Origin: Afipia sp. OHSU_II-C1
GTDB lineage: Bacteria; Pseudomonadota; Alphaproteobacteria; Rhizobiales; Xanthobacteraceae
Length of the DNA stretch: 64,000 nt
Reading direction: 5' to 3'
NCBI RefSeq assembly: GCF_000497575.1
Contig: NZ_APJI01000010.1
Span: 1-64,000 of the forward strand
Shown here: piece by piece, positions 1 through 64,000 of the stretch
How positions within the stretch are numbered: position 1 is the first letter of the stretch
Layout: each line of letters begins with the position of its first letter
Position numbers and translations under genes: made by a program
The notes under the pieces: generated by a model
What the model saw: only the letters and a program-made list of their open reading frames with translations
Database searches by the model: none
Told to the model about the DNA's origin: nothing

Positions 1-240
1 TGGAGCGCCGCAAGGCGATGCGCTTTCGGAAGACCATCGCCTCGCACGCGATGCCGGAAGCGAAACGATACAAAGGTGCGCCTTGCGGCGCTCCATGCCC
101 CTCGTTTTGAGGGCGCGAACGAGGCAGGCCTCGCGCGCGCTGAGGGGGGCAAAACCAAAGCTCACCTCGCGCTGTTAGAGCGCGAGAGCGATGACGCGCG
201 CCTTTCGTTGGCGCGAATGGGGCAGGCCCCACGCGCGCCT
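1..240. repeat. Structured non-coding region with inverted repeats and two covarying palindromes
   Basis: A 17-bp inverted repeat has arms at 1-17 and 79-95. Two related 14-bp palindromes, CGAGGCAGGCCTCG at 120-133 and TGGGGCAGGCCCCA at 218-231, lie 98 bp apart, each preceded by GCGCGAA and followed by CGCGC. They differ at four bases, forming two compensated pairs (C:G to T:A and A:T to G:C). A separate hairpin, CTCGCGCT/AGCGCGAG, is at 166-173/179-186 with a 5-nt loop. No convincing reading frame covers this stretch. It could be an intergenic palindromic repeat family, a structured transcript or a boundary element. Confidence 0.55.
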
Positions 241-445
241 GCTGTTTGAAAATTGAATCTGGAAAATGACGATGAGCCGCTGAAGGCTGGTGAGAGATTG
301 GGCATGCCATCGCAATCCCAAGTCCGCCATCACCGGACAATTCCTTTCGCATCTGCGAGATCAACACCGAGAGACATCGCGCATCGAACGCGACGCGCTT
401 CACGCTCAGATGATCGTGCGATGACACCCGCGACGAAAATCGACG

Positions 446-482
446 TTGCAAAGTTTTGCGCGCCGGTTGTTAATTAGAACAA
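446..482 (+). promoter_or_regulatory. Candidate promoter/operator upstream of the S-L-M oxidase operon
   Basis: TTGCAA at 446-451 and GTTAAT at 469-474 are separated by 17 nt, a weak sigma70-like match. TTGTT at 467-471 and AACAA at 478-482 form an inverted repeat with a 6-nt spacer overlapping the putative -10, so this could be an operator. The rest of 241-522 shows nothing else I can support. Confidence 0.3.
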
Positions 483-522
483 TTACAAAAAACGTTTTCT
501 GGAAATCACTGGGGAGGTGCTT

Positions 523-1008
523 GTGTCTACAATCAAATTAACGGTCAACGGCAAGGCGGTCTCTGCCGATGTCGAGGATCGGACTCTGCTGGTCCATCTG
601 CTGCGCGATCATCTCGGTCTCACCGGCACACATGTCGGATGCGACACCAGCCAGTGCGGCGCCTGCATCGTCCATATTGACGGACGCGCGGTGAAGTCCT
701 GCACCACCCTGGTCGGCCAGGCCAATGGCGCCAATGTCACCACCATCGAAGGCATCTCGAAAGGCGACACCCTGCATCCGATGCAGGCCGCTTTCCGCGA
801 CAATCATGGCCTCCAGTGCGGCTACTGCACGCCGGGCATGATCATGTCGGCGATCGACATCGTGCAGCGCCATCCCGGCGGCCTCGACGAGGAAACCGTT
901 CGTCATGAGCTCGAAGGCAACATCTGCCGCTGCACCGGATACCACAACATCGTCAAGTCGGTGCTCGACGCCGCCGGGCGCATGAAGGTTGCCGCCGCCG
1001 CGGAATGA
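523..1008 (+). CDS. 2Fe-2S small subunit of a molybdenum hydroxylase (CoxS-like)
   Basis: Electron-transfer subunit of an aerobic CO dehydrogenase/xanthine dehydrogenase family enzyme, 161 aa. The N-terminal plant-ferredoxin cluster uses C40, C45, C48 and C60 ([10 protein letters not shown]...C). The C-terminal helical domain binds the second cluster with C99, C102, C135 and C137 (CGYC...CRC). GTG at 523 is preferred because GGGGAGG at 511-517 is then a well-spaced ribosome-binding site; the GTG at 517 overlaps that site. It is the first gene of an S-L-M operon. The family is certain; the substrate is not known. Confidence 0.93.
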
Positions 1009-1090
1009 TCCGCGACGACTCAATAATCAGATGTGCAACTGCCCGCGCTGCTCGCGCGACCAAGGCAGCCCTTATGGAAAGGTCGGGATT

Positions 1091-3445
1091 ATGAGTGTTG
1101 AAGGTATCGGCGCACGAGTCACGCGCAAGGAAGACAAGCGTTTCATCACCGGCAAGGGCAAATACACCGACGACGTCCGCCTTCATGGCATGACTTACGC
1201 GTCGTTCGTCCGCAGCCCGCACGCCCACGCGAAGATCAAAAGCATCAATGTCGACGCCGCCAAGGCCATGCCGGGTGTTGTTGACGTGTTGACCGGCCAG
1301 CAGCTTGTCGATGACAAGATCGGCAATCTGATCTGCGGCTGGATGATCCATTCCAAGGACGGCTCGCCTATGAAAATGGGTGCATGGCCGGCGATGGCGC
1401 AGGAAACGGTACGCTTCGTCGGAAACGCCGTCGCAGTCGTCATCGCAGAAACCCGCAATCAGGCGCGCGACGCGGCCGAGGCCGTCGAGGTGGATTACGA
1501 AGTTCTGCCGGCAGCCGCGGACATCCGCTCCGCCATCGCATCCGGCGCGCCGCAGCTTCACCCCGAAGCTCCCGGCAACGTCATCTATGACTGGAGCATC
1601 GGCGACGAAGCCGCCACCAACGATGCGTTCAAGAAAGCCGCCAACGTGGTGGCCATGGATATCACCAACAACCGGTTGGTGCCGAACGCGATGGAGCCGC
1701 GAGCGGCGGTTGCCGAATACGACTCGGCGGAAGAACATTTCACGCTCTATACGACATCGCAAAATCCGCACGTCGCCCGCCTCGTGCTGTCGGCGTTCTA
1801 TAATGTCGCGGCCGAGAACAAGCTGCGCGTGATCGCGCCTGATGTCGGCGGCGGCTTCGGCTCCAAGATCTTCATCTATCCGGAAGAAATGGTGGCGCTG
1901 TGGGCCTCCAAGCGCACCGGCCGCCCGGTAAAATGGACATCCGACCGCACCGAGGCGTTCCTGACCGACGCACACGGACGCGATCACATCACCAAGGCCG
2001 AGATGGCCTTCGACAAGGACAACAAGATCATCGGCCTGCGGGTGAAAACCCACGCCAATCTCGGCGCTTACATGTCGCTGTTCTCGTCGTCGGTGCCGAC
2101 CTATCTCTACGCCACGCTGCTCTCGGGCCAGTACAACATTCCGAACATCTATGCCGAGGTAGTCAGCGTCTACACCAACACCACGCCGGTCGATGCCTAT
2201 CGCGGCGCGGGCCGTCCCGAAGCCAGCTTCGTGATGGAACGGTTGATGGAAACCGCGGCGCGGCAGCTCAAGGTCGATCCGGCCGAACTGCGGCGCAGGA
2301 ATTTCATCACCAGCTTCCCGCATCAGACGCCGGTGATCATGGCCTATGACGCCGGCGACTTTAACGCGTCGCTCGACGCCGCGCTGAAAGCCATCGATTA
2401 TGCCGGCTTCCCTGCACGCAAGGAGAAGGCGAAGAAGGAAGGCAAGCTGCGCGGCATCGGCTTCTCGTGTTACATCGAAGCCTGCGGCATCGCGCCCTCC
2501 AAAGCCGTCGGCAGCCTTGGCGCTGGCGTCGGGCTGTGGGAATCCTGCGAGGTGCGGGTCAACCCGGTCGGCACCATCGAAATCCTCACCGGCTCGCACA
2601 GCCATGGTCAGGGCCACGAGACGACGTTTGCCCAGGTGGTCGCGGACCGTCTCGGCATTCCGATCGGTCAGGTCTCCATCCTCCACGGCGACACCGACAA
2701 GGTGCAGTTCGGCATGGGCACTTACGGCTCACGCTCGGGCGCGGTCGGCATGTCCGCCATCGTGAAGGCGATGGAGAAGGTCGAGGCCAAGGCGAAGAAG
2801 ATCGTCGCGCACCAGTTGGAAGCCTCCGAGAACGACATTGTCATCGAGAACGGTGAATTCAAAGTCACCGGCACCGACAAGGCGATCGCGCTGCCGATGG
2901 TCGCGCTCGCCGCCTACACCGCGCACAACCTGCCGGATGGCATGGAGCCCGGTCTGAAAGAGACCGCGTTCTACGATCCGACCAACTTCACCTTCCCCGC
3001 GGGCGCCTATGTCTGCGAGGTCGATGTCGATCCCGGCACCGGCAAGACCGATATCGTCAACTTCGTCGCCGCCGATGACTTTGGGCGCCTGATCAATCCG
3101 ATGATCGTCGAAGGACAGGTTCACGGCGGCATCGCACAGGGCGTCGGACAGGCAATGCTCGAAGGCGCGGTCTACGACAAGAGCGGTCAGCTCGTGACGG
3201 CATCGTTCATGGACTACGCCATGCCGCGCGCCGACGACCTGCCCTCGTTCAAGATCTCGCACACAATGACGCCGTGCCCGAGCAACCCGCTCGGCATCAA
3301 GGGATGCGGCGAAGCCGGCGCGATCGGCTCAACGCCCGCGGTGATCAATGCGATCACCGACGCCATCGGAACCAACAAGCTTGAAATGCCAGCCTCGCCA
3401 TCGCGGGTATGGCACGCGATCCATCAGCAACAGGCCGCAGAGTAA
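1091..3445 (+). CDS. Molybdopterin-binding large subunit, form II CoxL-like
   Basis: Catalytic subunit (784 aa) of a molybdenum hydroxylase; it would carry the Mo-molybdopterin cytosine dinucleotide cofactor. The active-site loop reads AYRGAGR near residue 369. Authentic form I CO dehydrogenases have AYxCSFR with a catalytic cysteine, so this is the form II type, whose CO-oxidising role is disputed. GGGFGSK and the C-terminal GCGEAGAIGS with its catalytic glutamate are present. ATG 1091 starts MSVEGIGARVTRKED, the usual family N-terminus; an upstream in-frame extension to 989 overlaps the previous gene and looks unrelated. No cox accessory genes (coxDEF) follow. It may act on an aldehyde or N-heterocycle. 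Confidence 0.93.
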   Translation: MSVEGIGARVTRKEDKRFITGKGKYTDDVRLHGMTYASFVRSPHAHAKIKSINVDAAKAMPGVVDVLTGQQLVDDKIGNLICGWMIHSKDGSPMKMGAWPAMAQETVRFVGNAVAVVIAETRNQARDAAEAVEVDYEVLPAAADIRSAIASGAPQLHPEAPGNVIYDWSIGDEAATNDAFKKAANVVAMDITNNRLVPNAMEPRAAVAEYDSAEEHFTLYTTSQNPHVARLVLSAFYNVAAENKLRVIAPDVGGGFGSKIFIYPEEMVALWASKRTGRPVKWTSDRTEAFLTDAHGRDHITKAEMAFDKDNKIIGLRVKTHANLGAYMSLFSSSVPTYLYATLLSGQYNIPNIYAEVVSVYTNTTPVDAYRGAGRPEASFVMERLMETAARQLKVDPAELRRRNFITSFPHQTPVIMAYDAGDFNASLDAALKAIDYAGFPARKEKAKKEGKLRGIGFSCYIEACGIAPSKAVGSLGAGVGLWESCEVRVNPVGTIEILTGSHSHGQGHETTFAQVVADRLGIPIGQVSILHGDTDKVQFGMGTYGSRSGAVGMSAIVKAMEKVEAKAKKIVAHQLEASENDIVIENGEFKVTGTDKAIALPMVALAAYTAHNLPDGMEPGLKETAFYDPTNFTFPAGAYVCEVDVDPGTGKTDIVNFVAADDFGRLINPMIVEGQVHGGIAQGVGQAMLEGAVYDKSGQLVTASFMDYAMPRADDLPSFKISHTMTPCPSNPLGIKGCGEAGAIGSTPAVINAITDAIGTNKLEMPASPSRVWHAIHQQQAAE

Positions 3446-3462
3446 GGACGGGGAGACGCATC

Positions 3463-4263
3463 ATGTACGAGACAACCTATCACCGTCCTTCAAGCGTCGA
3501 TGACGCCGTGGCCCTTTTCAAGAAGGGCTCCGATTCGAAGTATCTCGCCGGCGGCCACACCTTGCTGCCGGTGATGAAGCAGCGCCTGGCCCAGCCGTCG
3601 GATGTGATCGACCTCGCCCGCATTCCGGGACTGACAGGCGTATCGGCCACCGCCGATGCGCTCGTCATCAAGGCGGCGACAACGTACTACGACATCCTCT
3701 CAAGTGCGGACGCCAAGAAGGCGATCCCCGCCATCGTGCATCTGACCTCGGTGCTCGGCGATCCCGCCGTGCGTTATCGCGGCACCATCGGCGGTTCGAT
3801 CGCCAACAACGATCCGGCGGCGGATTTCCCCGCAGCCCTCGTGGCGCTCGACGCCACGGTGAAAACCAACAAGCGCAGCATCAAGGCGGATGATTTCTTC
3901 CAGGGCCTGTTCACCACCGCGCTGGAAGACGGCGAGATCATCACCGAGGTCTCGTTCCCGATTCCGGCGAAAGCGGCCTACGCAAAAATGCGTCACCCGG
4001 CTTCACGCTTCGCGCTCACCGGGGTCTTCGTCGCTAAAACGAAAGCAGGGGACGTGCGCGTTGCCGCCACCGGCGCTTCGCAAAACGGCGTGATGCGCGT
4101 CCCTGCCATCGAGGCGGCACTGAAAGCCAACTGGTCCCCCGGCGCCATCGACGGCGTGACGATTTCGGCTGACGGGCTGATGGAAGACATCCACGGTTCG
4201 GCCACTTACCGCGCCAACCTCATCAAGGTGATGGCGCAGCGCGCAGTTGCTGCGGCGGGCTGA
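3463..4263 (+). CDS. FAD-binding medium subunit (CoxM-like)
   Basis: Flavoprotein subunit (266 aa) passing electrons from the Fe-S subunit to an acceptor. The two FAD-pyrophosphate motifs are present: AGGHTLLP near residue 32 and TIGGSIANNDPAAD near residue 107. The start at 3463 is preceded by GGGGAG and gives the standard N-terminus MYETTYHRPSS; the longer reading from 3409 would overlap the large subunit. Last gene of the S-L-M set, followed by a strong terminator. This order differs from the M-S-L order of form I cox operons. Confidence 0.93.
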   Translation: MYETTYHRPSSVDDAVALFKKGSDSKYLAGGHTLLPVMKQRLAQPSDVIDLARIPGLTGVSATADALVIKAATTYYDILSSADAKKAIPAIVHLTSVLGDPAVRYRGTIGGSIANNDPAADFPAALVALDATVKTNKRSIKADDFFQGLFTTALEDGEIITEVSFPIPAKAAYAKMRHPASRFALTGVFVAKTKAGDVRVAATGASQNGVMRVPAIEAALKANWSPGAIDGVTISADGLMEDIHGSATYRANLIKVMAQRAVAAAG

Positions 4264-4281
4264 CAAGTCCGTCTGCAAAAT

Positions 4282-4315
4282 AAAGGCCGCCCTGCGGGGC
4301 GGCCTTTCTGTTTTT
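4282..4315. terminator. Bidirectional intrinsic terminator
   Basis: An 11-bp perfect stem (AAAGGCCGCCC at 4282-4292 with GGGCGGCCTTT at 4297-4307) with a 4-nt loop is followed by CTGTTTTT on the plus strand. The minus strand continues with a T-rich stretch. It sits between the convergent oxidase operon and the DUF1236 gene. Confidence 0.85.
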
Positions 4316-4330
4316 ACGAGAGATGGGAGC

Positions 4331-4747
4331 TTACTCGACGATCTGAACCACGCGACGGGTCCGCGGATCGACCAGCACCGTGCGGTCGTTCACCACCGTG
4401 TAGCGATAATCGCGGACGCCATACTCTTCTGGAATGTCGTAGTAGGTCACGCCTTCCTCTGGAAGAACGACACCGACGGCGAGATCGTTCTGATACCGAT
4501 AGGATGGGCGACGCTGCTCGACCACGTAACTATGGAAGCGCGGGCGCTGATCGACGCCGAGAACGCCGGCCACGCCGCCGACAACACCACCAACGGTCCC
4601 GCCGACAATCGCCCCGACCGGCCCGCCCACGCGTTCGCCCTCGCGAGCCCCGCGTTCGACGCCGCCCGGAACACCCTGCGCCGAGGCTGCGGCCGGAATG
4701 AGCGCGCTCGCAGAAATCATCGCCAAAGCAATTATGGTTCTCTTCAT
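4331..4747 (-). CDS. DUF1236 secreted/periplasmic protein
   Basis: 138 aa. A clear signal peptide (MKRTIIALAMISASALIPAAASAQ) is followed by a glycine/valine-rich stretch (about residues 40-65, GAIVGGTVGGVVGGVAG) resembling a glycine-zipper. The C-terminal half has the DUF1236 signature: YYDIPEEYGVRDYRYTVVND and a terminal RTRRVVQIVE. This family is common in Bradyrhizobiaceae and has no established function; an envelope role is inference. Single gene, convergent with the oxidase operon. Confidence 0.82.
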   Translation of the reverse strand: MKRTIIALAMISASALIPAAASAQGVPGGVERGAREGERVGGPVGAIVGGTVGGVVGGVAGVLGVDQRPRFHSYVVEQRRPSYRYQNDLAVGVVLPEEGVTYYDIPEEYGVRDYRYTVVNDRTVLVDPRTRRVVQIVE

Positions 4748-4998
4748 GTCTAAAACTCCCGGTTAAGAATTCTCGGGAAGCACAAGTAGCTGGCAGCCTG
4801 ATAGTTCCTGCCACGGTGGCCAGATCGCGGAATGGCCTTATTCTGATGGCAACCACCGCACTTATTGATGGCTCTTTGATCAAAACTGGCCTAAAGCACC
4901 CCCAATTCATCGATTTCTTTGAAACTGCCGGATGCGCGCACCGTGCGTGCATTGAGGCGTTTCTCATTCATGGCGACAACGCCAGCCAAGGTCTCAAC

Positions 4999-6993
4999 GT
5001 GAAATCCCTGTCCGCAAGTCCCCCGCTCGCCCGCGCCCTGGCCGAGCGCAATTACAACGATGCAACGCCGGTTCAGACCGCCGTCCTCGCCGCCGATGCC
5101 ATTGGCCGCGACCTTCTGGTGTCTGCGCAAACCGGCTCGGGCAAGACTGTCGCCTACGGGCTCGCGATCGCCAACGACATGATGGGCGATGCCGAACAAC
5201 TGCCGCGGGCAAGTGCGCCACTCGCGTTGATCGTCGCACCGACACGCGAACTGGCGTTGCAGGTTCACCGTGAACTGGAATGGCTTTACGCCTATGCCGG
5301 TGCGCGCGTCGTCTCCTGTGTCGGCGGCATGGACCCGCAGCGCGAGAAACGCGAGCTGGAAGCAGGTGCGCATATCGTGGTCGGTACGCCGGGGCGGCTG
5401 TGCGATCACATCCGCCGCAAGCGCCTCGACGTCTCCGAACTGAAAGCCGTCGTGCTCGACGAAGCCGACGAGATGCTCGATCTCGGCTTTCGCGAGGACA
5501 TGGAGTTCATCCTCGAGACCACGCCGGACACACGGCGGACGCTGCTGTTCTCCGCGACCCTGCCGCGCACGATTCTCTCCATCACCAAGCAATATCAGAA
5601 CAACCCCTTCCGCATCGAAGTGGCTGGCGGCGACGGCGGCCACGCCGATATTGAATATCGCGCGATCCGTATCGCGCCGGGCGACGTCGAACATGCCGTC
5701 GTCAATGTGCTTCGGTTTTTCGAGTCCCCCAGCGCGATCGTGTTCTGCAACACCCGCAACGCGGTAAACCATTTGCAGGCCGCGCTGCTTGAGCGCGGTT
5801 TCTCCGTGGTCGCGCTGTCCGGTGAACTGACCCAGAACGAGCGAACCAAGGCACTGCAATCCCTGCGCGACGGACGCGCGCGGGTCTGCGTCGCCACGGA
5901 CGTTGCGGCGCGCGGCCTCGACCTGCCCAGTTTAGGCCTCGTCATTCATGCCGACCTGCCGAACGATCCCGAAGTGCTGCAGCATCGGTCGGGCCGCACC
6001 GGACGCGCAGGCAAGAAGGGCATCAGCGTGATGCTGGTGATCCCCGCACGCAAACGACGCGCCGAATTGCTGCTGAACATGGCGGGCATCGATGCGGTAT
6101 GGGGCACTTCTCCCACCGTGGAGGAAATCCGCGCGCTCGACCAGCAGCGTATGCTGCAGGACGCGCTGTTTGGTGAAGCGACCACCGAAGACGATCTCGT
6201 TCTGGCGCGCGCACTGCTCGCCGAGCGTTCGGCTGAAGACATTGCAGCGGCGTTGGCGCGGCTCTATCGCTCGCGCCTGCCCTCGCCCGAAGACATTCTC
6301 GATCCCGGCCAAGGCGGGGCGCGCTCGCGCGAGGATCGCGGCGCAAGGCGCGACAGCCGCGAGTCGCGCGGCGACGACCGCGCACCGCGCGCGAAGTCGA
6401 AATCACGGGGCGAGATGCCGGAAGGCAGCGTGTGGTTCCGCGCCGCCATCGGTCGCAACAAGAATGCCGAGGCGCGCTGGCTTCTGCCGATGATCTGCCG
6501 CCGCGGTGGAATCGGCAAACAGGACATCGGCGCCATTCGCATCTTCGACGGCAGCACCGAATTCGAGATTTCAGCAACCGCGGCCGATGAATTCGCCGCG
6601 AAGATCAAGCGCCCCGACAAGGAAGACAATATCCGCATCGAGGCGCTTCCGAACGGACCACAGGGCGACAGCGGCACGTTTGAAAAACGTCCGCGCAAGC
6701 CGCCGCACAAGGACAAGGATCTCGGCGCCAAGCCGCGCCGTAATGACGAGCCTCGTTACGACGCGAAACCTCGTTACGACGACAAGCCGCGCTTTGAGGA
6801 CAGACCCCGCTACGACAAACCCAGGCACAGCGGAAAACCTCAGCGGGACGATGCCCGCCGGTTCGAGAGTCCGCCTCCGCGCGGCAAAGGCCCGAAGCCT
6901 GGCAAGAAAGCCGACCGCCAGGATTGGCCCGATGTCGAGAGGCCGACGTTCAACAAAAAGCCGAAGAAAAAGAAACACCGCAAGGGCGCGTAA
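4999..6993 (+). CDS. DEAD-box ATP-dependent RNA helicase with DbpA-like RNA-binding domain
   Basis: RNA-remodelling ATPase, 664 aa from GTG 4999. All core motifs are visible: ATPVQ (Q motif), AQTGSGKT (Walker A), PTRELALQ, TPGRL, DEAD, SAT, FCNTRN, ARGLDLP and HRSGRTGRAG. A DbpA/CsdA-type RNA-binding domain follows (VWFRAAIGRNKNAEARWLLPMI...). The tail is highly charged, with imperfect RYD-x-KPR repeats and a final KKPKKKKHRKGA. The open frame extends up to 4816, but that part (LIDGSLIKTGLKHPQ...) does not resemble the family; AAGG at 4988-4991 supports 4999. Likely roles are ribosome assembly or cold-adapted mRNA turnover. Confidence 0.9.
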   Translation: MKSLSASPPLARALAERNYNDATPVQTAVLAADAIGRDLLVSAQTGSGKTVAYGLAIANDMMGDAEQLPRASAPLALIVAPTRELALQVHRELEWLYAYAGARVVSCVGGMDPQREKRELEAGAHIVVGTPGRLCDHIRRKRLDVSELKAVVLDEADEMLDLGFREDMEFILETTPDTRRTLLFSATLPRTILSITKQYQNNPFRIEVAGGDGGHADIEYRAIRIAPGDVEHAVVNVLRFFESPSAIVFCNTRNAVNHLQAALLERGFSVVALSGELTQNERTKALQSLRDGRARVCVATDVAARGLDLPSLGLVIHADLPNDPEVLQHRSGRTGRAGKKGISVMLVIPARKRRAELLLNMAGIDAVWGTSPTVEEIRALDQQRMLQDALFGEATTEDDLVLARALLAERSAEDIAAALARLYRSRLPSPEDILDPGQGGARSREDRGARRDSRESRGDDRAPRAKSKSRGEMPEGSVWFRAAIGRNKNAEARWLLPMICRRGGIGKQDIGAIRIFDGSTEFEISATAADEFAAKIKRPDKEDNIRIEALPNGPQGDSGTFEKRPRKPPHKDKDLGAKPRRNDEPRYDAKPRYDDKPRFEDRPRYDKPRHSGKPQRDDARRFESPPPRGKGPKPGKKADRQDWPDVERPTFNKKPKKKKHRKGA

Positions 6994-7028
6994 AACTTGA
7001 CGCTTGCGATCATCCATCTCGCGCATCA

Positions 7029-7057
7029 CTGACGGGCTCGTCCAGGAAGCCCGTCAG
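7029..7057. terminator. Hairpin between convergent genes
   Basis: A perfect 10-bp stem (CTGACGGGCT at 7029-7038, AGCCCGTCAG at 7048-7057) with a 9-nt loop lies between the helicase and the convergent NmrA-like gene. There is no clear T-run, so terminator function is inferred from position. Confidence 0.5.
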
Positions 7058-7083
7058 GTAAGGCGCCACGCTCGCTGAGAGTT

Positions 7084-8022
7084 TCACGAATGCGCAGGTT
7101 CCCGCGGTTTGAACTCAGCCGCATGGAGCTTCACGAAGTCGCGCATGCTCGTCGGTGGCTTGCCGGTGAGCTTGCGCATGGTGTCCGTCATGCGATCGTA
7201 ACGTCCCTGCCGGGTCAACTCGACCATCGCCGAAAGATGGCTGACGACGTGCTCAGGAAACCGCGCCTGCCGAAGACCTTCGCTCCACGCCGGGAGCGGG
7301 ACGTCGCGATATCGGATAGGCCTGCCGAGCGCCTCTGAAAAAATGCGCGCATAATGGTCCAGATCGGCCGATTCCGGCCCTGTCAGATCGTAGATCTGTC
7401 CGATATGCGGTGCGGGGTCGTCGAGGATTGCTGCCACCGCGCTTGCCACATCGACTGCAGAGATCGGCGAAATCTTGCCGCCTCCCATCGGCAGCATCAA
7501 TGCGTCCGAGGTCCGCACGCTAACGCCGGCAAGGACAAGAAAGAAGCCTTCGAAAAAGACTGTCGGCCGCACCGTGACAACCGGCAGTCCCGACCAGGAC
7601 AGAGCCTGCTCCGCGAGCCAATGCAGCTTGTGCTGAGGGCTCTCGGTGCTCTCGTTGATACTCATTTGCGAGACCGTCATCTGCGACATGTTCACGAAAG
7701 CCTCGACGCCGTGGTGGCGCGCCACCGCAGCGGTGTTGATCGTGGCTTCCAGGTAGGCCGCCGAGACAGACATTCCGAAATAGATCCGCCCGCAACCTTC
7801 GATGGCGCGGTGCATCGAGTCGAGGTTTGTCAGGTCGCCTTTTACGACCTCTGCACCGAGCCGCCGCAGGACGTCGGCGCGCTCGTCCTCACGGCGAACC
7901 AGGGCGCGCACCTTGTGCCCCTTTGCGAGCAGGAATTCGGTGACGTTGCGGCCGACGCCGCCTATGGCGCCGGCTGCGCCGGTCACGAGGATTGGTTTGT
8001 TGAGTTTGTATTTCGTCGTCAT
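7084..8022 (-). CDS. NmrA-like NAD(P)-binding atypical SDR
   Basis: 312 aa. The N-terminal Rossmann motif ILVTGAAGAIGGVGRNVTEFLLAKGHKVRALVRRED is typical of the NmrA/atypical SDR group, with GDLTNLDSMHRAIEG and a VRPTVFFEGFF segment. These proteins act as NAD(P)-sensing regulators or as reductases; nothing here fixes the substrate. It lies downstream of the DUF2798 gene on the same strand (47-nt gap), both divergent from a TetR gene, which suggests TetR control. Confidence 0.85.
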   Translation of the reverse strand: MTTKYKLNKPILVTGAAGAIGGVGRNVTEFLLAKGHKVRALVRREDERADVLRRLGAEVVKGDLTNLDSMHRAIEGCGRIYFGMSVSAAYLEATINTAAVARHHGVEAFVNMSQMTVSQMSINESTESPQHKLHWLAEQALSWSGLPVVTVRPTVFFEGFFLVLAGVSVRTSDALMLPMGGGKISPISAVDVASAVAAILDDPAPHIGQIYDLTGPESADLDHYARIFSEALGRPIRYRDVPLPAWSEGLRQARFPEHVVSHLSAMVELTRQGRYDRMTDTMRKLTGKPPTSMRDFVKLHAAEFKPREPAHS

Positions 8023-8069
8023 GATGCTGACCTTGGATTACGTTCAAAAATGCGAACTGGGGCGATACG

Positions 8070-8306
8070 TTAGCGCGTCGGCACTCCGGCCTGCCGCATG
8101 ACGAAGCGCTGGATCGGTGGGATGAGGATCATCAACATCGGTACGATTGCGACGTAGCTCGTTGCCGCGGCCTTCAGCCAACGGAACGCGAAATCGGGCT
8201 GGAAGCCATAGTTCAAGGCGAGACCGATGAACGACATGCTGGTCGAGGTGATCAGGCCGGTGATCAGGGAGATCGTGGGTCCGATCAGTTTGGGGGGAAG
8301 GGCCAT
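8070..8306 (-). CDS. DUF2798 small membrane protein
   Basis: 78 aa with two predicted membrane helices (about residues 8-29 and 49-68) and the family pattern LITGLITSTSMSFIGLALNYG...WLKAAATSYVAIVPMLMILIPPIQRFVMR. Function unknown. It is the first gene of the pair with the NmrA-like SDR and faces the TetR regulator across a 72-bp gap containing a palindrome. Confidence 0.75.
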   Translation of the reverse strand: MALPPKLIGPTISLITGLITSTSMSFIGLALNYGFQPDFAFRWLKAAATSYVAIVPMLMILIPPIQRFVMRQAGVPTR

Positions 8307-8343
8307 TTGCCTGCTCCTGGGGATGGGTTATTATTTAAACGAC

Positions 8344-8356
8344 GTATAACTTATAC
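8344..8356. promoter_or_regulatory. Palindromic operator candidate for the TetR regulator
   Basis: GTATAA-C-TTATAC is a perfect 13-bp palindrome in an AT-rich 72-bp gap between divergent DUF2798 and tetR genes, 23 nt before the tetR ATG. Position and symmetry are typical of an autoregulatory TetR operator covering both promoters. The assignment is inference. Confidence 0.6.
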
Positions 8357-8378
8357 AATGTAAAAGCAATAGGACCCG

Positions 8379-8930
8379 ATGCCACGAACCGCCGATCCGG
8401 AGCTACCTCACAAAATCTTGAGGGCCGCCGACGCCCTGTGGCAGTCAGGCGGCGAGGAAGCGGTAACGATCCGCGGCGTGGCGGCGAAAGCGGCGACCAC
8501 GACGCCGACGGTCTATAGCCATTTCGCCGACCGGGAGGCGCTGCTGAAGGCATTGCGCACGCTCGCCTTTCAGCGCTTCTCGGCCTATCTCGCAAAATCG
8601 CGCGACTTCCGGGACGCGTGCGTGCGACATCTCGAATTCGGCACCAGCCACCCTCGCGATTATGAATTGCTCTACGGGCGCGGCTGGATGGAGCGTGTCA
8701 CAACAGATGCGCAGGGGGCAGAGATCAAACGATACACCGCCCATCTCGTGCGCGCCGGCGTGGATGAAAGCAGGGCCGCGAACGTCGCGTATCCTGTCAT
8801 GATGATGCTGCACGGCGTGGTGATGCATCGGCTCCTGAACAAGAAGCCGAGCCCCTTGGGCCGGACGATTGCTGCGGCCTGTCTAGAAGCCTGCATGACG
8901 CTGCTCGAAAGCGCGCGGCAGCGGAAATAA
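8379..8930 (+). CDS. TetR/AcrR family transcriptional regulator
   Basis: 183 aa. The N-terminal helix-turn-helix is clear: LRAADALWQSGGEEAVTIRGVAAKAATTTPTVYSHFADREALLKAL. The C-terminal ligand-binding part is of the WHG type (FGTSHPRDYELLYGRGW). It is divergent from the DUF2798-NmrA pair and probably represses it and itself through the palindrome at 8344-8356. The ligand is unknown. Confidence 0.92.
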   Translation: MPRTADPELPHKILRAADALWQSGGEEAVTIRGVAAKAATTTPTVYSHFADREALLKALRTLAFQRFSAYLAKSRDFRDACVRHLEFGTSHPRDYELLYGRGWMERVTTDAQGAEIKRYTAHLVRAGVDESRAANVAYPVMMMLHGVVMHRLLNKKPSPLGRTIAAACLEACMTLLESARQRK

Positions 8931-8951
8931 TCGAGGCCTTCTTTGCCGGGT

Positions 8952-9107
8952 TTATCCAAGCACCCCGGCGAAGTGAAGCGCAACGCCTGCCGCCGCGCAG
9001 GCGGCAAGGGTCTGCAACAGACCGGCATTGAAGCGGAATATCGCAACCGCCGCGGCGACGGAAAGTGCAAGCGCCCATGGGTCGACGCTGGTGAGCGGCA
9101 ATCTGTG
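8952..9107 (-). pseudogene. C-terminal remnant of a ChrA-like chromate transporter
   Basis: About 50 codons (PLTSVDPWALALSVAAAVAIFR...LQTLAACAAAGVALHFAGVLG, then stop) resemble the last membrane segments of CHR-family chromate transporters, where ALALSVAAAVA(I/M)xRFxxGxLxxLAACA is characteristic. Upstream the frame dissolves into unrelated sequence and runs into the CRP-like box and leader of the next gene, so no intact gene exists. It is most likely a relic left when the neighbouring block was inserted. Identification is from memory of the family. Confidence 0.42.
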
Positions 9108-9119
9108 ACTTGGTTCACA
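9104..9119 (+). promoter_or_regulatory. CRP-like binding site 1
   Basis: TGTGACTTGGTTCACA is an exact match to the TGTGA-N6-TCACA CRP consensus. Its last base is 54 nt before the ATG of the small membrane-protein gene at 9173. A Crp-type regulator gene with a conserved R-E recognition helix lies 370 bp downstream. Confidence 0.7.
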
Positions 9120-9146
9120 TACCGCCACAGGGATTGGGGTTACTGA

Positions 9147-9171
9147 GTTGCCTTTCGTTAAAGGAGGCAAC
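9147..9171 (+). promoter_or_regulatory. Inverted repeat enclosing the ribosome-binding site
   Basis: Two alternative stems share the Shine-Dalgarno AGGAGG (9162-9167). One is GTTGCCT/AGGCAAC (9147-9153/9165-9171); the other is CCTTT/AAAGG (9151-9155/9160-9164) with a CGTT loop. Either would occlude the ribosome-binding site of the gene at 9173. If a CRP class II start site is used (about 9153), part of the 5' arm would not be transcribed. Confidence 0.45.
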
Positions 9172-9172
9172 C

Positions 9173-9427
9173 ATGCACACCCCGACAGGAGAACTGACCC
9201 ATTCCGGGTTGGGCAGTCGACGGAACTGGACGGCATGCTGGAGATGGTCTGTTTCAGTCCTGGCCCTCGAATTCGCCTTGGTCATGGCCCTGATCGGATT
9301 CGCGGTAAGCTCGCGCTCAACCTCGCCTGTAAAGGCATCCTCGCAAGTCGAACAGGCGCAACAGACCCCGGCTGCTGCCCGCAAGGCATGCCCACTGGGT
9401 CACGCCCAGAAAACACGAAGTCTATGA
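9173..9427 (+). CDS. Small single-pass membrane protein (CRP-box gene 1)
   Basis: 84 aa, not recognised. A polar N-terminus (about 24 residues, including RRNWTACWRW) is followed by one membrane helix (about residues 26-46, VSVLALEFALVMALIGFAV) and a polar tail rich in Ser, Gln and Ala (SSRSTSPVKASSQVEQAQQTPAA). The start is set by AGGAGG with a 5-nt spacer. It has an exact CRP-like box upstream and lies next to the convergent crp-like gene. It shares size, topology and leader layout with the gene at 19116, but I see no clear sequence identity. Confidence 0.6.
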   Translation: MHTPTGELTHSGLGSRRNWTACWRWSVSVLALEFALVMALIGFAVSSRSTSPVKASSQVEQAQQTPAAARKACPLGHAQKTRSL

Positions 9428-9487
9428 TGGCCGATCGCTGACCGATCCAGCCTCTTCTCGTTGACGCCTGTCCTAAGCTCCAGCGCG

Positions 9488-10210
9488 TCAATCCTGCGAC
9501 CGTTCCGCCATACCCTTCAACGAATCGACGTCGATAACGGTGATCGATCCCCGCTGAAGGCGGACCAGCTTCCGGTCAGCCCATTCGTGCAGTTGCTTGT
9601 TGACGCTTTCTCTCGACATACCGAGCATCTCGCCAATTTCTTGCTGCGTGATGGTGATTTTTCTGTCCAGCGCAGCGCCCGGCCTGTCGATCAGCCGGAT
9701 GAGCGCCTTGGCGAGCCTGCCTGACAGGTCGGGAAATATGACTTGCTCCACATGCTCGCTGATCCAGCGCAAGCGGACACAGAGCAGTTCTATCACCTTT
9801 GTTGCCAGCACCGGCTGGCTGGCCAGCAAGGCCAGAAAGTCCCTCCGATCAATGACAAACAACTCGCAGTCCGCGTTCGCAATCGCATCGGCGGTCCTGG
9901 CAAGACCATCGAGAACCGCGATCTCCCCAAACATCTCCCCTGCATCAACCATATTGAAAATGGCGCCGCGGCCGTCGGCGGACGAGACGCCGATTTTCAC
10001 CGTGCCGCTGATAATGAAAAAGAGACTTTGGCCACGATCCCCTTTTGCAAAAATTGTCGCGCCACGTTTGAACGTTCTCTTTTTGGCATAGTGGCACAGT
10101 TGATCCAGCGCCTCAGTGCCGAGGTCGCGAAACAGCGGATGGTTGCGCAGGACCCTCGTCTTGTCGGCGGCGGATCGGGCTGTTGCTGGCGTGTCGTCGT
10201 CCTGAAGCAT
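9488..10210 (-). CDS. Crp/Fnr family transcriptional regulator, probably cAMP-responsive
   Basis: 240 aa. The N-terminal cyclic-nucleotide-binding beta-barrel contains GEMFGEIAVLDGLARTADA, with the Glu and the Arg-Thr pair expected at the phosphate cassette (Arg-Ser in E. coli CRP). The C-terminal winged helix reads ITQQEIGEMLGMSRESVNKQL; the recognition helix keeps the Arg-Glu that CRP uses to read TGTGA. There is no cysteine set for an FNR-type Fe-S cluster. It is divergent from a nucleotidyl cyclase gene. Three CRP-like boxes nearby (9104, 18985, 19048) are its probable targets. Crp-type is my best call. Confidence 0.88.
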   Translation of the reverse strand: MLQDDDTPATARSAADKTRVLRNHPLFRDLGTEALDQLCHYAKKRTFKRGATIFAKGDRGQSLFFIISGTVKIGVSSADGRGAIFNMVDAGEMFGEIAVLDGLARTADAIANADCELFVIDRRDFLALLASQPVLATKVIELLCVRLRWISEHVEQVIFPDLSGRLAKALIRLIDRPGAALDRKITITQQEIGEMLGMSRESVNKQLHEWADRKLVRLQRGSITVIDVDSLKGMAERSQD

Positions 10211-10294
10211 CGGCGTATGGCCTGGTTACAAAATGAATAAATTTCTTCCGTTCGGCGAACCTCGCGGTCGCCGAAATGGAGCAATGCAAGCTTC

Positions 10295-10308
10295 GTTGAA
10301 ATTTCAAC
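10295..10308. promoter_or_regulatory. Palindrome between crp-like and cyclase genes
   Basis: GTTGAAATTTCAAC is a perfect 14-bp palindrome in the 261-bp gap between the two divergent genes. It is not a TGTGA-type site and has the wrong spacing for an FNR box (TTGA-N4-TCAA rather than N6). It may be an operator for a different regulator. No other feature is evident in the gap. Confidence 0.4.
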
Positions 10309-10471
10309 CAAATGCAGCTTCGAAGCTACGCCCTCTATACCACAATCGCGGTATCCCCTTGGCCTCCGGCCCATTTTTTGGGCGTCCGAAACCAGCCAAG
10401 GGGCGGGTTCATCTTGCTATTGCCGAAGGAACCCTTAAACCTAGCGTGGGCTCAAAAACTGCGGGGCTGCC

Positions 10472-13400
10472 ATGATTACAGGGCAGCGTGGCTTGATCGG
10501 CGGCACGGATCATCGCTGTAGCTACTGCGGTTTCGTTATGGAACCGACAGCCCGGTTTTGCGGCGGCTGTGGACGCCCAAAAGCCCGCTCCAGCGACACG
10601 GCGTCGCACGCGCTTTCCTTCCTGCAATCGAACATACCCACAGACCTTGCCGATCGCATCCTGCGCTCGGGCGGAGCGATGCTCGGTGAGCGCAAGCACG
10701 TCACGGTCGTTTTTGCAGATGTCCGCGATTCAACGGCCCTGATCGATCATCTCGATCCCGAGGAGGCGCTACAGGTTCTCGGCCCCGTCCTTAAAACCTT
10801 GATGGATGCAGTCCACCATCACGATGGCTTCGTGAACCAGACACTCGGCGACGGGATCATGGCGCTGTTCGGCGCTCCAATCGCGCGGGAAGACCACGCC
10901 GTGCAGGCGTGCAGCGCGGCGCTCGCGATGCGGACCGCCGTCGGCGAACTCAATCAAAGGACCGGACGGGATATCGCCATCCGTATCGGCATGAATTCCG
11001 GTGAAGTCGTCATCCATTCGATCGGCAACAACCTGGCGATGAACTATGACGCAGTCGGAAAGAGCGTCCATCTGGCTGCACGAATGGAAGAGCTTGCTGC
11101 ACCAGGCAAGATTCTGCTGACCGCGGCGACCCATGACCTTGCGAAGGGCTTTGTAACGGTTCAGCCGCAGGGATTTGTGGATGTAAAAGGCGTCTCCGAA
11201 GCGGTTGAAGTTTTCGAACTCACGGCCATACGGATCAGAACACGATGGCAGGTCCGGTCTGCACGCGGTCTCAGCGTTCTCGTGGGCCGCCAGAACGAGC
11301 TGCGCAGCCTGAGAGGCGCGCTTGAGAGTGCCGCAGCCGGAAATGGACAGTCGGTGAGCATTGTTGGCGCAGCCGGACTGGGAAAGTCCCGTCTGATACA
11401 CGATTTTATCCGGAATGTTTCCGACGAATGGACCGTTCTTGAGACCGCCTGCCCCTCGCAGCGAACGAGTTCAAGCTATTACCCCATCGGCCTGTTGATC
11501 AGAGCGATGTTCGGGGTTGGCATCGATGACAGTCCCGAGACCGTCATTGGCCGCGTCAGGGAAGGCATTGGACGGCTGGGCAACAATCTGTCGGGTTTTC
11601 TCCCTCCTATTCTCTCGTTGCTGGATCTCAACGCAGACGATGAAGAGTGGAAGAAACTGGAGCCGTCCGAGCGGCGGCTCAAGACCATGGAAGCCGTCAG
11701 ATCGCTGGTTATTCACTACACGCGGTCGAATCCCTCTGTCATTCTGGTCGAAGATCTTCACTGGGCCGACGCCGAGACGAAGCTCATCCTGCAAAATCTG
11801 GCCGGGGCGCTGGACGGGACACGGGCCCTCCTTATCGGAACGCAGCGTCCCGAGGGCGGATCGCTGGATCGCGGCACGACCTGCCTCGACCTGTCACCGC
11901 TTGACGACGAAACTTCTCACCAGCTGATGGACTGGCTGATGGGAGACGACAGCAGCCTCAGCCCGTTAAAGCGGAGAATACTGGCGCAGTCCCAGGGTAA
12001 CCCGCTGTTCATGGAAGAACTGGTCCAGACGCTCAAGGAAACGGGATTTCTTCGGGGTCAGCCGGGCAACTATCAGGCCGTCAAACGGAGCGGCCGCGCG
12101 GAAATTCCACAAACCATTCATTCGGTGCTCGCGGCCCGCATTGACCTTCTGGACGGATTTCCAAAGTCGCTGCTCCAGACGTCAGCCGTCATCGGCATGG
12201 AGATTTCCGTCGCCCTGCTCTCGGAAATGCTGGACGTCACCCCTGCAGAAATTTCCGGCGAACTTCGAACGCTGGAGGCTGCCGATTTTCTCCGGAAGAT
12301 CAGAAGCACCACGTCGGCCGATTATTCATTCAAACACGAACTCACACGTGAAGTTGTATATGGCACGATGCTGCTGGGCCTTCGACGCTCGCTTCACGCC
12401 AAAGCCATCGACATCATTGAAACGCGATTTCCCGATCGCCTTGACGAGTACATCGATCGGCTTGCCGACCATGCGTTCAAAGCCGAGCTTTGGGAAAAGG
12501 CCGTCCCTTATCAGCTGCGCAGTTGCCGGCGCGCCGTCAAACGCGGTGCCAATCAGGACGCTATCAGCATCTACGAGCGCGGCCTGGAAACCCTGTCACA
12601 TCTGGCGGACTCTTCCGCCAAGATCAAAGCCGAAATCGATTTCCGCCTGACGCTGGTGATTGCGCTCGAACCGCTCGGCAAGCATCGCCAGATCGCAGAC
12701 GTCTTGCGCGAGGCGAGCCGTCTGGCCGACGCTTCGGGAGACCCCCTGCGCACAACCGCGGTCAACTGTCAGCTTGCCGTAGCGTTGTGGCGACTCGGAG
12801 AGCACGCGCCCGCGATGGCGGCCGCCGAAATGGCAAGCCGCATCGCGGACAAGATCGGCGATCCATCGCTCCAGTTTGCTTCACTTCTCATTGTCGGCAT
12901 TGTTCATCACGAACTCGGCAATTTCGCCACATCAATCGAGATGCACGAGAAATGCATTGCGATCGAAACCCCCGAGCTTGACCAGAAGCGCGCCGGCTGG
13001 GCTGCCTATCCCAGTGTCCTTCTGCGAACCTTCATGGCGGATTCCCTGATTGAACTTGGCGACCTTCCCCGCGCGGAAAGTGTGGCGGAGGACGCCAGCA
13101 GGCGCGCCGAAATCCTGGATCACGCCTATTCTCGTGCCAACATTAATCATGTGCTCGGCCGGTTGCGAACATCTCAGGGACGGCATGCCGAGGCGCTCCC
13201 CCTATTGCGCGAAAGCTGGCAGACCTGTCTCGATCTCGAAATGGTCCAGATGTATCCGGTGTTCGCAGCCCGCATGGGTGAGGCTCATCTTGCAACGGGC
13301 GACATCGAGACCGCCCTCAATATCCTGTCGATCCCTGAACGGCTCGACGTGCCGCTGGCGGAGCATTCGTTCGGCTGGCGCTATCTTTTCATCGCACAAG

Positions 13401-13693
13401 GCCGGGCCCTGCTCGCTGCGGGCCGTCTTGCGGAGGCGCAGGCTGCAGCCGAGCGCGCCCTGGCGCTTGCAGAACAGCGCGGAGAACCGCCGCAGCAGGC
13501 CTATGCGACACATCTGCTCGGTGAAATCGCGCGCGCCGGCAATCCGCAGAATCGCACCTTGGCAAACACCTACTTCAAGCGTGCGCTCATGTTCGCAGAA
13601 AAATGCGGCATGAAAGCCATGATGGCTGCCTGTCGCCATGCGATGGAGAACACAGCCGATCGAAACAAAGAGCCCAGCATCGCGGACAGATAG
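10472..13693 (+). CDS. Class III adenylate/guanylate cyclase fused to AAA ATPase and TPR repeats
   Basis: 1073 aa. Order: zinc ribbon (about residues 15-35, CSYCG...FCGGCG); cyclase domain (about 70-255) with metal aspartates in VVFADVRDST and LGDGIMALFG and the YDAVGKSVHLAARMEELA block; an AAA/NACHT-like ATPase (Walker A GAAGLGKSR, Walker B VILVEDLHWAD); and a long TPR-like C-terminus (about 650-1050). The HLAAR form in place of NxAAR is common in this ATPase-fused subfamily, so activity is plausible. It should make cAMP in the cytoplasm in response to an unknown partner. Divergent from the crp-like gene, so the second messenger and its receptor are probably paired here. Confidence 0.9.
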   Translation: MITGQRGLIGGTDHRCSYCGFVMEPTARFCGGCGRPKARSSDTASHALSFLQSNIPTDLADRILRSGGAMLGERKHVTVVFADVRDSTALIDHLDPEEALQVLGPVLKTLMDAVHHHDGFVNQTLGDGIMALFGAPIAREDHAVQACSAALAMRTAVGELNQRTGRDIAIRIGMNSGEVVIHSIGNNLAMNYDAVGKSVHLAARMEELAAPGKILLTAATHDLAKGFVTVQPQGFVDVKGVSEAVEVFELTAIRIRTRWQVRSARGLSVLVGRQNELRSLRGALESAAAGNGQSVSIVGAAGLGKSRLIHDFIRNVSDEWTVLETACPSQRTSSSYYPIGLLIRAMFGVGIDDSPETVIGRVREGIGRLGNNLSGFLPPILSLLDLNADDEEWKKLEPSERRLKTMEAVRSLVIHYTRSNPSVILVEDLHWADAETKLILQNLAGALDGTRALLIGTQRPEGGSLDRGTTCLDLSPLDDETSHQLMDWLMGDDSSLSPLKRRILAQSQGNPLFMEELVQTLKETGFLRGQPGNYQAVKRSGRAEIPQTIHSVLAARIDLLDGFPKSLLQTSAVIGMEISVALLSEMLDVTPAEISGELRTLEAADFLRKIRSTTSADYSFKHELTREVVYGTMLLGLRRSLHAKAIDIIETRFPDRLDEYIDRLADHAFKAELWEKAVPYQLRSCRRAVKRGANQDAISIYERGLETLSHLADSSAKIKAEIDFRLTLVIALEPLGKHRQIADVLREASRLADASGDPLRTTAVNCQLAVALWRLGEHAPAMAAAEMASRIADKIGDPSLQFASLLIVGIVHHELGNFATSIEMHEKCIAIETPELDQKRAGWAAYPSVLLRTFMADSLIELGDLPRAESVAEDASRRAEILDHAYSRANINHVLGRLRTSQGRHAEALPLLRESWQTCLDLEMVQMYPVFAARMGEAHLATGDIETALNILSIPERLDVPLAEHSFGWRYLFIAQGRALLAAGRLAEAQAAAERALALAEQRGEPPQQAYATHLLGEIARAGNPQNRTLANTYFKRALMFAEKCGMKAMMAACRHAMENTADRNKEPSIADR

Positions 13694-13728
13694 AACGCTT
13701 CGCACTCTCCGGCCTGCTTCGGCTGAAT

Positions 13729-15177
13729 CTACCTTGCCAGCGCGCGAACGGCTTCAATCCCCGGCAGGAAAAAGTAGGCGCCACCGCGGACCCGGACGAA
13801 CGGGCGCGAACGATCGATATGGTGGTTGTTCGGCCGATCCTGAATGCTGGCTACGTCCCCGGGGCAACTGAAATGTCCAAGCGGATCTGTACCGGCGTAA
13901 AGACCACCGAAGTGCGTGTTGTTAAGCCATGAATGCTGGATCATCTCGAATTGCCCGGCAATATCCGCGTTGAGGGCGATGAATGACATTCCACGCGCCG
14001 CCTCCCCGTTTGCACCGTCTTCGGAAAGTCTTTCTCCATAGGGCCTGCCGCGCCTGATGATACGATGCATCTTTGAAAGTCGCAGGGCTGTATCTGCATC
14101 CGGACCGATCGTGTCTCGCGGATTCGCGCGGCGGATGTGAGCGCCGATCGGGCATGCCATCCCGAAGCGATCTTCGAAGTGGTAGAGAAAATCATTGCGC
14201 GGCGACGCACCCGCCCGCCGCTCGATCGGAACCAAGGGATGGCCCTGGCGCGTTCGCCCGACAAGCTGCGAGGCAATCATTTCCTGCGCCGGCTCATCGG
14301 TTCGCCCATAAACGCGCTCAGCCGTCTTCGCGACGAACTCATTGAAAGCCGGCACGTCCTGCTCCAGCTGCCGGAACACGAGGTATGTTCCGTTATGCCG
14401 AATGTCTACGCTCCCTTCAGCCTTCACACCGGAAACGTCGAAGATGCTGGAGCGGCGCTCGTTCTTGTAACCAAGGACGAATTCACCGGGCTTGACGAGA
14501 AGAATCCGCCTCTCCTCCGGAGTCAGCCTTTTGTTGTGGTCGTTATCGCTGGTTCGCTTCCTTCCGTTTCTTGTCGTCCTCGGAGAGCCCTCAATCAGCG
14601 GCTGTGAAATGCCGTCTGTAAATCCAAAGTGCTCCTTGCGATCGTCGTAGATCCGGCCGCCGATGATCAGCGGCTTGCCATTCCGCCGCACTGCCGGCGC
14701 AGCAACGTCCCCCATGGCCTCGATCTCGGCATCGACGAACGATCGCAGCTTCGTTTCGTCGGCCGCGTAGAGCAACAGCATTCCGTCGATGCTCTGACTC
14801 TCTTTCCAGCCGCCCCATTCCCAAAATTCAGGCGAACTGTCGCCTGTATCTCCGAGAACATTCGACCGGCGTGGAAACTTCGTTTCCGCAGTCGGCTTCG
14901 GGGCCATCCCTTCGAGAAACTCGAGAGAGAAGTCATTCAGCACCTTCTCACTGACGCGAAGATGCTCCAGGCCATGCGCCGTCAGCGCAAGGTTGATCGC
15001 CTGTTGACCTCCGCTCGCCGTCGCGCGCGTGAGCCGATCTGACAGCCGCCGGAGCCATTTCTTCGCGACTCCAATCTCGCCCGGCACGAAGTGCCAGAAG
15101 ACGTAAGCGGAAAACGGCAGTTTCGGATAACCGCTCAGCACCAGCCTCTGAACGTCATCCCATTCAACCTTCTCCAT
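13729..15177 (-). CDS. DyP-type haem peroxidase
   Basis: 482 aa, with no obvious signal or Tat peptide. The DyP GxxDG motif is present as GFTDGISQP (residues 185-193, catalytic Asp 188). The haem-side blocks PIGAHIRRANPRD (about 343-355) and MHRIIRRGRPYG (about 370-381) are intact. It oxidises bulky substrates with H2O2, probably in the cytoplasm. It is the last gene of a three-gene operon with a P450 and a membrane protein, starting 14 nt after the latter. The DyP call is firm; the substrate is unknown. Confidence 0.9.
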   Translation of the reverse strand: MEKVEWDDVQRLVLSGYPKLPFSAYVFWHFVPGEIGVAKKWLRRLSDRLTRATASGGQQAINLALTAHGLEHLRVSEKVLNDFSLEFLEGMAPKPTAETKFPRRSNVLGDTGDSSPEFWEWGGWKESQSIDGMLLLYAADETKLRSFVDAEIEAMGDVAAPAVRRNGKPLIIGGRIYDDRKEHFGFTDGISQPLIEGSPRTTRNGRKRTSDNDHNKRLTPEERRILLVKPGEFVLGYKNERRSSIFDVSGVKAEGSVDIRHNGTYLVFRQLEQDVPAFNEFVAKTAERVYGRTDEPAQEMIASQLVGRTRQGHPLVPIERRAGASPRNDFLYHFEDRFGMACPIGAHIRRANPRDTIGPDADTALRLSKMHRIIRRGRPYGERLSEDGANGEAARGMSFIALNADIAGQFEMIQHSWLNNTHFGGLYAGTDPLGHFSCPGDVASIQDRPNNHHIDRSRPFVRVRGGAYFFLPGIEAVRALAR

Positions 15178-15191
15178 GGCAGCGACCCATA

Positions 15192-17219
15192 TCAGAGGCT
15201 CCGGAATATCGTGTCGGTCTCGCTGTAGTTCAGCGGCTTGAACAGCGATTGTCTCAGCTCGGTGTTGGCATTGACATTGATGACACTGAGCGTGGGATAC
15301 GCGCTGTACCAGGCAATCGTCTCAACCTGGCTTTGACGGACATAGGCCTTGAAAGGCTGCTCGGCTTGCGCGCCTCTCCAGAAGAGAAATTTCGACGCGG
15401 GGAACCCGTAGGATTTTCCGTCCGCTGTGACAAACGTGTTCGACCAGATGGCATTGAGGCCCTTGACCGCCGCCAGATCGATGAACTCGTTGAGATAGCT
15501 TTCCCACGCTCCGCCATAATTATCGAGAAACAGGAGCCGCTTGCCGCCGTCAATCATCACCCACCGTGCCGACAGGATCGTCGGTATGCCGCCGAGCTCG
15601 CCGCGATTGAACCAGAAACGCGACAGCAGATTGATGGCAAACAGCGCGAGGCGCAGCAGCCAGCATCGAATGAAGCCCGGCTTCACAGACGTGATGCTGG
15701 CCAGATGATTCTGATACCGGTTGATACCACCTTCCTCGCGGACATACTTCCGGGCGTTCTCCCGGGCACGCGCGATGAGTCCGGCCGGCTCGGAAAAATT
15801 GCGCCTATCCCTGATCTCAAGCGTTCGTATGAGCCCGAAGATAAAAAGCCCAATGACATAATAGGCCAGGATGCCGATGAGGCCGTAAGCCACGGTGACA
15901 AGCACGGCAAAAACGATCGACCGCGCGATTGTCGCGATCTGCTCGCTGACGGCAAACGGCAGGTGACGCGCGATGAGCAGAACGCCAACCGCGATCACGA
16001 TAACCATCGCGAATCTGTCCAGATCAAGCAGCAGCCGCCGGACATTCTCACGAACGGCATCATATGGCCGAAGCTGAACGGCAAGCTTCAGGGATGTTGC
16101 CCAGTAGTTCAGAACCGCCAGGAGCAACACGACAATGACGAGACGGCCAATCGCCGCCCAGAGACCGGGCTGCACTGCGCCGCCAGATCGAACCGCGGTC
16201 ATTCCCGAAATGACGGCCAGCACAACAGAGCCAGCAAGAAAGACGATCAGCGCGTATCTGACGATCACCGCGATCTGCAACGGAAAGCGGTTGATAAAGA
16301 GCTGATCGTGAGGATTCCTGGTCCAACTGGTCAGGAAGAGCTCAAAGATGCGGACGATCAGCCACACGCCAGTCAACGCAATCAGGGTATGAAGGATCGC
16401 GGGCTCGATCGTGATGTGGCTGGCAATCCACGGGAACCACGACACCATAAAGTTGCCGATGCTTGCCCCGATGCGGCTCACATGCTCGAACGCCCGAACG
16501 ATATGGCCGTGCAGCACAAACGGCCCCCAGGAGAACAGCGCACCTACAGCGATGCCGGTCGCGCAGACCACAACCAATGCCGCAATGACGGCGGCAGCAA
16601 CGATCAGCGGACGCTGCCGTATCTCCCAAGGCGTCGGCGCAATTTGTTCGGCCCAGCGATTGTCGTCCTGCCCGCGAATGACATGGCGTCGCACCTCGTC
16701 GAGAAGTCCCACCGAGCGCGCGGGGATGGCATCACCCGGCCGGCATCGTTTTGAAAGGAACGTGACAATATCGCGACGGAGAAGACTCTCGCCCTGAATT
16801 TGCGCCACCGTGCGACCCGGACTGCCGCTAAAGAAAGTGTTCGCGCCGACATCATGGTTCACAAGATATTCTGCAATCAGGAGAGGCGCGGCGAGCCCGG
16901 AAACCGGATAGTCCGAACAATGCCGATAGGTCTCATGCATGCCTTGCGGCGCGATCTTCAGCAACTCATTCAGAAAGTCCTCTCTGGACCCGTCGAAGGT
17001 CGCCTCGAATACGAGGCTGGGAGCGAATTCGCCGTCGGCATCGAGGATGACAAAACTGCAGAAGTGCAGGCTTGCGATCTTGTCGAACCGGAACAACGGT
17101 CTGCACTCCATCAGGTCGCCGGAAAGGCGCGGCTCGGCGTTGTCGCGCAGATGCTGACGGCACGCGTCCACGCGGCCGGGGTCGAGCGGCGTGATGATCG
17201 TTGTGTAGTTCGGGCTCAC
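15192..17219 (-). CDS. Membrane protein with two DyP-like ferredoxin-fold segments flanking a multi-helix core
   Basis: 675 aa, GTG start overlapping the P450 stop (GTGA), so probably translationally coupled. The N-terminal soluble part (about 1-200) contains LHFCSFVILD...SLVFEATFDGSREDFLNELL. A hydrophobic core (about 220-480) has roughly six to seven membrane helices. The C-terminal part (about 540-675) contains LSARWVMID...LLFLDNYGGAWESYLNEFI. The two soluble parts look like copies of one segment that resembles the N-terminal ferredoxin-like half of DyP-related proteins. No haem-ligand motif is seen. The function is unknown; it may anchor or feed the haem enzymes. The longer frame upstream of 17219 is only P450 overlap. 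Confidence 0.75.
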   Translation of the reverse strand: MSPNYTTIITPLDPGRVDACRQHLRDNAEPRLSGDLMECRPLFRFDKIASLHFCSFVILDADGEFAPSLVFEATFDGSREDFLNELLKIAPQGMHETYRHCSDYPVSGLAAPLLIAEYLVNHDVGANTFFSGSPGRTVAQIQGESLLRRDIVTFLSKRCRPGDAIPARSVGLLDEVRRHVIRGQDDNRWAEQIAPTPWEIRQRPLIVAAAVIAALVVVCATGIAVGALFSWGPFVLHGHIVRAFEHVSRIGASIGNFMVSWFPWIASHITIEPAILHTLIALTGVWLIVRIFELFLTSWTRNPHDQLFINRFPLQIAVIVRYALIVFLAGSVVLAVISGMTAVRSGGAVQPGLWAAIGRLVIVVLLLAVLNYWATSLKLAVQLRPYDAVRENVRRLLLDLDRFAMVIVIAVGVLLIARHLPFAVSEQIATIARSIVFAVLVTVAYGLIGILAYYVIGLFIFGLIRTLEIRDRRNFSEPAGLIARARENARKYVREEGGINRYQNHLASITSVKPGFIRCWLLRLALFAINLLSRFWFNRGELGGIPTILSARWVMIDGGKRLLFLDNYGGAWESYLNEFIDLAAVKGLNAIWSNTFVTADGKSYGFPASKFLFWRGAQAEQPFKAYVRQSQVETIAWYSAYPTLSVINVNANTELRQSLFKPLNYSETDTIFRSL

Positions 17220-18694
17220 CGTTTCTGCGCCCCGGTGGTTTGCGTGTTGAATGTGAGGACGAATGAGTATGGCGCCGGCCCTTCGTAGCGGATCTGGCCA
17301 TCGGAACCGGGCGCGCGCGCGAGGCCGGGCAGACGGAGCAATGCCCGCGCCATCTCCATGAGAGCGCTCTCGGCAACGTATCTGCCGAAGCAGCGGCGCT
17401 CGCCGTCGCCAAAATGAATGTAATTCTTCAGCGGCCGCTGCGGATCGAACCGCGACGGGTCTGAAAATGCATCGGGATCGAACATGGCGGCCAGTGGCGC
17501 CGCCAGAACGCGTGCGCCCGCCGGCACGATGCGCACGCGCCTGGTTCCGTTTGCGACGATTGTTTCGCGTGGACAATCGCGCACGAGCAGGGGCAGCATC
17601 GGCCGGAACCGGAGCGCCTCATAAATGTAGTGTGTCAGCGCCTCGCGGGACTTCGCCACACGCTCCGCCGCGAAACGCCGATCACTGTCCGATGCTCCGC
17701 TCGCGAGGCGCTGTTCTTCCGCTTCCGCATGATCGAGCGCGATGGCCAGCTTCTGCGCTTGCCGCAAGGCATCGGGCCGGGCCACGAGCTGATCGACCAT
17801 CTGCGAGGTCCCGCGAACCACCGTTGCAAGACCGGTCGCAACCAGACCGGTCAGGTATCGCCGTATCCAGTCTTCATCGAACCACTTTGGCGTGCCGCCG
17901 GCATGCAGCAGCGCCGTCAGGCGCGTCAGCAGATTGTCGGGAAGTTCGCCTTGGCGTGACGCGCTGATTGCCGACCTGACAACCGCAATCTGCTCCAGCA
18001 GCTGCTGCGTCAGGGCAGCCATATCGTCGCGCGATTCGATCCACGGATTTGAACCGACCGGAGGATTGACCATGATAATCCCGGCCAGGTTACGCGTGGC
18101 GCGCGCCATGCGGCGCTTGTCGTTTTTCAGCGGAGCAACGCCGAAATAGTCGGCGGCAATGCGAATGACCGCGGGCTCCGCAAGCTCGGCGACCATGTCG
18201 ATCCGGCCGTTATTGGCAGCGGTTATCCGCTCGCGGCATTCTTCAGCGACCACTTTCCTGATTGTCTGCGGATCGATCTCCCGCCTGACCACACTCTGAA
18301 GCAACCCCCGCTCGCGCGCGTGTTGCTCGCGCCAGTCAACCGTCATCAGAAACGGACCCCACGGCATCCCCGGATCGATCACCTCGCCCAGTGTGAAGTC
18401 ATCGAAGCGCCCGAGAACCTCTCGAACATCGCTCATCTTGGTGAGAACGACGAGCTTGCCGAAGATCGAAATCGGACGCACACGGCGCAGCAGCGTGAAG
18501 ACAAGCTTGAGAAGCCAGAGATGGCAAAAGATGTAGGAGCTGAACCGGTAGCTCGCCCTTTGCCGGGCAAGCGAGATTCTTTGCAACAATCGGGTCAGTA
18601 CGCCGCCATCGGTCGCCCGCCTTTCGCGGCGAGGAGCCGCAGAGGAATGGCGATGTGGACCTTCGATCATTGAATCAGGAACGTGCGTGCTCAT
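17216..18694 (-). CDS. Cytochrome P450 with non-canonical helix I
   Basis: 492 aa from ATG 18694 (a TTG at 18709 is also possible). The haem-thiolate loop is canonical: FGDGERRCFG, with Cys about residue 435. The K-helix ExxR is present (EALRFRP). The helix I region reads VATGLATVVRGT where (A/G)Gx(D/E)T is expected, so the acid-alcohol pair used for O2 activation is missing. P450s lacking it, such as peroxygenases and hydroperoxide-rearranging types, use peroxides instead, and the operon encodes a DyP peroxidase. A hydrophobic stretch near residue 55 (IFCHLWLLKLVFTLL) may be a membrane contact. The first gene of the operon, with a CRP-like box about 290 bp upstream. Confidence 0.88.
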   Translation of the reverse strand: MSTHVPDSMIEGPHRHSSAAPRRERRATDGGVLTRLLQRISLARQRASYRFSSYIFCHLWLLKLVFTLLRRVRPISIFGKLVVLTKMSDVREVLGRFDDFTLGEVIDPGMPWGPFLMTVDWREQHARERGLLQSVVRREIDPQTIRKVVAEECRERITAANNGRIDMVAELAEPAVIRIAADYFGVAPLKNDKRRMARATRNLAGIIMVNPPVGSNPWIESRDDMAALTQQLLEQIAVVRSAISASRQGELPDNLLTRLTALLHAGGTPKWFDEDWIRRYLTGLVATGLATVVRGTSQMVDQLVARPDALRQAQKLAIALDHAEAEEQRLASGASDSDRRFAAERVAKSREALTHYIYEALRFRPMLPLLVRDCPRETIVANGTRRVRIVPAGARVLAAPLAAMFDPDAFSDPSRFDPQRPLKNYIHFGDGERRCFGRYVAESALMEMARALLRLPGLARAPGSDGQIRYEGPAPYSFVLTFNTQTTGAQKR

Positions 18695-18709
18695 GACGAC
18701 ATCCCGCAA

Positions 18710-18980
18710 TTATCGCTGGCAATGAACGCGCTAAAAATCTGGATCGGCAATCGATTGGTCTGCGCAGTCGACAGCAAGATATCATCTCCACCAGAGGACG
18801 ACCAACACTTAGAGATTGATCCGTGAGAAGCAGATGGCACGGTTTCCGGAGGGCAAAAACATCGGCGTACACTCTGCAAATCTTCAATGACGCCAACACC
18901 TTGGGGGATATCGGCGCGCGGCGCTCCGATAGAGCTCGATTGCCTCTCGCTCTTGAAAAATAGCCGCTCGGGGTGGCTGT
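18710..18980. other. Gene-free upstream region of the P450 operon
   Basis: This DNA separates the divergent P450 operon and the second small gene. I see no convincing gene. A minus-strand frame (18691-18999) ends in an ATGA overlap with the P450 start, but it begins at a GTG inside the CRP-like palindrome, so it is not annotated. It presumably holds the P450 promoter. Confidence 0.4.
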
Positions 18981-19004
18981 CGAATGTGAGCTCGCTCACA
19001 TTCG
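18981..19004. promoter_or_regulatory. CRP-like binding site 2 (24-bp palindrome)
   Basis: A perfect inverted repeat with 11-bp arms (CGAATGTGAGC / GCTCACATTCG) and a 2-bp centre. Inside it is TGTGA (18985-18989)-N6-TCACA (18996-19000), flanked by AA/TT as in the best E. coli CRP sites. Its centre is 63 bp from the centre of site 3, about six helical turns, so tandem Crp dimers would face the same side. It also lies upstream of the divergent P450 operon. Confidence 0.75.
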
Positions 19005-19047
19005 CCGCGCAGTTTCTGCCGCGGCGAGATGATGGAATTTTGCGATC

Positions 19048-19063
19048 TGTGGGTCAGGTCACA
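19048..19063 (+). promoter_or_regulatory. CRP-like binding site 3
   Basis: TGTGGGTCAGGTCACA matches TGTGA-N6-TCACA with one mismatch. Its last base is 53 nt before the ATG at 19116, against 54 nt for site 1 and the gene at 9173. Both boxes are preceded by ATC. Confidence 0.62.
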
Positions 19064-19074
19064 GACAGATTCGC

Positions 19075-19117
19075 ACCCTTGTTGAAGGGTTCATGGCAGC
19101 CAATAGGAGGCTGCCAT
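19075..19117 (+). promoter_or_regulatory. Two hairpins in the leader, the second hiding ribosome-binding site and start codon
   Basis: The first hairpin is ACCCTT/AAGGGT (19075-19080/19085-19090, loop GTTG). The second is a perfect 9-bp repeat, ATGGCAGCC/GGCTGCCAT (19093-19101/19109-19117), with a 7-nt loop. It contains AGGAGG (19105-19110) and the AT of the start codon at 19116. It would block translation when folded. Whether both arms are transcribed depends on the unmapped start site. Confidence 0.5.
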
Positions 19118-19385
19118 GAAAAACAGGCTCAGCTACAGCACCCGCCGCTTCGTCTTCATCGTTGGCGCATTTTGCGCTTATGGATTACTGGCCGGCGGCC
19201 TGATCATTCTCAACGCGAACAACCCGCACGCCAAAGGCGAAGCCACTTTCGATACCGCGACCATGGATTTTCCGTCATCGAACGCGGCGCCGGCTGCAAG
19301 GGCGGCGATAGCCGCGCTTCCCATTCAGGAGCTTCACCGCAAGACGACAAACCTTCCCGTTGAAGTTTTTGCCGATCCGAACTGA
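19116..19385 (+). CDS. Small single-pass membrane protein (CRP-box gene 2)
   Basis: 89 aa, not recognised. A short basic N-terminus (MKNRLSYSTRR) is followed by one membrane helix (about residues 12-33, FVFIVGAFCAYGLLAGGLIIL) and a periplasm-facing-type polar tail rich in Ala, Asn and Thr. The basic-in rule puts the tail outside. AGGAGG with a 5-nt spacer sets the start. The leader layout copies that of the gene at 9173. It is divergent from the P450 operon and shares a CRP-like control region with it. Confidence 0.62.
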   Translation: MKNRLSYSTRRFVFIVGAFCAYGLLAGGLIILNANNPHAKGEATFDTATMDFPSSNAAPAARAAIAALPIQELHRKTTNLPVEVFADPN

Positions 19386-19490
19386 CGCCAGCTGCCGCCG
19401 GATGCACCGTGCGACACTCGCCCTATGCATCCGCGCGCAGGCGGGGGACCTTGAGTCGCAAAGCCGGGAGTTCTGGCGTTCAGGGAATTT

Positions 19491-19580
19491 TGGCGGAGAG
19501 GGAGGGATTCGAACCCCCGATAGGCTTGCACCTATGCCGCATTTCGAGTGCGGTGCATTCGACCACTCTGCCACCTCTCC
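19491..19580 (-). tRNA. tRNA-Ser (anticodon CGA)
   Basis: On the minus strand, GGAGAGG (5' acceptor arm, from 19580) pairs with CCTCTCC ending at 19495, followed by discriminator G and an encoded CCA (19491-19493). The anticodon loop is CTCGAAA, giving CGA for UCG codons. The long variable arm (CATAGGTGCAAGCCTATC) is the class II feature of tRNA-Ser, and GGTTCGAATCC is the T-loop. All arms are intact. Confidence 0.96.
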
Positions 19581-19680
19581 AGGTACCAAAACGGCGGTTT
19601 CCGCCGGGTCGCGGGCCGAGTTCTATGCGAGGATGCCCGTCCAGACAAGGCGCTGTCGGTCTTTTCAGGCCTGAGAATGA

Positions 19681-19696
19681 CGGGCAGTCATGCCCG
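19681..19696. terminator. Hairpin downstream of the ROK-like gene
   Basis: CGGGCA-GTCA-TGCCCG forms a perfect 6-bp stem with a 4-nt loop, 96 nt past the stop of the minus-strand gene at 19792. There is no T-run. A second small stem, CGGCGG-TTT-CCGCCG, is at 19592-19606, just upstream of the tRNA on its strand. Confidence 0.3.
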
Positions 19697-19791
19697 CAGG
19701 GCGGATCTTCGGTCTTGCCCGATTAACGCCACCGGCCGCGAGGGCAATCTTGCCGCCTCAGCCCTCTTTTCTAAACAACGCCGTCCCCATC

Positions 19792-20868
19792 TCAGCCTTT
19801 CTTCTTCTCTCTCGGGTTGCGCATGGTGAAGCGGGCATTGCCGAGACCGGTGCCGATGGTGAGGATTCCCCAGCGCATATAATCCTGCATAAAGGGAATT
19901 TCGCTCAAGCCCTGCACCACGCCGTCGTTGTGCATCAGGACAGCGGTGTCGTGATCGCCGATGCTGGGGATCAGGTCGATCAGGCTAGCGGGCAGATTGA
20001 ACTTGCTGCTTTCCCAGTTCCCCGGCAGATTCTGCGCGCCCTTTTCGATCGACCCGTCGGCATCGATCGCACCGGGACACGAGACGCCGATAAAAGGCGC
20101 CAGTTTCAGGCCCTCATTCTCTGCCTGTTTCAGCAGCCCTTTCAGCATTCCGGCCAGCTTTTTCACCGCTCCCTCTCGGGTCGGCTCATCATCGGCATGA
20201 CGCCAGAGTTCGGATTTCCAGACCGAGGCTTTCGACAGATCCGGTGCCTTCTTCTGGCGGGTTTCAACCACGCCGCAACGGATGTTGGTGCCGCCAATAT
20301 CGACCGCGAGAAGGCTGTCGTGACCCTCGAAAATCCATGACGGTGCCAGATGCGCACAACCGATCAGCGCCGCTTCATCGGGATGGAAGCGAATCGGAAT
20401 CAGGCTGACCTTCGCACCTTCCGCCTTGAGAATGATGTCCGCCCGCGCGATCGCCAATTCGCCGATCCGGCTCTGCCGGAAGCCGCCACCGACAATGATC
20501 GCTTCCGTCTTGCCCCATGCCTTGGTTTTGAGGAAGCGCCCCGTGACATAGGCCAGTTCCTGGGCAAACTCCTCAATGGCGCTGTGGATCAGCGCCGAGG
20601 CTTCGACATCCTCGCCGAACAGAATGTCGTCGAGCTTTTTCTTGCTAATGTCTTCGGTGGATTTGGCGCCCAGCGGGTCGTCACCGTTTTTCTTCAGGGG
20701 CTTGCGCCATTTGTCGAGAATATCCTGAAAAGCGCCCTTGCTGGCGCGGTCGCCCAGAAATCCGTCCTCATCCTTGAGCTCAATGTTGTAGCTGTCGATG
20801 TCCACGGACGGCAGGCGCGCCGCCCCATGTTTACCAATGCCGGCGATCGTCAGCGTGTCTTCAGCCAT
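19792..20868 (-). CDS. ROK/sugar-kinase-like protein with permuted motif order
   Basis: 358 aa. ASKHA/ROK motifs are present but in an unusual order. A segment that normally ends a ROK protein comes first: AIIVGGGFRQ (residues 123-131) and FHPDEAALIGCAHLA (161-175). Then come phosphate-1 DIGGTN (190-195), CPGAID (264-269), the catalytic-type HND (313-315) and GTGLGNA (339-345) near the end. This reads as a natural circular permutation. Residues 1-90 are lysine/aspartate-rich and unrecognised. It may be a glucokinase-type enzyme or a non-catalytic relative. Monocistronic. Confidence 0.75.
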   Translation of the reverse strand: MAEDTLTIAGIGKHGAARLPSVDIDSYNIELKDEDGFLGDRASKGAFQDILDKWRKPLKKNGDDPLGAKSTEDISKKKLDDILFGEDVEASALIHSAIEEFAQELAYVTGRFLKTKAWGKTEAIIVGGGFRQSRIGELAIARADIILKAEGAKVSLIPIRFHPDEAALIGCAHLAPSWIFEGHDSLLAVDIGGTNIRCGVVETRQKKAPDLSKASVWKSELWRHADDEPTREGAVKKLAGMLKGLLKQAENEGLKLAPFIGVSCPGAIDADGSIEKGAQNLPGNWESSKFNLPASLIDLIPSIGDHDTAVLMHNDGVVQGLSEIPFMQDYMRWGILTIGTGLGNARFTMRNPREKKKG

Positions 20869-21202
20869 ATCCGGAAGCCCCTTAACTGTTGCGAGGTATA
20901 ACGACCGGGGAACCGGATTGTTTCGGGGGCGGGTTGCCGCAGCGCTCGCGGAGGCCCAAAACGCCGGAAAATCGAGCCAAATGGCTCAGAAAAGGCCCTT
21001 TTTCGGGCTGCTTTTTCTTGACTCGTGGTCTTCTGCGGCTATAACACCCGCAACCCGGCGCGGGATTTCTCGCGCCGTTTGTTTTTGCGCGGCCGCAGCC
21101 TCGACGTTGTAGCGACGCAGACAATTGAACCCATAGCGACTGAACAAGAAGCCGGGCCGGATTTCATCCGAGCATCGGAATCGAACACGAAGGAAAAAAA
21201 CG
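20869..21202. other. Divergent control region of the ROK-like and rplU genes
   Basis: 334 bp without a supported gene. It contains the rplU promoter candidate at 21018-21045; nothing else is clear. Confidence 0.5.
21018..21045 (+). promoter_or_regulatory. Sigma70-type promoter of rplU-rpmA
   Basis: TTGACT (21018-21023), a 16-nt spacer and TATAAC (21040-21045) form a good housekeeping promoter about 158 nt upstream of rplU. A long leader is usual for this ribosomal operon. Confidence 0.65.
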
Positions 21203-21694
21203 ATGTTCGCAGTCATCAAAACCGGCGGCCGGCAGTTCCGTGTCGTTCCTGATGATGTGCTCGAGATTGGCAAGATCGCCGGCGATGTCGGAACGATCGT
21301 GCAACTTGGCGAAGTAATGGTGGTGGGCGGCGACACGCCGGTCCTCGGCGCGCCGTTCGTGAGTGGCGCATCCGTGGCGGCCGAAGTGCTGGACCACAAG
21401 CGCGGCCCGAAGGTGATTTCCTTCAAGAAGCGCCGCCGCAAGAATTCGAAGCGCAAGCGCGGCTATCGCGACGAAATCACGGTGATCCGCGTCACCGAGA
21501 TTCTGACCGACGGCAAGGCTCCGAGCGTGGGTCCGCGCCCGAAGAAGGAAAAGAAGGTCGAAGCACCATCCGCCGAGGGTGATGCTCCCGCCAAGGCTGC
21601 GAAGAAGGCTCCGGCCAAAAAGGCAGCTCCGAAAGCTGCCGCAAAGGCCCCCGCCAAAAAGGCAGCACCGAAGGCAAAGAGCGACAAAAAGTGA
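21203..21694 (+). CDS. rplU: 50S ribosomal protein L21 with long Ala/Lys/Pro tail
   Basis: 163 aa. The first 103 residues are canonical L21 (MFAVIKTGGRQFRV...KVISFKKRRRKNSKRKRGYRDEITVIRV). A low-complexity tail of about 50 residues with AKKAPAKKAAPKAAAK-type repeats follows, resembling histone H1-like sequence. Such tails occur on alphaproteobacterial L21 and their role is unknown. Co-transcribed with rpmA. Confidence 0.97.
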   Translation: MFAVIKTGGRQFRVVPDDVLEIGKIAGDVGTIVQLGEVMVVGGDTPVLGAPFVSGASVAAEVLDHKRGPKVISFKKRRRKNSKRKRGYRDEITVIRVTEILTDGKAPSVGPRPKKEKKVEAPSAEGDAPAKAAKKAPAKKAAPKAAAKAPAKKAAPKAKSDKK

Positions 21695-21750
21695 AATGAT
21701 TCCGTCAAGGAATCGGTCTATACACTAGACGCAAGTTTGGAGACGGAGCG

Positions 21751-22020
21751 ATGGCTCACAAAAAAGCAGGCGGTTCTTCGCGCAACGGACGCGACTCAGC
21801 TGGCAAGCGCCTTGGCGTCAAGGCGTTCGGCGGCGAACACGTGATTCCGGGCAATATCATTGCCCGTCAGCGCGGCACGACCTGGCATCCCGGCCTTAAC
21901 GTCGGCATGGGCACGGACCATACCCTTTTCGCCAAGATCGAAGGCAAGGTCGAATTCCGCGCCAAAGCCAACGGCCGCACCTTCGTCTCGGTTATTCCGA
22001 TGGCGGAAGCGGCTGAATAA
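21751..22020 (+). CDS. rpmA: 50S ribosomal protein L27
   Basis: 89 aa, full length, starting [24 protein letters not shown] with the conserved N-terminus that reaches the peptidyl-transferase centre. It follows rplU by 56 nt. The strong hairpin at 22080 terminates or attenuates the pair. Confidence 0.98.
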
Positions 22021-22038
22021 ACGGTAGACACATCGCGT

Positions 22039-22115
22039 CTGCCGGGTCTCGTTGAACCGGCAGAGCGCCAGAAGGCTCGAAAGGGGAGACGGGTAAACCG
22101 GCCTCCCCTTTTCGT
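22039..22115 (+). terminator. Tandem hairpins, the second an intrinsic terminator, after rpmA
   Basis: CTGCCGG/CCGGCAG (22039-22045/22057-22063) is followed by AAAGGGGAG/CTCCCCTTT (22080-22088/22103-22111) with a TTTTCGTTT trailer. Confidence 0.75.
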
Positions 22116-22154
22116 TTGCGCCCGTTGGGGACGGGCACATGAAGGAGCCTTGTC

Positions 22155-22742
22155 ATGTTGCTGGAAAAGCCAACGCCCATCTTGCTGGAATCAAGAGCCG
22201 TCGTCCTCGAGACCGATCGGCTGGTGTTGCGTCAGCCGACGCTCGCGGACGTAAAAGCCATTGCGCATGTCGTGGGTGACAAGCGTGTGGCCGTTAATCT
22301 GCGCCGCGTGCCGCATCCCTATTCGCTGGACGATGCCATCAGCTTCGTGAACACCGTCGCAGGCACTGTCGATACCGTTTTCCTTGTCGAGCGCGAGCGT
22401 ACCGCGGTCGGGCTTGTCGGCCTGAGTTGGGAAGACGAGAACGCGCCGGAACTGGGTTACTGTTTTGGCGTCGATCACTGGGGCAAGGGCTTTGCCACGG
22501 AAGCCGCGCGCGCCGTGATCGATTACGCCTTCGAGGAATTTGCCATCGACGAACTGCTGGCTGGCGCGCGCGTGCTGAACCCGGCCTCGCGTCACGTGCT
22601 GGAGAAGTGCGGCTTCCAGTGGACCGGCGTCGAACTGCACCGCTTCCTCGCGCTCGGATCGTCGACACCGGTCGATCGCTTCAAGCTCGAGCGCGGCGTG
22701 TGGTCGTCGATCAAGAGCTGGCGCAACTCGACGCGGCGGTGA
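22155..22742 (+). CDS. GNAT family N-acetyltransferase (RimJ/RimL type)
   Basis: 195 aa. LETDRLVLRQPTLADVKAIAHVVGD begins the fold; ELGYCFGVDHWGKGFATEAARAVIDYAF is the acetyl-CoA-binding segment; NPASRHVLEKCGFQ is the C-terminal signature. The substrate is unknown, possibly a protein N-terminus or a small amine. Its position between rpmA and obgE suggests a conserved neighbourhood. Confidence 0.9.
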   Translation: MLLEKPTPILLESRAVVLETDRLVLRQPTLADVKAIAHVVGDKRVAVNLRRVPHPYSLDDAISFVNTVAGTVDTVFLVERERTAVGLVGLSWEDENAPELGYCFGVDHWGKGFATEAARAVIDYAFEEFAIDELLAGARVLNPASRHVLEKCGFQWTGVELHRFLALGSSTPVDRFKLERGVWSSIKSWRNSTRR

Positions 22743-22751
22743 GCCGACAAG

Positions 22752-22786
22752 GCATGATCCTCTCCGGAGCGCCGGGAGGATCATGC
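22752..22786. terminator. Hairpin between convergent GNAT and EamA genes
   Basis: GCATGATCCTC/GAGGATCATGC (22752-22762/22776-22786) is a perfect 11-bp stem with a 13-nt loop. There is no T-run. The GATCC/GGATC arms resemble those of the hairpin at 57409. Confidence 0.5.
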
Positions 22787-22787
22787 A

Positions 22788-23711
22788 CTAAACCACCGTG
22801 GGCGGATTGGGCTCAGGCTCGCGATGCATGACCGCGCGCTCGCGCAGGAAGATATAGATTCCCGCACAGGCGACGATGGTCGCCCCTATTATCGTGTTCG
22901 GTGACGGCACATCGCCGAACACCAGAAATCCCAGCACAACCGCCCACACGATCATCGTGTACTGAAACGGCGCCACCACACTGGCAGGCGCCAGAATCAG
23001 CGACCGGTTGAGGCACAGCACGGCAACCACATTTGACCGTGCCGCTGATCAGCAACAGAACAACGATCAGCCATGTCGGCGGAAGGAAGATGAACGCGGA
23101 CATGACTCCGCCGAAGACAAACGAGCCCACCACCTGGGTCATGGCCAGAAGAAAGTTGGACGTGCCGCGCACATAACGCGTCACGATCATGAACACCGAC
23201 TGGCACAGACAACCCGCCAGCGCGATCAAGGCCGGCCAGGAAATGGCTGCGCCAGTGGGGCGCAGCGCGATGATGACCCCCACGAACCCCACGACAACGG
23301 CCGTCCAGCGCCGCCAGCCGACCTGCTCACGCAGAAAAATCGCGGAGAAGGCTGTAACGAAAATCGGCGCGGCCAGATAGCAGGTGGTGGCGTCCGCCAG
23401 CGGGATGTACTTGATGGCCGTGAAGAACAGCATACCGTCGGCAACGGACATCGCCATGCGCAGCACCTGCAAACCGGGCCGCGGCACATGGCGCATCGCC
23501 GCGAAATTGTCGCGGGCAAGAAACGGCATCAGCGTTGCGATGGCAGCAAACCCGCGGATGAAGAACAGCTGCGCCGGCGGATAGGTCGCAACCATCACCT
23601 TGCTGAAGACATTCACCAGCGAGAAAATCGTGATGGCCGCGAGCATGAATAGAATGCCCGCCAGCCTGGATGATCGCGGCGCGGCCCTTCGCAGGCTTTG
23701 CAATGAAAGGC

Positions 23712-23715
<4 letters not shown>
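22788..23715 (-). pseudogene. EamA/DMT-family permease with a single-base frameshift
   Basis: The N-terminal frame (23715 down to about 23035) encodes eight or so helices that closely match the upstream paralogue, ending LLLISGTV. The remaining part (NVVAVLCLNRSLILAPASVVAPFQYTMIVWAVV..., to 22788) lies in another frame. Dropping one A from the AAA run (plus-strand TTT at 23032-23034) joins them into a full-length protein that aligns without gaps with the paralogue (AGCISIVAALGVNRSLKLAPASVV). It is either a recent inactivation or a sequencing error. The start overlaps the upstream gene stop (ATGA). Confidence 0.85.
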
Positions 23716-25927
<2,212 letters not shown>

Positions 25928-25975
25928 CGCTCTCATTCGCAATTCAACTTAAGCCCATTACACGCTGATTTTCCG

Positions 25976-27121
25976 ATGTCGAATCCCGAACTGAATAATT
26001 TCCGCCGCATCGTCGTCAAGGTCGGATCGTCGCTGCTGATCGATTCCAGCGCCGGCGAAGTCCGCGCATCATGGCTGGCCGCACTCGCAGCCGATCTCGC
26101 CAAGCTGCATCACGCAGGCAAGGATGTGCTCGTTGTTTCATCGGGCTCGATCGCACTCGGCCGCAGCCGCCTGAAATTGCCGAGCGGCCTGCTCAAGCTC
26201 GAGGAAAGCCAGGCCGCCGCCGCCGTCGGCCAGATCGAACTCGCGCGCATCTGGTCCGGTGTGCTCGGCCATTACGGCATCGGCGCCGGACAGATCTTGG
26301 TCACGTTGCAGGACACCGAAGAGCGGAGGCGCTATCTCAATGCGCGCTCCACCATCTCGAAACTTCTCGAGTGGCGCGCCGTGCCGGTGATCAACGAGAA
26401 CGACACCGTCGCCACCAACGAAATCCGTTATGGCGACAACGACCGTCTCGCCGCGCGCGTCGCCACCATGACCAGCGCGGATCTGCTCATCCTCCTTTCA
26501 GACATTGACGGTCTCTACACCGCGCCGCCGTCGGCGAATCCGAACGCCAAGCTCATTCCTGTCGTCGAATCCGTCACCGCGGATATCGAGGCGATGGCAG
26601 GCGCGGCCGAATCCGAACTGTCGCGCGGCGGCATGCGCACCAAGATCGAGGCCGCGAAGATCGCAACCTCCGCCGGCACGCACATGCTGATCGCATCGGG
26701 CAAGATCGAACATCCGCTGCAGGCCATTGCCGATGGCGGGCCCTGCACATGGTTTCTCACCCCGGCCAATCCCGTCACTGCGCGCAAGCGCTGGATCGCA
26801 GGTTCGCTCGAGCCGAAGGGTACGCTCACCATCGACGCAGGTGCGGTCGCGGCATTGCGAGCAGGCAAGAGCCTCCTGCCGGCCGGCGTGATCCGGGTCG
26901 ACGGGCAGTTCGCCCGCGGGGACGCCGTGGTGGTGCGCGGCCCGGACACCCATGAGATCGGCCGCGGTCTTGTCGCCTATGACGCGGACCATGCCGACCA
27001 GATCAAGGGACGCTCGTCCTCGGACGCAGCGCAAATCCTCGGCATCAGTGGCCGCGCGGAAATGATCCATCGCGACGACCTGGTGGTCGGCGGCCCGCGC
27101 GGCACCGACAGCGCGAAATAG
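25976..27121 (+). CDS. proB: Glutamate 5-kinase
   Basis: 381 aa. Catalyses ATP-dependent phosphorylation of glutamate, the first step of proline synthesis. The kinase domain has [24 protein letters not shown] and [21 protein letters not shown]; a C-terminal PUA domain (about residues 285-370) is present. Forms a pathway pair with proA, 159 nt downstream; that gap holds no gene. Confidence 0.97.
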
Positions 27122-27280
27122 CGCTCCCGGGCAAACCCGAGCACGGCCAATGGCCTAGCGGGGCGCCCCCTCGGCCACTGACCCATCCCGCCGGGCAGCC
27201 ATGTTCCCGGCGGCTCGCCGGGTCCGAATTTCTGTGCTAGAGCATGGCCTTACAGGCATTCCAACCCCACATAGACCGAC

Positions 27281-28573
27281 ATGTCCGCTCCGCTCAAAGC
27301 TCTTGATGGCGCTCCCGACCTGACCGCGCTGATGGCCAATCTCGGCGTTGGTGCATGCCGCGCCGCGCGGACGCTGGCGCTTGCCCCGAGCGAGCAGAAG
27401 GATGCCGCACTGGCTGCCATGGCGGCAGCCATTCGCGCCAATGCCAAAAAGATTCTGGCCGCCAACGCTGAAGACGTCGCCGAGGCGAAAGCCGGTGGAA
27501 TGAGCAGCGCGTTCGTCGATCGTCTCGCGCTCAATGAGGCGCGCATCAAGGCGATGGCCGACGGCATCGATGTGGTGCGGGCGATTCCCGATCCCGTCGG
27601 CATCGTCACCGAAAGCTGGGCACGGCCCAACGGGATGACCATTGAGCGCGTGCGCGTGCCGCTCGGCGTCGTCGGCGTGATCTTCGAGAGCCGCCCCAAT
27701 GTGGCGGCCGACGCCGGCGCGTTGTGCCTCAAGTCCGGCAACGCCGTGATCCTGCGTGGCGGCTCGGACAGTTTCCGGTCGTGCCGCGCGATTCATCAAT
27801 GCCTGGTCGAAGGCTTGCGCAAGGCAGGACTTCCCGAAGAATCCATTTCGCTGGTGCCGACCCGCGACCGTGCGGCAGTTGGCCTGATGCTCGGCGGCCT
27901 TAATGGTGCGATCGATGTCATCGTGCCCCGCGGCGGCAAGAATCTCGTCGCCCGCGTGCAGGACGAAGCACGCGTGCCGGTGTTCGCCCATCTCGAAGGC
28001 GTCAATCATGTCTATGTCGACAAGGCGGCAGCACCAGACATGGCCAAGAGCGTTGTGCTCAATGCCAAGATGCGCCGTCCCGGCGTCTGCGGCGCAGCGG
28101 AAACGCTGCTGATCGACAAGGCGGCCGCCGACAAGCAGCTCAAGCCGCTGGTGACAATGCTGCTCGACGCCGGTTGCGAAGTGCGCGGCGACGCGGACAT
28201 TCAGCGCGCCGACGCGCGCGTGAAGCCTGTGTCCGACGAAGACTGGGCCACCGAATACGAAGACGCCATCATTTCCGCGAAGCTCGTGAACGGCCTCGAC
28301 GAGGCCATCGCGCATATCGAGCGCTATGGCTCGCATCACACCGACGCCATCGTCACCGAAGACGCGAAGGCCGCCGAAAGATTTCTCAACGAGGTGGATT
28401 CAGCCATCGTGCTGCATAATGCCTCGACGCAGTTCGCCGACGGCGGCGAATTCGGCTTCGGTGCGGAAATCGGTATCGCCACTGGCAAGTTCCATGCGCG
28501 CGGCCCCGTCGGGGCCGAGCAACTCACCAGTTTCAAGTATCGCGTCCACGGCACAGGACAGACACGCCCGTGA
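27281..28573 (+). CDS. proA: Gamma-glutamyl phosphate reductase
   Basis: 430 aa. NADPH-dependent second step of proline synthesis. The aldehyde-dehydrogenase-like catalytic cysteine lies in [44 protein letters not shown] is the cofactor region. The stop overlaps the nadD start (GTGA). Confidence 0.97.
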
Positions 28574-29238
28574 ATTGCGCGCCCGTGAGCGACGCGCCAG
28601 AGACCGCGGCAGTTCACTTGCCCCGCGCCCTTCCGCTTCATGCCGACGGAATGCGCATCGGCCTGCTCGGCGGATCATTCAACCCGCCGCACGACGCGCA
28701 TCGCGCCATCAGCCTGTTCGCGATGAAACGGCTACAGCTCGACCGCATCTGGTGGCTGGTGTCCCCCGGCAATCCGCTCAAGAACAACGGCTCGCTGCAC
28801 GCACTGCGCGAGCGCATGATCGCCGCACAGAGAGTTGCGAACCATCCGCGCATCGATGTCAGTTGTCTCGAAACCGTCATCGGCACCCGCTACACTGCCG
28901 ACACGATTTCGTATCTGCGCCGCCGCTGCTCCGGTGTTCGCTTTGTATGGATCATGGGCGCTGACAATCTCGCGCAATTCAGCCGCTGGGAAAACTGGCA
29001 GCACATCGCCAGCATGGTCCCGATCGCCGTGGTCGACCGCCCGCCTGACAGCTTCCGTGCCCTTTCCTCCATCGCTGCACAAACGCTGATGCCCTACCGC
29101 ATCGACGAGCGGAGTGCGGGAACACTGGCGCGCCGGCGGGCCCCAGCCTGGACCTTCCTCACCGGGCTGAAATCCAGCCTGTCCTCGACGCGGCTGCGGA
29201 ACCCGGACGGAAGCTGGAAGGATGCCGGTTCGCGATGA
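28570..29238 (+). CDS. nadD: Nicotinate-nucleotide adenylyltransferase
   Basis: 222 aa from GTG 28570, overlapping proA; ATG 28651 (MRIGLLGG) is an alternative giving 195 aa. The nucleotidyltransferase motif [11 protein letters not shown] is present, with Ala where Gly is usual in HxGH. The C-terminal ISSTxxR-type motif reads LSSTRLR. Makes deamido-NAD from NaMN and ATP. Confidence 0.94.
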
Positions 29239-29369
29239 CGTTTTCCGGCAACAGCAAAGCGCAAATTATCGCTTCGATATCTGGAAGATTGAAACCATTA
29301 ACCCCACATGCGTATGATGAAGGTGGGCGCCAGGATTCGGCGCTCGCGATACAGTGAAAGGAATGGTCC

Positions 29370-29795
29370 CTGACCACATCTGTATTGTCCAAGGCAGCCT
29401 TGTCGAAGCCTCGTGCTGAAGCGACGCCTGCTCCCGTCTTGAAGGCGCGACCTGACGCCGACGAGACGCTGAACCTGATCCTCTCCCGCCTTGACGACAT
29501 GAAGGCGGAAGAAACGATCACCATCGACCTCCGCGGCAAATCCTCCATCACTGACTACATGATCGTGACCTCCGGGCGGGCCAACCGTCACGTCGGCGCG
29601 ATTGCGGAAAACGTGGCGAAGGGCCTCAAAGAAAGCGGAATCGCAGCCCCTCATATTGAGGGATTGCCCAACTGCGACTGGGTGCTGATCGATTCCGGCG
29701 ACGTGATCGTGCATGTGTTCAGGCCGGAAGTCCGCGAGTTCTACAATCTCGAGAAGATGTGGACCTCGGACAAGCCGGCGGCAAAGGCCCGCTGA
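29370..29795 (+). CDS. rsfS: Ribosomal silencing factor RsfS
   Basis: 141 aa from CTG 29370 (or 136 aa from TTG 29385). Binds L14 and blocks subunit joining. The core DUF143 domain reads TITIDLRGKSSITDYMIVTSGRANRHV...CDWVLIDSGDVIVHVFRPEVREFYNLEKMW. CTG 29370 is favoured because AAAGGAA at 29357-29363 is spaced 6 nt from it, whereas TTG 29385 has no ribosome-binding site. Rare start codon; the assignment is tentative. Confidence 0.9.
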   Translation: MTTSVLSKAALSKPRAEATPAPVLKARPDADETLNLILSRLDDMKAEETITIDLRGKSSITDYMIVTSGRANRHVGAIAENVAKGLKESGIAAPHIEGLPNCDWVLIDSGDVIVHVFRPEVREFYNLEKMWTSDKPAAKAR

Positions 29796-29850
29796 GAAGC
29801 GGTGAGCCTGCACGTGTTCATGTGCTTGCGCGCATGTTAGTTTGCGCGCC

Positions 29851-30333
29851 ATGCGCATCGTTGTCATCGCCATTGGCCGCCTGAAACAAGGCCCGGAGCG
29901 GGAGCTTGCTGATCGTTATCGCGACCGGTTCGATGATATCGGCCGCAAGCTCGGATTTCGCGGCCTTGAGATTCATGAAATTCCGGAAAGCCGCGCGCGC
30001 GACACTGCGGCCCGCATGGCGGATGAAGCCGCCGCGATCTCAGCACTGATTCCTGACAAATCGTCCATCATCGCGCTCGACGAACGCGGCGAAACCATCG
30101 ACAGCGCAACGTTCGCGCGGCATCTTGGCCGCTGGCGGGACGAATCGGTTCCAACCGCTGTTTTTTTAATCGGCGGAGCGGACGGACTTTCGCCTGAATT
30201 GCGGCGCAATGTGAACCTCAGCGTTGCGTTTGGCAAGGCGACATGGCCGCATCAGATGGTGCGCGTCATGCTGCTGGAACAGATTTACCGGGCCGCGACG
30301 ATTTTATCCGGCCACCCGTACCACCGCGCATAG
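29851..30333 (+). CDS. rlmH: 23S rRNA pseudouridine-1915 N3-methyltransferase
   Basis: 160 aa SPOUT methyltransferase. The C-terminal knot is clear: FLIGGADGLSPELRRNVNLSVAFGKATWPHQMVRVMLLEQIYRAATILSGHPYHR. Starts MRIVVIAIGRLKQGPE at ATG 29851. Acts on 70S ribosomes, consistent with its rsfS neighbour. Confidence 0.97.
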   Translation: MRIVVIAIGRLKQGPERELADRYRDRFDDIGRKLGFRGLEIHEIPESRARDTAARMADEAAAISALIPDKSSIIALDERGETIDSATFARHLGRWRDESVPTAVFLIGGADGLSPELRRNVNLSVAFGKATWPHQMVRVMLLEQIYRAATILSGHPYHRA

Positions 30334-30406
30334 TATAATCTGGCGTGTATTCTGTTCGCAAAAACCAGTGCCAACTGAAATACGCGCATGAAAGATCCAA
30401 CCGCAC

Positions 30407-31765
30407 GTGACTGACGCGACAGGCTATGCACGCTCGCTAACACCGCGCCGGCTTTCGCGCGGGGCAATGTTGTCGCTGGTGGTTTCAGCCTTGCATCTTG
30501 CAGGCATCGCTCCGGCTGTCGCACAAAGCGCAGCCAAACAGATTACCGCTCCCGATCCCGAAGCAATCAAGCAGCGCACCCAGGAGCTGGAGGCCGCGCG
30601 CGAACAACAGAAAAAGGCCGCCGAGCTGGAGAAGAAGCTCAAGGCCGATATCGCTGCTATCGGTCAGGATCGTTCCAAGCTGAACCAGCAACTGATCGGC
30701 ATCGCCTCGCAGGTGCGCGATGTCGAAGGCAAGATGGCGGATACGGAAGGCCGGCTGCGTCCGCTGGATGCACGCGAGCTTCAGATTCGCGCCTCGCTCG
30801 AATCGCGCCGCGATGAAATTTCCGAGGTGCTCGCGGCCCTCCAGCGTGCCGGACGCCGCGCACCGCCGGCGCTGTTTGTAAGACCTGAAGACGCGCTGCA
30901 GTCGCTACGCACCGCAATGCTGCTGGGCGCAGTGGTGCCGGACATGCGCGCGCGGGCCGCCAAGCTTGCCAGCGATCTTGGCGAACTGGTTAGCCTGCGC
31001 AAAAATATTTCGGAAGAACGCGACCGGCTCGCGCGCGACCGCGACAAACTGAACGACGATCGTGCACGGCTCGCGGCGCTGGTGCAGGAACGGCAGAAAA
31101 CGCAGACGGAGGCGGAAAAGGACATGGAGGCGGAGCGGCAACGCGCCATCGCGCTGTCCAGACAAACTGAAAGCCTCCAGGATCTCATCGCCAAGATGGA
31201 GCAGGACGTGAAAGCGGCGGCAAAGGCCGCAGCGGCGGCCGAGCTGAAGGGCACCCCGGCGTCCCTCAATGGCAAGCCCGATCTGGGCGCTTTGAAGGAT
31301 TCGGCGCGGCTGAGCCCGGCGATCGCCTTTGGTTCCGCGAAAGGACTATTGCGAATTCCGGTTAACGGCACCCGGATCCGCAATTTTGGCGGTTCCGACG
31401 GCACGGGAGGCCAAGAAAAAGGCATTTCCATCGCCACCCGGCCGGGCGCGCAGGTCACAACACCTTGTGATGGCTGGGTTGTTTACTCCGGCCCCTTCCG
31501 GAGCTACGGACAACTCTTGATCCTCAATGCGGGCGGCGGGTATCATGTGCTTATCGCCGGTATGGAACGTATTTCGGTCACGATCGGACAGTTTGTTCTA
31601 ACAGGAGAACCGGTCGCGACGATGGGGACCACGTCTCAGGTCGCGTCAATTCTGGCGGCAGCGTCTAGCCAGCCTGTGCTCTACATCGAGTTCCGTAAGG
31701 ACGGCGCTCCAATCGATTCTGGTCCATGGTGGGCCGCAAGTGAAGGCCAAAAGGTTCGCGGATGA
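30407..31765 (+). CDS. EnvC-like murein hydrolase activator (degenerate LytM/M23)
   Basis: 452 aa, periplasmic. Signal peptide (about residues 16-40, LSRGAMLSLVVSALHLAGIAPAVAQS), then a long coiled coil (about 45-265, rich in Glu, Lys, Arg and Asp), then a C-terminal M23-like domain (about 310-450, GISIATRPGAQVTTPCDGWVVYSG...YHVLIAGM). The zinc ligands of active LytM enzymes (HxxxD...HxH) are not complete, as in EnvC, so it should activate amidases rather than cut peptidoglycan. The stop overlaps the ctpA start (ATGA). Confidence 0.9.
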   Translation: MTDATGYARSLTPRRLSRGAMLSLVVSALHLAGIAPAVAQSAAKQITAPDPEAIKQRTQELEAAREQQKKAAELEKKLKADIAAIGQDRSKLNQQLIGIASQVRDVEGKMADTEGRLRPLDARELQIRASLESRRDEISEVLAALQRAGRRAPPALFVRPEDALQSLRTAMLLGAVVPDMRARAAKLASDLGELVSLRKNISEERDRLARDRDKLNDDRARLAALVQERQKTQTEAEKDMEAERQRAIALSRQTESLQDLIAKMEQDVKAAAKAAAAAELKGTPASLNGKPDLGALKDSARLSPAIAFGSAKGLLRIPVNGTRIRNFGGSDGTGGQEKGISIATRPGAQVTTPCDGWVVYSGPFRSYGQLLILNAGGGYHVLIAGMERISVTIGQFVLTGEPVATMGTTSQVASILAAASSQPVLYIEFRKDGAPIDSGPWWAASEGQKVRG

Positions 31766-33105
31766 TGCGCAAGACTTCCCTGGTTCTCCTCAGCGTCGCA
31801 GCAGGCGCAGCGGCAACACTCCTTCTCACCCAGCCGCGCTCGGCCCTGGTGGGATCGACCGCACGCGCGGCGTCCTCCGACACGTACCGTCAACTCAATC
31901 TGTTCGGTGATGTGTTCGAGCGTGTGCGCAGCGACTATGTCGAGAAGCCGGATGACAGCAAGCTCGTCGAGACCGCGATCAGCGGCATGCTTACCGGCCT
32001 CGATCCGCACTCCAGCTACATGGATGCGAAGAGCTTCCGCGACATGCAGGTGCAGACACGCGGCGAGTTCGGCGGCCTCGGCATCGAAGTCACGATGGAA
32101 GAGGGCCTGATCAAGGTCGTGTCGCCGATCGACGAGACACCGGCTTCAAAGGCCGGCATCATGGCCAACGACATCATCACGCAGCTCGACGATGAGGCCG
32201 TTCAGGGTCTGACCCTGAACCAGGCCGTCGAGAAGATGCGCGGCCCGGTCAACACCAAGATCAAGCTCAAGATCATCCGCAAGGGCCAGGACAAGCCGCT
32301 CGAGATCACGCTGACGCGCGACAACATCCGGGTGCGTTCGGTGCGCGCGCGCGTCGAGAGCGATGACATCGCCTATATCCGAGTCACCACCTTCAACGAG
32401 CAGACCACCGAAGGCCTGAAGCGCGAGATGGCGAACCTGACCAACCAGATCGGTTCGGACAAGCTCAAGGGCTACATCCTCGACCTGCGCAACAATCCGG
32501 GCGGCCTGCTTGAGGAAGCTGTGTCGGTGTCCGACGCGTTCCTCGACCGGGGCGAAATCGTTTCGACCCGTGGCCGCAACGCCGAGGAAACCCAGCGCCG
32601 CACCGCCAAGCCCGGCGATCTCGCCAAGGGCAAGCCGGTGATCGTGCTGATCAACGGCGGCTCGGCATCTGCGTCGGAAATCGTCGCTGGCGCATTGCAG
32701 GACCACAAGCGCGCCACGCTGCTCGGCACCCGCTCGTTCGGCAAGGGCTCTGTGCAGACCATCATTCCGCTTGGCTCCGGCAACGGTGCGCTGCGGCTGA
32801 CCACTGCGCGTTACTTCACGCCATCGGGCAAGTCGATTCAGGCCAAGGGCATCATCCCGGATATCGAAGTTCTGCAGGATGTGCCGGACGATCTGAAGTC
32901 GAAGACCGACACCAAGGGCGAAGCTTCGCTGCGCGGCCATCTCAAGGCTGAAGGCCAGGAAGAGACCGGGTCGCAATCCTACGTGCCGCCGGATGCGAAG
33001 GACGACAAGGCGCTGAAGATGGCTGCGGACCTCCTGCACGGCATCAAGCAGACCACGTCGGCTCCCGCTCCGACCGACAAGGCTTCGAACAAGGCCGCGA
33101 ACTAA
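31762..33105 (+). CDS. ctpA: C-terminal processing peptidase (S41)
   Basis: 447 aa. N-terminal signal/anchor (residues 1-35), PDZ domain (about 90-170, GGLGIEVTMEEGLIKVVSPIDETPA) and S41 catalytic core with the Ser in NGGSASASEIVAGALQD and the Lys in RSFGKGSVQ. A charged Lys/Asp-rich tail follows. Periplasmic protease often paired with envC. Translationally coupled to the preceding gene. Confidence 0.95.
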   Translation: MMRKTSLVLLSVAAGAAATLLLTQPRSALVGSTARAASSDTYRQLNLFGDVFERVRSDYVEKPDDSKLVETAISGMLTGLDPHSSYMDAKSFRDMQVQTRGEFGGLGIEVTMEEGLIKVVSPIDETPASKAGIMANDIITQLDDEAVQGLTLNQAVEKMRGPVNTKIKLKIIRKGQDKPLEITLTRDNIRVRSVRARVESDDIAYIRVTTFNEQTTEGLKREMANLTNQIGSDKLKGYILDLRNNPGGLLEEAVSVSDAFLDRGEIVSTRGRNAEETQRRTAKPGDLAKGKPVIVLINGGSASASEIVAGALQDHKRATLLGTRSFGKGSVQTIIPLGSGNGALRLTTARYFTPSGKSIQAKGIIPDIEVLQDVPDDLKSKTDTKGEASLRGHLKAEGQEETGSQSYVPPDAKDDKALKMAADLLHGIKQTTSAPAPTDKASNKAAN

Positions 33106-33130
33106 GCGCGCCAGTATCTCCCATCCGATC

Positions 33131-33156
33131 AGGGCGGCCCTCGGGCCGCCCTTTTT
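33131..33156 (+). terminator. Intrinsic terminator after ctpA
   Basis: AGGGCGGCC/GGCCGCCCT (33131-33139/33144-33152) with a CTCG loop and a TTTTT tail. Confidence 0.85.
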
Positions 33157-33249
33157 GCTGACCCGATCCCAGCGGAACCAAGCCTTTGCGGGCCGCCCTA
33201 TCGGGGGCCGTGGTAGGATTCGGCGATTGATTCGCGAGGGTTGAGGGCA

Positions 33250-34443
33250 GTGACCACCGACGATCTGAGCGCCCCGCTCGGACAGGATCGACCGCGCAAG
33301 CGGCGATACCGGCTTCCGTTCACGGCACCGCAGGCGATTGCGGGGCTGCTCGGGCTGTTTCTGGTGGTCTTTCTCGGCTTCGCGATTTTCAACCAGAATC
33401 CGATGGGCGGCGAGCCGCTGGCGAAGGTGGCCTACGATCCCGCCAAACTGCCCGCAGAGACCGCTCCAAAGCCGGCCAGCACCACACCCGCGGCGCCGAA
33501 AGAAGCCACGGCACCGCCGGCCAGCGGCCAGCAGACGGTGACCATCATCGACGGTTCCAGCGGGGCACGGCAAAGCGTGGTCGTGGGCGCAGGTACGGAC
33601 GCTCCGGCCAATGCGGATGCACCGCCAGCCGTGATCGCAGGCGTCAATCCAAAGCTGCTGGAAACGTCGCGCTATGGCATGATCCCTGTGGCTGCGGACG
33701 GGCTGAAGCCTTTCCGGGCCTATGCGGCTGGCAGCGACGCCGAGCGCGCCATGGCCGCGAAGAAGCCCGTCATCGCGATCGTCATCTCCGGACTTGGCGT
33801 CGGTGCGGCGAAAACCGCTGATGCTATCACCAAGCTTCCGGGGTCCGTGACGCTTGCTTTCACGCCCTACGGATCAGACCCCGGCAAGCTGGTCGAGCGC
33901 GCCCGCGCGCAGAAGCACGAAGTTCTGTTGCAGGTTCCGATGGAGCCGTTCGACTATCCGGACAACGATCCCGGCCCGCAGACGCTGCTGACGACACTGT
34001 CCGCCGAGCAGAACGCCGATCGCCTCGCATGGCACATGAGCCGCTTTCAGGGCTACGTCGGCATCGCCAATTTCATGGGATCGCGCTTTGTCGCAACCGA
34101 CACAGCGATGCAACCGATCGTCAAGGAAGCTGCAAGGCGCGGCCTCGCCTGGCTTGACGACGGCAGCGCGCCGCGCAGCGTCGCCAGCGTAATCGCGGAA
34201 GGCCAGTCAATGCCGTTCGCAAGGGCCGATGTCAGCATCGACACCGTGCCGACACCCGCGGAGATTGACCGCGCGCTGGCGCGGCTGGAGACGCTTGCGA
34301 AGGAACGCGGAACGGCCGTGGGGGTCGCATCGGCGCTGCCGATCTCGATCGACCGTATCGGAACCTGGGCCCGGCAACTGGACGGCCGCGGCATCGCGCT
34401 GGTGCCGTTGACAACAACCATGCTGAAACCAAAATCAAGCTGA
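33250..34443 (+). CDS. Divergent polysaccharide deacetylase (YibQ/DUF610)
   Basis: 397 aa from GTG 33250. A cytoplasmic basic N-terminus (RPRKRRYRLPF), one membrane anchor (about residues 33-50, GLLGLFLVVFLGFAIF), a Pro/Ala-rich linker, and a C-terminal divergent NodB-fold domain (KKPVIAIVISGLGVGAAKTADAITKLPGSVTLAFTPYG...FMGSRFVATD). The family commonly sits beside envC-ctpA, suggesting a peptidoglycan-linked role. The TTG at 33241 is an alternative start. Confidence 0.88.
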   Translation: MTTDDLSAPLGQDRPRKRRYRLPFTAPQAIAGLLGLFLVVFLGFAIFNQNPMGGEPLAKVAYDPAKLPAETAPKPASTTPAAPKEATAPPASGQQTVTIIDGSSGARQSVVVGAGTDAPANADAPPAVIAGVNPKLLETSRYGMIPVAADGLKPFRAYAAGSDAERAMAAKKPVIAIVISGLGVGAAKTADAITKLPGSVTLAFTPYGSDPGKLVERARAQKHEVLLQVPMEPFDYPDNDPGPQTLLTTLSAEQNADRLAWHMSRFQGYVGIANFMGSRFVATDTAMQPIVKEAARRGLAWLDDGSAPRSVASVIAEGQSMPFARADVSIDTVPTPAEIDRALARLETLAKERGTAVGVASALPISIDRIGTWARQLDGRGIALVPLTTTMLKPKSS

Positions 34444-34542
34444 TGGCCGACCGGAACCCATCACCGGGCAGATGGTCACGCGAACGAGAGAACAAGACGC
34501 GATTGGTGCTGATACCGGTCGGGGATCAAAGGCTTTAGCAGT

Positions 34543-35043
34543 ATGGCGCGTTACGACGATCTGCCCTACCGGACCTGCGTCGGGATTACCCTGATCAACC
34601 CGGAGGGGCTTGTATTCATCGGCCGCCGCATCGGCGGCCCGGAACATGTCGACCAGACTCATGTCTGGCAGATGCCGCAAGGCGGCGTCGACAGTGGCGA
34701 AGATACCTGGGCCGCCGCCAAGCGCGAGCTCTATGAAGAGACCAACGCCCAATCGGTCGAAAAGCTTGGCGAAGTTTCCGAATGGCTCACCTACGACATC
34801 CCGCGCACGGTGGCCGGACGGGCCTGGAAGGGCCGCTTCCGCGGTCAGAAGCAGAAGTGGTACGCGATGCGTTTCACCGGCAAGGACAGCGAGATCAATG
34901 TCGCATCACCCGCCGGTCACAAGGCGGAGTTCATCGACTGGCGCTGGGAGCCGATGAAGAATCTTCCCGAGCTGATCGTGCCGTTCAAGCGCCCGGTTTA
35001 TGAGCGCGTGGTTCAGGAATTCACGAAATTTGCGGGAAAATAA
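34543..35043 (+). CDS. rppH: RNA pyrophosphohydrolase (Nudix)
   Basis: 166 aa. Removes pyrophosphate from 5'-triphosphorylated RNA and so triggers decay. The Nudix box is complete: [29 protein letters not shown] and QKWYAMRF are RppH-type features. Full length. Confidence 0.95.
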
Positions 35044-35059
35044 CCTGTCGCACGAATCA

Positions 35060-35086
35060 AAAAAGCCCTGCGTTGCAGGGCTTTTT
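35060..35086. terminator. Bidirectional terminator between rppH and atpC
   Basis: AAAAAGCCCTGC/GCAGGGCTTTTT (35060-35071/35075-35086) with a 3-nt loop. A-tract and T-tract serve both strands. Confidence 0.9.
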
Positions 35087-35108
35087 ACGTTTCCGATCAA
35101 CCTGATGT

Positions 35109-35519
35109 TCAATGCATCGCGGTTGCACTGACGACCTGACGCTGAATGGTCTTGAAGTGATCGAGCCGCTCGATCGCCTGATCGAGGACCGTGCCTTCCT
35201 TCTCCTTCAGATCCTCTTCCATCTGAGCGATGCTGTCGGCGAAAGCCGCCAGGTCCAGCTCCGCCACCGCCGTCGCGGTGTCCGCAAGAACCGTGAGGCC
35301 CTTGTCGGAGATTTCCGCAAGGCCGCCGAGCACGATGACCTTCTCGTGCTTGCCGCCAGCGGTAATCGTCATGACGCCAGGACGGATGGTCGTGACCAGC
35401 GGCGAATGCCCGGCCATCACGCCGAGATCGCCCTCGACGCCGGGAAGATCGACCTGCTCGACTTCGCCCGAGAAGGCGATTCGTTCAGGCGATACGAGAT
35501 TGAAGTGGAAGGTCGCCAT
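35109..35519 (-). CDS. atpC: F1-ATPase epsilon subunit
   Basis: 136 aa. Beta-sandwich domain with [40 protein letters not shown]; the helical C-terminus regulates rotation. Last gene of atpHAGDC, 5 nt after atpD. No F0 genes are adjacent, as is usual in alphaproteobacteria. Confidence 0.97.
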
Positions 35520-35524
35520 CGTGA

Positions 35525-36967
<1,443 letters not shown>

Positions 36968-36995
36968 TTAAAACTCGGTCTGTGCGGCGGTCGGC

Positions 36996-37871
36996 TCAGA
37001 TGGCTTCGGCGCCGGAGATGATTTCGATCAGTTCCTTGGTAATCATCGCCTGGCGGGTGCGGTTATAGATCAGCGTCTGCTTGCGGATCATGTCGCCGGC
37101 GTTGCGGGTCGCGTTGTCCATCGCGCTCATCTGCGCGCCGTAGAACGACGCGTTGTTTTCGAGCAGCGCGCGGAAAATCTGCACCGCGAGATTGCGCGGC
37201 AGCAGGCTCGAAAGAATTTCGTCTTCGGCAGGCTCGTAGTCGTAGATCGCGGCCGCGCCGGAGGTTTCCTTTTCCTCGAGCAGCAGCGGAATGATCTGCT
37301 GCGCGGTCGGGACCTGAGCGATCACCGACTTGAAGCGCGAATAGAACAGCGTGCAGACATCGAAGTCGCCCGCCTCGAACATCGCGATCACCTGCTTGGC
37401 GATGTCCTCGGCATTCTTGAAGCCGAGCACCTTCACCGAGCGCAGCTCGACATGCTCGACGATCTGCTTGTCGAACTGACGGCGGAGCTGCTCATAGCCC
37501 TTGCGGCCGACGCAGAAGAACTTGACGTCCTTACCCTGGTTCATCAGCGACAGCGCCCGCTCGCGCGCCAGGCGCACGATGGACGAGTTGAACGCGCCCG
37601 AAAGGCCGCGCTCGCCGGTGCAGACCAGCAGTAGGTGAACCTTGTCGTTGCCGGTGCCCTTCAGAAGCGCCGGTGCGGAGTCCGAGCCGGAGGCCGCGCC
37701 CGCGATATTGCTGATCACGGCGTCCATGCGCTCGGCATAGGGACGCGCCGCTTCAGCCGCGGTCTGGGCACGGCGCAATTTCGACGCCGCAACCATCTGC
37801 ATGGCCTTGGTGATCTTCTGCGTCGCCTTGGTGGAGGCGATGCGGACACGCATGTCCTTGAGAGACGCCAT
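36996..37871 (-). CDS. atpG: F1-ATPase gamma subunit
   Basis: 291 aa rotor stalk. N-terminal [36 protein letters not shown] and C-terminal [41 protein letters not shown] helices are canonical. Confidence 0.98.
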
Positions 37872-37960
37872 TCTTTATCTCACCCTGACGATCCAGCCGG
37901 ACAGCGGATCGCAACCCCGATTTCGCCGCGCGCGATATTGATCGGCGCGGCGATGATTTC

Positions 37961-40053
<2,093 letters not shown>

Positions 40054-40637
40054 AAAAATCTCTTCTAGCTGTCGAATGACCAAGGAAACGACCGTCGCTG
40101 GAGAACGGCGTCGGTCACGACACCAAGCGATCCAAGTCCTTGGAATTCAAGCGGGACTTCGATTTCTGGCCGGAGCGATCTACCCAGCAGCCCAAAATCG
40201 CGGTTTTGCTAACATAGGGCGCGCGCAGGTGCAACATGACGGCGATTGCGAACGCATTTTTGCTGGCGCCGCTTTGTCGCACGCTTCACGTCACACTTGC
40301 TGCTGCGCGGAAAGAATTCCTCGGCGCGGGAGCGGCCTGCTGTTCGCGATCCATCGCCGCCATGCCAGCTTCTATTCCGGGCACCCTGATGAATGCAGTC
40401 GCATCCAGCGCGTCCGCATCGAACTCCCCATTGCATGATGCTCAATTTCGAGTCCGAAAGCGCAGAAAAGCAGCACATGCAGAGGCTAACTATTTGAAAC
40501 TAAGGATTAATTTCTACAATACGCGATTGTTCTTAGACTGGGATCAGTCATCATTGCGCATCGCACAAAAGCGATTCGGACCGGCAATGGCGCCGGCCCG
40601 TCACGGCTTCGGCTCGTGAAGCAATACGTGGTGAGCA
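40054..40637. other. Upstream region shared by the atp operon and the MCP-like gene
   Basis: About 580 bp without a convincing gene. An open plus frame (40236-40619) has no family features. The AT-rich part near 40480-40550 probably contains the promoter of the gene at 40638, and the atp promoter should lie nearer 40100-40230. Confidence 0.45.
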
Positions 40638-41705
40638 ATGCCGCTTCCAAAATCAGCCGGTCCGCGCGCCGGCGAAAACACCGTTTCCATTTCCGAACTC
40701 ATTGAACTGACCAACGACCTGCGAACCAGCGCAGCCGACAAGATCAGCGGCATCCAGCGCGTCACCGGTTCGCTCCGGATGCTCGCATTGAACGCGATGA
40801 TCGAAAGCGCGCGCGCCGGCACCCATGGCCGCGGATTCTCCGTGGTCGCCGCCGAGGTGCGCGAAATCGCCGCCAATGTCGGGCTGATTTCCGAGCAACT
40901 ACAAAGAGAGCTGACGGCGCAGATCGATTCATTGAGTGCTCACACCCAGTCCATGGCCAATGCGGCGATGGGCACGCGCATGGTTGATCTTGCGCTGAAT
41001 GCCATCGAGATCATCGATCGCAATCTCTATGAGCGAACCTGCGATGTGCGCTGGTGGGCCACCGACAGCGCCGTCGTTGACTGCGCGGCAAACGTCACGC
41101 CGCAGTCGGTCGCTTACGCTTCAAAGCGGCTGGGCGTGATCCTGAACGCCTACACAGTCTATCTGGATCTCTGGCTCTGCAGTTTGCACGGCAAGGTGCT
41201 GGCGAACGGACGGCCCGATCGCTATTCGGTCGCGGGTCTCGATGTGTCGCAGGAGCCGTGGTTCGTGCAGGCGTCTCGCCTCGCGTCCGGCGACGATTAT
41301 GCGGTCGGCGACATCAGCGTGGCTCCGGGACTGAAAGGCGCGCAGGTCGCAACCTATGCGGCGTCGGTGCGGGCCGGCGGCGAGAGCCATGGCGCCCCTC
41401 TTGGCGTTCTGGCGATCCATTTCGACTGGGCGCCTCAGGCCGAGACCATTGTCCGCGGCGTCCGTATCGAACCGGAGGAAAAAGCCAGAACCGCCGTGCT
41501 GCTGGTGGACGCGCATCACAGGGTCATCGCCTCATCCGAAGGGACAAACACCCTCGACCAGCATTTTCAGATCGAGACCGGGAACCAGTCCCATGGATTT
41601 TACACCCGTCCCGACGGCACCAGCGTCGCGTTCCATGCCACCCCCGGCTACGAGACCTATCGCGGACTCGGCTGGCACGGCGTGATTGTGCGCCGACCTG
41701 ACTGA
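40638..41705 (+). CDS. Soluble MCP-like protein with N-terminal signalling tip and C-terminal sensor domain
   Basis: 355 aa, no membrane segment. The MCP hairpin-tip sequence comes first (about residues 48-78: LNAMIESARAGTHGRGFSVVAAEVREIA), flanked by only short coiled coil. The sensor-like half (about 130-355) has a Cache/GAF-type pattern: YTVYLDLWLCSLHGKVLANG and PLGVLAIHFDWAPQAETIV...FYTRPDGTSVAFHATPGYETYRGLGW. The order is inverted relative to classical receptors and the signalling domain is short. It probably couples to CheA/CheW in the cytoplasm; the ligand is unknown. Confidence 0.82.
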   Translation: MPLPKSAGPRAGENTVSISELIELTNDLRTSAADKISGIQRVTGSLRMLALNAMIESARAGTHGRGFSVVAAEVREIAANVGLISEQLQRELTAQIDSLSAHTQSMANAAMGTRMVDLALNAIEIIDRNLYERTCDVRWWATDSAVVDCAANVTPQSVAYASKRLGVILNAYTVYLDLWLCSLHGKVLANGRPDRYSVAGLDVSQEPWFVQASRLASGDDYAVGDISVAPGLKGAQVATYAASVRAGGESHGAPLGVLAIHFDWAPQAETIVRGVRIEPEEKARTAVLLVDAHHRVIASSEGTNTLDQHFQIETGNQSHGFYTRPDGTSVAFHATPGYETYRGLGWHGVIVRRPD

Positions 41706-42005
41706 TTCGCCTGAAACCACTCCTCCCGACGAACCAAGCAGCGGCAAGTATCCTTGGGCTGCCCGTTTTACGCATGGAGCATTGCACACTGCGCATGCAG
41801 GAAACCATTTGGGCGATTTTGCGTTTACTTCCAGCTGCCAACAATTTTGTGAACTCTTCAGTATAGAAAAGTATAGTTTCCTTACGTCCTTCTAAAAACC
41901 AAGTAATCCAGTAGCTGGTAAGGCTATTCTCATTTTTCAGCCAAATACGTGATGATTTAAGGAACGAAATCCATCGCCGTGCTTATGCCTCATTATGGAA
42001 TGATC
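41706..42005. other. Intergenic region upstream of rlpA
   Basis: AT-richer than its surroundings, no gene supported. A short direct repeat AGTATAG occurs at about 41860-41877. It likely contains the rlpA promoter. Confidence 0.4.
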
Positions 42006-42051
42006 CATCCAACCACGTAAGCGCTGGCTCGATTTAGCCAGACGTTGGATG
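42006..42051 (+). promoter_or_regulatory. Compound stem-loop in the rlpA leader
   Basis: An outer stem, CATCCAAC/GTTGGATG (42006-42013/42044-42051), encloses an inner hairpin, CTGGCT/AGCCAG (42024-42029/42036-42041, 6-nt loop), with an asymmetric internal loop. It ends 26 nt before the rlpA ATG. Both stems are perfect. It may be a regulatory RNA structure or a composite operator. Confidence 0.45.
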
Positions 42052-42077
42052 AATATACCAGAACGAGGGACAACTAT

Positions 42078-42518
42078 ATGATCGCCGCTATCAAGCGCGT
42101 GCCGGGGCAACCCGTGAAAAATCGGAATGCCTCCATCGCTTTGATCGCCGTCGGCATGCTGGCGCTGGGCGCCACCGCAAGCGAAGCCGGCCACCGCAAA
42201 TCATCCTGGCGCGATGCCAACGCCTCCATCGGCTCCGGCCGCACATTTTCGGGCAAGGCATCTTTTTACGGCAACGAGTCAGGCAGCAAGACTGCGTCCG
42301 GCCAGCGCTTTAATCAGGAAGCCATGACCGCTGCCCACCGGACCCTGCCGTTCGGTACCCGCCTCAAGGTCACCCATGGCAGCCGCAGCGTTGTCGTGAC
42401 CGTCAATGACCGCGGCCCGTTCATCAAGGGCCGCGTGCTGGATCTGTCGAAAGGCGCCGCCCGCGCCGTCGGCCTCACCGGCCGTGGCGTCGGCCACGTG
42501 GTCGCAGAAGTTCAGTAA
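42078..42518 (+). CDS. rlpA: RlpA-like lytic transglycosylase / septal ring lipoprotein family
   Basis: 146 aa from ATG 42078, preceded by AGGGA. Signal-type N-terminus (about 15-40, NASIALIAVGMLALGATASEAG) without a clear lipobox, then the double-psi beta-barrel: GKASFYGNESGSKTASGQRFNQEAMTAAHRTLPFGTRLKVT...VTVNDRGPFIKGRVLDLSKGAARAVGL. The catalytic-type Asp in VNDRGPF is present. There is no SPOR domain, so it is a short form. Acts on peptidoglycan in the periplasm. Confidence 0.9.
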   Translation: MIAAIKRVPGQPVKNRNASIALIAVGMLALGATASEAGHRKSSWRDANASIGSGRTFSGKASFYGNESGSKTASGQRFNQEAMTAAHRTLPFGTRLKVTHGSRSVVVTVNDRGPFIKGRVLDLSKGAARAVGLTGRGVGHVVAEVQ

Positions 42519-42554
42519 GCGTTGAGTAACAGTGAGTCGCGTAAAGTTGCGTTG

Positions 42555-42587
42555 AAAAGGCCGGTGCCGGTTGCACCGGCCTTTTTC
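42555..42587. terminator. Bidirectional terminator between rlpA and priA
   Basis: AAAAGGCCGGTGC/GCACCGGCCTTTT (42555-42567/42573-42585) with a 5-nt loop and a T-run. Confidence 0.88.
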
Positions 42588-42596
42588 ATACGCTGA

Positions 42597-44771
42597 TTAG
42601 AGAAAACTCTGCGGATCGATATCGATCTCAAGCTTGAGATTACCCTTGGTCTTCGGCCCAACTGCGAGCCAGTCCCGCATATAGGCGGACAGGTCCATGC
42701 TGCGCACCGACTTCACCAGGATGCGAAACCGGTAGCGGCCCTTGATGACCGCGAGCGGCGCTTCCGCAGGGCCAAGCACCTGGACGCGCTCGTCGAGGGG
42801 CGCCGCGGATGCAAGCTTGCGCGCAAAACCTTCGGCGGCCGGACGATCGCCTGCCGAAATGATCAGCGACGCCAGCCGCCCGAACGGCGGATACAGCGCG
42901 CGTTCGCGCGCCTCGATTTCGCTGGCATAAAACGCCTCGCGATCCGATGCGACCAATGCCTTCATTACCGGGTGTTCGGGCTGATGGGTCTGGAGATAGC
43001 CGACGCCGCGTCCCTGTTCGCGCCCGGCGCGGCCGATCACCTGATTGAGCAGCTGAAACGTGCGCTCAGCGGCGCGCGGATCGCCGTTGCCCAAACCAAG
43101 ATCAGCGTCCACGACACCGACCAGATTGAGCCGCGGAAAGTTATGTCCCTTCGCCACCAGCTGCGTGCCGATGATGATATCGACGCGGCCCTCGGCGATT
43201 TCATTCAGTTCCGAACGCATGGTCTCGATGTCGGTGATAAGATCGCTCGACAGCACCATGGTGCGCGCGTCCGGAAAAAGATTCGCAGCTTCTTCCTGCA
43301 GACGCTCCACGCCGGGACCGATGGCGGCGAGGGATTCCTCAGCGCCGCAGTGCGGGCACTGATGCGGGCGCGGCATCGAGAATCCGCAGTGATGGCAGAC
43401 CAGCCGCTGGCGAAAACGGTGATCCACCAGCCACGCATCGCAAATGGTGCAGGCGAAGCGATGTCCGCAGGCGCGGCACAGGGTCAGCGGCGCGTAGCCG
43501 CGCCGGTTCAGGAACAGCAGCGCCTGTTCCCTGCGTTCAATCGCGATCTTGATTTCTTCAGCCAGGCGCGGCGAGATGAACCGCCCACGCGCAGGGCCCT
43601 CGCGCTTGAGATCGATCGCCTCGATCTGCGGCATGTGCTGGCCGCCGAATCTCGACGGCAACGCGACGCGGCGATAGCGGCCCTTGCGTGCGTTGACTTC
43701 GGACTCAACCGAGGGCGTCGCCGAACACAGCACGACCGGAATTTTCGCGATGGAGCCGCGCACCACCGCCATATCGCGCGCGTGATAGTGCGCGCCTTCG
43801 TCCTGTTTGTAGGCCTGGTCATGCTCCTCATCGACAATGATAAGTCCGAGATCGGCGTAAGGCAGGAATAGCGCAGAGCGCGCACCCGCCACCACCGGTG
43901 CATCGCCCGCCGCGACCGCAGCCCAGTTGCGCGCGCGGGTGCGCGGCGTCAGTTCCGAATGCCATTCGATCGGCCGCACCCCGAAGCGCGCGCTGAACCG
44001 ATCGAGGAATTGCCCGGTCAGCGCAATCTCCGGCATCAGGATCATGGTCTGCCGGCCGCACTTGATGTTTTCCGCCACCGCCTCGAAATAAACTTCGGTT
44101 TTTCCGGAGCCGGTTACACCATCGAGCAAGGCGACCTGAAACTCGCTCTTCGATACGAGTTCTTTCATCGCATCCGCCGCAATGCGCTGCTCTGGCGAAA
44201 AGTCGGGCTCTGCGAACGATGGGTCCGGCGATGGCGGCGCCATGTCGCGCGGCATCGGCTCGATGACCAGCGTGCCTTCATCGACGAGACCGTCGATCAC
44301 ACCGGCGCTGACGCCGGCTTCTCTCAACGCATCGGATTTCGAATGAAGCAATCCGTCTGACAGCACATCGATCAGGCGGCGGCGCGCCACCGTCATGCGC
44401 TGCGGCGGCGCGCCAACCAGCCGCACACCCGGACGCACGCGCTCAGGCCCCAGATGCTCGCCCATGCGCAATGTCATCCGCAGCACCATGCCGCGTGCCG
44501 ACAGCGTGTAGTTGGAAACCCAGTCGACGAAGCTGCGCAACTCGGATTTGAGCGGCGGCACGTCCAGCTTGGCGCCGGTATCTTTCAGACGATTGTGCAG
44601 CCGGGGATCGGGGTTCGGATTGTCTGCCCAGACCACCGCCGTGACATCGCGCGGTCCCAGCGGAACGCTGACCACATCCCCCGGATTCAGCTCGACGCCC
44701 TCGGGAACGCGATAGGAATAGGTCTGGTTCAGGGCCACCGGCACAAGGACGTCGACAACTCGTCTTGCCAT
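42597..44771 (-). CDS. priA: Primosomal protein N' (replication restart helicase)
   Basis: 724 aa from ATG 44771. The N-terminal DNA-binding domain (VVDVLVPVALNQTYSYRVPEGVELNPGDVV) is followed by helicase motifs GVTGSGKTEVYFEA, DEEHD and the zinc-binding cysteine array (CRACGHRFACTICDAW...CHHCG...CPHCG). Rebuilds stalled replication forks. Divergent from the recombinase gene. Confidence 0.97.
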   Translation of the reverse strand: MARRVVDVLVPVALNQTYSYRVPEGVELNPGDVVSVPLGPRDVTAVVWADNPNPDPRLHNRLKDTGAKLDVPPLKSELRSFVDWVSNYTLSARGMVLRMTLRMGEHLGPERVRPGVRLVGAPPQRMTVARRRLIDVLSDGLLHSKSDALREAGVSAGVIDGLVDEGTLVIEPMPRDMAPPSPDPSFAEPDFSPEQRIAADAMKELVSKSEFQVALLDGVTGSGKTEVYFEAVAENIKCGRQTMILMPEIALTGQFLDRFSARFGVRPIEWHSELTPRTRARNWAAVAAGDAPVVAGARSALFLPYADLGLIIVDEEHDQAYKQDEGAHYHARDMAVVRGSIAKIPVVLCSATPSVESEVNARKGRYRRVALPSRFGGQHMPQIEAIDLKREGPARGRFISPRLAEEIKIAIERREQALLFLNRRGYAPLTLCRACGHRFACTICDAWLVDHRFRQRLVCHHCGFSMPRPHQCPHCGAEESLAAIGPGVERLQEEAANLFPDARTMVLSSDLITDIETMRSELNEIAEGRVDIIIGTQLVAKGHNFPRLNLVGVVDADLGLGNGDPRAAERTFQLLNQVIGRAGREQGRGVGYLQTHQPEHPVMKALVASDREAFYASEIEARERALYPPFGRLASLIISAGDRPAAEGFARKLASAAPLDERVQVLGPAEAPLAVIKGRYRFRILVKSVRSMDLSAYMRDWLAVGPKTKGNLKLEIDIDPQSFL

Positions 44772-44852
44772 GGCCAAGGGGGTCCAGATTAAGGGGTGAA
44801 TAAGGAAAAGGGTGCGATAAACCGATTCCTGTCAAGCGCAGGTATCTCAGAC

Positions 44853-45857
44853 ATGGGTATCGCGAGACATATGATGGTCAAAGCCGTCCCTGCAACCGAA
44901 GCCAGCCCGGAAGGCGCACAGCTCACCTGCGCTGCGCCGGACCTCATGGCCGAGATCACGCACTGGCTGTCCCATCTGCGCGCGGAACGGCGGCTGTCGC
45001 CCAAGACGCTGGAAGCCTATGCCCGCGACCTGCGCCAGTGCCTCGTGTTCCTGAGCGAACACTGGGGTGGCCTCGTCACCCTGAAACAGTTCGCCGCCAT
45101 CGAAGCCACCGATGTGCGCGCGTTCATGTCGTCGCGGCGCTCAGACGACATCGGCGGGCGCTCGCTGATGCGCGCGTTGGCAGGCCTGCGCTCGTTCGGG
45201 CGGTTTTTGGAGCGCGAAGGCAAGGGCAAGGTCGGCGCATTGTCCGCAATCCGCGCGCCGAAGATCGGCAAGAGCCTGCCGAAGCCGATTCAGATGACGT
45301 CCGCGCGGCAAATGACCGACGCTGACATTCGTGCGGGGGAAAATCGCGAGCCATGGATCTGGGCGCGCGACGCCGCGGTGATGGCCCTGCTCTACGGATC
45401 GGGCCTGCGCATTTCCGAAGCGCTCGGCCTCAAGAAGCGCGACGTGCCGCTGCCCGGCAAAGGCGATGTAATCGTCGTCACCGGCAAGGGCAACAAGACC
45501 CGCATGGTGCCGGTTTTGCAAAATGTGCTGTCCTTGATTCAGGATTATGTCGCAATGTGCCCGCACACGATTGCACAGGACGGCGCGATCTTTGTCGGCG
45601 CACGGGGCGGCCCGCTCTCGCCGCGCATCATCCAGTTGACCATCGAGCGGCTGCGCGGGGCACTCGGGCTGCCCGACAGCGCAACACCGCACGCGCTGCG
45701 TCATTCCTTCGCCACTCATCTGCTGACACGCGGCGGCGACCTGCGCGCCATCCAGGAATTGCTCGGCCATTCGTCACTCTCGACCACGCAAATCTACACC
45801 GGCGTTGACGCCGACCGGTTGCTGGACGTCTACAAGACCGCTCACCCCAGAGCGTGA
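44853..45857 (+). CDS. xerC: Tyrosine recombinase XerC
   Basis: 334 aa from ATG 44853; starts at 44796 (GTG, 353 aa) and 44871 (328 aa) are also possible, and none has a strong ribosome-binding site. SAM-like N-terminal core-binding domain (LSPKTLEAYARDLRQCLVFL), then the catalytic domain with Arg (GSGLRISEAL), HxxR (HALRHSFATHLL), His (GHSSLSTTQ) and Tyr (IYTGV). Its place beside priA and full catalytic set suggest the chromosome-dimer recombinase rather than a phage integrase. Confidence 0.9.
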   Translation: MGIARHMMVKAVPATEASPEGAQLTCAAPDLMAEITHWLSHLRAERRLSPKTLEAYARDLRQCLVFLSEHWGGLVTLKQFAAIEATDVRAFMSSRRSDDIGGRSLMRALAGLRSFGRFLEREGKGKVGALSAIRAPKIGKSLPKPIQMTSARQMTDADIRAGENREPWIWARDAAVMALLYGSGLRISEALGLKKRDVPLPGKGDVIVVTGKGNKTRMVPVLQNVLSLIQDYVAMCPHTIAQDGAIFVGARGGPLSPRIIQLTIERLRGALGLPDSATPHALRHSFATHLLTRGGDLRAIQELLGHSSLSTTQIYTGVDADRLLDVYKTAHPRA

Positions 45858-45953
45858 CACAAATAAGTCGTGTCTTGTCATCGCATCGCCTCTTGCGTGC
45901 GAACCGCAGTTCGGTCAATCGTTGCTCGATTTTGACCGGGAGGACGTTTTACG

Positions 45954-46544
45954 ATGGGCGCACATGAAAGCATGGAGCACGCGGAGCATGCCGAGCACGC
46001 TTCCGGCTCCAACAAGAAGATCGCATTGCTGATTGCCGTGATTGCGCTTTTCCTCGCGTTCTCCGAGACCCTCGGCAAGGGCGCCCAGACCGAATCCATC
46101 AGCAAGAACGTCGAGGCCTCGAACCTCTGGGCCTTCTTCCAGGCCAAGAGCATCCGGCGCACGACGGTGCAGGCAGTGGCCGAACACGCCAAACTCAGCC
46201 TTGGCCTGTCGGGCGACGATGCCCAGAAGGCGGCGCTGGCCAAGCAGATCGACGACTGGAACAAAGCTGCGGCCCGCTATCGCTCCGAACCCGAGACCGG
46301 CGAAGGCTCCGAACAGCTCGCCGCCCGCGCCAAGAAGGCCGAGGAAGCGCGCGATCTCGCCATGGCGCGCTATCACCATTACGAGGTGGCATCTGCGGCT
46401 TTCCAGATCGGGATCGTGCTGGCTTCGGCGACCATCATCACGGGCATGGTCGCGCTGGCCTGGGTGGCGGGAGCGCTCGCACTTACCGGACTGGCTTTCA
46501 CCGCAATCGGACTGTTCGCCCCCCATGCCGTGCACCTGATGTAG
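45954..46544 (+). CDS. DUF4337 membrane protein
   Basis: 196 aa. A histidine/glutamate-rich N-terminus (HESMEHAEHAEHA), one N-terminal helix (about 22-40), a charged coiled-coil-like middle (about 45-140), and two C-terminal helices (about 148-195, FQIGIVLASATIITGMVALAWVAGALALTGLAFTAIGLF). It matches the DUF4337 pattern. Function unknown; the His-rich start could bind metal (inference). Confidence 0.82.
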   Translation: MGAHESMEHAEHAEHASGSNKKIALLIAVIALFLAFSETLGKGAQTESISKNVEASNLWAFFQAKSIRRTTVQAVAEHAKLSLGLSGDDAQKAALAKQIDDWNKAAARYRSEPETGEGSEQLAARAKKAEEARDLAMARYHHYEVASAAFQIGIVLASATIITGMVALAWVAGALALTGLAFTAIGLFAPHAVHLM

Positions 46545-46563
46545 CCGCTCGCTGCAATAGGAG

Positions 46564-47415
46564 ATGCAAAGCCTTGTCCTTGGCGCAACCGGGCTTGTAG
46601 GCCGCCACATCGTCAAACAGCTGATTGCGGCGGGCGAACATCCATTCGCCCTCTCGCGATTGCCGCATACCGATACACGCGACATCCAATGGTTCGCCGG
46701 CGACCTTGAAGACGCCGGCGCTCTTTCATTTCCGCCGTTCCAGACGCTGTATTGCACAGCGCACTGTCATTTTCTTCCAGGCGCGCTGCCTTCGTTTGCA
46801 CGCAGCGGCCTCCGGCGCGTCGTCTTCTTCACATCCACCAGCGTTCTGACAAAGCTCTCCTCTGCCGATGCACAGGAGCGAAAGCAAGTGCAGATGCTTG
46901 CAGACAGCGAGCAACAAGCCATAGCGGAATGCGGAAAGCACGGCATCGCGTGGACAGTCCTGCGGCCGACCATCATTTATGACGAGGGCCGCGATCCAAG
47001 CATCTCGCGGCTGGCGCGACTGATCGCAAGATTTGAATTCTTCCCGCTGGCGGGACTTGGCAAGGGGCTTCGCCAGCCGGTTCACGCCGAGGACCTCGCC
47101 ATTGGCGCGTTGCAGGCGGCGGCGAGTGAAGCCGCGATCAACCATACCTACAATGTCCCCGGCTCTGAGACCGTCACGTATCGTGAAATGATCGGACGCA
47201 TTTTCGACGGCCTCGGCAAACCGCGCCGGATCATTCCGATGCCCCCATTGCTGTGGCGCGCTGCTTTCCACATGGCGCGCCGCGCCTTTCCCAACGCGAA
47301 TGCCGAGATGGGCGCGCGAATGTCAAAGGACCTTGTTTTCGATGGCTCGAGCGCTGCACGGGATTTCGGCTGGAGGCCGAGACCTTTTCATCCACGGTTC
47401 GACCGCACAGGATGA
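46564..47415 (+). CDS. NAD-dependent epimerase/dehydratase family protein
   Basis: 283 aa extended-SDR. N-terminal SLVLGATGLVGRHIVKQLIAAGE is the Rossmann GxxGxxG. The segment VVFFTSTSVLTKLS replaces the usual Ser of the catalytic set, and I see no clear YxxxK, so it may be an atypical, binding-type SDR. VLRPTIIYDEGRDPSIS and YNVPGSETVTYREMIGRIFDGLG fit nucleoside-sugar epimerase relatives. The substrate is unknown. 19 nt after the DUF4337 gene. Confidence 0.82.
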   Translation: MQSLVLGATGLVGRHIVKQLIAAGEHPFALSRLPHTDTRDIQWFAGDLEDAGALSFPPFQTLYCTAHCHFLPGALPSFARSGLRRVVFFTSTSVLTKLSSADAQERKQVQMLADSEQQAIAECGKHGIAWTVLRPTIIYDEGRDPSISRLARLIARFEFFPLAGLGKGLRQPVHAEDLAIGALQAAASEAAINHTYNVPGSETVTYREMIGRIFDGLGKPRRIIPMPPLLWRAAFHMARRAFPNANAEMGARMSKDLVFDGSSAARDFGWRPRPFHPRFDRTG

Positions 47416-47422
47416 CCCCGTT

Positions 47423-47950
47423 TCACGATGATGATCGCGACGCCTGCATTCGCCGGCGCAACCGCGCGATAAAACCGGGCGACGCGCGGCGGCGAAAGCG
47501 CCTCATCCATTGCGCAATGGCCCGCTTGAATGGCGCGACGATCGCCACCGCCCGCGCGCGCAGATCGAGGATGAATTCATAGAGCGCGCGGAACCAGCCC
47601 ATCCGCAACAGCTTCTCGCGCGTCACGTCGAACACGAACGCGACGATCCCGACGCCAAGAACTTTCTGAAGAATGATCAGCGTGGTCGCACCGACGAAGT
47701 ACTTGTGCGCCAGCAGCCATGCCGCAACGAAATTGAGCGGAAAAAGAACAACCACTGGCACCGCGAACACGATCAGCGTGAGCGCCGGCGACAGATGCTC
47801 GATCCGGTCTGCAAGCCACGCCTTCAGGCGCGGCAGCGGAATCAGCGCGACAACGCGCGCAATGATCGGCTCGACGCGGTCCCACAGCCACGCCTCGAGC
47901 AGAAAGATCAGCGCGAGCAGAACCCAGAGCGGACGAAGCAGCCGGCGCAT
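47423..47950 (-). CDS. Conserved hypothetical membrane protein
   Basis: 175 aa with about three hydrophobic segments (residues 5-20, 54-82, 89-105), including LSPALTLIVFAVPVVVLFPLNFVAAWLLA, and a strongly basic C-terminus (RRFRRRASPGFIARLRRRMQ). Not recognised beyond a conserved rhizobial membrane protein. It follows lpdA by 44 nt on the same strand, separated by a hairpin. Confidence 0.65.
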   Translation of the reverse strand: MRRLLRPLWVLLALIFLLEAWLWDRVEPIIARVVALIPLPRLKAWLADRIEHLSPALTLIVFAVPVVVLFPLNFVAAWLLAHKYFVGATTLIILQKVLGVGIVAFVFDVTREKLLRMGWFRALYEFILDLRARAVAIVAPFKRAIAQWMRRFRRRASPGFIARLRRRMQASRSSS

Positions 47951-47969
47951 GATGGATTCTCATCCCTCA

Positions 47970-47990
47970 TGACCGGCTGAATGCCGGTCA
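47970..47990. terminator. Hairpin after lpdA
   Basis: TGACCGGC/GCCGGTCA (47970-47977/47983-47990), 8-bp perfect stem, 5-nt loop, 5 nt past the lpdA stop. No T-run; may attenuate read-through into the membrane-protein gene or protect the 3' end. Confidence 0.45.
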
Positions 47991-47994
47991 GCCA

Positions 47995-49398
47995 TCACAT
48001 ATGGATAGCGCGCTTTCCGACCGCAAGCGCGGCTTCCTTGACTGCCTCGGAACGCGTCGGATGGGCATGGCAGGTGCGGGCGAGATCCTCGGCGGAACCG
48101 CCAAACTCCATCAGCACCGCGGCTTCGTGGATCATTTCGCCGGCTTCCGCACCGACGATATGAGCACCCAGCACGCGATCGGTCTTCGCATCCGCAAGAA
48201 TCTTCACAAAGCCATCGGTGGTCTGATTGACCTTGGTGCGCGCATTCGCGGTGAAGGGAAATTTCCCAACGGTGTAAGCCACGCCGGCCTGCTTCAGCTC
48301 TTCCTCCGTCTTGCCGACGGATGCGACTTCCGGGAACGTATAGATCACGCTCGGGATCACATCGTAATTGGTGTGACCGGCCTGCCCTGCGAGAATCTCC
48401 GCAATCGCGATGCCCTCGTCCTCGGCCTTGTGGGCCAGCATCGGCCCCGCGATCACGTCGCCGATGGCATAGATGCCCTTTACATTGGTCTGGAAGTGTC
48501 CGTCGGTCTGCACCCGGCCGCGCTGATCAAGCTCGACACCCGCCTCCTTGAGCCCAAGACCTTCGGTGTAGGGCACGCGTCCGATCGCCAGCAGCACGAC
48601 ATCGGTCTCGATCACTTCCGCCGCGCCACCCGCGGCCGGCTCGACACTGACCTTCAACCGCTTGCCGGAGCTATCGACGCCGGTGACCTTGGATCCCAGC
48701 TTGAACTCGACGCCCTGCTTTTCCAGCATACGCTGGAAAGACTTCGCAACTTCGCCGTCCATGCCGGGAAGAATCCGGTCGAGGAATTCAACGACGGTGA
48801 TCTGCGTGCCGAGACGGCGCCACACCGAGCCGAGCTCAAGGCCGATCACACCCGCGCCGATCACCAGCATCTTCTCGGGCACCTTGTCGAGGACCAGCGC
48901 GCCGGTGGACGAAACAATGCGCTTCTCGTCGATCTCAACGCCCTTCAGCTTGGCGACATCGGAGCCGGTGGCGATGACGATATTCTTCGTCTCAAGCACC
49001 TGCTTCTTGCCGTCATTGCCAGTCACCTCGACCTTGCCTGCGCCGAGGATGCGGCCCGTGCCCTCGTAGGGATCGATCTTGTTCTTCTTGAACAGGAAGG
49101 CGACGCCCTTGGTGTTGCCGTCGACACCGTCCGTCTTGAACTTCATCATGGTCGGAAGATCGAGCTTCGGCTTGCCGACGCCGATGCCCATCTTCGGCAG
49201 CATGTGTGTGACTTCCTCGAAACGCTCCGAAGCCTGCAACAGCGCCTTGGACGGAATGCAGCCGATGTTGAGGCAGGTCCCGCCATAGGTCGCGCGCTTC
49301 TCGATCACCGCGACCTTCATGCCGAGCTGCGCTGCGCGGATCGCGCAAACGTAACCGCCGGGACCGGTGCCGATAACGATAAGATCATAAGAAGCCAT
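47995..49398 (-). CDS. lpdA: Dihydrolipoyl dehydrogenase (E3)
   Basis: 467 aa FAD enzyme that reoxidises lipoamide for the 2-oxoglutarate dehydrogenase complex encoded upstream. FAD motif [19 protein letters not shown], redox disulfide [16 protein letters not shown] motif [15 protein letters not shown], and the catalytic His-Glu in CHAHPTRSE. Distal gene of the TCA operon, 32 nt after the SDR gene. Confidence 0.97.
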
Positions 49399-49430
49399 GG
49401 GATTATCCTGTACTCGCAGAGAAGTTGAAA

Positions 49431-50174
49431 TTAGCGGCCGCCGGAAACATCGACGATTGTGCCAGTGACATATGACGCCTCGTCCGACATCAGCCAGACG
49501 ACGGCGTTGGCGATTTCATCCGCGGTCCCGACACGCTTCATCGGCACCGTATGCGCCAGCCGGTGCGCGCGATCCGGCTCACCGCCGCTGGCGTGGATTT
49601 CCGTATCGATCAGTCCCGGACGAACCCCATTGACCCGAATGCCTTCGGCGCTGACCTCGCGCGCGAGCCCGACCGTGAACGTATCGATCGCGCCTTTCGA
49701 TGCGGCATAATCGACATATTGCGCCGGCGAGCCGAGCGTCGCTGCCACGGACGAGAGATTGACGATCACCCCGCCACTGCCGCCGTGCTTGCTGGACATG
49801 CGCTTGACGGCTTCGCGCGCGCACAAAATGCTGCCAACGATATTGACGTTCATCATGCGGGTAAGACGCGCGGCGGACATTTCATCGACGCGAGCGGTCG
49901 CATCGACCACGCCGGCATTGTTCACAAGGGCGCCAAGCTTGCCGAATGCGTCCGCCTGTTTGAAGAGATCGAGAATGTCGGCTTCATTGCCGACGTCGCA
50001 TTTCACGGCAATGGCCTTGCCATTGCTAGCCGCAATCTTCCCGACGACCTCGTCGGCGGCGGCCCTGTTGCTGGCATAGCCGACCACCACCTTGTAGCCG
50101 CGCTTCGCCGCGGCCAGCGAAGTCGCGCGACCGATACCGCGGCTCCCTCCAGTGACGATGGCGACGCTATCCAT
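49431..50174 (-). CDS. Short-chain dehydrogenase/reductase
   Basis: 247 aa from ATG 50174 with GGGGATT upstream. Classical [21 protein letters not shown] cofactor motif, NNAG, catalytic Ser in NLSSVAAT, and YxxxK as [23 protein letters not shown] is typical of the FabG/glucose-1-dehydrogenase group. The substrate is unknown. With the LysE-type gene it is inserted between sucB and lpdA. Confidence 0.92.
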
Positions 50175-50198
50175 CAGAACCAATCCCCTGCACGAACG

Positions 50199-50840
50199 TC
50201 AGTTTGCTTTTTGAAGCGCGATACGAACGCCCAGCCCGATCAGAACCAGACCGGTCGCGCGATCGATCCAGTGCCCGATCCGCTCATAGCCGGTGCGCAT
50301 CGAACGCGTCGTCAGAAACACCGCGACAAGGCTGAACCAGACCGCAAGAAACACGGCCAGCGCGGCCCCGTAAGCGAACTGCGTCATCACAGGCGTCTCG
50401 TGCGAAACAATCGTGGCAAACAGCGAGACGAAAAACAGCGTCGCCTTGGGGTTCAGAAGATTGGTGAGGAAGCCCACGCCGTACGACGTGGCGACATTGC
50501 GCGCGCCGCCTATGGGAGCGGTGGCAGTCCTGTCGAGGGTTTGAGGTGAGCGGCGGCTCGCCGTCAACGACCGGACGCCGAGATAAACCAGGTAAGCCGC
50601 ACCGCACCACTTCACGATGGTGAAGATCAGGACCGACTGCGCAACGATCAGGCCCACGCCGGTTACGGTGTAGGCGACATGGACCATGATCGCCGACCCG
50701 ACACCGATGGCAGATGCAATTCCCGCCCGTCGCCCAAAACTCACGCTCTCGCGAAGCACACAGGCGAAGTCCGCGCCCGGCGCGATGGCCGCCAACACGA
50801 ACACACCGAACAACGCGAGGAATTCGGGCGGCAGATGCAT
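50199..50840 (-). CDS. LysE/RhtB family amino-acid exporter
   Basis: 213 aa, about six membrane helices. Signature GADFACVLRESVSFGRRAGIASAIGVGSAI near the N-terminus and a C-terminal ERIGHWIDRATGLVLIGLGVRIAL. Probably exports an amino acid or homoserine lactone-type solute. It begins only 4 nt after sucB, so it is co-transcribed with TCA genes. Confidence 0.9.
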   Translation of the reverse strand: MHLPPEFLALFGVFVLAAIAPGADFACVLRESVSFGRRAGIASAIGVGSAIMVHVAYTVTGVGLIVAQSVLIFTIVKWCGAAYLVYLGVRSLTASRRSPQTLDRTATAPIGGARNVATSYGVGFLTNLLNPKATLFFVSLFATIVSHETPVMTQFAYGAALAVFLAVWFSLVAVFLTTRSMRTGYERIGHWIDRATGLVLIGLGVRIALQKAN

Positions 50841-50844
50841 CGGC

Positions 50845-52089
50845 TTACAGATCCAGCACGAGGCGCGCCGGATCCTCGAGGTTTTCCTTGACGCGAACGA
50901 GGAAGGTCACCGCTTCCTTGCCGTCGATGACGCGGTGATCATAGGACACCGCGAGATACATCATCGGGCGAATCTCGACCTTGCCGCCGATGGCGACCGG
51001 CCGCTCCTGAATCTTGTGCATGCCGAGGATACCCGACTGCGGAGCGTTCAAGATCGGCGTCGACATCAGCGAGCCATAGATGCCGCCGTTGGTGATCGTA
51101 AAGGTGCCGCCCTGCATTTCCTCGATCTTGAGCTGACCGTCGCGGGCGCGCCGGCCGTAGTCAGCAATGCTCTTTTCGATCTCAGCGATCGACTTGTGGT
51201 CGCAATCGCGCACCACCGGCACGACGAGGCCCTTGTCGGTGCCGACCGCGACGCCGATGTGATAGTAGTTCTTGTAGATCAGGTCGGTCCCGTCGATCTC
51301 CGCGTTGACGGCGGGCACGTCCTTGAGCGCCTGCACGACAGCCTTGGTGAAGAAGCCCATGAAGCCGAGCTTGGCGCCATGCTTCTTTTCGAACGCATCC
51401 TTGTAGTGCGCGCGCAGGGCCATGACGTTGGTCATGTCGACCTCGTTGAAGGTCGTCAGCATCGCAGCAGTGTTCTGCACGTCCTTGAGGCGGCGCGCGA
51501 TAGTCTGGCGCAGACGCGTCATCTTCACCCGCTCTTCACGCGCGGCATCGTCGGCAGGCGACGGTGCGCGCACCTGCACGGCGGCGGCGGGCTGATTGAG
51601 CGGCGTCGCCAGCGAGGCGGCCTTTTCGATCGCGGCCAGCATGTCGCCCTTGGTAACGCGGCCATCCTTGCCGGAGCCCGGAACGGTCGAGGCATCGATC
51701 CCGGATTCAGCGGAGAGCTTGCGCACCGACGGCGCCTGCGGCGCGTCGGCAGGCGGAGATTTCTGTGCCGGGGCGGGGGCTGCGGCCGCAGGCGCAGCAG
51801 CCTTCGGCGGCTCAGCAGCCTTGGCCGGAGCGGCGGCAGGCTTGGCGCCGCCTGCGCCGGCGGTGATCTGACCGAGCAGCGCGCCCACCGCAACGGTCTC
51901 GCCGTCCTTGGCAATGATTTCATCCAGGGTTCCTGCGAACGGCGCCGGCACTTCGATGGTAACCTTGTCGGTTTCGAGTTCGACCAAGGGTTCGTCGACT
52001 GCGACGGCATCGCCGGCCTTCTTGAACCAGCGGCCAATGGTGGCCTCGGTGACGGACTCGCCCAATGTCGGAACGCGAATTTCAGCCAT
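50845..52089 (-). CDS. sucB: Dihydrolipoyl succinyltransferase (E2 of 2-oxoglutarate dehydrogenase)
   Basis: 414 aa. Lipoyl domain with the modified Lys in [12 protein letters not shown] (about residue 43), an Ala/Pro-rich hinge, the E3-binding domain ([30 protein letters not shown], about 140-170), and the catalytic core ending [12 protein letters not shown] with the active-site His. Forms the complex core with SucA and LpdA. Confidence 0.98.
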
Positions 52090-52161
52090 TTCTCTTTCCC
52101 CTTGCGTCGTGAACGGCTTCCTGTGCCGTCAGCGCCTCAAATCAAATCGTACTGGATGGAA

Positions 52162-52182
52162 ATGCCCGCGATATGCGGGCAT
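52162..52182 (-). promoter_or_regulatory. Intercistronic hairpin between sucA and sucB
   Basis: ATGCCCGC/GCGGGCAT (52162-52169/52175-52182), perfect 8-bp stem, 5-nt loop, 9 nt past the sucA stop. May stabilise the upstream transcript or set relative expression of E1 and E2. Confidence 0.45.
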
Positions 52183-52190
52183 CCAATGGA

Positions 52191-55142
52191 TCAACCGAGA
52201 GCTTCCTCGAGCAATGCCTTCAATTGCTGGAGATGCTTCGACATCAGACCGGTAGCAGTTGCGGCCGCGGCAGCGCGCCCGGCATAGCGCGGACGCTTGT
52301 GCGCCGAGCCGACCTGGTTGAGTACCCACTCGAGATACGGCTCGATGAAGTGCCAGCCGCCCATGTTGCGGGGCTCCTCCTGGCACCAGACCACTTCGGC
52401 TTTCTTGAAACGCTCAAGCACCTGCACCAGCGCCTTGAGCGGCACGGGATAGAGCTGCTCGATGCGCAGCAGATAGATGTCGTCGGTGCCACGCTTCTCA
52501 CGCTCTTCGAGCAGATCGTAATAGACCTTGCCCGAGCAGATGACGACGCGGCGGATCTTGCCGTCTTCGGCGAGCTTGAACTCGCCACCCGCCTCTGCAT
52601 CGTCCAGCAGGATGCGATGGAACGAGGTGTCCGTCGCGAACTCCTCGAGCTTCGACACCGCGCGCTTGTTACGCAGCAACGACTTCGGGGTCATGATGAT
52701 CAGCGGCTTGCGGATCTCACGCTTGAGCTGACGGCGCAAGGCGTGGAAGTAGTTCGCAGGCGTCGTGAGGTTGGTGACCTGCATGTTGTCCTCGGCGCAC
52801 ATCTGCAGAAAGCGCTCCAGACGTGCCGAAGAATGCTCCGGTCCCTGGCCCTCATAGCCGTGAGGGAGAAGGCAGACGAGACCCGACATACGCAGCCACT
52901 TGCGTTCGGCCGACGAGATAAACTGGTCGAACACGACCTGCGCACCGTTGGCGAAGTCGCCGAACTGGGCCTCCCAAATCGTGAGCGCATTCGGCTCGGC
53001 GAGCGAGTAACCGTATTCAAAGCCGAGCACCGCTTCTTCGGACAACAGCGAGTTGATGACCTCGTAGTGACCCTGGTTGTCGCCGAGATGATTGAACGGC
53101 GTGTAACGGCTTTCATCTTCCTGATCGAACAGCACCGAGTGCCGCTGCGAAAACGTGCCGCGCTCGGAATCCTGTCCCGAGAGACGCACACGATGACCTT
53201 CCTTGAGCAGCGTGCAGAACGCCAGTGCTTCAGCGGTTGCCCAGTCGATGCCCTCGCCGTTCTCGATCGTCTTCAGACGATTTTCGAGGTAGCGCTGAAC
53301 AGTGCGGTGAATGCGGAAACCGTCCGGCACCTTGGTGATCTTGCGGCCGATGTCCTTGAGTTCATCGATCTTAATGCCGGTATTGCCGCGGCGCGGATCT
53401 TCGCCGACTTCAGCCGACTTGAAGCCGGCCCACTTGCCGTCGAGCCAGTCAGCCTTGTTCGGCTTGTAGCCCGAACCGGCCTCAAGCTCTGCATCAAGAC
53501 GCGCGCGCCAGTCGGCCTTGGCCTTCTCGACTTCGCCTTCGGTCACGACGCCGTCGGCTATCAGCCGCTTGGCATAGAGATCGAGCGTGGTGGGGTGGGT
53601 CGCGATCTTCTTGTACATCACCGGGTTGGTGAAACCCGGCTCGTCGCCCTCGTTGTGACCGTGGCGGCGGTAGCAGAACATGTCGATGACGACAGGTTTG
53701 TGGAACTTCTGCCGGAATTCGATCGCGATCTTGGCTGCGAACACCACCGCTTCCGGATCGTCGCCGTTCACATGGAAAATCGGCGCGTCGATCATCTTGG
53801 CGACGTCGGACGGATACGGCGACGAGCGCGAATAGCGCGGATAGGTGGTGAAGCCGATCTGGTTGTTGACGATGAAATGGATCGAGCCGCCGGTGCGATA
53901 GCCCTTGAGGTCGGACAGCGCGAAGCACTCCGCCACCACGCCCTGACCGGCGAAAGCCGCGTCGCCGTGCATCAGGAGCGGCAGCACCGAGATGCGCTGA
54001 TCCGGCGGATCGCCGTTCTGGTCTTCCTTCGCACGCGCCTTGCCAAGCACCACCGGATCGACGATTTCGAGATGCGAGGGATTTGCGGTCAGCGACAGAT
54101 GGATCTTGTTGCCGTCGAACTCGCGGTCGGATGACGCGCCGAGGTGATACTTCACGTCGCCCGAGCCTTCGACCTCATCGGGATTGGCCGAACCACCCTT
54201 GAACTCGTGGAACAGCGCGCGATGCGGCTTGCCCATCACCTGGGTGAGCACGTTGAGACGGCCGCGATGCGGCATGCCGACCACGATATCGCGGACGCCG
54301 AGATTGCCGCCGCGCTTGATGATCTGTTCGAGCGCGGGAATCAGCGATTCGCCGCCATCGAGACCGAAGCGCTTGGTGCCGGTGAACTTGATGTCGCAGA
54401 ACTTCTCAAAACCTTCGGTTTCGATCAGCTTCATCAGAATGGCGCGGCGGCCTTCGCGGGTGAAGCTGATTTCCTTGTCCGGACCTTCGATGCGCTCCTG
54501 AATCCAGCTCTTCTGCGCCGGATTCGAGATGTGCATGAACTCAACGCCAAGCGTCTGGCAGTAGGTGCGCTGACAGATCGCAACAATCTCGCGCAGCGTC
54601 GCGGTCTCGAGACCTAGGACGTGATCGAGGAAAATCTTGCGGTCGAAATCCGCGTCGGTGAATCCGTAAGAGCGCGGATCGAGCTCTTCGTGATCCTTCT
54701 GACCTTCGATCCCGAGCGGATCGAGATTGGCGTGGAAGTGGCCGCGCATGCGGTAGGCGCGAATCAGCATCAGGGCGCGCACCGAATCGCGGGTCGCCTG
54801 ATGGATGTCCGCCGAGGTCAGGTTGCTGCCGGCGGCCTGCGCCTTGGCAGCGATCTTGTCGCCGACGACCTTCTCGACCTGCGCCCAGTTGCCATCGAGC
54901 GCGGAGGTCAGGTCGTCCTTCGGCGTGGCCGGCCAGTTGGCTTTTTCCCAGGACGGGCCTTGCGCGTTCTTCGCAACGTCGGACGGCTGATCCTTCAGGC
55001 TTTTGAAAAAATCCACCCAGTCCGGATCGACCGACGACGGGTCCTTCTCGTAGCGGGCGTAGAGGTCGTCAATGTAGGTGGCGTTGGCGCCGTCGAGGAA
55101 GGAAGTGAGAGCGAAATTGGCATTCGCGTCCTGGCGAGACAT
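52191..55142 (-). CDS. sucA: 2-oxoglutarate dehydrogenase E1
   Basis: 983 aa thiamine-diphosphate enzyme. ATG 55142 gives the standard MSRQDANANFALTSFLDGANATYIDDLYARYEKDP; the frame continues to 55226 but that part is leader. GMPHRGRLNVLTQV, the ThDP region (HGDAAFAGQGVVAECFALS...NNQIGFTT) and YRRHGHNEGDEP are intact. Decarboxylates 2-oxoglutarate and succinylates the E2 lipoyl group. Confidence 0.98.
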   Translation of the reverse strand: MSRQDANANFALTSFLDGANATYIDDLYARYEKDPSSVDPDWVDFFKSLKDQPSDVAKNAQGPSWEKANWPATPKDDLTSALDGNWAQVEKVVGDKIAAKAQAAGSNLTSADIHQATRDSVRALMLIRAYRMRGHFHANLDPLGIEGQKDHEELDPRSYGFTDADFDRKIFLDHVLGLETATLREIVAICQRTYCQTLGVEFMHISNPAQKSWIQERIEGPDKEISFTREGRRAILMKLIETEGFEKFCDIKFTGTKRFGLDGGESLIPALEQIIKRGGNLGVRDIVVGMPHRGRLNVLTQVMGKPHRALFHEFKGGSANPDEVEGSGDVKYHLGASSDREFDGNKIHLSLTANPSHLEIVDPVVLGKARAKEDQNGDPPDQRISVLPLLMHGDAAFAGQGVVAECFALSDLKGYRTGGSIHFIVNNQIGFTTYPRYSRSSPYPSDVAKMIDAPIFHVNGDDPEAVVFAAKIAIEFRQKFHKPVVIDMFCYRRHGHNEGDEPGFTNPVMYKKIATHPTTLDLYAKRLIADGVVTEGEVEKAKADWRARLDAELEAGSGYKPNKADWLDGKWAGFKSAEVGEDPRRGNTGIKIDELKDIGRKITKVPDGFRIHRTVQRYLENRLKTIENGEGIDWATAEALAFCTLLKEGHRVRLSGQDSERGTFSQRHSVLFDQEDESRYTPFNHLGDNQGHYEVINSLLSEEAVLGFEYGYSLAEPNALTIWEAQFGDFANGAQVVFDQFISSAERKWLRMSGLVCLLPHGYEGQGPEHSSARLERFLQMCAEDNMQVTNLTTPANYFHALRRQLKREIRKPLIIMTPKSLLRNKRAVSKLEEFATDTSFHRILLDDAEAGGEFKLAEDGKIRRVVICSGKVYYDLLEEREKRGTDDIYLLRIEQLYPVPLKALVQVLERFKKAEVVWCQEEPRNMGGWHFIEPYLEWVLNQVGSAHKRPRYAGRAAAAATATGLMSKHLQQLKALLEEALG

Positions 55143-55173
55143 GATTGCGTCCTGATGATTGCTATCGCGCGGG

Positions 55174-55199
55174 AAAATCGGGAGAAATCGCCCGATTTT
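55174..55199 (-). promoter_or_regulatory. Hairpin in the sucA leader
   Basis: AAAATCGGG/CCCGATTTT (55174-55182/55191-55199), 9-bp perfect stem with an 8-nt loop, about 31 nt before the sucA ATG. A smaller CCCTA-TT-TAGGG repeat is at 55233-55244. Both lie between sucD and sucA; attenuator or operator are possible. Confidence 0.42.
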
Positions 55200-55278
55200 G
55201 GTATCGGCATCGTGTTTGGGCCGCACCTTTTACCCTATTTAGGGCAAAACTTCGCGCTGAAAAGAACCAAGGACTGAA

Positions 55279-56163
55279 CTAAGCTTTCAACCTTTCGAGA
55301 AGCGTCGTTCCAAGCCGCGCCGGCGACGGGGAAACCATGATCCCGGCCGCTTCCATGGCAGCGATCTTCGATTCGGCGTCACCCTTGCCGCCGGAGACGA
55401 TCGCACCGGCATGGCCCATGCGGCGGCCCGGAGGCGCGGTGCGGCCGGCGATAAATCCGACCATCGGCTTCGACCGGCCGCGCTTGGCCTCGTCCTTGAG
55501 AAACTGTGCGGCGTCTTCTTCGGCGGAGCCGCCGATTTCGCCGATCATGATGATCGACTTGGTCTTCTCGTCCGCCAGGAACAGTTCGAGCACGTCGATG
55601 AATTCGGTGCCCTTGACCGGGTCGCCGCCGATGCCGACAGCGGAGGTCTGGCCGAGCCCGACCTGGGTGGTCTGGAAGACCGCTTCATAAGTCAGCGTGC
55701 CGGAGCGCGAGACGATGCCGACATTGCCAGGCTTGAAGATGTTGGCGGGCATGATGCCGATCTTGGATTCCCCGGCGGTGACAACGCCCGGGCAGTTCGG
55801 CCCGATCAGCCGCGACTTCGAGCCTGACAGGGAGCGCTTGACGCGCACCATGTCGAGCACCGGAATGCCTTCGGTGATGCAGACGATCAGCGGCACTTCC
55901 GCATCGATCGCTTCGCAGATCGCATCGGCCGCGCCCGGCGGCGGGACGTAGATCACCGACGCATCGGCGCCGGTCTTGTCACGCGCTTCCTGCACGGTGT
56001 CGAACACCGGCAGGCCGAGATGCGTGGTGCCGCCTTTGCCCGGCGAGGTGCCGCCGACCATCTTGGTGCCGTAGGCGATCGCGCCTTCGGAATGGAAGGT
56101 GCCGTTCTTGCCGGTGAAGCCCTGGCAGATGACCTTGGTATTCTTGTCGATCAGGACGGACAT
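55279..56163 (-). CDS. sucD: Succinyl-CoA ligase alpha subunit
   Basis: 294 aa. CoA-binding N-terminus [33 protein letters not shown] and the phospho-His region [22 protein letters not shown]. 4 nt after sucC. Confidence 0.98.
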
Positions 56164-56167
56164 CGGC

Positions 56168-57364
56168 TTACTTTCCCTTCACGGCGTTGACGATCTTCTG
56201 CGCAGCGTCGTCGAGATCGTCGGCGGGCAGAACGTTGAGACCGCTTTCGCGGATGATCTTCTTGCCTTCCTCGACATTGGTGCCTTCGAGACGCACCACC
56301 AGAGGCACCTGAAGACCGACCGCCTTCACCGCGGCGATGACGCCGCGCGCGATGACGTCGCACTTCATGATGCCGCCGAAGATATTGACGAGGATGCCCT
56401 TCACGTTCGGATCTGCGGTGATGATCTTGAACGCCGCCGTGACCTTTTCTTCCGACGCGCCGCCGCCGACATCGAGGAAGTTGGCCGGGCTTTCGCCGTA
56501 CAGTTTGATGATGTCGAGGGTGGCCATCGCGAGACCGGCGCCGTTCACCATGCAGCCGATGGTGCCGTCGAGCGCGATATAGGCGAGGTCATACTTCGAC
56601 GCCTCGATTTCCTTGGCGTCTTCTTCCGTGGTGTCGCGCAAGGCGACGATGTCCGGATGACGATAAAGCGAATTGGAATCGAACGACATCTTGGCGTCGA
56701 GGCACTTCAGCTCGCCCTGCTTGGAGACGATCAGCGGATTGATCTCCAGCATCTCCATGTCCTTGGCGAGGAACGCCGTATAGAGCTGCGTCACCAGCTT
56801 CTCCGCCTGCTTGGCGAGATCGCCCTTGAGGCCGAGCGCCTGCGCCACGGTGCGGCCGTGATGACCCATGATGCCGGTGGCGGGATCGACCGAGAACGTC
56901 ACGATCTTGTCGGGCGTATCGTGCGCGACCTTCTCGATGTCCATGCCGCCTTCGGTGGACACCACGAACGCCACCCACGAGGTTTCGCGGTCGACCAGCA
57001 GCGACAGGTAGAATTCCTTCTCGATGTCCGAGCCGTCTTCGAGATAGAGGCGATTGACCTGCTTGCCGGCCGGGCCGGTCTGGATCGTCACCAGCGTCGC
57101 GCCGAGCATCTGCTTGGCGAATTCTTTCACCTCGTCGATCGACTTGGCCAGACGCACGCCGCCCTTGTCGCCGGCGGAGGCTTCCTTGAACTTGCCCTTG
57201 CCGCGTCCGCCGGCATGGATCTGGCTCTTTACCACCCACAACGGGCCGCCGAGTTCCTTTGCCGCAGCTTCTGCTTCAGCCGCCTTGAGAATTGGCACGC
57301 CGCGCGACACCGGCACGCCGAATTCCTTCAGCACCGCCTTGGCCTGATATTCGTGGATGTTCAT
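56168..57364 (-). CDS. sucC: Succinyl-CoA ligase beta subunit
   Basis: 398 aa. ATP-grasp domain at the N-terminus ([40 protein letters not shown]) and CoA-ligase domain with INPLIV and [13 protein letters not shown]. Pairs with SucD. Confidence 0.98.
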
Positions 57365-57408
57365 GGATTGCCCCAGAGAACCGAAGAGGGAAAAGAGAAA
57401 GGCTCAGG

Positions 57409-57440
57409 CACGATCCGGAAAATACTTTCACCGGATCGTG
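57409..57440. terminator. Intercistronic hairpin between mdh and sucC
   Basis: CACGATCCGG/CCGGATCGTG (57409-57418/57431-57440), perfect 10-bp stem with a 12-nt loop and no T-run. Could partially terminate mdh transcripts or be a dispersed palindromic repeat. Confidence 0.5.
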
Positions 57441-57466
57441 CGGAATCGGTAACGGCGTCGCGCCGC

Positions 57467-58492
<1,026 letters not shown>

Positions 58493-58624
58493 TTAGACCT
58501 TTCGCGGCACGCGTTCAAGTCGCCGTTCGCTCAATGATGCGGCGGTGCTCACCGTGGAGGCACCGGGCAGCGCTTTCGTATCGGGCTTTCGCCGGGGCCG
58601 GAGATGAAACATAAAGCGAACCCG

Positions 58625-59806
58625 TCAGGTCTCGACCAGGCCGGTCGTCGCGCCGCTCGCGGACGAGTCGCTGCGGCCGTGAGGCAGCGCCAGATAGGAT
58701 TCCGAGCCCATCTCAATTAGCCGCGACGAGGTACGTTTGAATTCGTTGGCCTCGACCCCCTCGGTCGCGGTGTAAAGCGACAGGGGATCGGTCTCCGCCG
58801 ACGCCATCAGTTTCACGGCATTGTCGTAAAGCGTGTCGATCAGCGTGATAAAGCGCTTGGCGTAATTGCGCTGCGGGGACTGCATCGCCGGAATCCGGTC
58901 GATGATCAGCGTGTGATAATCATGCGCAAGGCGCAGATAATCCGATGCGCCAAGCGGCTTCTCGCACAGGTCGGCGAATGTAAAGCGCGCGACGCCGTGC
59001 GCCGAATGCGGAACATGCAGCACATGGCCCTTGATCATGACGTCGCGCGGATGGTCCGCAGCGCCGCCGGTGAGCTTGGTCCACGCCTTGTCGAGCGCGG
59101 CATCCGCGCTCGCATCCGCGGGCACCAGCCACATCTTGATGCCGGCGAGTTTTTCCAGGCGGAAATCGGTGCGCGCGTCGAGCCGCAGCACCTCCATCCG
59201 ATCCGTCAGTTGTCCGATGAACGGCAGAAACAATGCGCGGTTCAATCCGCCCTTGTAGAGATCGCCGGGCGCGACGTTCGACGTTGCCACGACCACAGTC
59301 CCCAGTTCGAACAGCCGGCTGAACAGGCGTCCAAGGATCATCGCGTCCGCGATATCGGTGACGTGAAATTCGTCGAAGCATAGCAGCCACGCTTCCTCGA
59401 AAATCGATTGCGCGGTCAGCCGCACCGGATCGGTATCGCCAATTTCCTGGCGCGCAATCTTCTGGCGGAAACCGTGAATCCGCTCATGAACGTCGGCCAT
59501 GAATTCGTGAAAGTGCGCGCGGCGCTTGTGCGCAACCGGACTTTCGTTGAAGAACAGATCCATCAGCATGGTCTTGCCGCGTCCGACCTCGCCGTGGATG
59601 TAGAGACCGCGCAGCGGGGCGGCGTCCTTGTCGGCGAACAGGCGTTGCAGCAGTCCGCCGCGGCCGGGACGATAGCCCGCAAGCCTCGTCTCAAGTGCGG
59701 AAAAAGCCTCAACAGCCTGCGCCTGTGCGGGATCGGCTTCGATGGTGCCAGCGGCAACCAGAGCCTGGTAGTGCCGACGGAACGAGGCGCGGGACGGAGC
59801 GTTCAT
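58625..59806 (-). CDS. zapE: Cell-division ATPase ZapE (AFG1 family)
   Basis: 393 aa. Walker A GEVGRGKTMLMDLFF, Walker B LLCFDEFHVTDIADAMIL, sensor region VVVATSNVAPGDLY. Modulates FtsZ rings in E. coli. Single gene upstream of mdh on the same strand; the 189-bp gap should contain the mdh promoter. Confidence 0.93.
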   Translation of the reverse strand: MNAPSRASFRRHYQALVAAGTIEADPAQAQAVEAFSALETRLAGYRPGRGGLLQRLFADKDAAPLRGLYIHGEVGRGKTMLMDLFFNESPVAHKRRAHFHEFMADVHERIHGFRQKIARQEIGDTDPVRLTAQSIFEEAWLLCFDEFHVTDIADAMILGRLFSRLFELGTVVVATSNVAPGDLYKGGLNRALFLPFIGQLTDRMEVLRLDARTDFRLEKLAGIKMWLVPADASADAALDKAWTKLTGGAADHPRDVMIKGHVLHVPHSAHGVARFTFADLCEKPLGASDYLRLAHDYHTLIIDRIPAMQSPQRNYAKRFITLIDTLYDNAVKLMASAETDPLSLYTATEGVEANEFKRTSSRLIEMGSESYLALPHGRSDSSASGATTGLVET

Positions 59807-59866
59807 GGCCCGCTACCCGCCAGAATGACGCGCAAAATGCAAGACTACAAAGGTGCCGAAAGCTCT

Positions 59867-60406
59867 CTATGCGCTCAGCGCATAGGCGTCTTCGACAACA
59901 TAGGGCCCACCGCCCACCGACGCCCGCGACGAGAACAGGACGAAGCGGGAGGCCATGAAGCTGCGGGTCGGGAAATAGCCGCGCACCGACAGATAGTCCG
60001 CCACATCCTGATTGGAGGCGTCCCGCAACCGCGCGAGCGTGACGTGGGGGATGAATTTGCGGCCCTCCGGATCGAAACCGAACCGCTGCATCAGCCGTTC
60101 CAGTTCCGCCTGCAATTCCATCAGGGGACGGCTTGGTACAACCGATGCCACGACCGCCCGCGGTTTCTTGCCGCCAAAGCTGGACAGGCCCTGCAACGCG
60201 ACTTCGAACGGCTTGCGGTTGATCCGCTCGAGCGTCGAGGCGATTTCACTGGCCGCCGCGCCGTCGATGTCGCCGATGAAGCGCAATGTAACGTGGTAAT
60301 TTTCGGGGTCGATCCAGCGGGCGCCTGGCAGGCCCCCGCGCAAGTTCGAGAGCGTCTGGCCGATATCCGGGGGAATTTCCAGCCCGGTGAACAAGCGAGG
60401 CATCAC
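59867..60406 (-). CDS. thpR: RNA 2',3'-cyclic phosphodiesterase (2H family)
   Basis: 179 aa. Both HxT motifs are present: HVTLRFIGD and HVTLARL. MPRLFTGLEIPPDI is the usual start. Opens RNA 2',3'-cyclic phosphates; true physiological substrate unclear. Confidence 0.92.
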   Translation of the reverse strand: MMPRLFTGLEIPPDIGQTLSNLRGGLPGARWIDPENYHVTLRFIGDIDGAAASEIASTLERINRKPFEVALQGLSSFGGKKPRAVVASVVPSRPLMELQAELERLMQRFGFDPEGRKFIPHVTLARLRDASNQDVADYLSVRGYFPTRSFMASRFVLFSSRASVGGGPYVVEDAYALSA

Positions 60407-60509
60407 GAAACTCCTCGATGCTGGAGAGGATCACGAATCACCTGATGTCTTTTGTACCGCAGCACGATGACAGAGCGAAGCGACCATCGCGTGATCGGCC
60501 GATAAATCC

Positions 60510-61241
60510 TTACGGCTTGCCCAGTTGCGATGCACGGTCGCGCAGAAACGCCTCGACCGTCGGCAGAATCCGCTCAACCACAACATCGACGCCGGCCGCC
60601 GTCGGGTGCAGCCCATCGGGCTGGGTCAGCTTTGCCTCTGTGGCCACGCCATCGAGAAAGAATGGATAGAGCGGGACTTTGTGGCTCCTGGCGAGTTCGG
60701 GATAGATGCTGTTGAACTGCGCCGTGTACTCCGCGCCGTAGTTCGGCGGCGCGTACATGCCGCACAACAGGACCGCAATGTTGCGCGCCTTGAGTTTAGT
60801 CAGGATGTCGTCGAGCGCGCCGCGCGCCACTTTCGGATCGACGCCGCGCAGCGCGTCGTTGGCGCCGAGTTCGACGATCACCGCTTCCGTGCCGGGCGGG
60901 ATCGACCAGTCGAGCCGGGCAAGCCCGCCCGTCGTGGTGTCGCCGGACACGCCCGCATTGTGAATGTCGGTGGCAATGCCCTTCTCGCCCAGGGCTTTCT
61001 GCAACCGCACCGGAAACGCCGCCGAGGCCGGAAGGCCGTAGCCTGCGGTCAGGGAATCGCCCAGCACGGCGAGTTTGATCGGCTTCACATCTTTGACATC
61101 TGACTGGACAGAAGCCGTTTGAGCCGAGGCCGGCCCCGACATCGCCATCATTGCCCCCGCTGCTGCGACGATGAATGCCCTCAAGAGCCCCTCGACCGCG
61201 CGGCCGGAACCCCCATATGAAAGATCCATGGACAGTCTCAT
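60510..61241 (-). CDS. TesA-like SGNH/GDSL esterase (arylesterase)
   Basis: 243 aa from ATG 61241, preceded by GAGGG. A long signal-type N-terminus (about 16-42, LLRAFIVAAAGAMMAMSGPASAQT) sends it to the periplasm. Blocks: GDSLTAGYGLPAS (Ser), GVSGDTTTGGL, GANDALRG and DGLHP (Asp-His). Acts as esterase/lysophospholipase/thioesterase I. Divergent from the ybbA-like gene; the two start regions overlap by 14 bp. Confidence 0.92.
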   Translation of the reverse strand: MRLSMDLSYGGSGRAVEGLLRAFIVAAAGAMMAMSGPASAQTASVQSDVKDVKPIKLAVLGDSLTAGYGLPASAAFPVRLQKALGEKGIATDIHNAGVSGDTTTGGLARLDWSIPPGTEAVIVELGANDALRGVDPKVARGALDDILTKLKARNIAVLLCGMYAPPNYGAEYTAQFNSIYPELARSHKVPLYPFFLDGVATEAKLTQPDGLHPTAAGVDVVVERILPTVEAFLRDRASQLGKP

Positions 61242-61974
61242 TGAACCCTCAAAGCGCGCCGGTCTCGAACCGGACACCATTTCCATTTCCAACGTCAATC
61301 TCTCATTAGGCAGCGGGGCCGCACGCGTTCACATCCTTAAGGATGTCGGCTTGCGGGTCGCGCCCGGCGAAGCTGTCGGGCTGATCGGACCGTCGGGATC
61401 GGGCAAATCCACGCTCCTCATGGTGATGGCGGGGCTTGAACGTCCTGACAGCGGAGAGGTGGTGGTCAACGGCGTCTCCTTCAATGCCCTTGATGAAGAC
61501 GGCCTTGCACGATTCCGTGGCCGCCATGTGGGCATCGTGTTCCAGTCGTTTCATCTGATCCCGACCATGACCGCACTTGAGAACGTCGCGGTGCCGCTTG
61601 AACTCGCGGGCCGTGCGGATGCGAATGCGCGCGCCGCGCAGGAACTTGCCGGCGTCGGTCTGGGCGAAAGACTGCATCACTATCCTTCGCAGCTCTCGGG
61701 CGGCGAGCAGCAGCGCGTCGCATTGGCACGTGCAATGGCGCCCGACCCCGCCATCCTTGTGGCGGATGAACCCACCGGAAATCTCGACGAGTCCACCGGC
61801 AAGCAGATTGTCGATCTTCTGTTCGCCAAGCATCTCGAGCGCGGCATGACCCTTGTTCTCGTGACGCACGATGCCGCGCTGGCGCAGCGCTGCGACCGTG
61901 TGGTGCGCCTGCGTTCGGGCCGCATCGATGGACCGGCGACAGACCGGCACTGGATCGAGACGGCATCCCGATGA
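61228..61974 (+). CDS. ABC transporter ATP-binding protein (YbbA/LolD type)
   Basis: 248 aa from ATG 61228; ATG 61171 is a less likely start. Walker A GPSGSGKST, Q loop, signature LSGGEQQRVALARAM, Walker B ILVADEPTGNLD, H-loop THD. MacB/LolD-type subfamily. Next to a TesA-type esterase and a YbbP-type permease, the classic tesA-ybbA-ybbP arrangement. Stop overlaps permease start (ATGA). Confidence 0.95.
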   Translation: MDSLIEPSKRAGLEPDTISISNVNLSLGSGAARVHILKDVGLRVAPGEAVGLIGPSGSGKSTLLMVMAGLERPDSGEVVVNGVSFNALDEDGLARFRGRHVGIVFQSFHLIPTMTALENVAVPLELAGRADANARAAQELAGVGLGERLHHYPSQLSGGEQQRVALARAMAPDPAILVADEPTGNLDESTGKQIVDLLFAKHLERGMTLVLVTHDAALAQRCDRVVRLRSGRIDGPATDRHWIETASR

Positions 61975-64000
61975 GCGAGATTGCGGACACCTCGCGCCGC
62001 GGCACGTCATCCCTTGCGATCCGCTACGCGTTGCGCGAGCTGCGAAGCGGCCTGCGCGGCTTCTACGTTTTCGTGGCCTGCATTGCGCTCGGCGTCATGG
62101 CGATTGCCGGCGTTGGATCGGTGGCCGGAAGCCTCAGCGAAGGACTGGACCATCAGGGCCGCACGCTGCTCGGCGGCGACGTATCCTTCGCACTGATCCA
62201 GCGCGAGGCCTCGAAGGAAGAGCGCGCTTTCCTTGATGCGCGCGGCAAAATTTCGGTCGCGGCGATCATGCGCGGCATGGCGCGCTCGGCCAAGGGCGAG
62301 TTCGCGCTGGTCGACCTGAAAGCGGTCGACGGCAACTATCCGATGCTCGGCGACGTCACCCTCGCACCGAAGCTCCCGATGGCCGAATTGCTGGCGCAGC
62401 GTGACGGCGCATTCGGTGCCGGCGCCGACGCCATCATGGCGCGGCTGGGCCTTCAGGTCGGCGACCGGGTGACTGTCGGCAACGCCACGTTCGACATTCG
62501 CAGCGTCGTGGAAGCCGAGCCGGACAAACTCTCGGGCGGCGTCGGCCTCGGTCCCCGATTCCTGATCAGCGAAGAGGCGCTACGCGCCACCGGCCTCTTG
62601 CAACCCGGCACGCTGGTGCGCTGGACCTATCGCCTGAAGCTCCCGGATACCTCGCTCGACGATCGCGCAACGCAATCCGTGATCGACGAAGCACAGAAGG
62701 CCCTGCCGGAAGCCGGCTGGGAGGTGCGCAGCCGCGGCAATGCCTCGCCGCAGCTTGAGCGCAGCATCACGCGTTTCACGCAGTTCCTCACGCTGGTTGG
62801 GCTCGCAGCGCTGCTGGTCGGCGGCGTTGGCGTCGCCAATGCGATCAAGAGCCATCTCGATGAGCGGCGCGACGTGATCGCGACCTTCAAAGCCCTCGGC
62901 GCTACCGGCCGCGAGGTGTTCACGATTTACCTGACCCAGGTGATGGTGCTGGCGATCCTTGGATCGCTGATCGGCCTCGCCATCGGCGCGACGCTTCCCT
63001 TCATCATCGTCGGCGTGTTCGGAAAGATCCTGCCGCTTCCGGTGGAAGCGACATTCCATATCGGCGAACTGGCATTGTCGTTTCTCTACGGCCTCCTGAC
63101 CGCGCTCGCATTCGGACTATGGCCGCTCGGCCGCGTCCATGACGTACCGGTCGCCGCGCTGTTCCGCGAAGGCGTGACATCGGAATTCCATTGGCCGCGG
63201 CGGCGCTATCTCGTGCTGATGGCTGCCGTCATCGCGACACTGGTGTCGGTCGCGATCGGCCTCGCCTACGACAAGCGTGTTGCCACCGTGTTCGTCGTCT
63301 CGTCGGTCGCCGTGTTCGCCGTGCTGCGCGTCATCGCCTCGTTGCTGATGGCGCTGGCGAGAAACCTGCCGCGTCCGCGCCTCACCATGCTGCGGCTTGC
63401 CATCGCCAACATTCATCGCCCTGGCGCGCTGACACCGTCGGTCGTGATGTCGCTCGGACTTGGCCTCGCCGTGCTGGTCACGATCACCCAGATCGACGGC
63501 AACCTGCGACGGCAGTTCATGGCGGCGCTGCCCGAGCACGCGCCCTCGTTCTATTTCATCGACATCCCCACCGCAGAGGCGGCACGGTTTGGCGATTTCC
63601 TGAAACAGGCAGCGCCGCAAGCCAACGTGGAAACCGTGCCGATGCTGCGCGGACGCATCGTCGCCGCCAAGGGCATCAAAGCCGAAGACCTCAAGCCCTC
63701 GAACGATGCCGCCTGGGTGCTGCAAAGCGATCGCGGCCTGACTTATACGGGCGAAGTTCCGCGCGGCTCGAAAGTCGTCGAGGGCACCTGGTGGGATGCA
63801 AACTACAGCGGGCCACCGCTGGTCTCGCTCGAAAAGAAGATCGCCGACGGCCTCGGCATCAAGGTCGGCGACGATATCACCGTGAACGTGCTCGGACGCG
63901 ATATCACTGCGAAGATCAGCAACCTGCGCACGGTGGACTGGCAGAGCCTCGGCATCAACTTCGTATTGGTTTATTCGCCCAAGGCTTTCGCCGGCGCACC
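61971..64000 (+). CDS. ABC transporter permease, YbbP/FtsX type (partial, runs off the window)
   Basis: At least 676 codons; no stop before the window end. Starts MSEIADTSRRGTSSLAIRYALRELRSGLRGFYVFVACIALG. An N-terminal helix is followed by a large periplasmic loop with LDHQGRTLLGGDVSF, then FtsX helices (LTLVGLAALLVGGVGVANAI...FKALGATGREVFTIYL) and a second FtsX unit beginning RPRLTMLRLAIANIHRPGALTPSVV. Likely exports a hydrophobic or lysolipid-type compound with the ATPase. Confidence 0.93.
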   Translation, partial: MSEIADTSRRGTSSLAIRYALRELRSGLRGFYVFVACIALGVMAIAGVGSVAGSLSEGLDHQGRTLLGGDVSFALIQREASKEERAFLDARGKISVAAIMRGMARSAKGEFALVDLKAVDGNYPMLGDVTLAPKLPMAELLAQRDGAFGAGADAIMARLGLQVGDRVTVGNATFDIRSVVEAEPDKLSGGVGLGPRFLISEEALRATGLLQPGTLVRWTYRLKLPDTSLDDRATQSVIDEAQKALPEAGWEVRSRGNASPQLERSITRFTQFLTLVGLAALLVGGVGVANAIKSHLDERRDVIATFKALGATGREVFTIYLTQVMVLAILGSLIGLAIGATLPFIIVGVFGKILPLPVEATFHIGELALSFLYGLLTALAFGLWPLGRVHDVPVAALFREGVTSEFHWPRRRYLVLMAAVIATLVSVAIGLAYDKRVATVFVVSSVAVFAVLRVIASLLMALARNLPRPRLTMLRLAIANIHRPGALTPSVVMSLGLGLAVLVTITQIDGNLRRQFMAALPEHAPSFYFIDIPTAEAARFGDFLKQAAPQANVETVPMLRGRIVAAKGIKAEDLKPSNDAAWVLQSDRGLTYTGEVPRGSKVVEGTWWDANYSGPPLVSLEKKIADGLGIKVGDDITVNVLGRDITAKISNLRTVDWQSLGINFVLVYSPKAFAGA

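Follow-up and report, generated by a model that had tools for sequence, protein, structure and literature searches.

A Crp-type regulator and a class III cyclase, probably forming one circuit, are inherited with a P450-membrane protein-DyP operon in Afipia

In a 64-kb window of the 5.08-Mb genome of Afipia sp. OHSU_II-C1 (the whole stretch of DNA that was analysed, 64,000 nucleotides), a Crp-type regulator and a class III nucleotide cyclase probably form a linked circuit that acts through the site TGTGA-N6-TCACA and is inherited together with an operon for a cytochrome P450, a membrane protein and a DyP-type peroxidase. The ligand, activation by the regulator, the neighbouring cyclase as the source of the signal and the P450-DyP product are parts of this reading that we infer. 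The genes smA (from 9173) and smB (to 19385) bound the block, whose outer edge lies beside a tRNA-Ser gene. The features are:

9104 to 9119, no strand: exact TGTGA-N6-TCACA box upstream of smA
9141 to 9146, plus strand: -10-like hexamer TACTGA, 22-27 bp past the end of the smA box
9173 to 9427, plus strand: smA, 84 amino acids, one hydrophobic stretch, GGAGG ahead of the ATG; putative direct Crp target
9488 to 10210, minus strand: Crp-type regulator, 240 amino acids (cNMP_binding 1.2e-24, HTH_Crp_2 3.6e-16)
10472 to 13693, plus strand: class III nucleotide cyclase with AAA ATPase and TPR parts (Guanylate_cyc 1e-28, AAA_16, TPR)
13729 to 15177, minus strand: DyP-type peroxidase, 482 amino acids, GxxDG and proximal His motif kept
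15192 to 17219, minus strand: membrane protein with no family assigned, probable start GTG at 17219, 675 amino acids
17216 to 18709, minus strand: cytochrome P450, longest frame from TTG at 18709, likely start ATG at 18694
18985 to 19000, no strand: exact TGTGA-N6-TCACA box inside the 24-bp element 18981 to 19004
19048 to 19063, no strand: one-mismatch box, 52 bp ahead of smB
19116 to 19385, plus strand: smB, 89 amino acids, one hydrophobic stretch
19491 to 19580, minus strand: tRNA-Ser (cga), block edge and possible insertion site

The block and its CRP-type boxes

The motif scan of the window confirmed the two exact boxes and the one-mismatch box reported by an earlier sequence-only reading, and open reading frames with domain matches likewise confirmed the Crp protein, the operon and the class III cyclase with its AAA and TPR parts. 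The P450, membrane-protein and DyP genes make up one minus-strand operon, in which the membrane-protein start overlaps the P450 stop by 4 nt (the same overlap is found in locus L110), and the cyclase gene is divergent to crp. The single hydrophobic stretch of smA and smB was judged by reading the sequence. The element at 18981 to 19004, described earlier as a 24-bp palindrome, is a near-perfect one: its 11-bp arms are perfect, and the 2 bp at the centre fail to pair. The 19048 box begins 63 bp (six helical turns) past the start of the exact 18985 box. No box with at most one mismatch was found in the crp-cyclase intergenic region of the window; L110 has one-mismatch sites upstream of both crp and the cyclase gene.

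A fourth match, with one mismatch, lies at 61074. The four matches in the window at up to one mismatch compare with 1.07 expected, and four were reached in 6 of 100 shuffles; taken by itself, the window is therefore no more than suggestive. Sites were also scored genome-wide, the check proposed with the sequence-only reading: the 5.08-Mb genome has four exact sites, two of them in the block, set against two for a reversed control, and at up to one mismatch there are 48 sites versus 23 for the control. The other two exact sites (L001 and L004, position 1501) lie about 100 bp or less upstream of a gene for an NnrU/ICMT-like membrane protein and of a small 56-residue ORF.

Comparison within the genus was more telling. 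An orthologue of the block's Crp (87-100% identity) is present in 7 of 29 genomes, and the block membrane-protein gene occurs in exactly these seven carriers. They hold four (G000, the window's own genome, and G013), five (G002 and G026) or six (G017, G019 and G025) exact boxes each, and the 22 non-carriers hold 0-3. Exact-box density is 1.06 per Mb in carriers versus 0.27 in non-carriers (0.12 versus 0.08 for the reversed control), a difference with p 1.3e-6 in a rank test without correction for kinship. We also collected 24 block loci, chosen by hand through likeness to the Crp or the membrane protein and not through the box, with same-contig copies removed and with cut contigs and an Actinoplanes locus included. 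TGTGA-N6-TCACA occurs 20 times in this set, spread over 17 loci, while each of 29 permuted half-sites occurs 0-2 times; half-sites at spacers of 2-5 and 7-12 were never found there. Comparison supports three points: the box goes with the block's Crp, the box-to-gene geometry is shared, and the parts are co-inherited. Since the parts stay together with matching boxes in Afipia and several relatives (the block recurs, with boxes, in Tardiphaga and Bradyrhizobium), the linkage of signal maker, receptor and targets put forward in the sequence-only reading looks real.

Small-gene promoters and the P450 operon

The box ahead of smA is exact in all six same-genus loci with the Crp orthologue, where it forms a conserved island in the alignment, and its spacer letters have changed in several relatives. 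Homologues of smA that are 54-77% identical stand behind the same box in six relatives. If the TA of the hexamer opens a -10 element, the centre of the box would lie near -41.5 from the start so placed. This is the class II position, a geometry that the smA promoter would share with E. coli CRP; with the box there, Crp should activate as at such a promoter. Among 21 small-gene promoters picked by hand, seven of them of smA orthologues, 14 have TA 22 bp past the box (offset 22), where the background rate is 0.02 (p about 2e-19; the offset was noticed first and then tested). In a reduced set 8 of 14 have it (p 8e-11). TA at exactly this offset is absent from smB, a 45-residue gene and most of the 90-residue genes.

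Similar arrangements with unlike proteins were found elsewhere. In Tardiphaga, Bradyrhizobium and others, a different small protein, again with a single hydrophobic stretch, is encoded near crp and starts 52-59 bp past a box (78 bp in L112); a box also stands 43-48 bp ahead of a 90-residue protein divergent to the P450. The first of the small-gene boxes in L125 has one mismatch. Homologues of smB were found only in G000 and G019 among 61 genomes. Both small membrane-protein genes had been proposed as targets and both do follow boxes; smA appears the stronger case, and smB, without the TA, the weaker of the two. The two boxes at smB, spaced by six turns, could work jointly.

The block extends to other genera. 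In 19 loci selected by the membrane protein, which is therefore present in all by construction, DyP was found in 19, the P450 in 18 (L132 is cut by a contig end), the cyclase in 17 and the Crp (51-92% identity) in 9. Twelve of these loci have an exact box and one has one-mismatch boxes alone. No box was found in the other six: the contigs of L117, L124 and L132 are short, and L130, L133 and L134 have the enzymes without the box. The genomes of ten loci were searched for Crp (L123 was left out, and G195 appears to be G025, with the match at the same place): seven have an orthologue at 58-88% identity, and in those of L130, L133 and L134 the best match is about 31-35%. A Crp-family gene of 29-34% identity lies beside the P450 in L130 and L133, which makes a diverged receptor with another box possible. 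In two more genomes (L043 and L044) a Crp of 48-50% identity has an exact box nearby and the enzymes are absent.

Control of the P450 operon by Crp, raised as a possibility in the sequence-only reading, is plausible in Bradyrhizobium and unproven in the window. It is close to an even question whether, in Afipia, the operon is no Crp target at all and the regulator would serve the small genes and distant promoters only. In the window the exact 18985 box lies about 300 bp upstream of the likely P450 start. This exact box is also present in G002 and G019. It is missing from three of the five relatives examined (G026, G013 and G017), although in these three the P450 operon and a conserved stretch of about 150 bp immediately before it persist. 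The 19048 box is kept in G002 with one mismatch, and one-mismatch sites are common genome-wide. Conservation of the sites in relatives keeping the locus, on which the sequence-only reading depended, held for the smA box; the second pair is lost in G026, G013 and G017. Against this alternative, two Bradyrhizobium loci have exact boxes 87-96 bp ahead of the P450 start, and 10 of the 19 loci (L116, L120-L122, L125-L129 and L131) have a box with at most one mismatch no more than about 430 bp upstream of where the P450 alignment begins, although in several of these it may serve the divergent 90-residue gene instead.

Regulator, cyclase and heme enzymes

The regulator is a Crp-Fnr family member, with PF00027 and PF13545 both above cut-off; it scores 106.2 bits against the CRP equivalog NF008732 (NCBIfam), whose curated cut-off is 266. 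Alignment bore out both the Arg-Glu recognition helix and the nucleotide-binding cassette noted earlier. In the helix (SRESVNKQL) R and E are kept and the third contact is K or R. In the phosphate-binding cassette (G-E...R-T), Gly95, Glu96 and Arg105 are invariant in 15 sequences including E. coli CRP. The window Crp has Thr at Ser83 and Ile at Thr127 of the E. coli protein; among the 15 sequences, position 127 is Ile, Thr or Val in relatives, and Ser128 is kept in all except L044. Binding of TGTGA-N6-TCACA with cAMP is predicted for this Crp from the co-occurrence of site and regulator.

In the cyclase (PF00211 above cut-off), Asp83 and Asp127, which we take to bind metal, and Arg204, presumably the transition-state Arg, are invariant in 10 sequences. 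A zinc ribbon match at the N-terminus falls below the Pfam cut-off. The protein departs from the canonical adenylate type in having Gln123 with Asp193, and His200 where Asn is usual; the residues expected there are presumably the Lys of the Lys-Asp purine pair and the transition-state Asn. With Gln and His in place of Lys and Asn, its substrate and activity are uncertain.

The cyclase is also not the only candidate near a box. An exact box stands ahead of FecR and CHASE2-cyclase genes in five of the seven carriers (G017, G026, G013, G019 and G025). In G017 Pfam recognises the cyclase domain; in G013, G019 and G025 the sequence read ends inside the gene, and loci L191 and L192 were read by tblastn alone. 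In L190 (2054-4639) the FecR and CHASE2-cyclase genes behind the exact box are divergent to a GGDEF gene. The GGDEF locus was considered as a test of site loss and dropped, because G000, G001, G014 and G027 have neither the FecR-CHASE2 genes nor the box at this locus; the promoter itself is missing, and what is seen is co-occurrence and not loss of a site. With G000 among these genomes, the evidence for this target comes from carriers other than the window's own genome. In L045 and L046, other Crp-family genes (39%) have a protein matching the cyclase domain no more than a few kb away.

An appreciable, if less probable, alternative is accordingly that Crp binds the boxes and takes its signal from a source other than its neighbour, either cAMP from other cyclases or cGMP, with the linkage reflecting shared inheritance of the block. 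The second membrane cyclase behind a box in five carriers, the active-site substitutions, the Thr in the Crp cassette, and L123, which has Crp and box with no cyclase in the stretch read, all speak for it. The presence of the cyclase in 17 of the 19 block loci, its divergent position to crp in the window, and the invariant metal Asp and Arg residues of the ten cyclases speak for the neighbour. In the linked circuit that we prefer, some cue would switch on the cyclase through its AAA-TPR part, and a cyclic nucleotide, probably cAMP, would load the Crp dimer, which would then bind TGTGA-N6-TCACA. The same Crp would act on distant promoters, including those of a MAPEG gene and of the FecR-CHASE2-cyclase operon in five carriers, and the latter could feed back on the signal.

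The heme enzymes keep their principal motifs. Gly185, Asp188, Gly189 and His347 of DyP are invariant in 12 sequences; the Pfam C-terminal domain is above cut-off, and the NCBIfam match is just below its own. In the P450, Cys440 (the heme ligand) and Glu364 and Arg367 (ExxR) are invariant in 13 sequences. In the I-helix motif (A/G)Gx(D/E)T, 12 of the 13 have Ala where the acid should be (TGGAT, TGLAT or TGAAT), so that these lack the acid-alcohol pair of monooxygenases; L134 of Actinoplanes is the exception. The missing acid would fit peroxide chemistry. The membrane protein matched neither a Pfam nor an NCBIfam family (E up to 0.01) and nothing among solved structures (E up to 1), and its two structure models (mean pLDDT 60.3 and 52.7) were too weak for a fold search. 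In L038 (9634-11635) the membrane-protein gene of G019 is in two frames, with the switch near residue 425.

In five further genomes of the family (L193-L197) a single ORF, 1482-1692 residues long, joins all three parts, P450, membrane protein and DyP, which argues that the three proteins work together. No Crp match, and no box at up to one mismatch, was found in the 11-14 kb read there. A bolder reading that we think unlikely is a portable oxidative-signalling island, in which the AAA-TPR cyclase, inside the cell, would sense a cue and use its own Crp to turn on two kinds of target: one-helix membrane proteins that evolve fast, and a complex of P450, membrane protein and DyP acting on a peroxide or hydroperoxide. 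The second, CRP-driven cyclase would serve as feedback.

Distant promoters and related systems

The MAPEG promoter has a box in all six carriers with a match to the gene, exact in five and with one mismatch in G000. In the seven non-carriers scanned (of 19 with a match) the site has three or more mismatches; for G023, whose contig is short, the downstream scan fell in the wrong place. In the non-carriers G027, G014 and G001 the flanking bases persist, as do the MAPEG neighbours (an RsmB-like protein at 91% and a membrane protein at 70-78%); of the site itself they have the right half, GGTTCAC, and no longer the left. G000 and G002 have a differing MAPEG gene, with just 37-40% identity to the copy in the other genomes. 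In a tree of one protein from 24 of the 29 genomes (G011, G023, G024, G025 and G028 were omitted for stops, fragments or a weak hit), G027, G014 and G001 nest with carrier G000 (support 96/85). The carriers do not form a single clade, and at least two changes are required. Joint loss of the regulator and the MAPEG site fits this pattern, and separate gains of the two may be an alternative. A caspase-domain gene stands behind an exact box in G017 (L102, 2104-2829).

The description of the circuit as self-contained is not supported, given the boxes before the MAPEG gene and, in five of seven carriers, the FecR-CHASE2-cyclase genes, and the 11 Crp-family matches in the G000 genome. Those matches, the shuffles that reached four window sites and the four exact genome-wide sites against two for the reversed control are what favours boxes arising by chance or bound by another Crp-family protein, with coincidental linkage, a reading that we reject as highly improbable on the carrier and non-carrier counts, the permuted motifs, the shared spacing and the MAPEG promoter comparison.

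A linked cyclase and Crp is an arrangement already known. The cyaD1-clr-smc02178 locus of S. meliloti also joins a Crp-type receptor, a class III cyclase and a direct target, as described in the available text of PMC4222275. Its Clr box is TGTT-N8-AACA, in contrast to TGTGA-N6-TCACA in the Afipia block; the text available names spdA as a neighbour and no P450-DyP operon, and the Afipia cyclase is of the AAA-TPR type. Clr promoters have box-to-start distances mostly of -42 to -76, according to PMC10127613. The best sequence matches of the Afipia Crp among solved structures include 3mzh (E 1.9e-33), the Mycobacterium tuberculosis Crp, and 7pza (E 3.1e-33), the S. meliloti Clr, as identified in PMC10127613. 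E. coli CRP shares with the Afipia protein the box consensus (also in the available text of PMC4222275) and the R-E recognition residues; the two are 27% identical, and Afipia has Lys for Arg185 and Thr for Ser83. Set against the E. coli CRP-cAMP system, the carrier genomes of the genus have 4-6 exact boxes each. The XC_0250-XC_0249 pair of Xanthomonas campestris likewise links a class III cyclase with TPR to a cyclic-nucleotide receptor, which in the available text of PMC3770947 is a cNMP-GGDEF protein using cGMP, unlike the DNA-binding Crp type of the block. The literature searched gave no account of the block, or of its P450-membrane protein-DyP heme-enzyme module with a linked cyclase and Crp.

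For many alphaproteobacterial cyclases and Crp proteins we know of no partner. Here sequence points at once to one regulator, its box, its likely targets and a candidate cyclase, and because they are naturally present in some genomes of one genus and absent from others, each link can readily be tested. The trio of P450, membrane protein and DyP, found also fused in a single chain, is a heme-enzyme system with no known function that now has a predicted switch.
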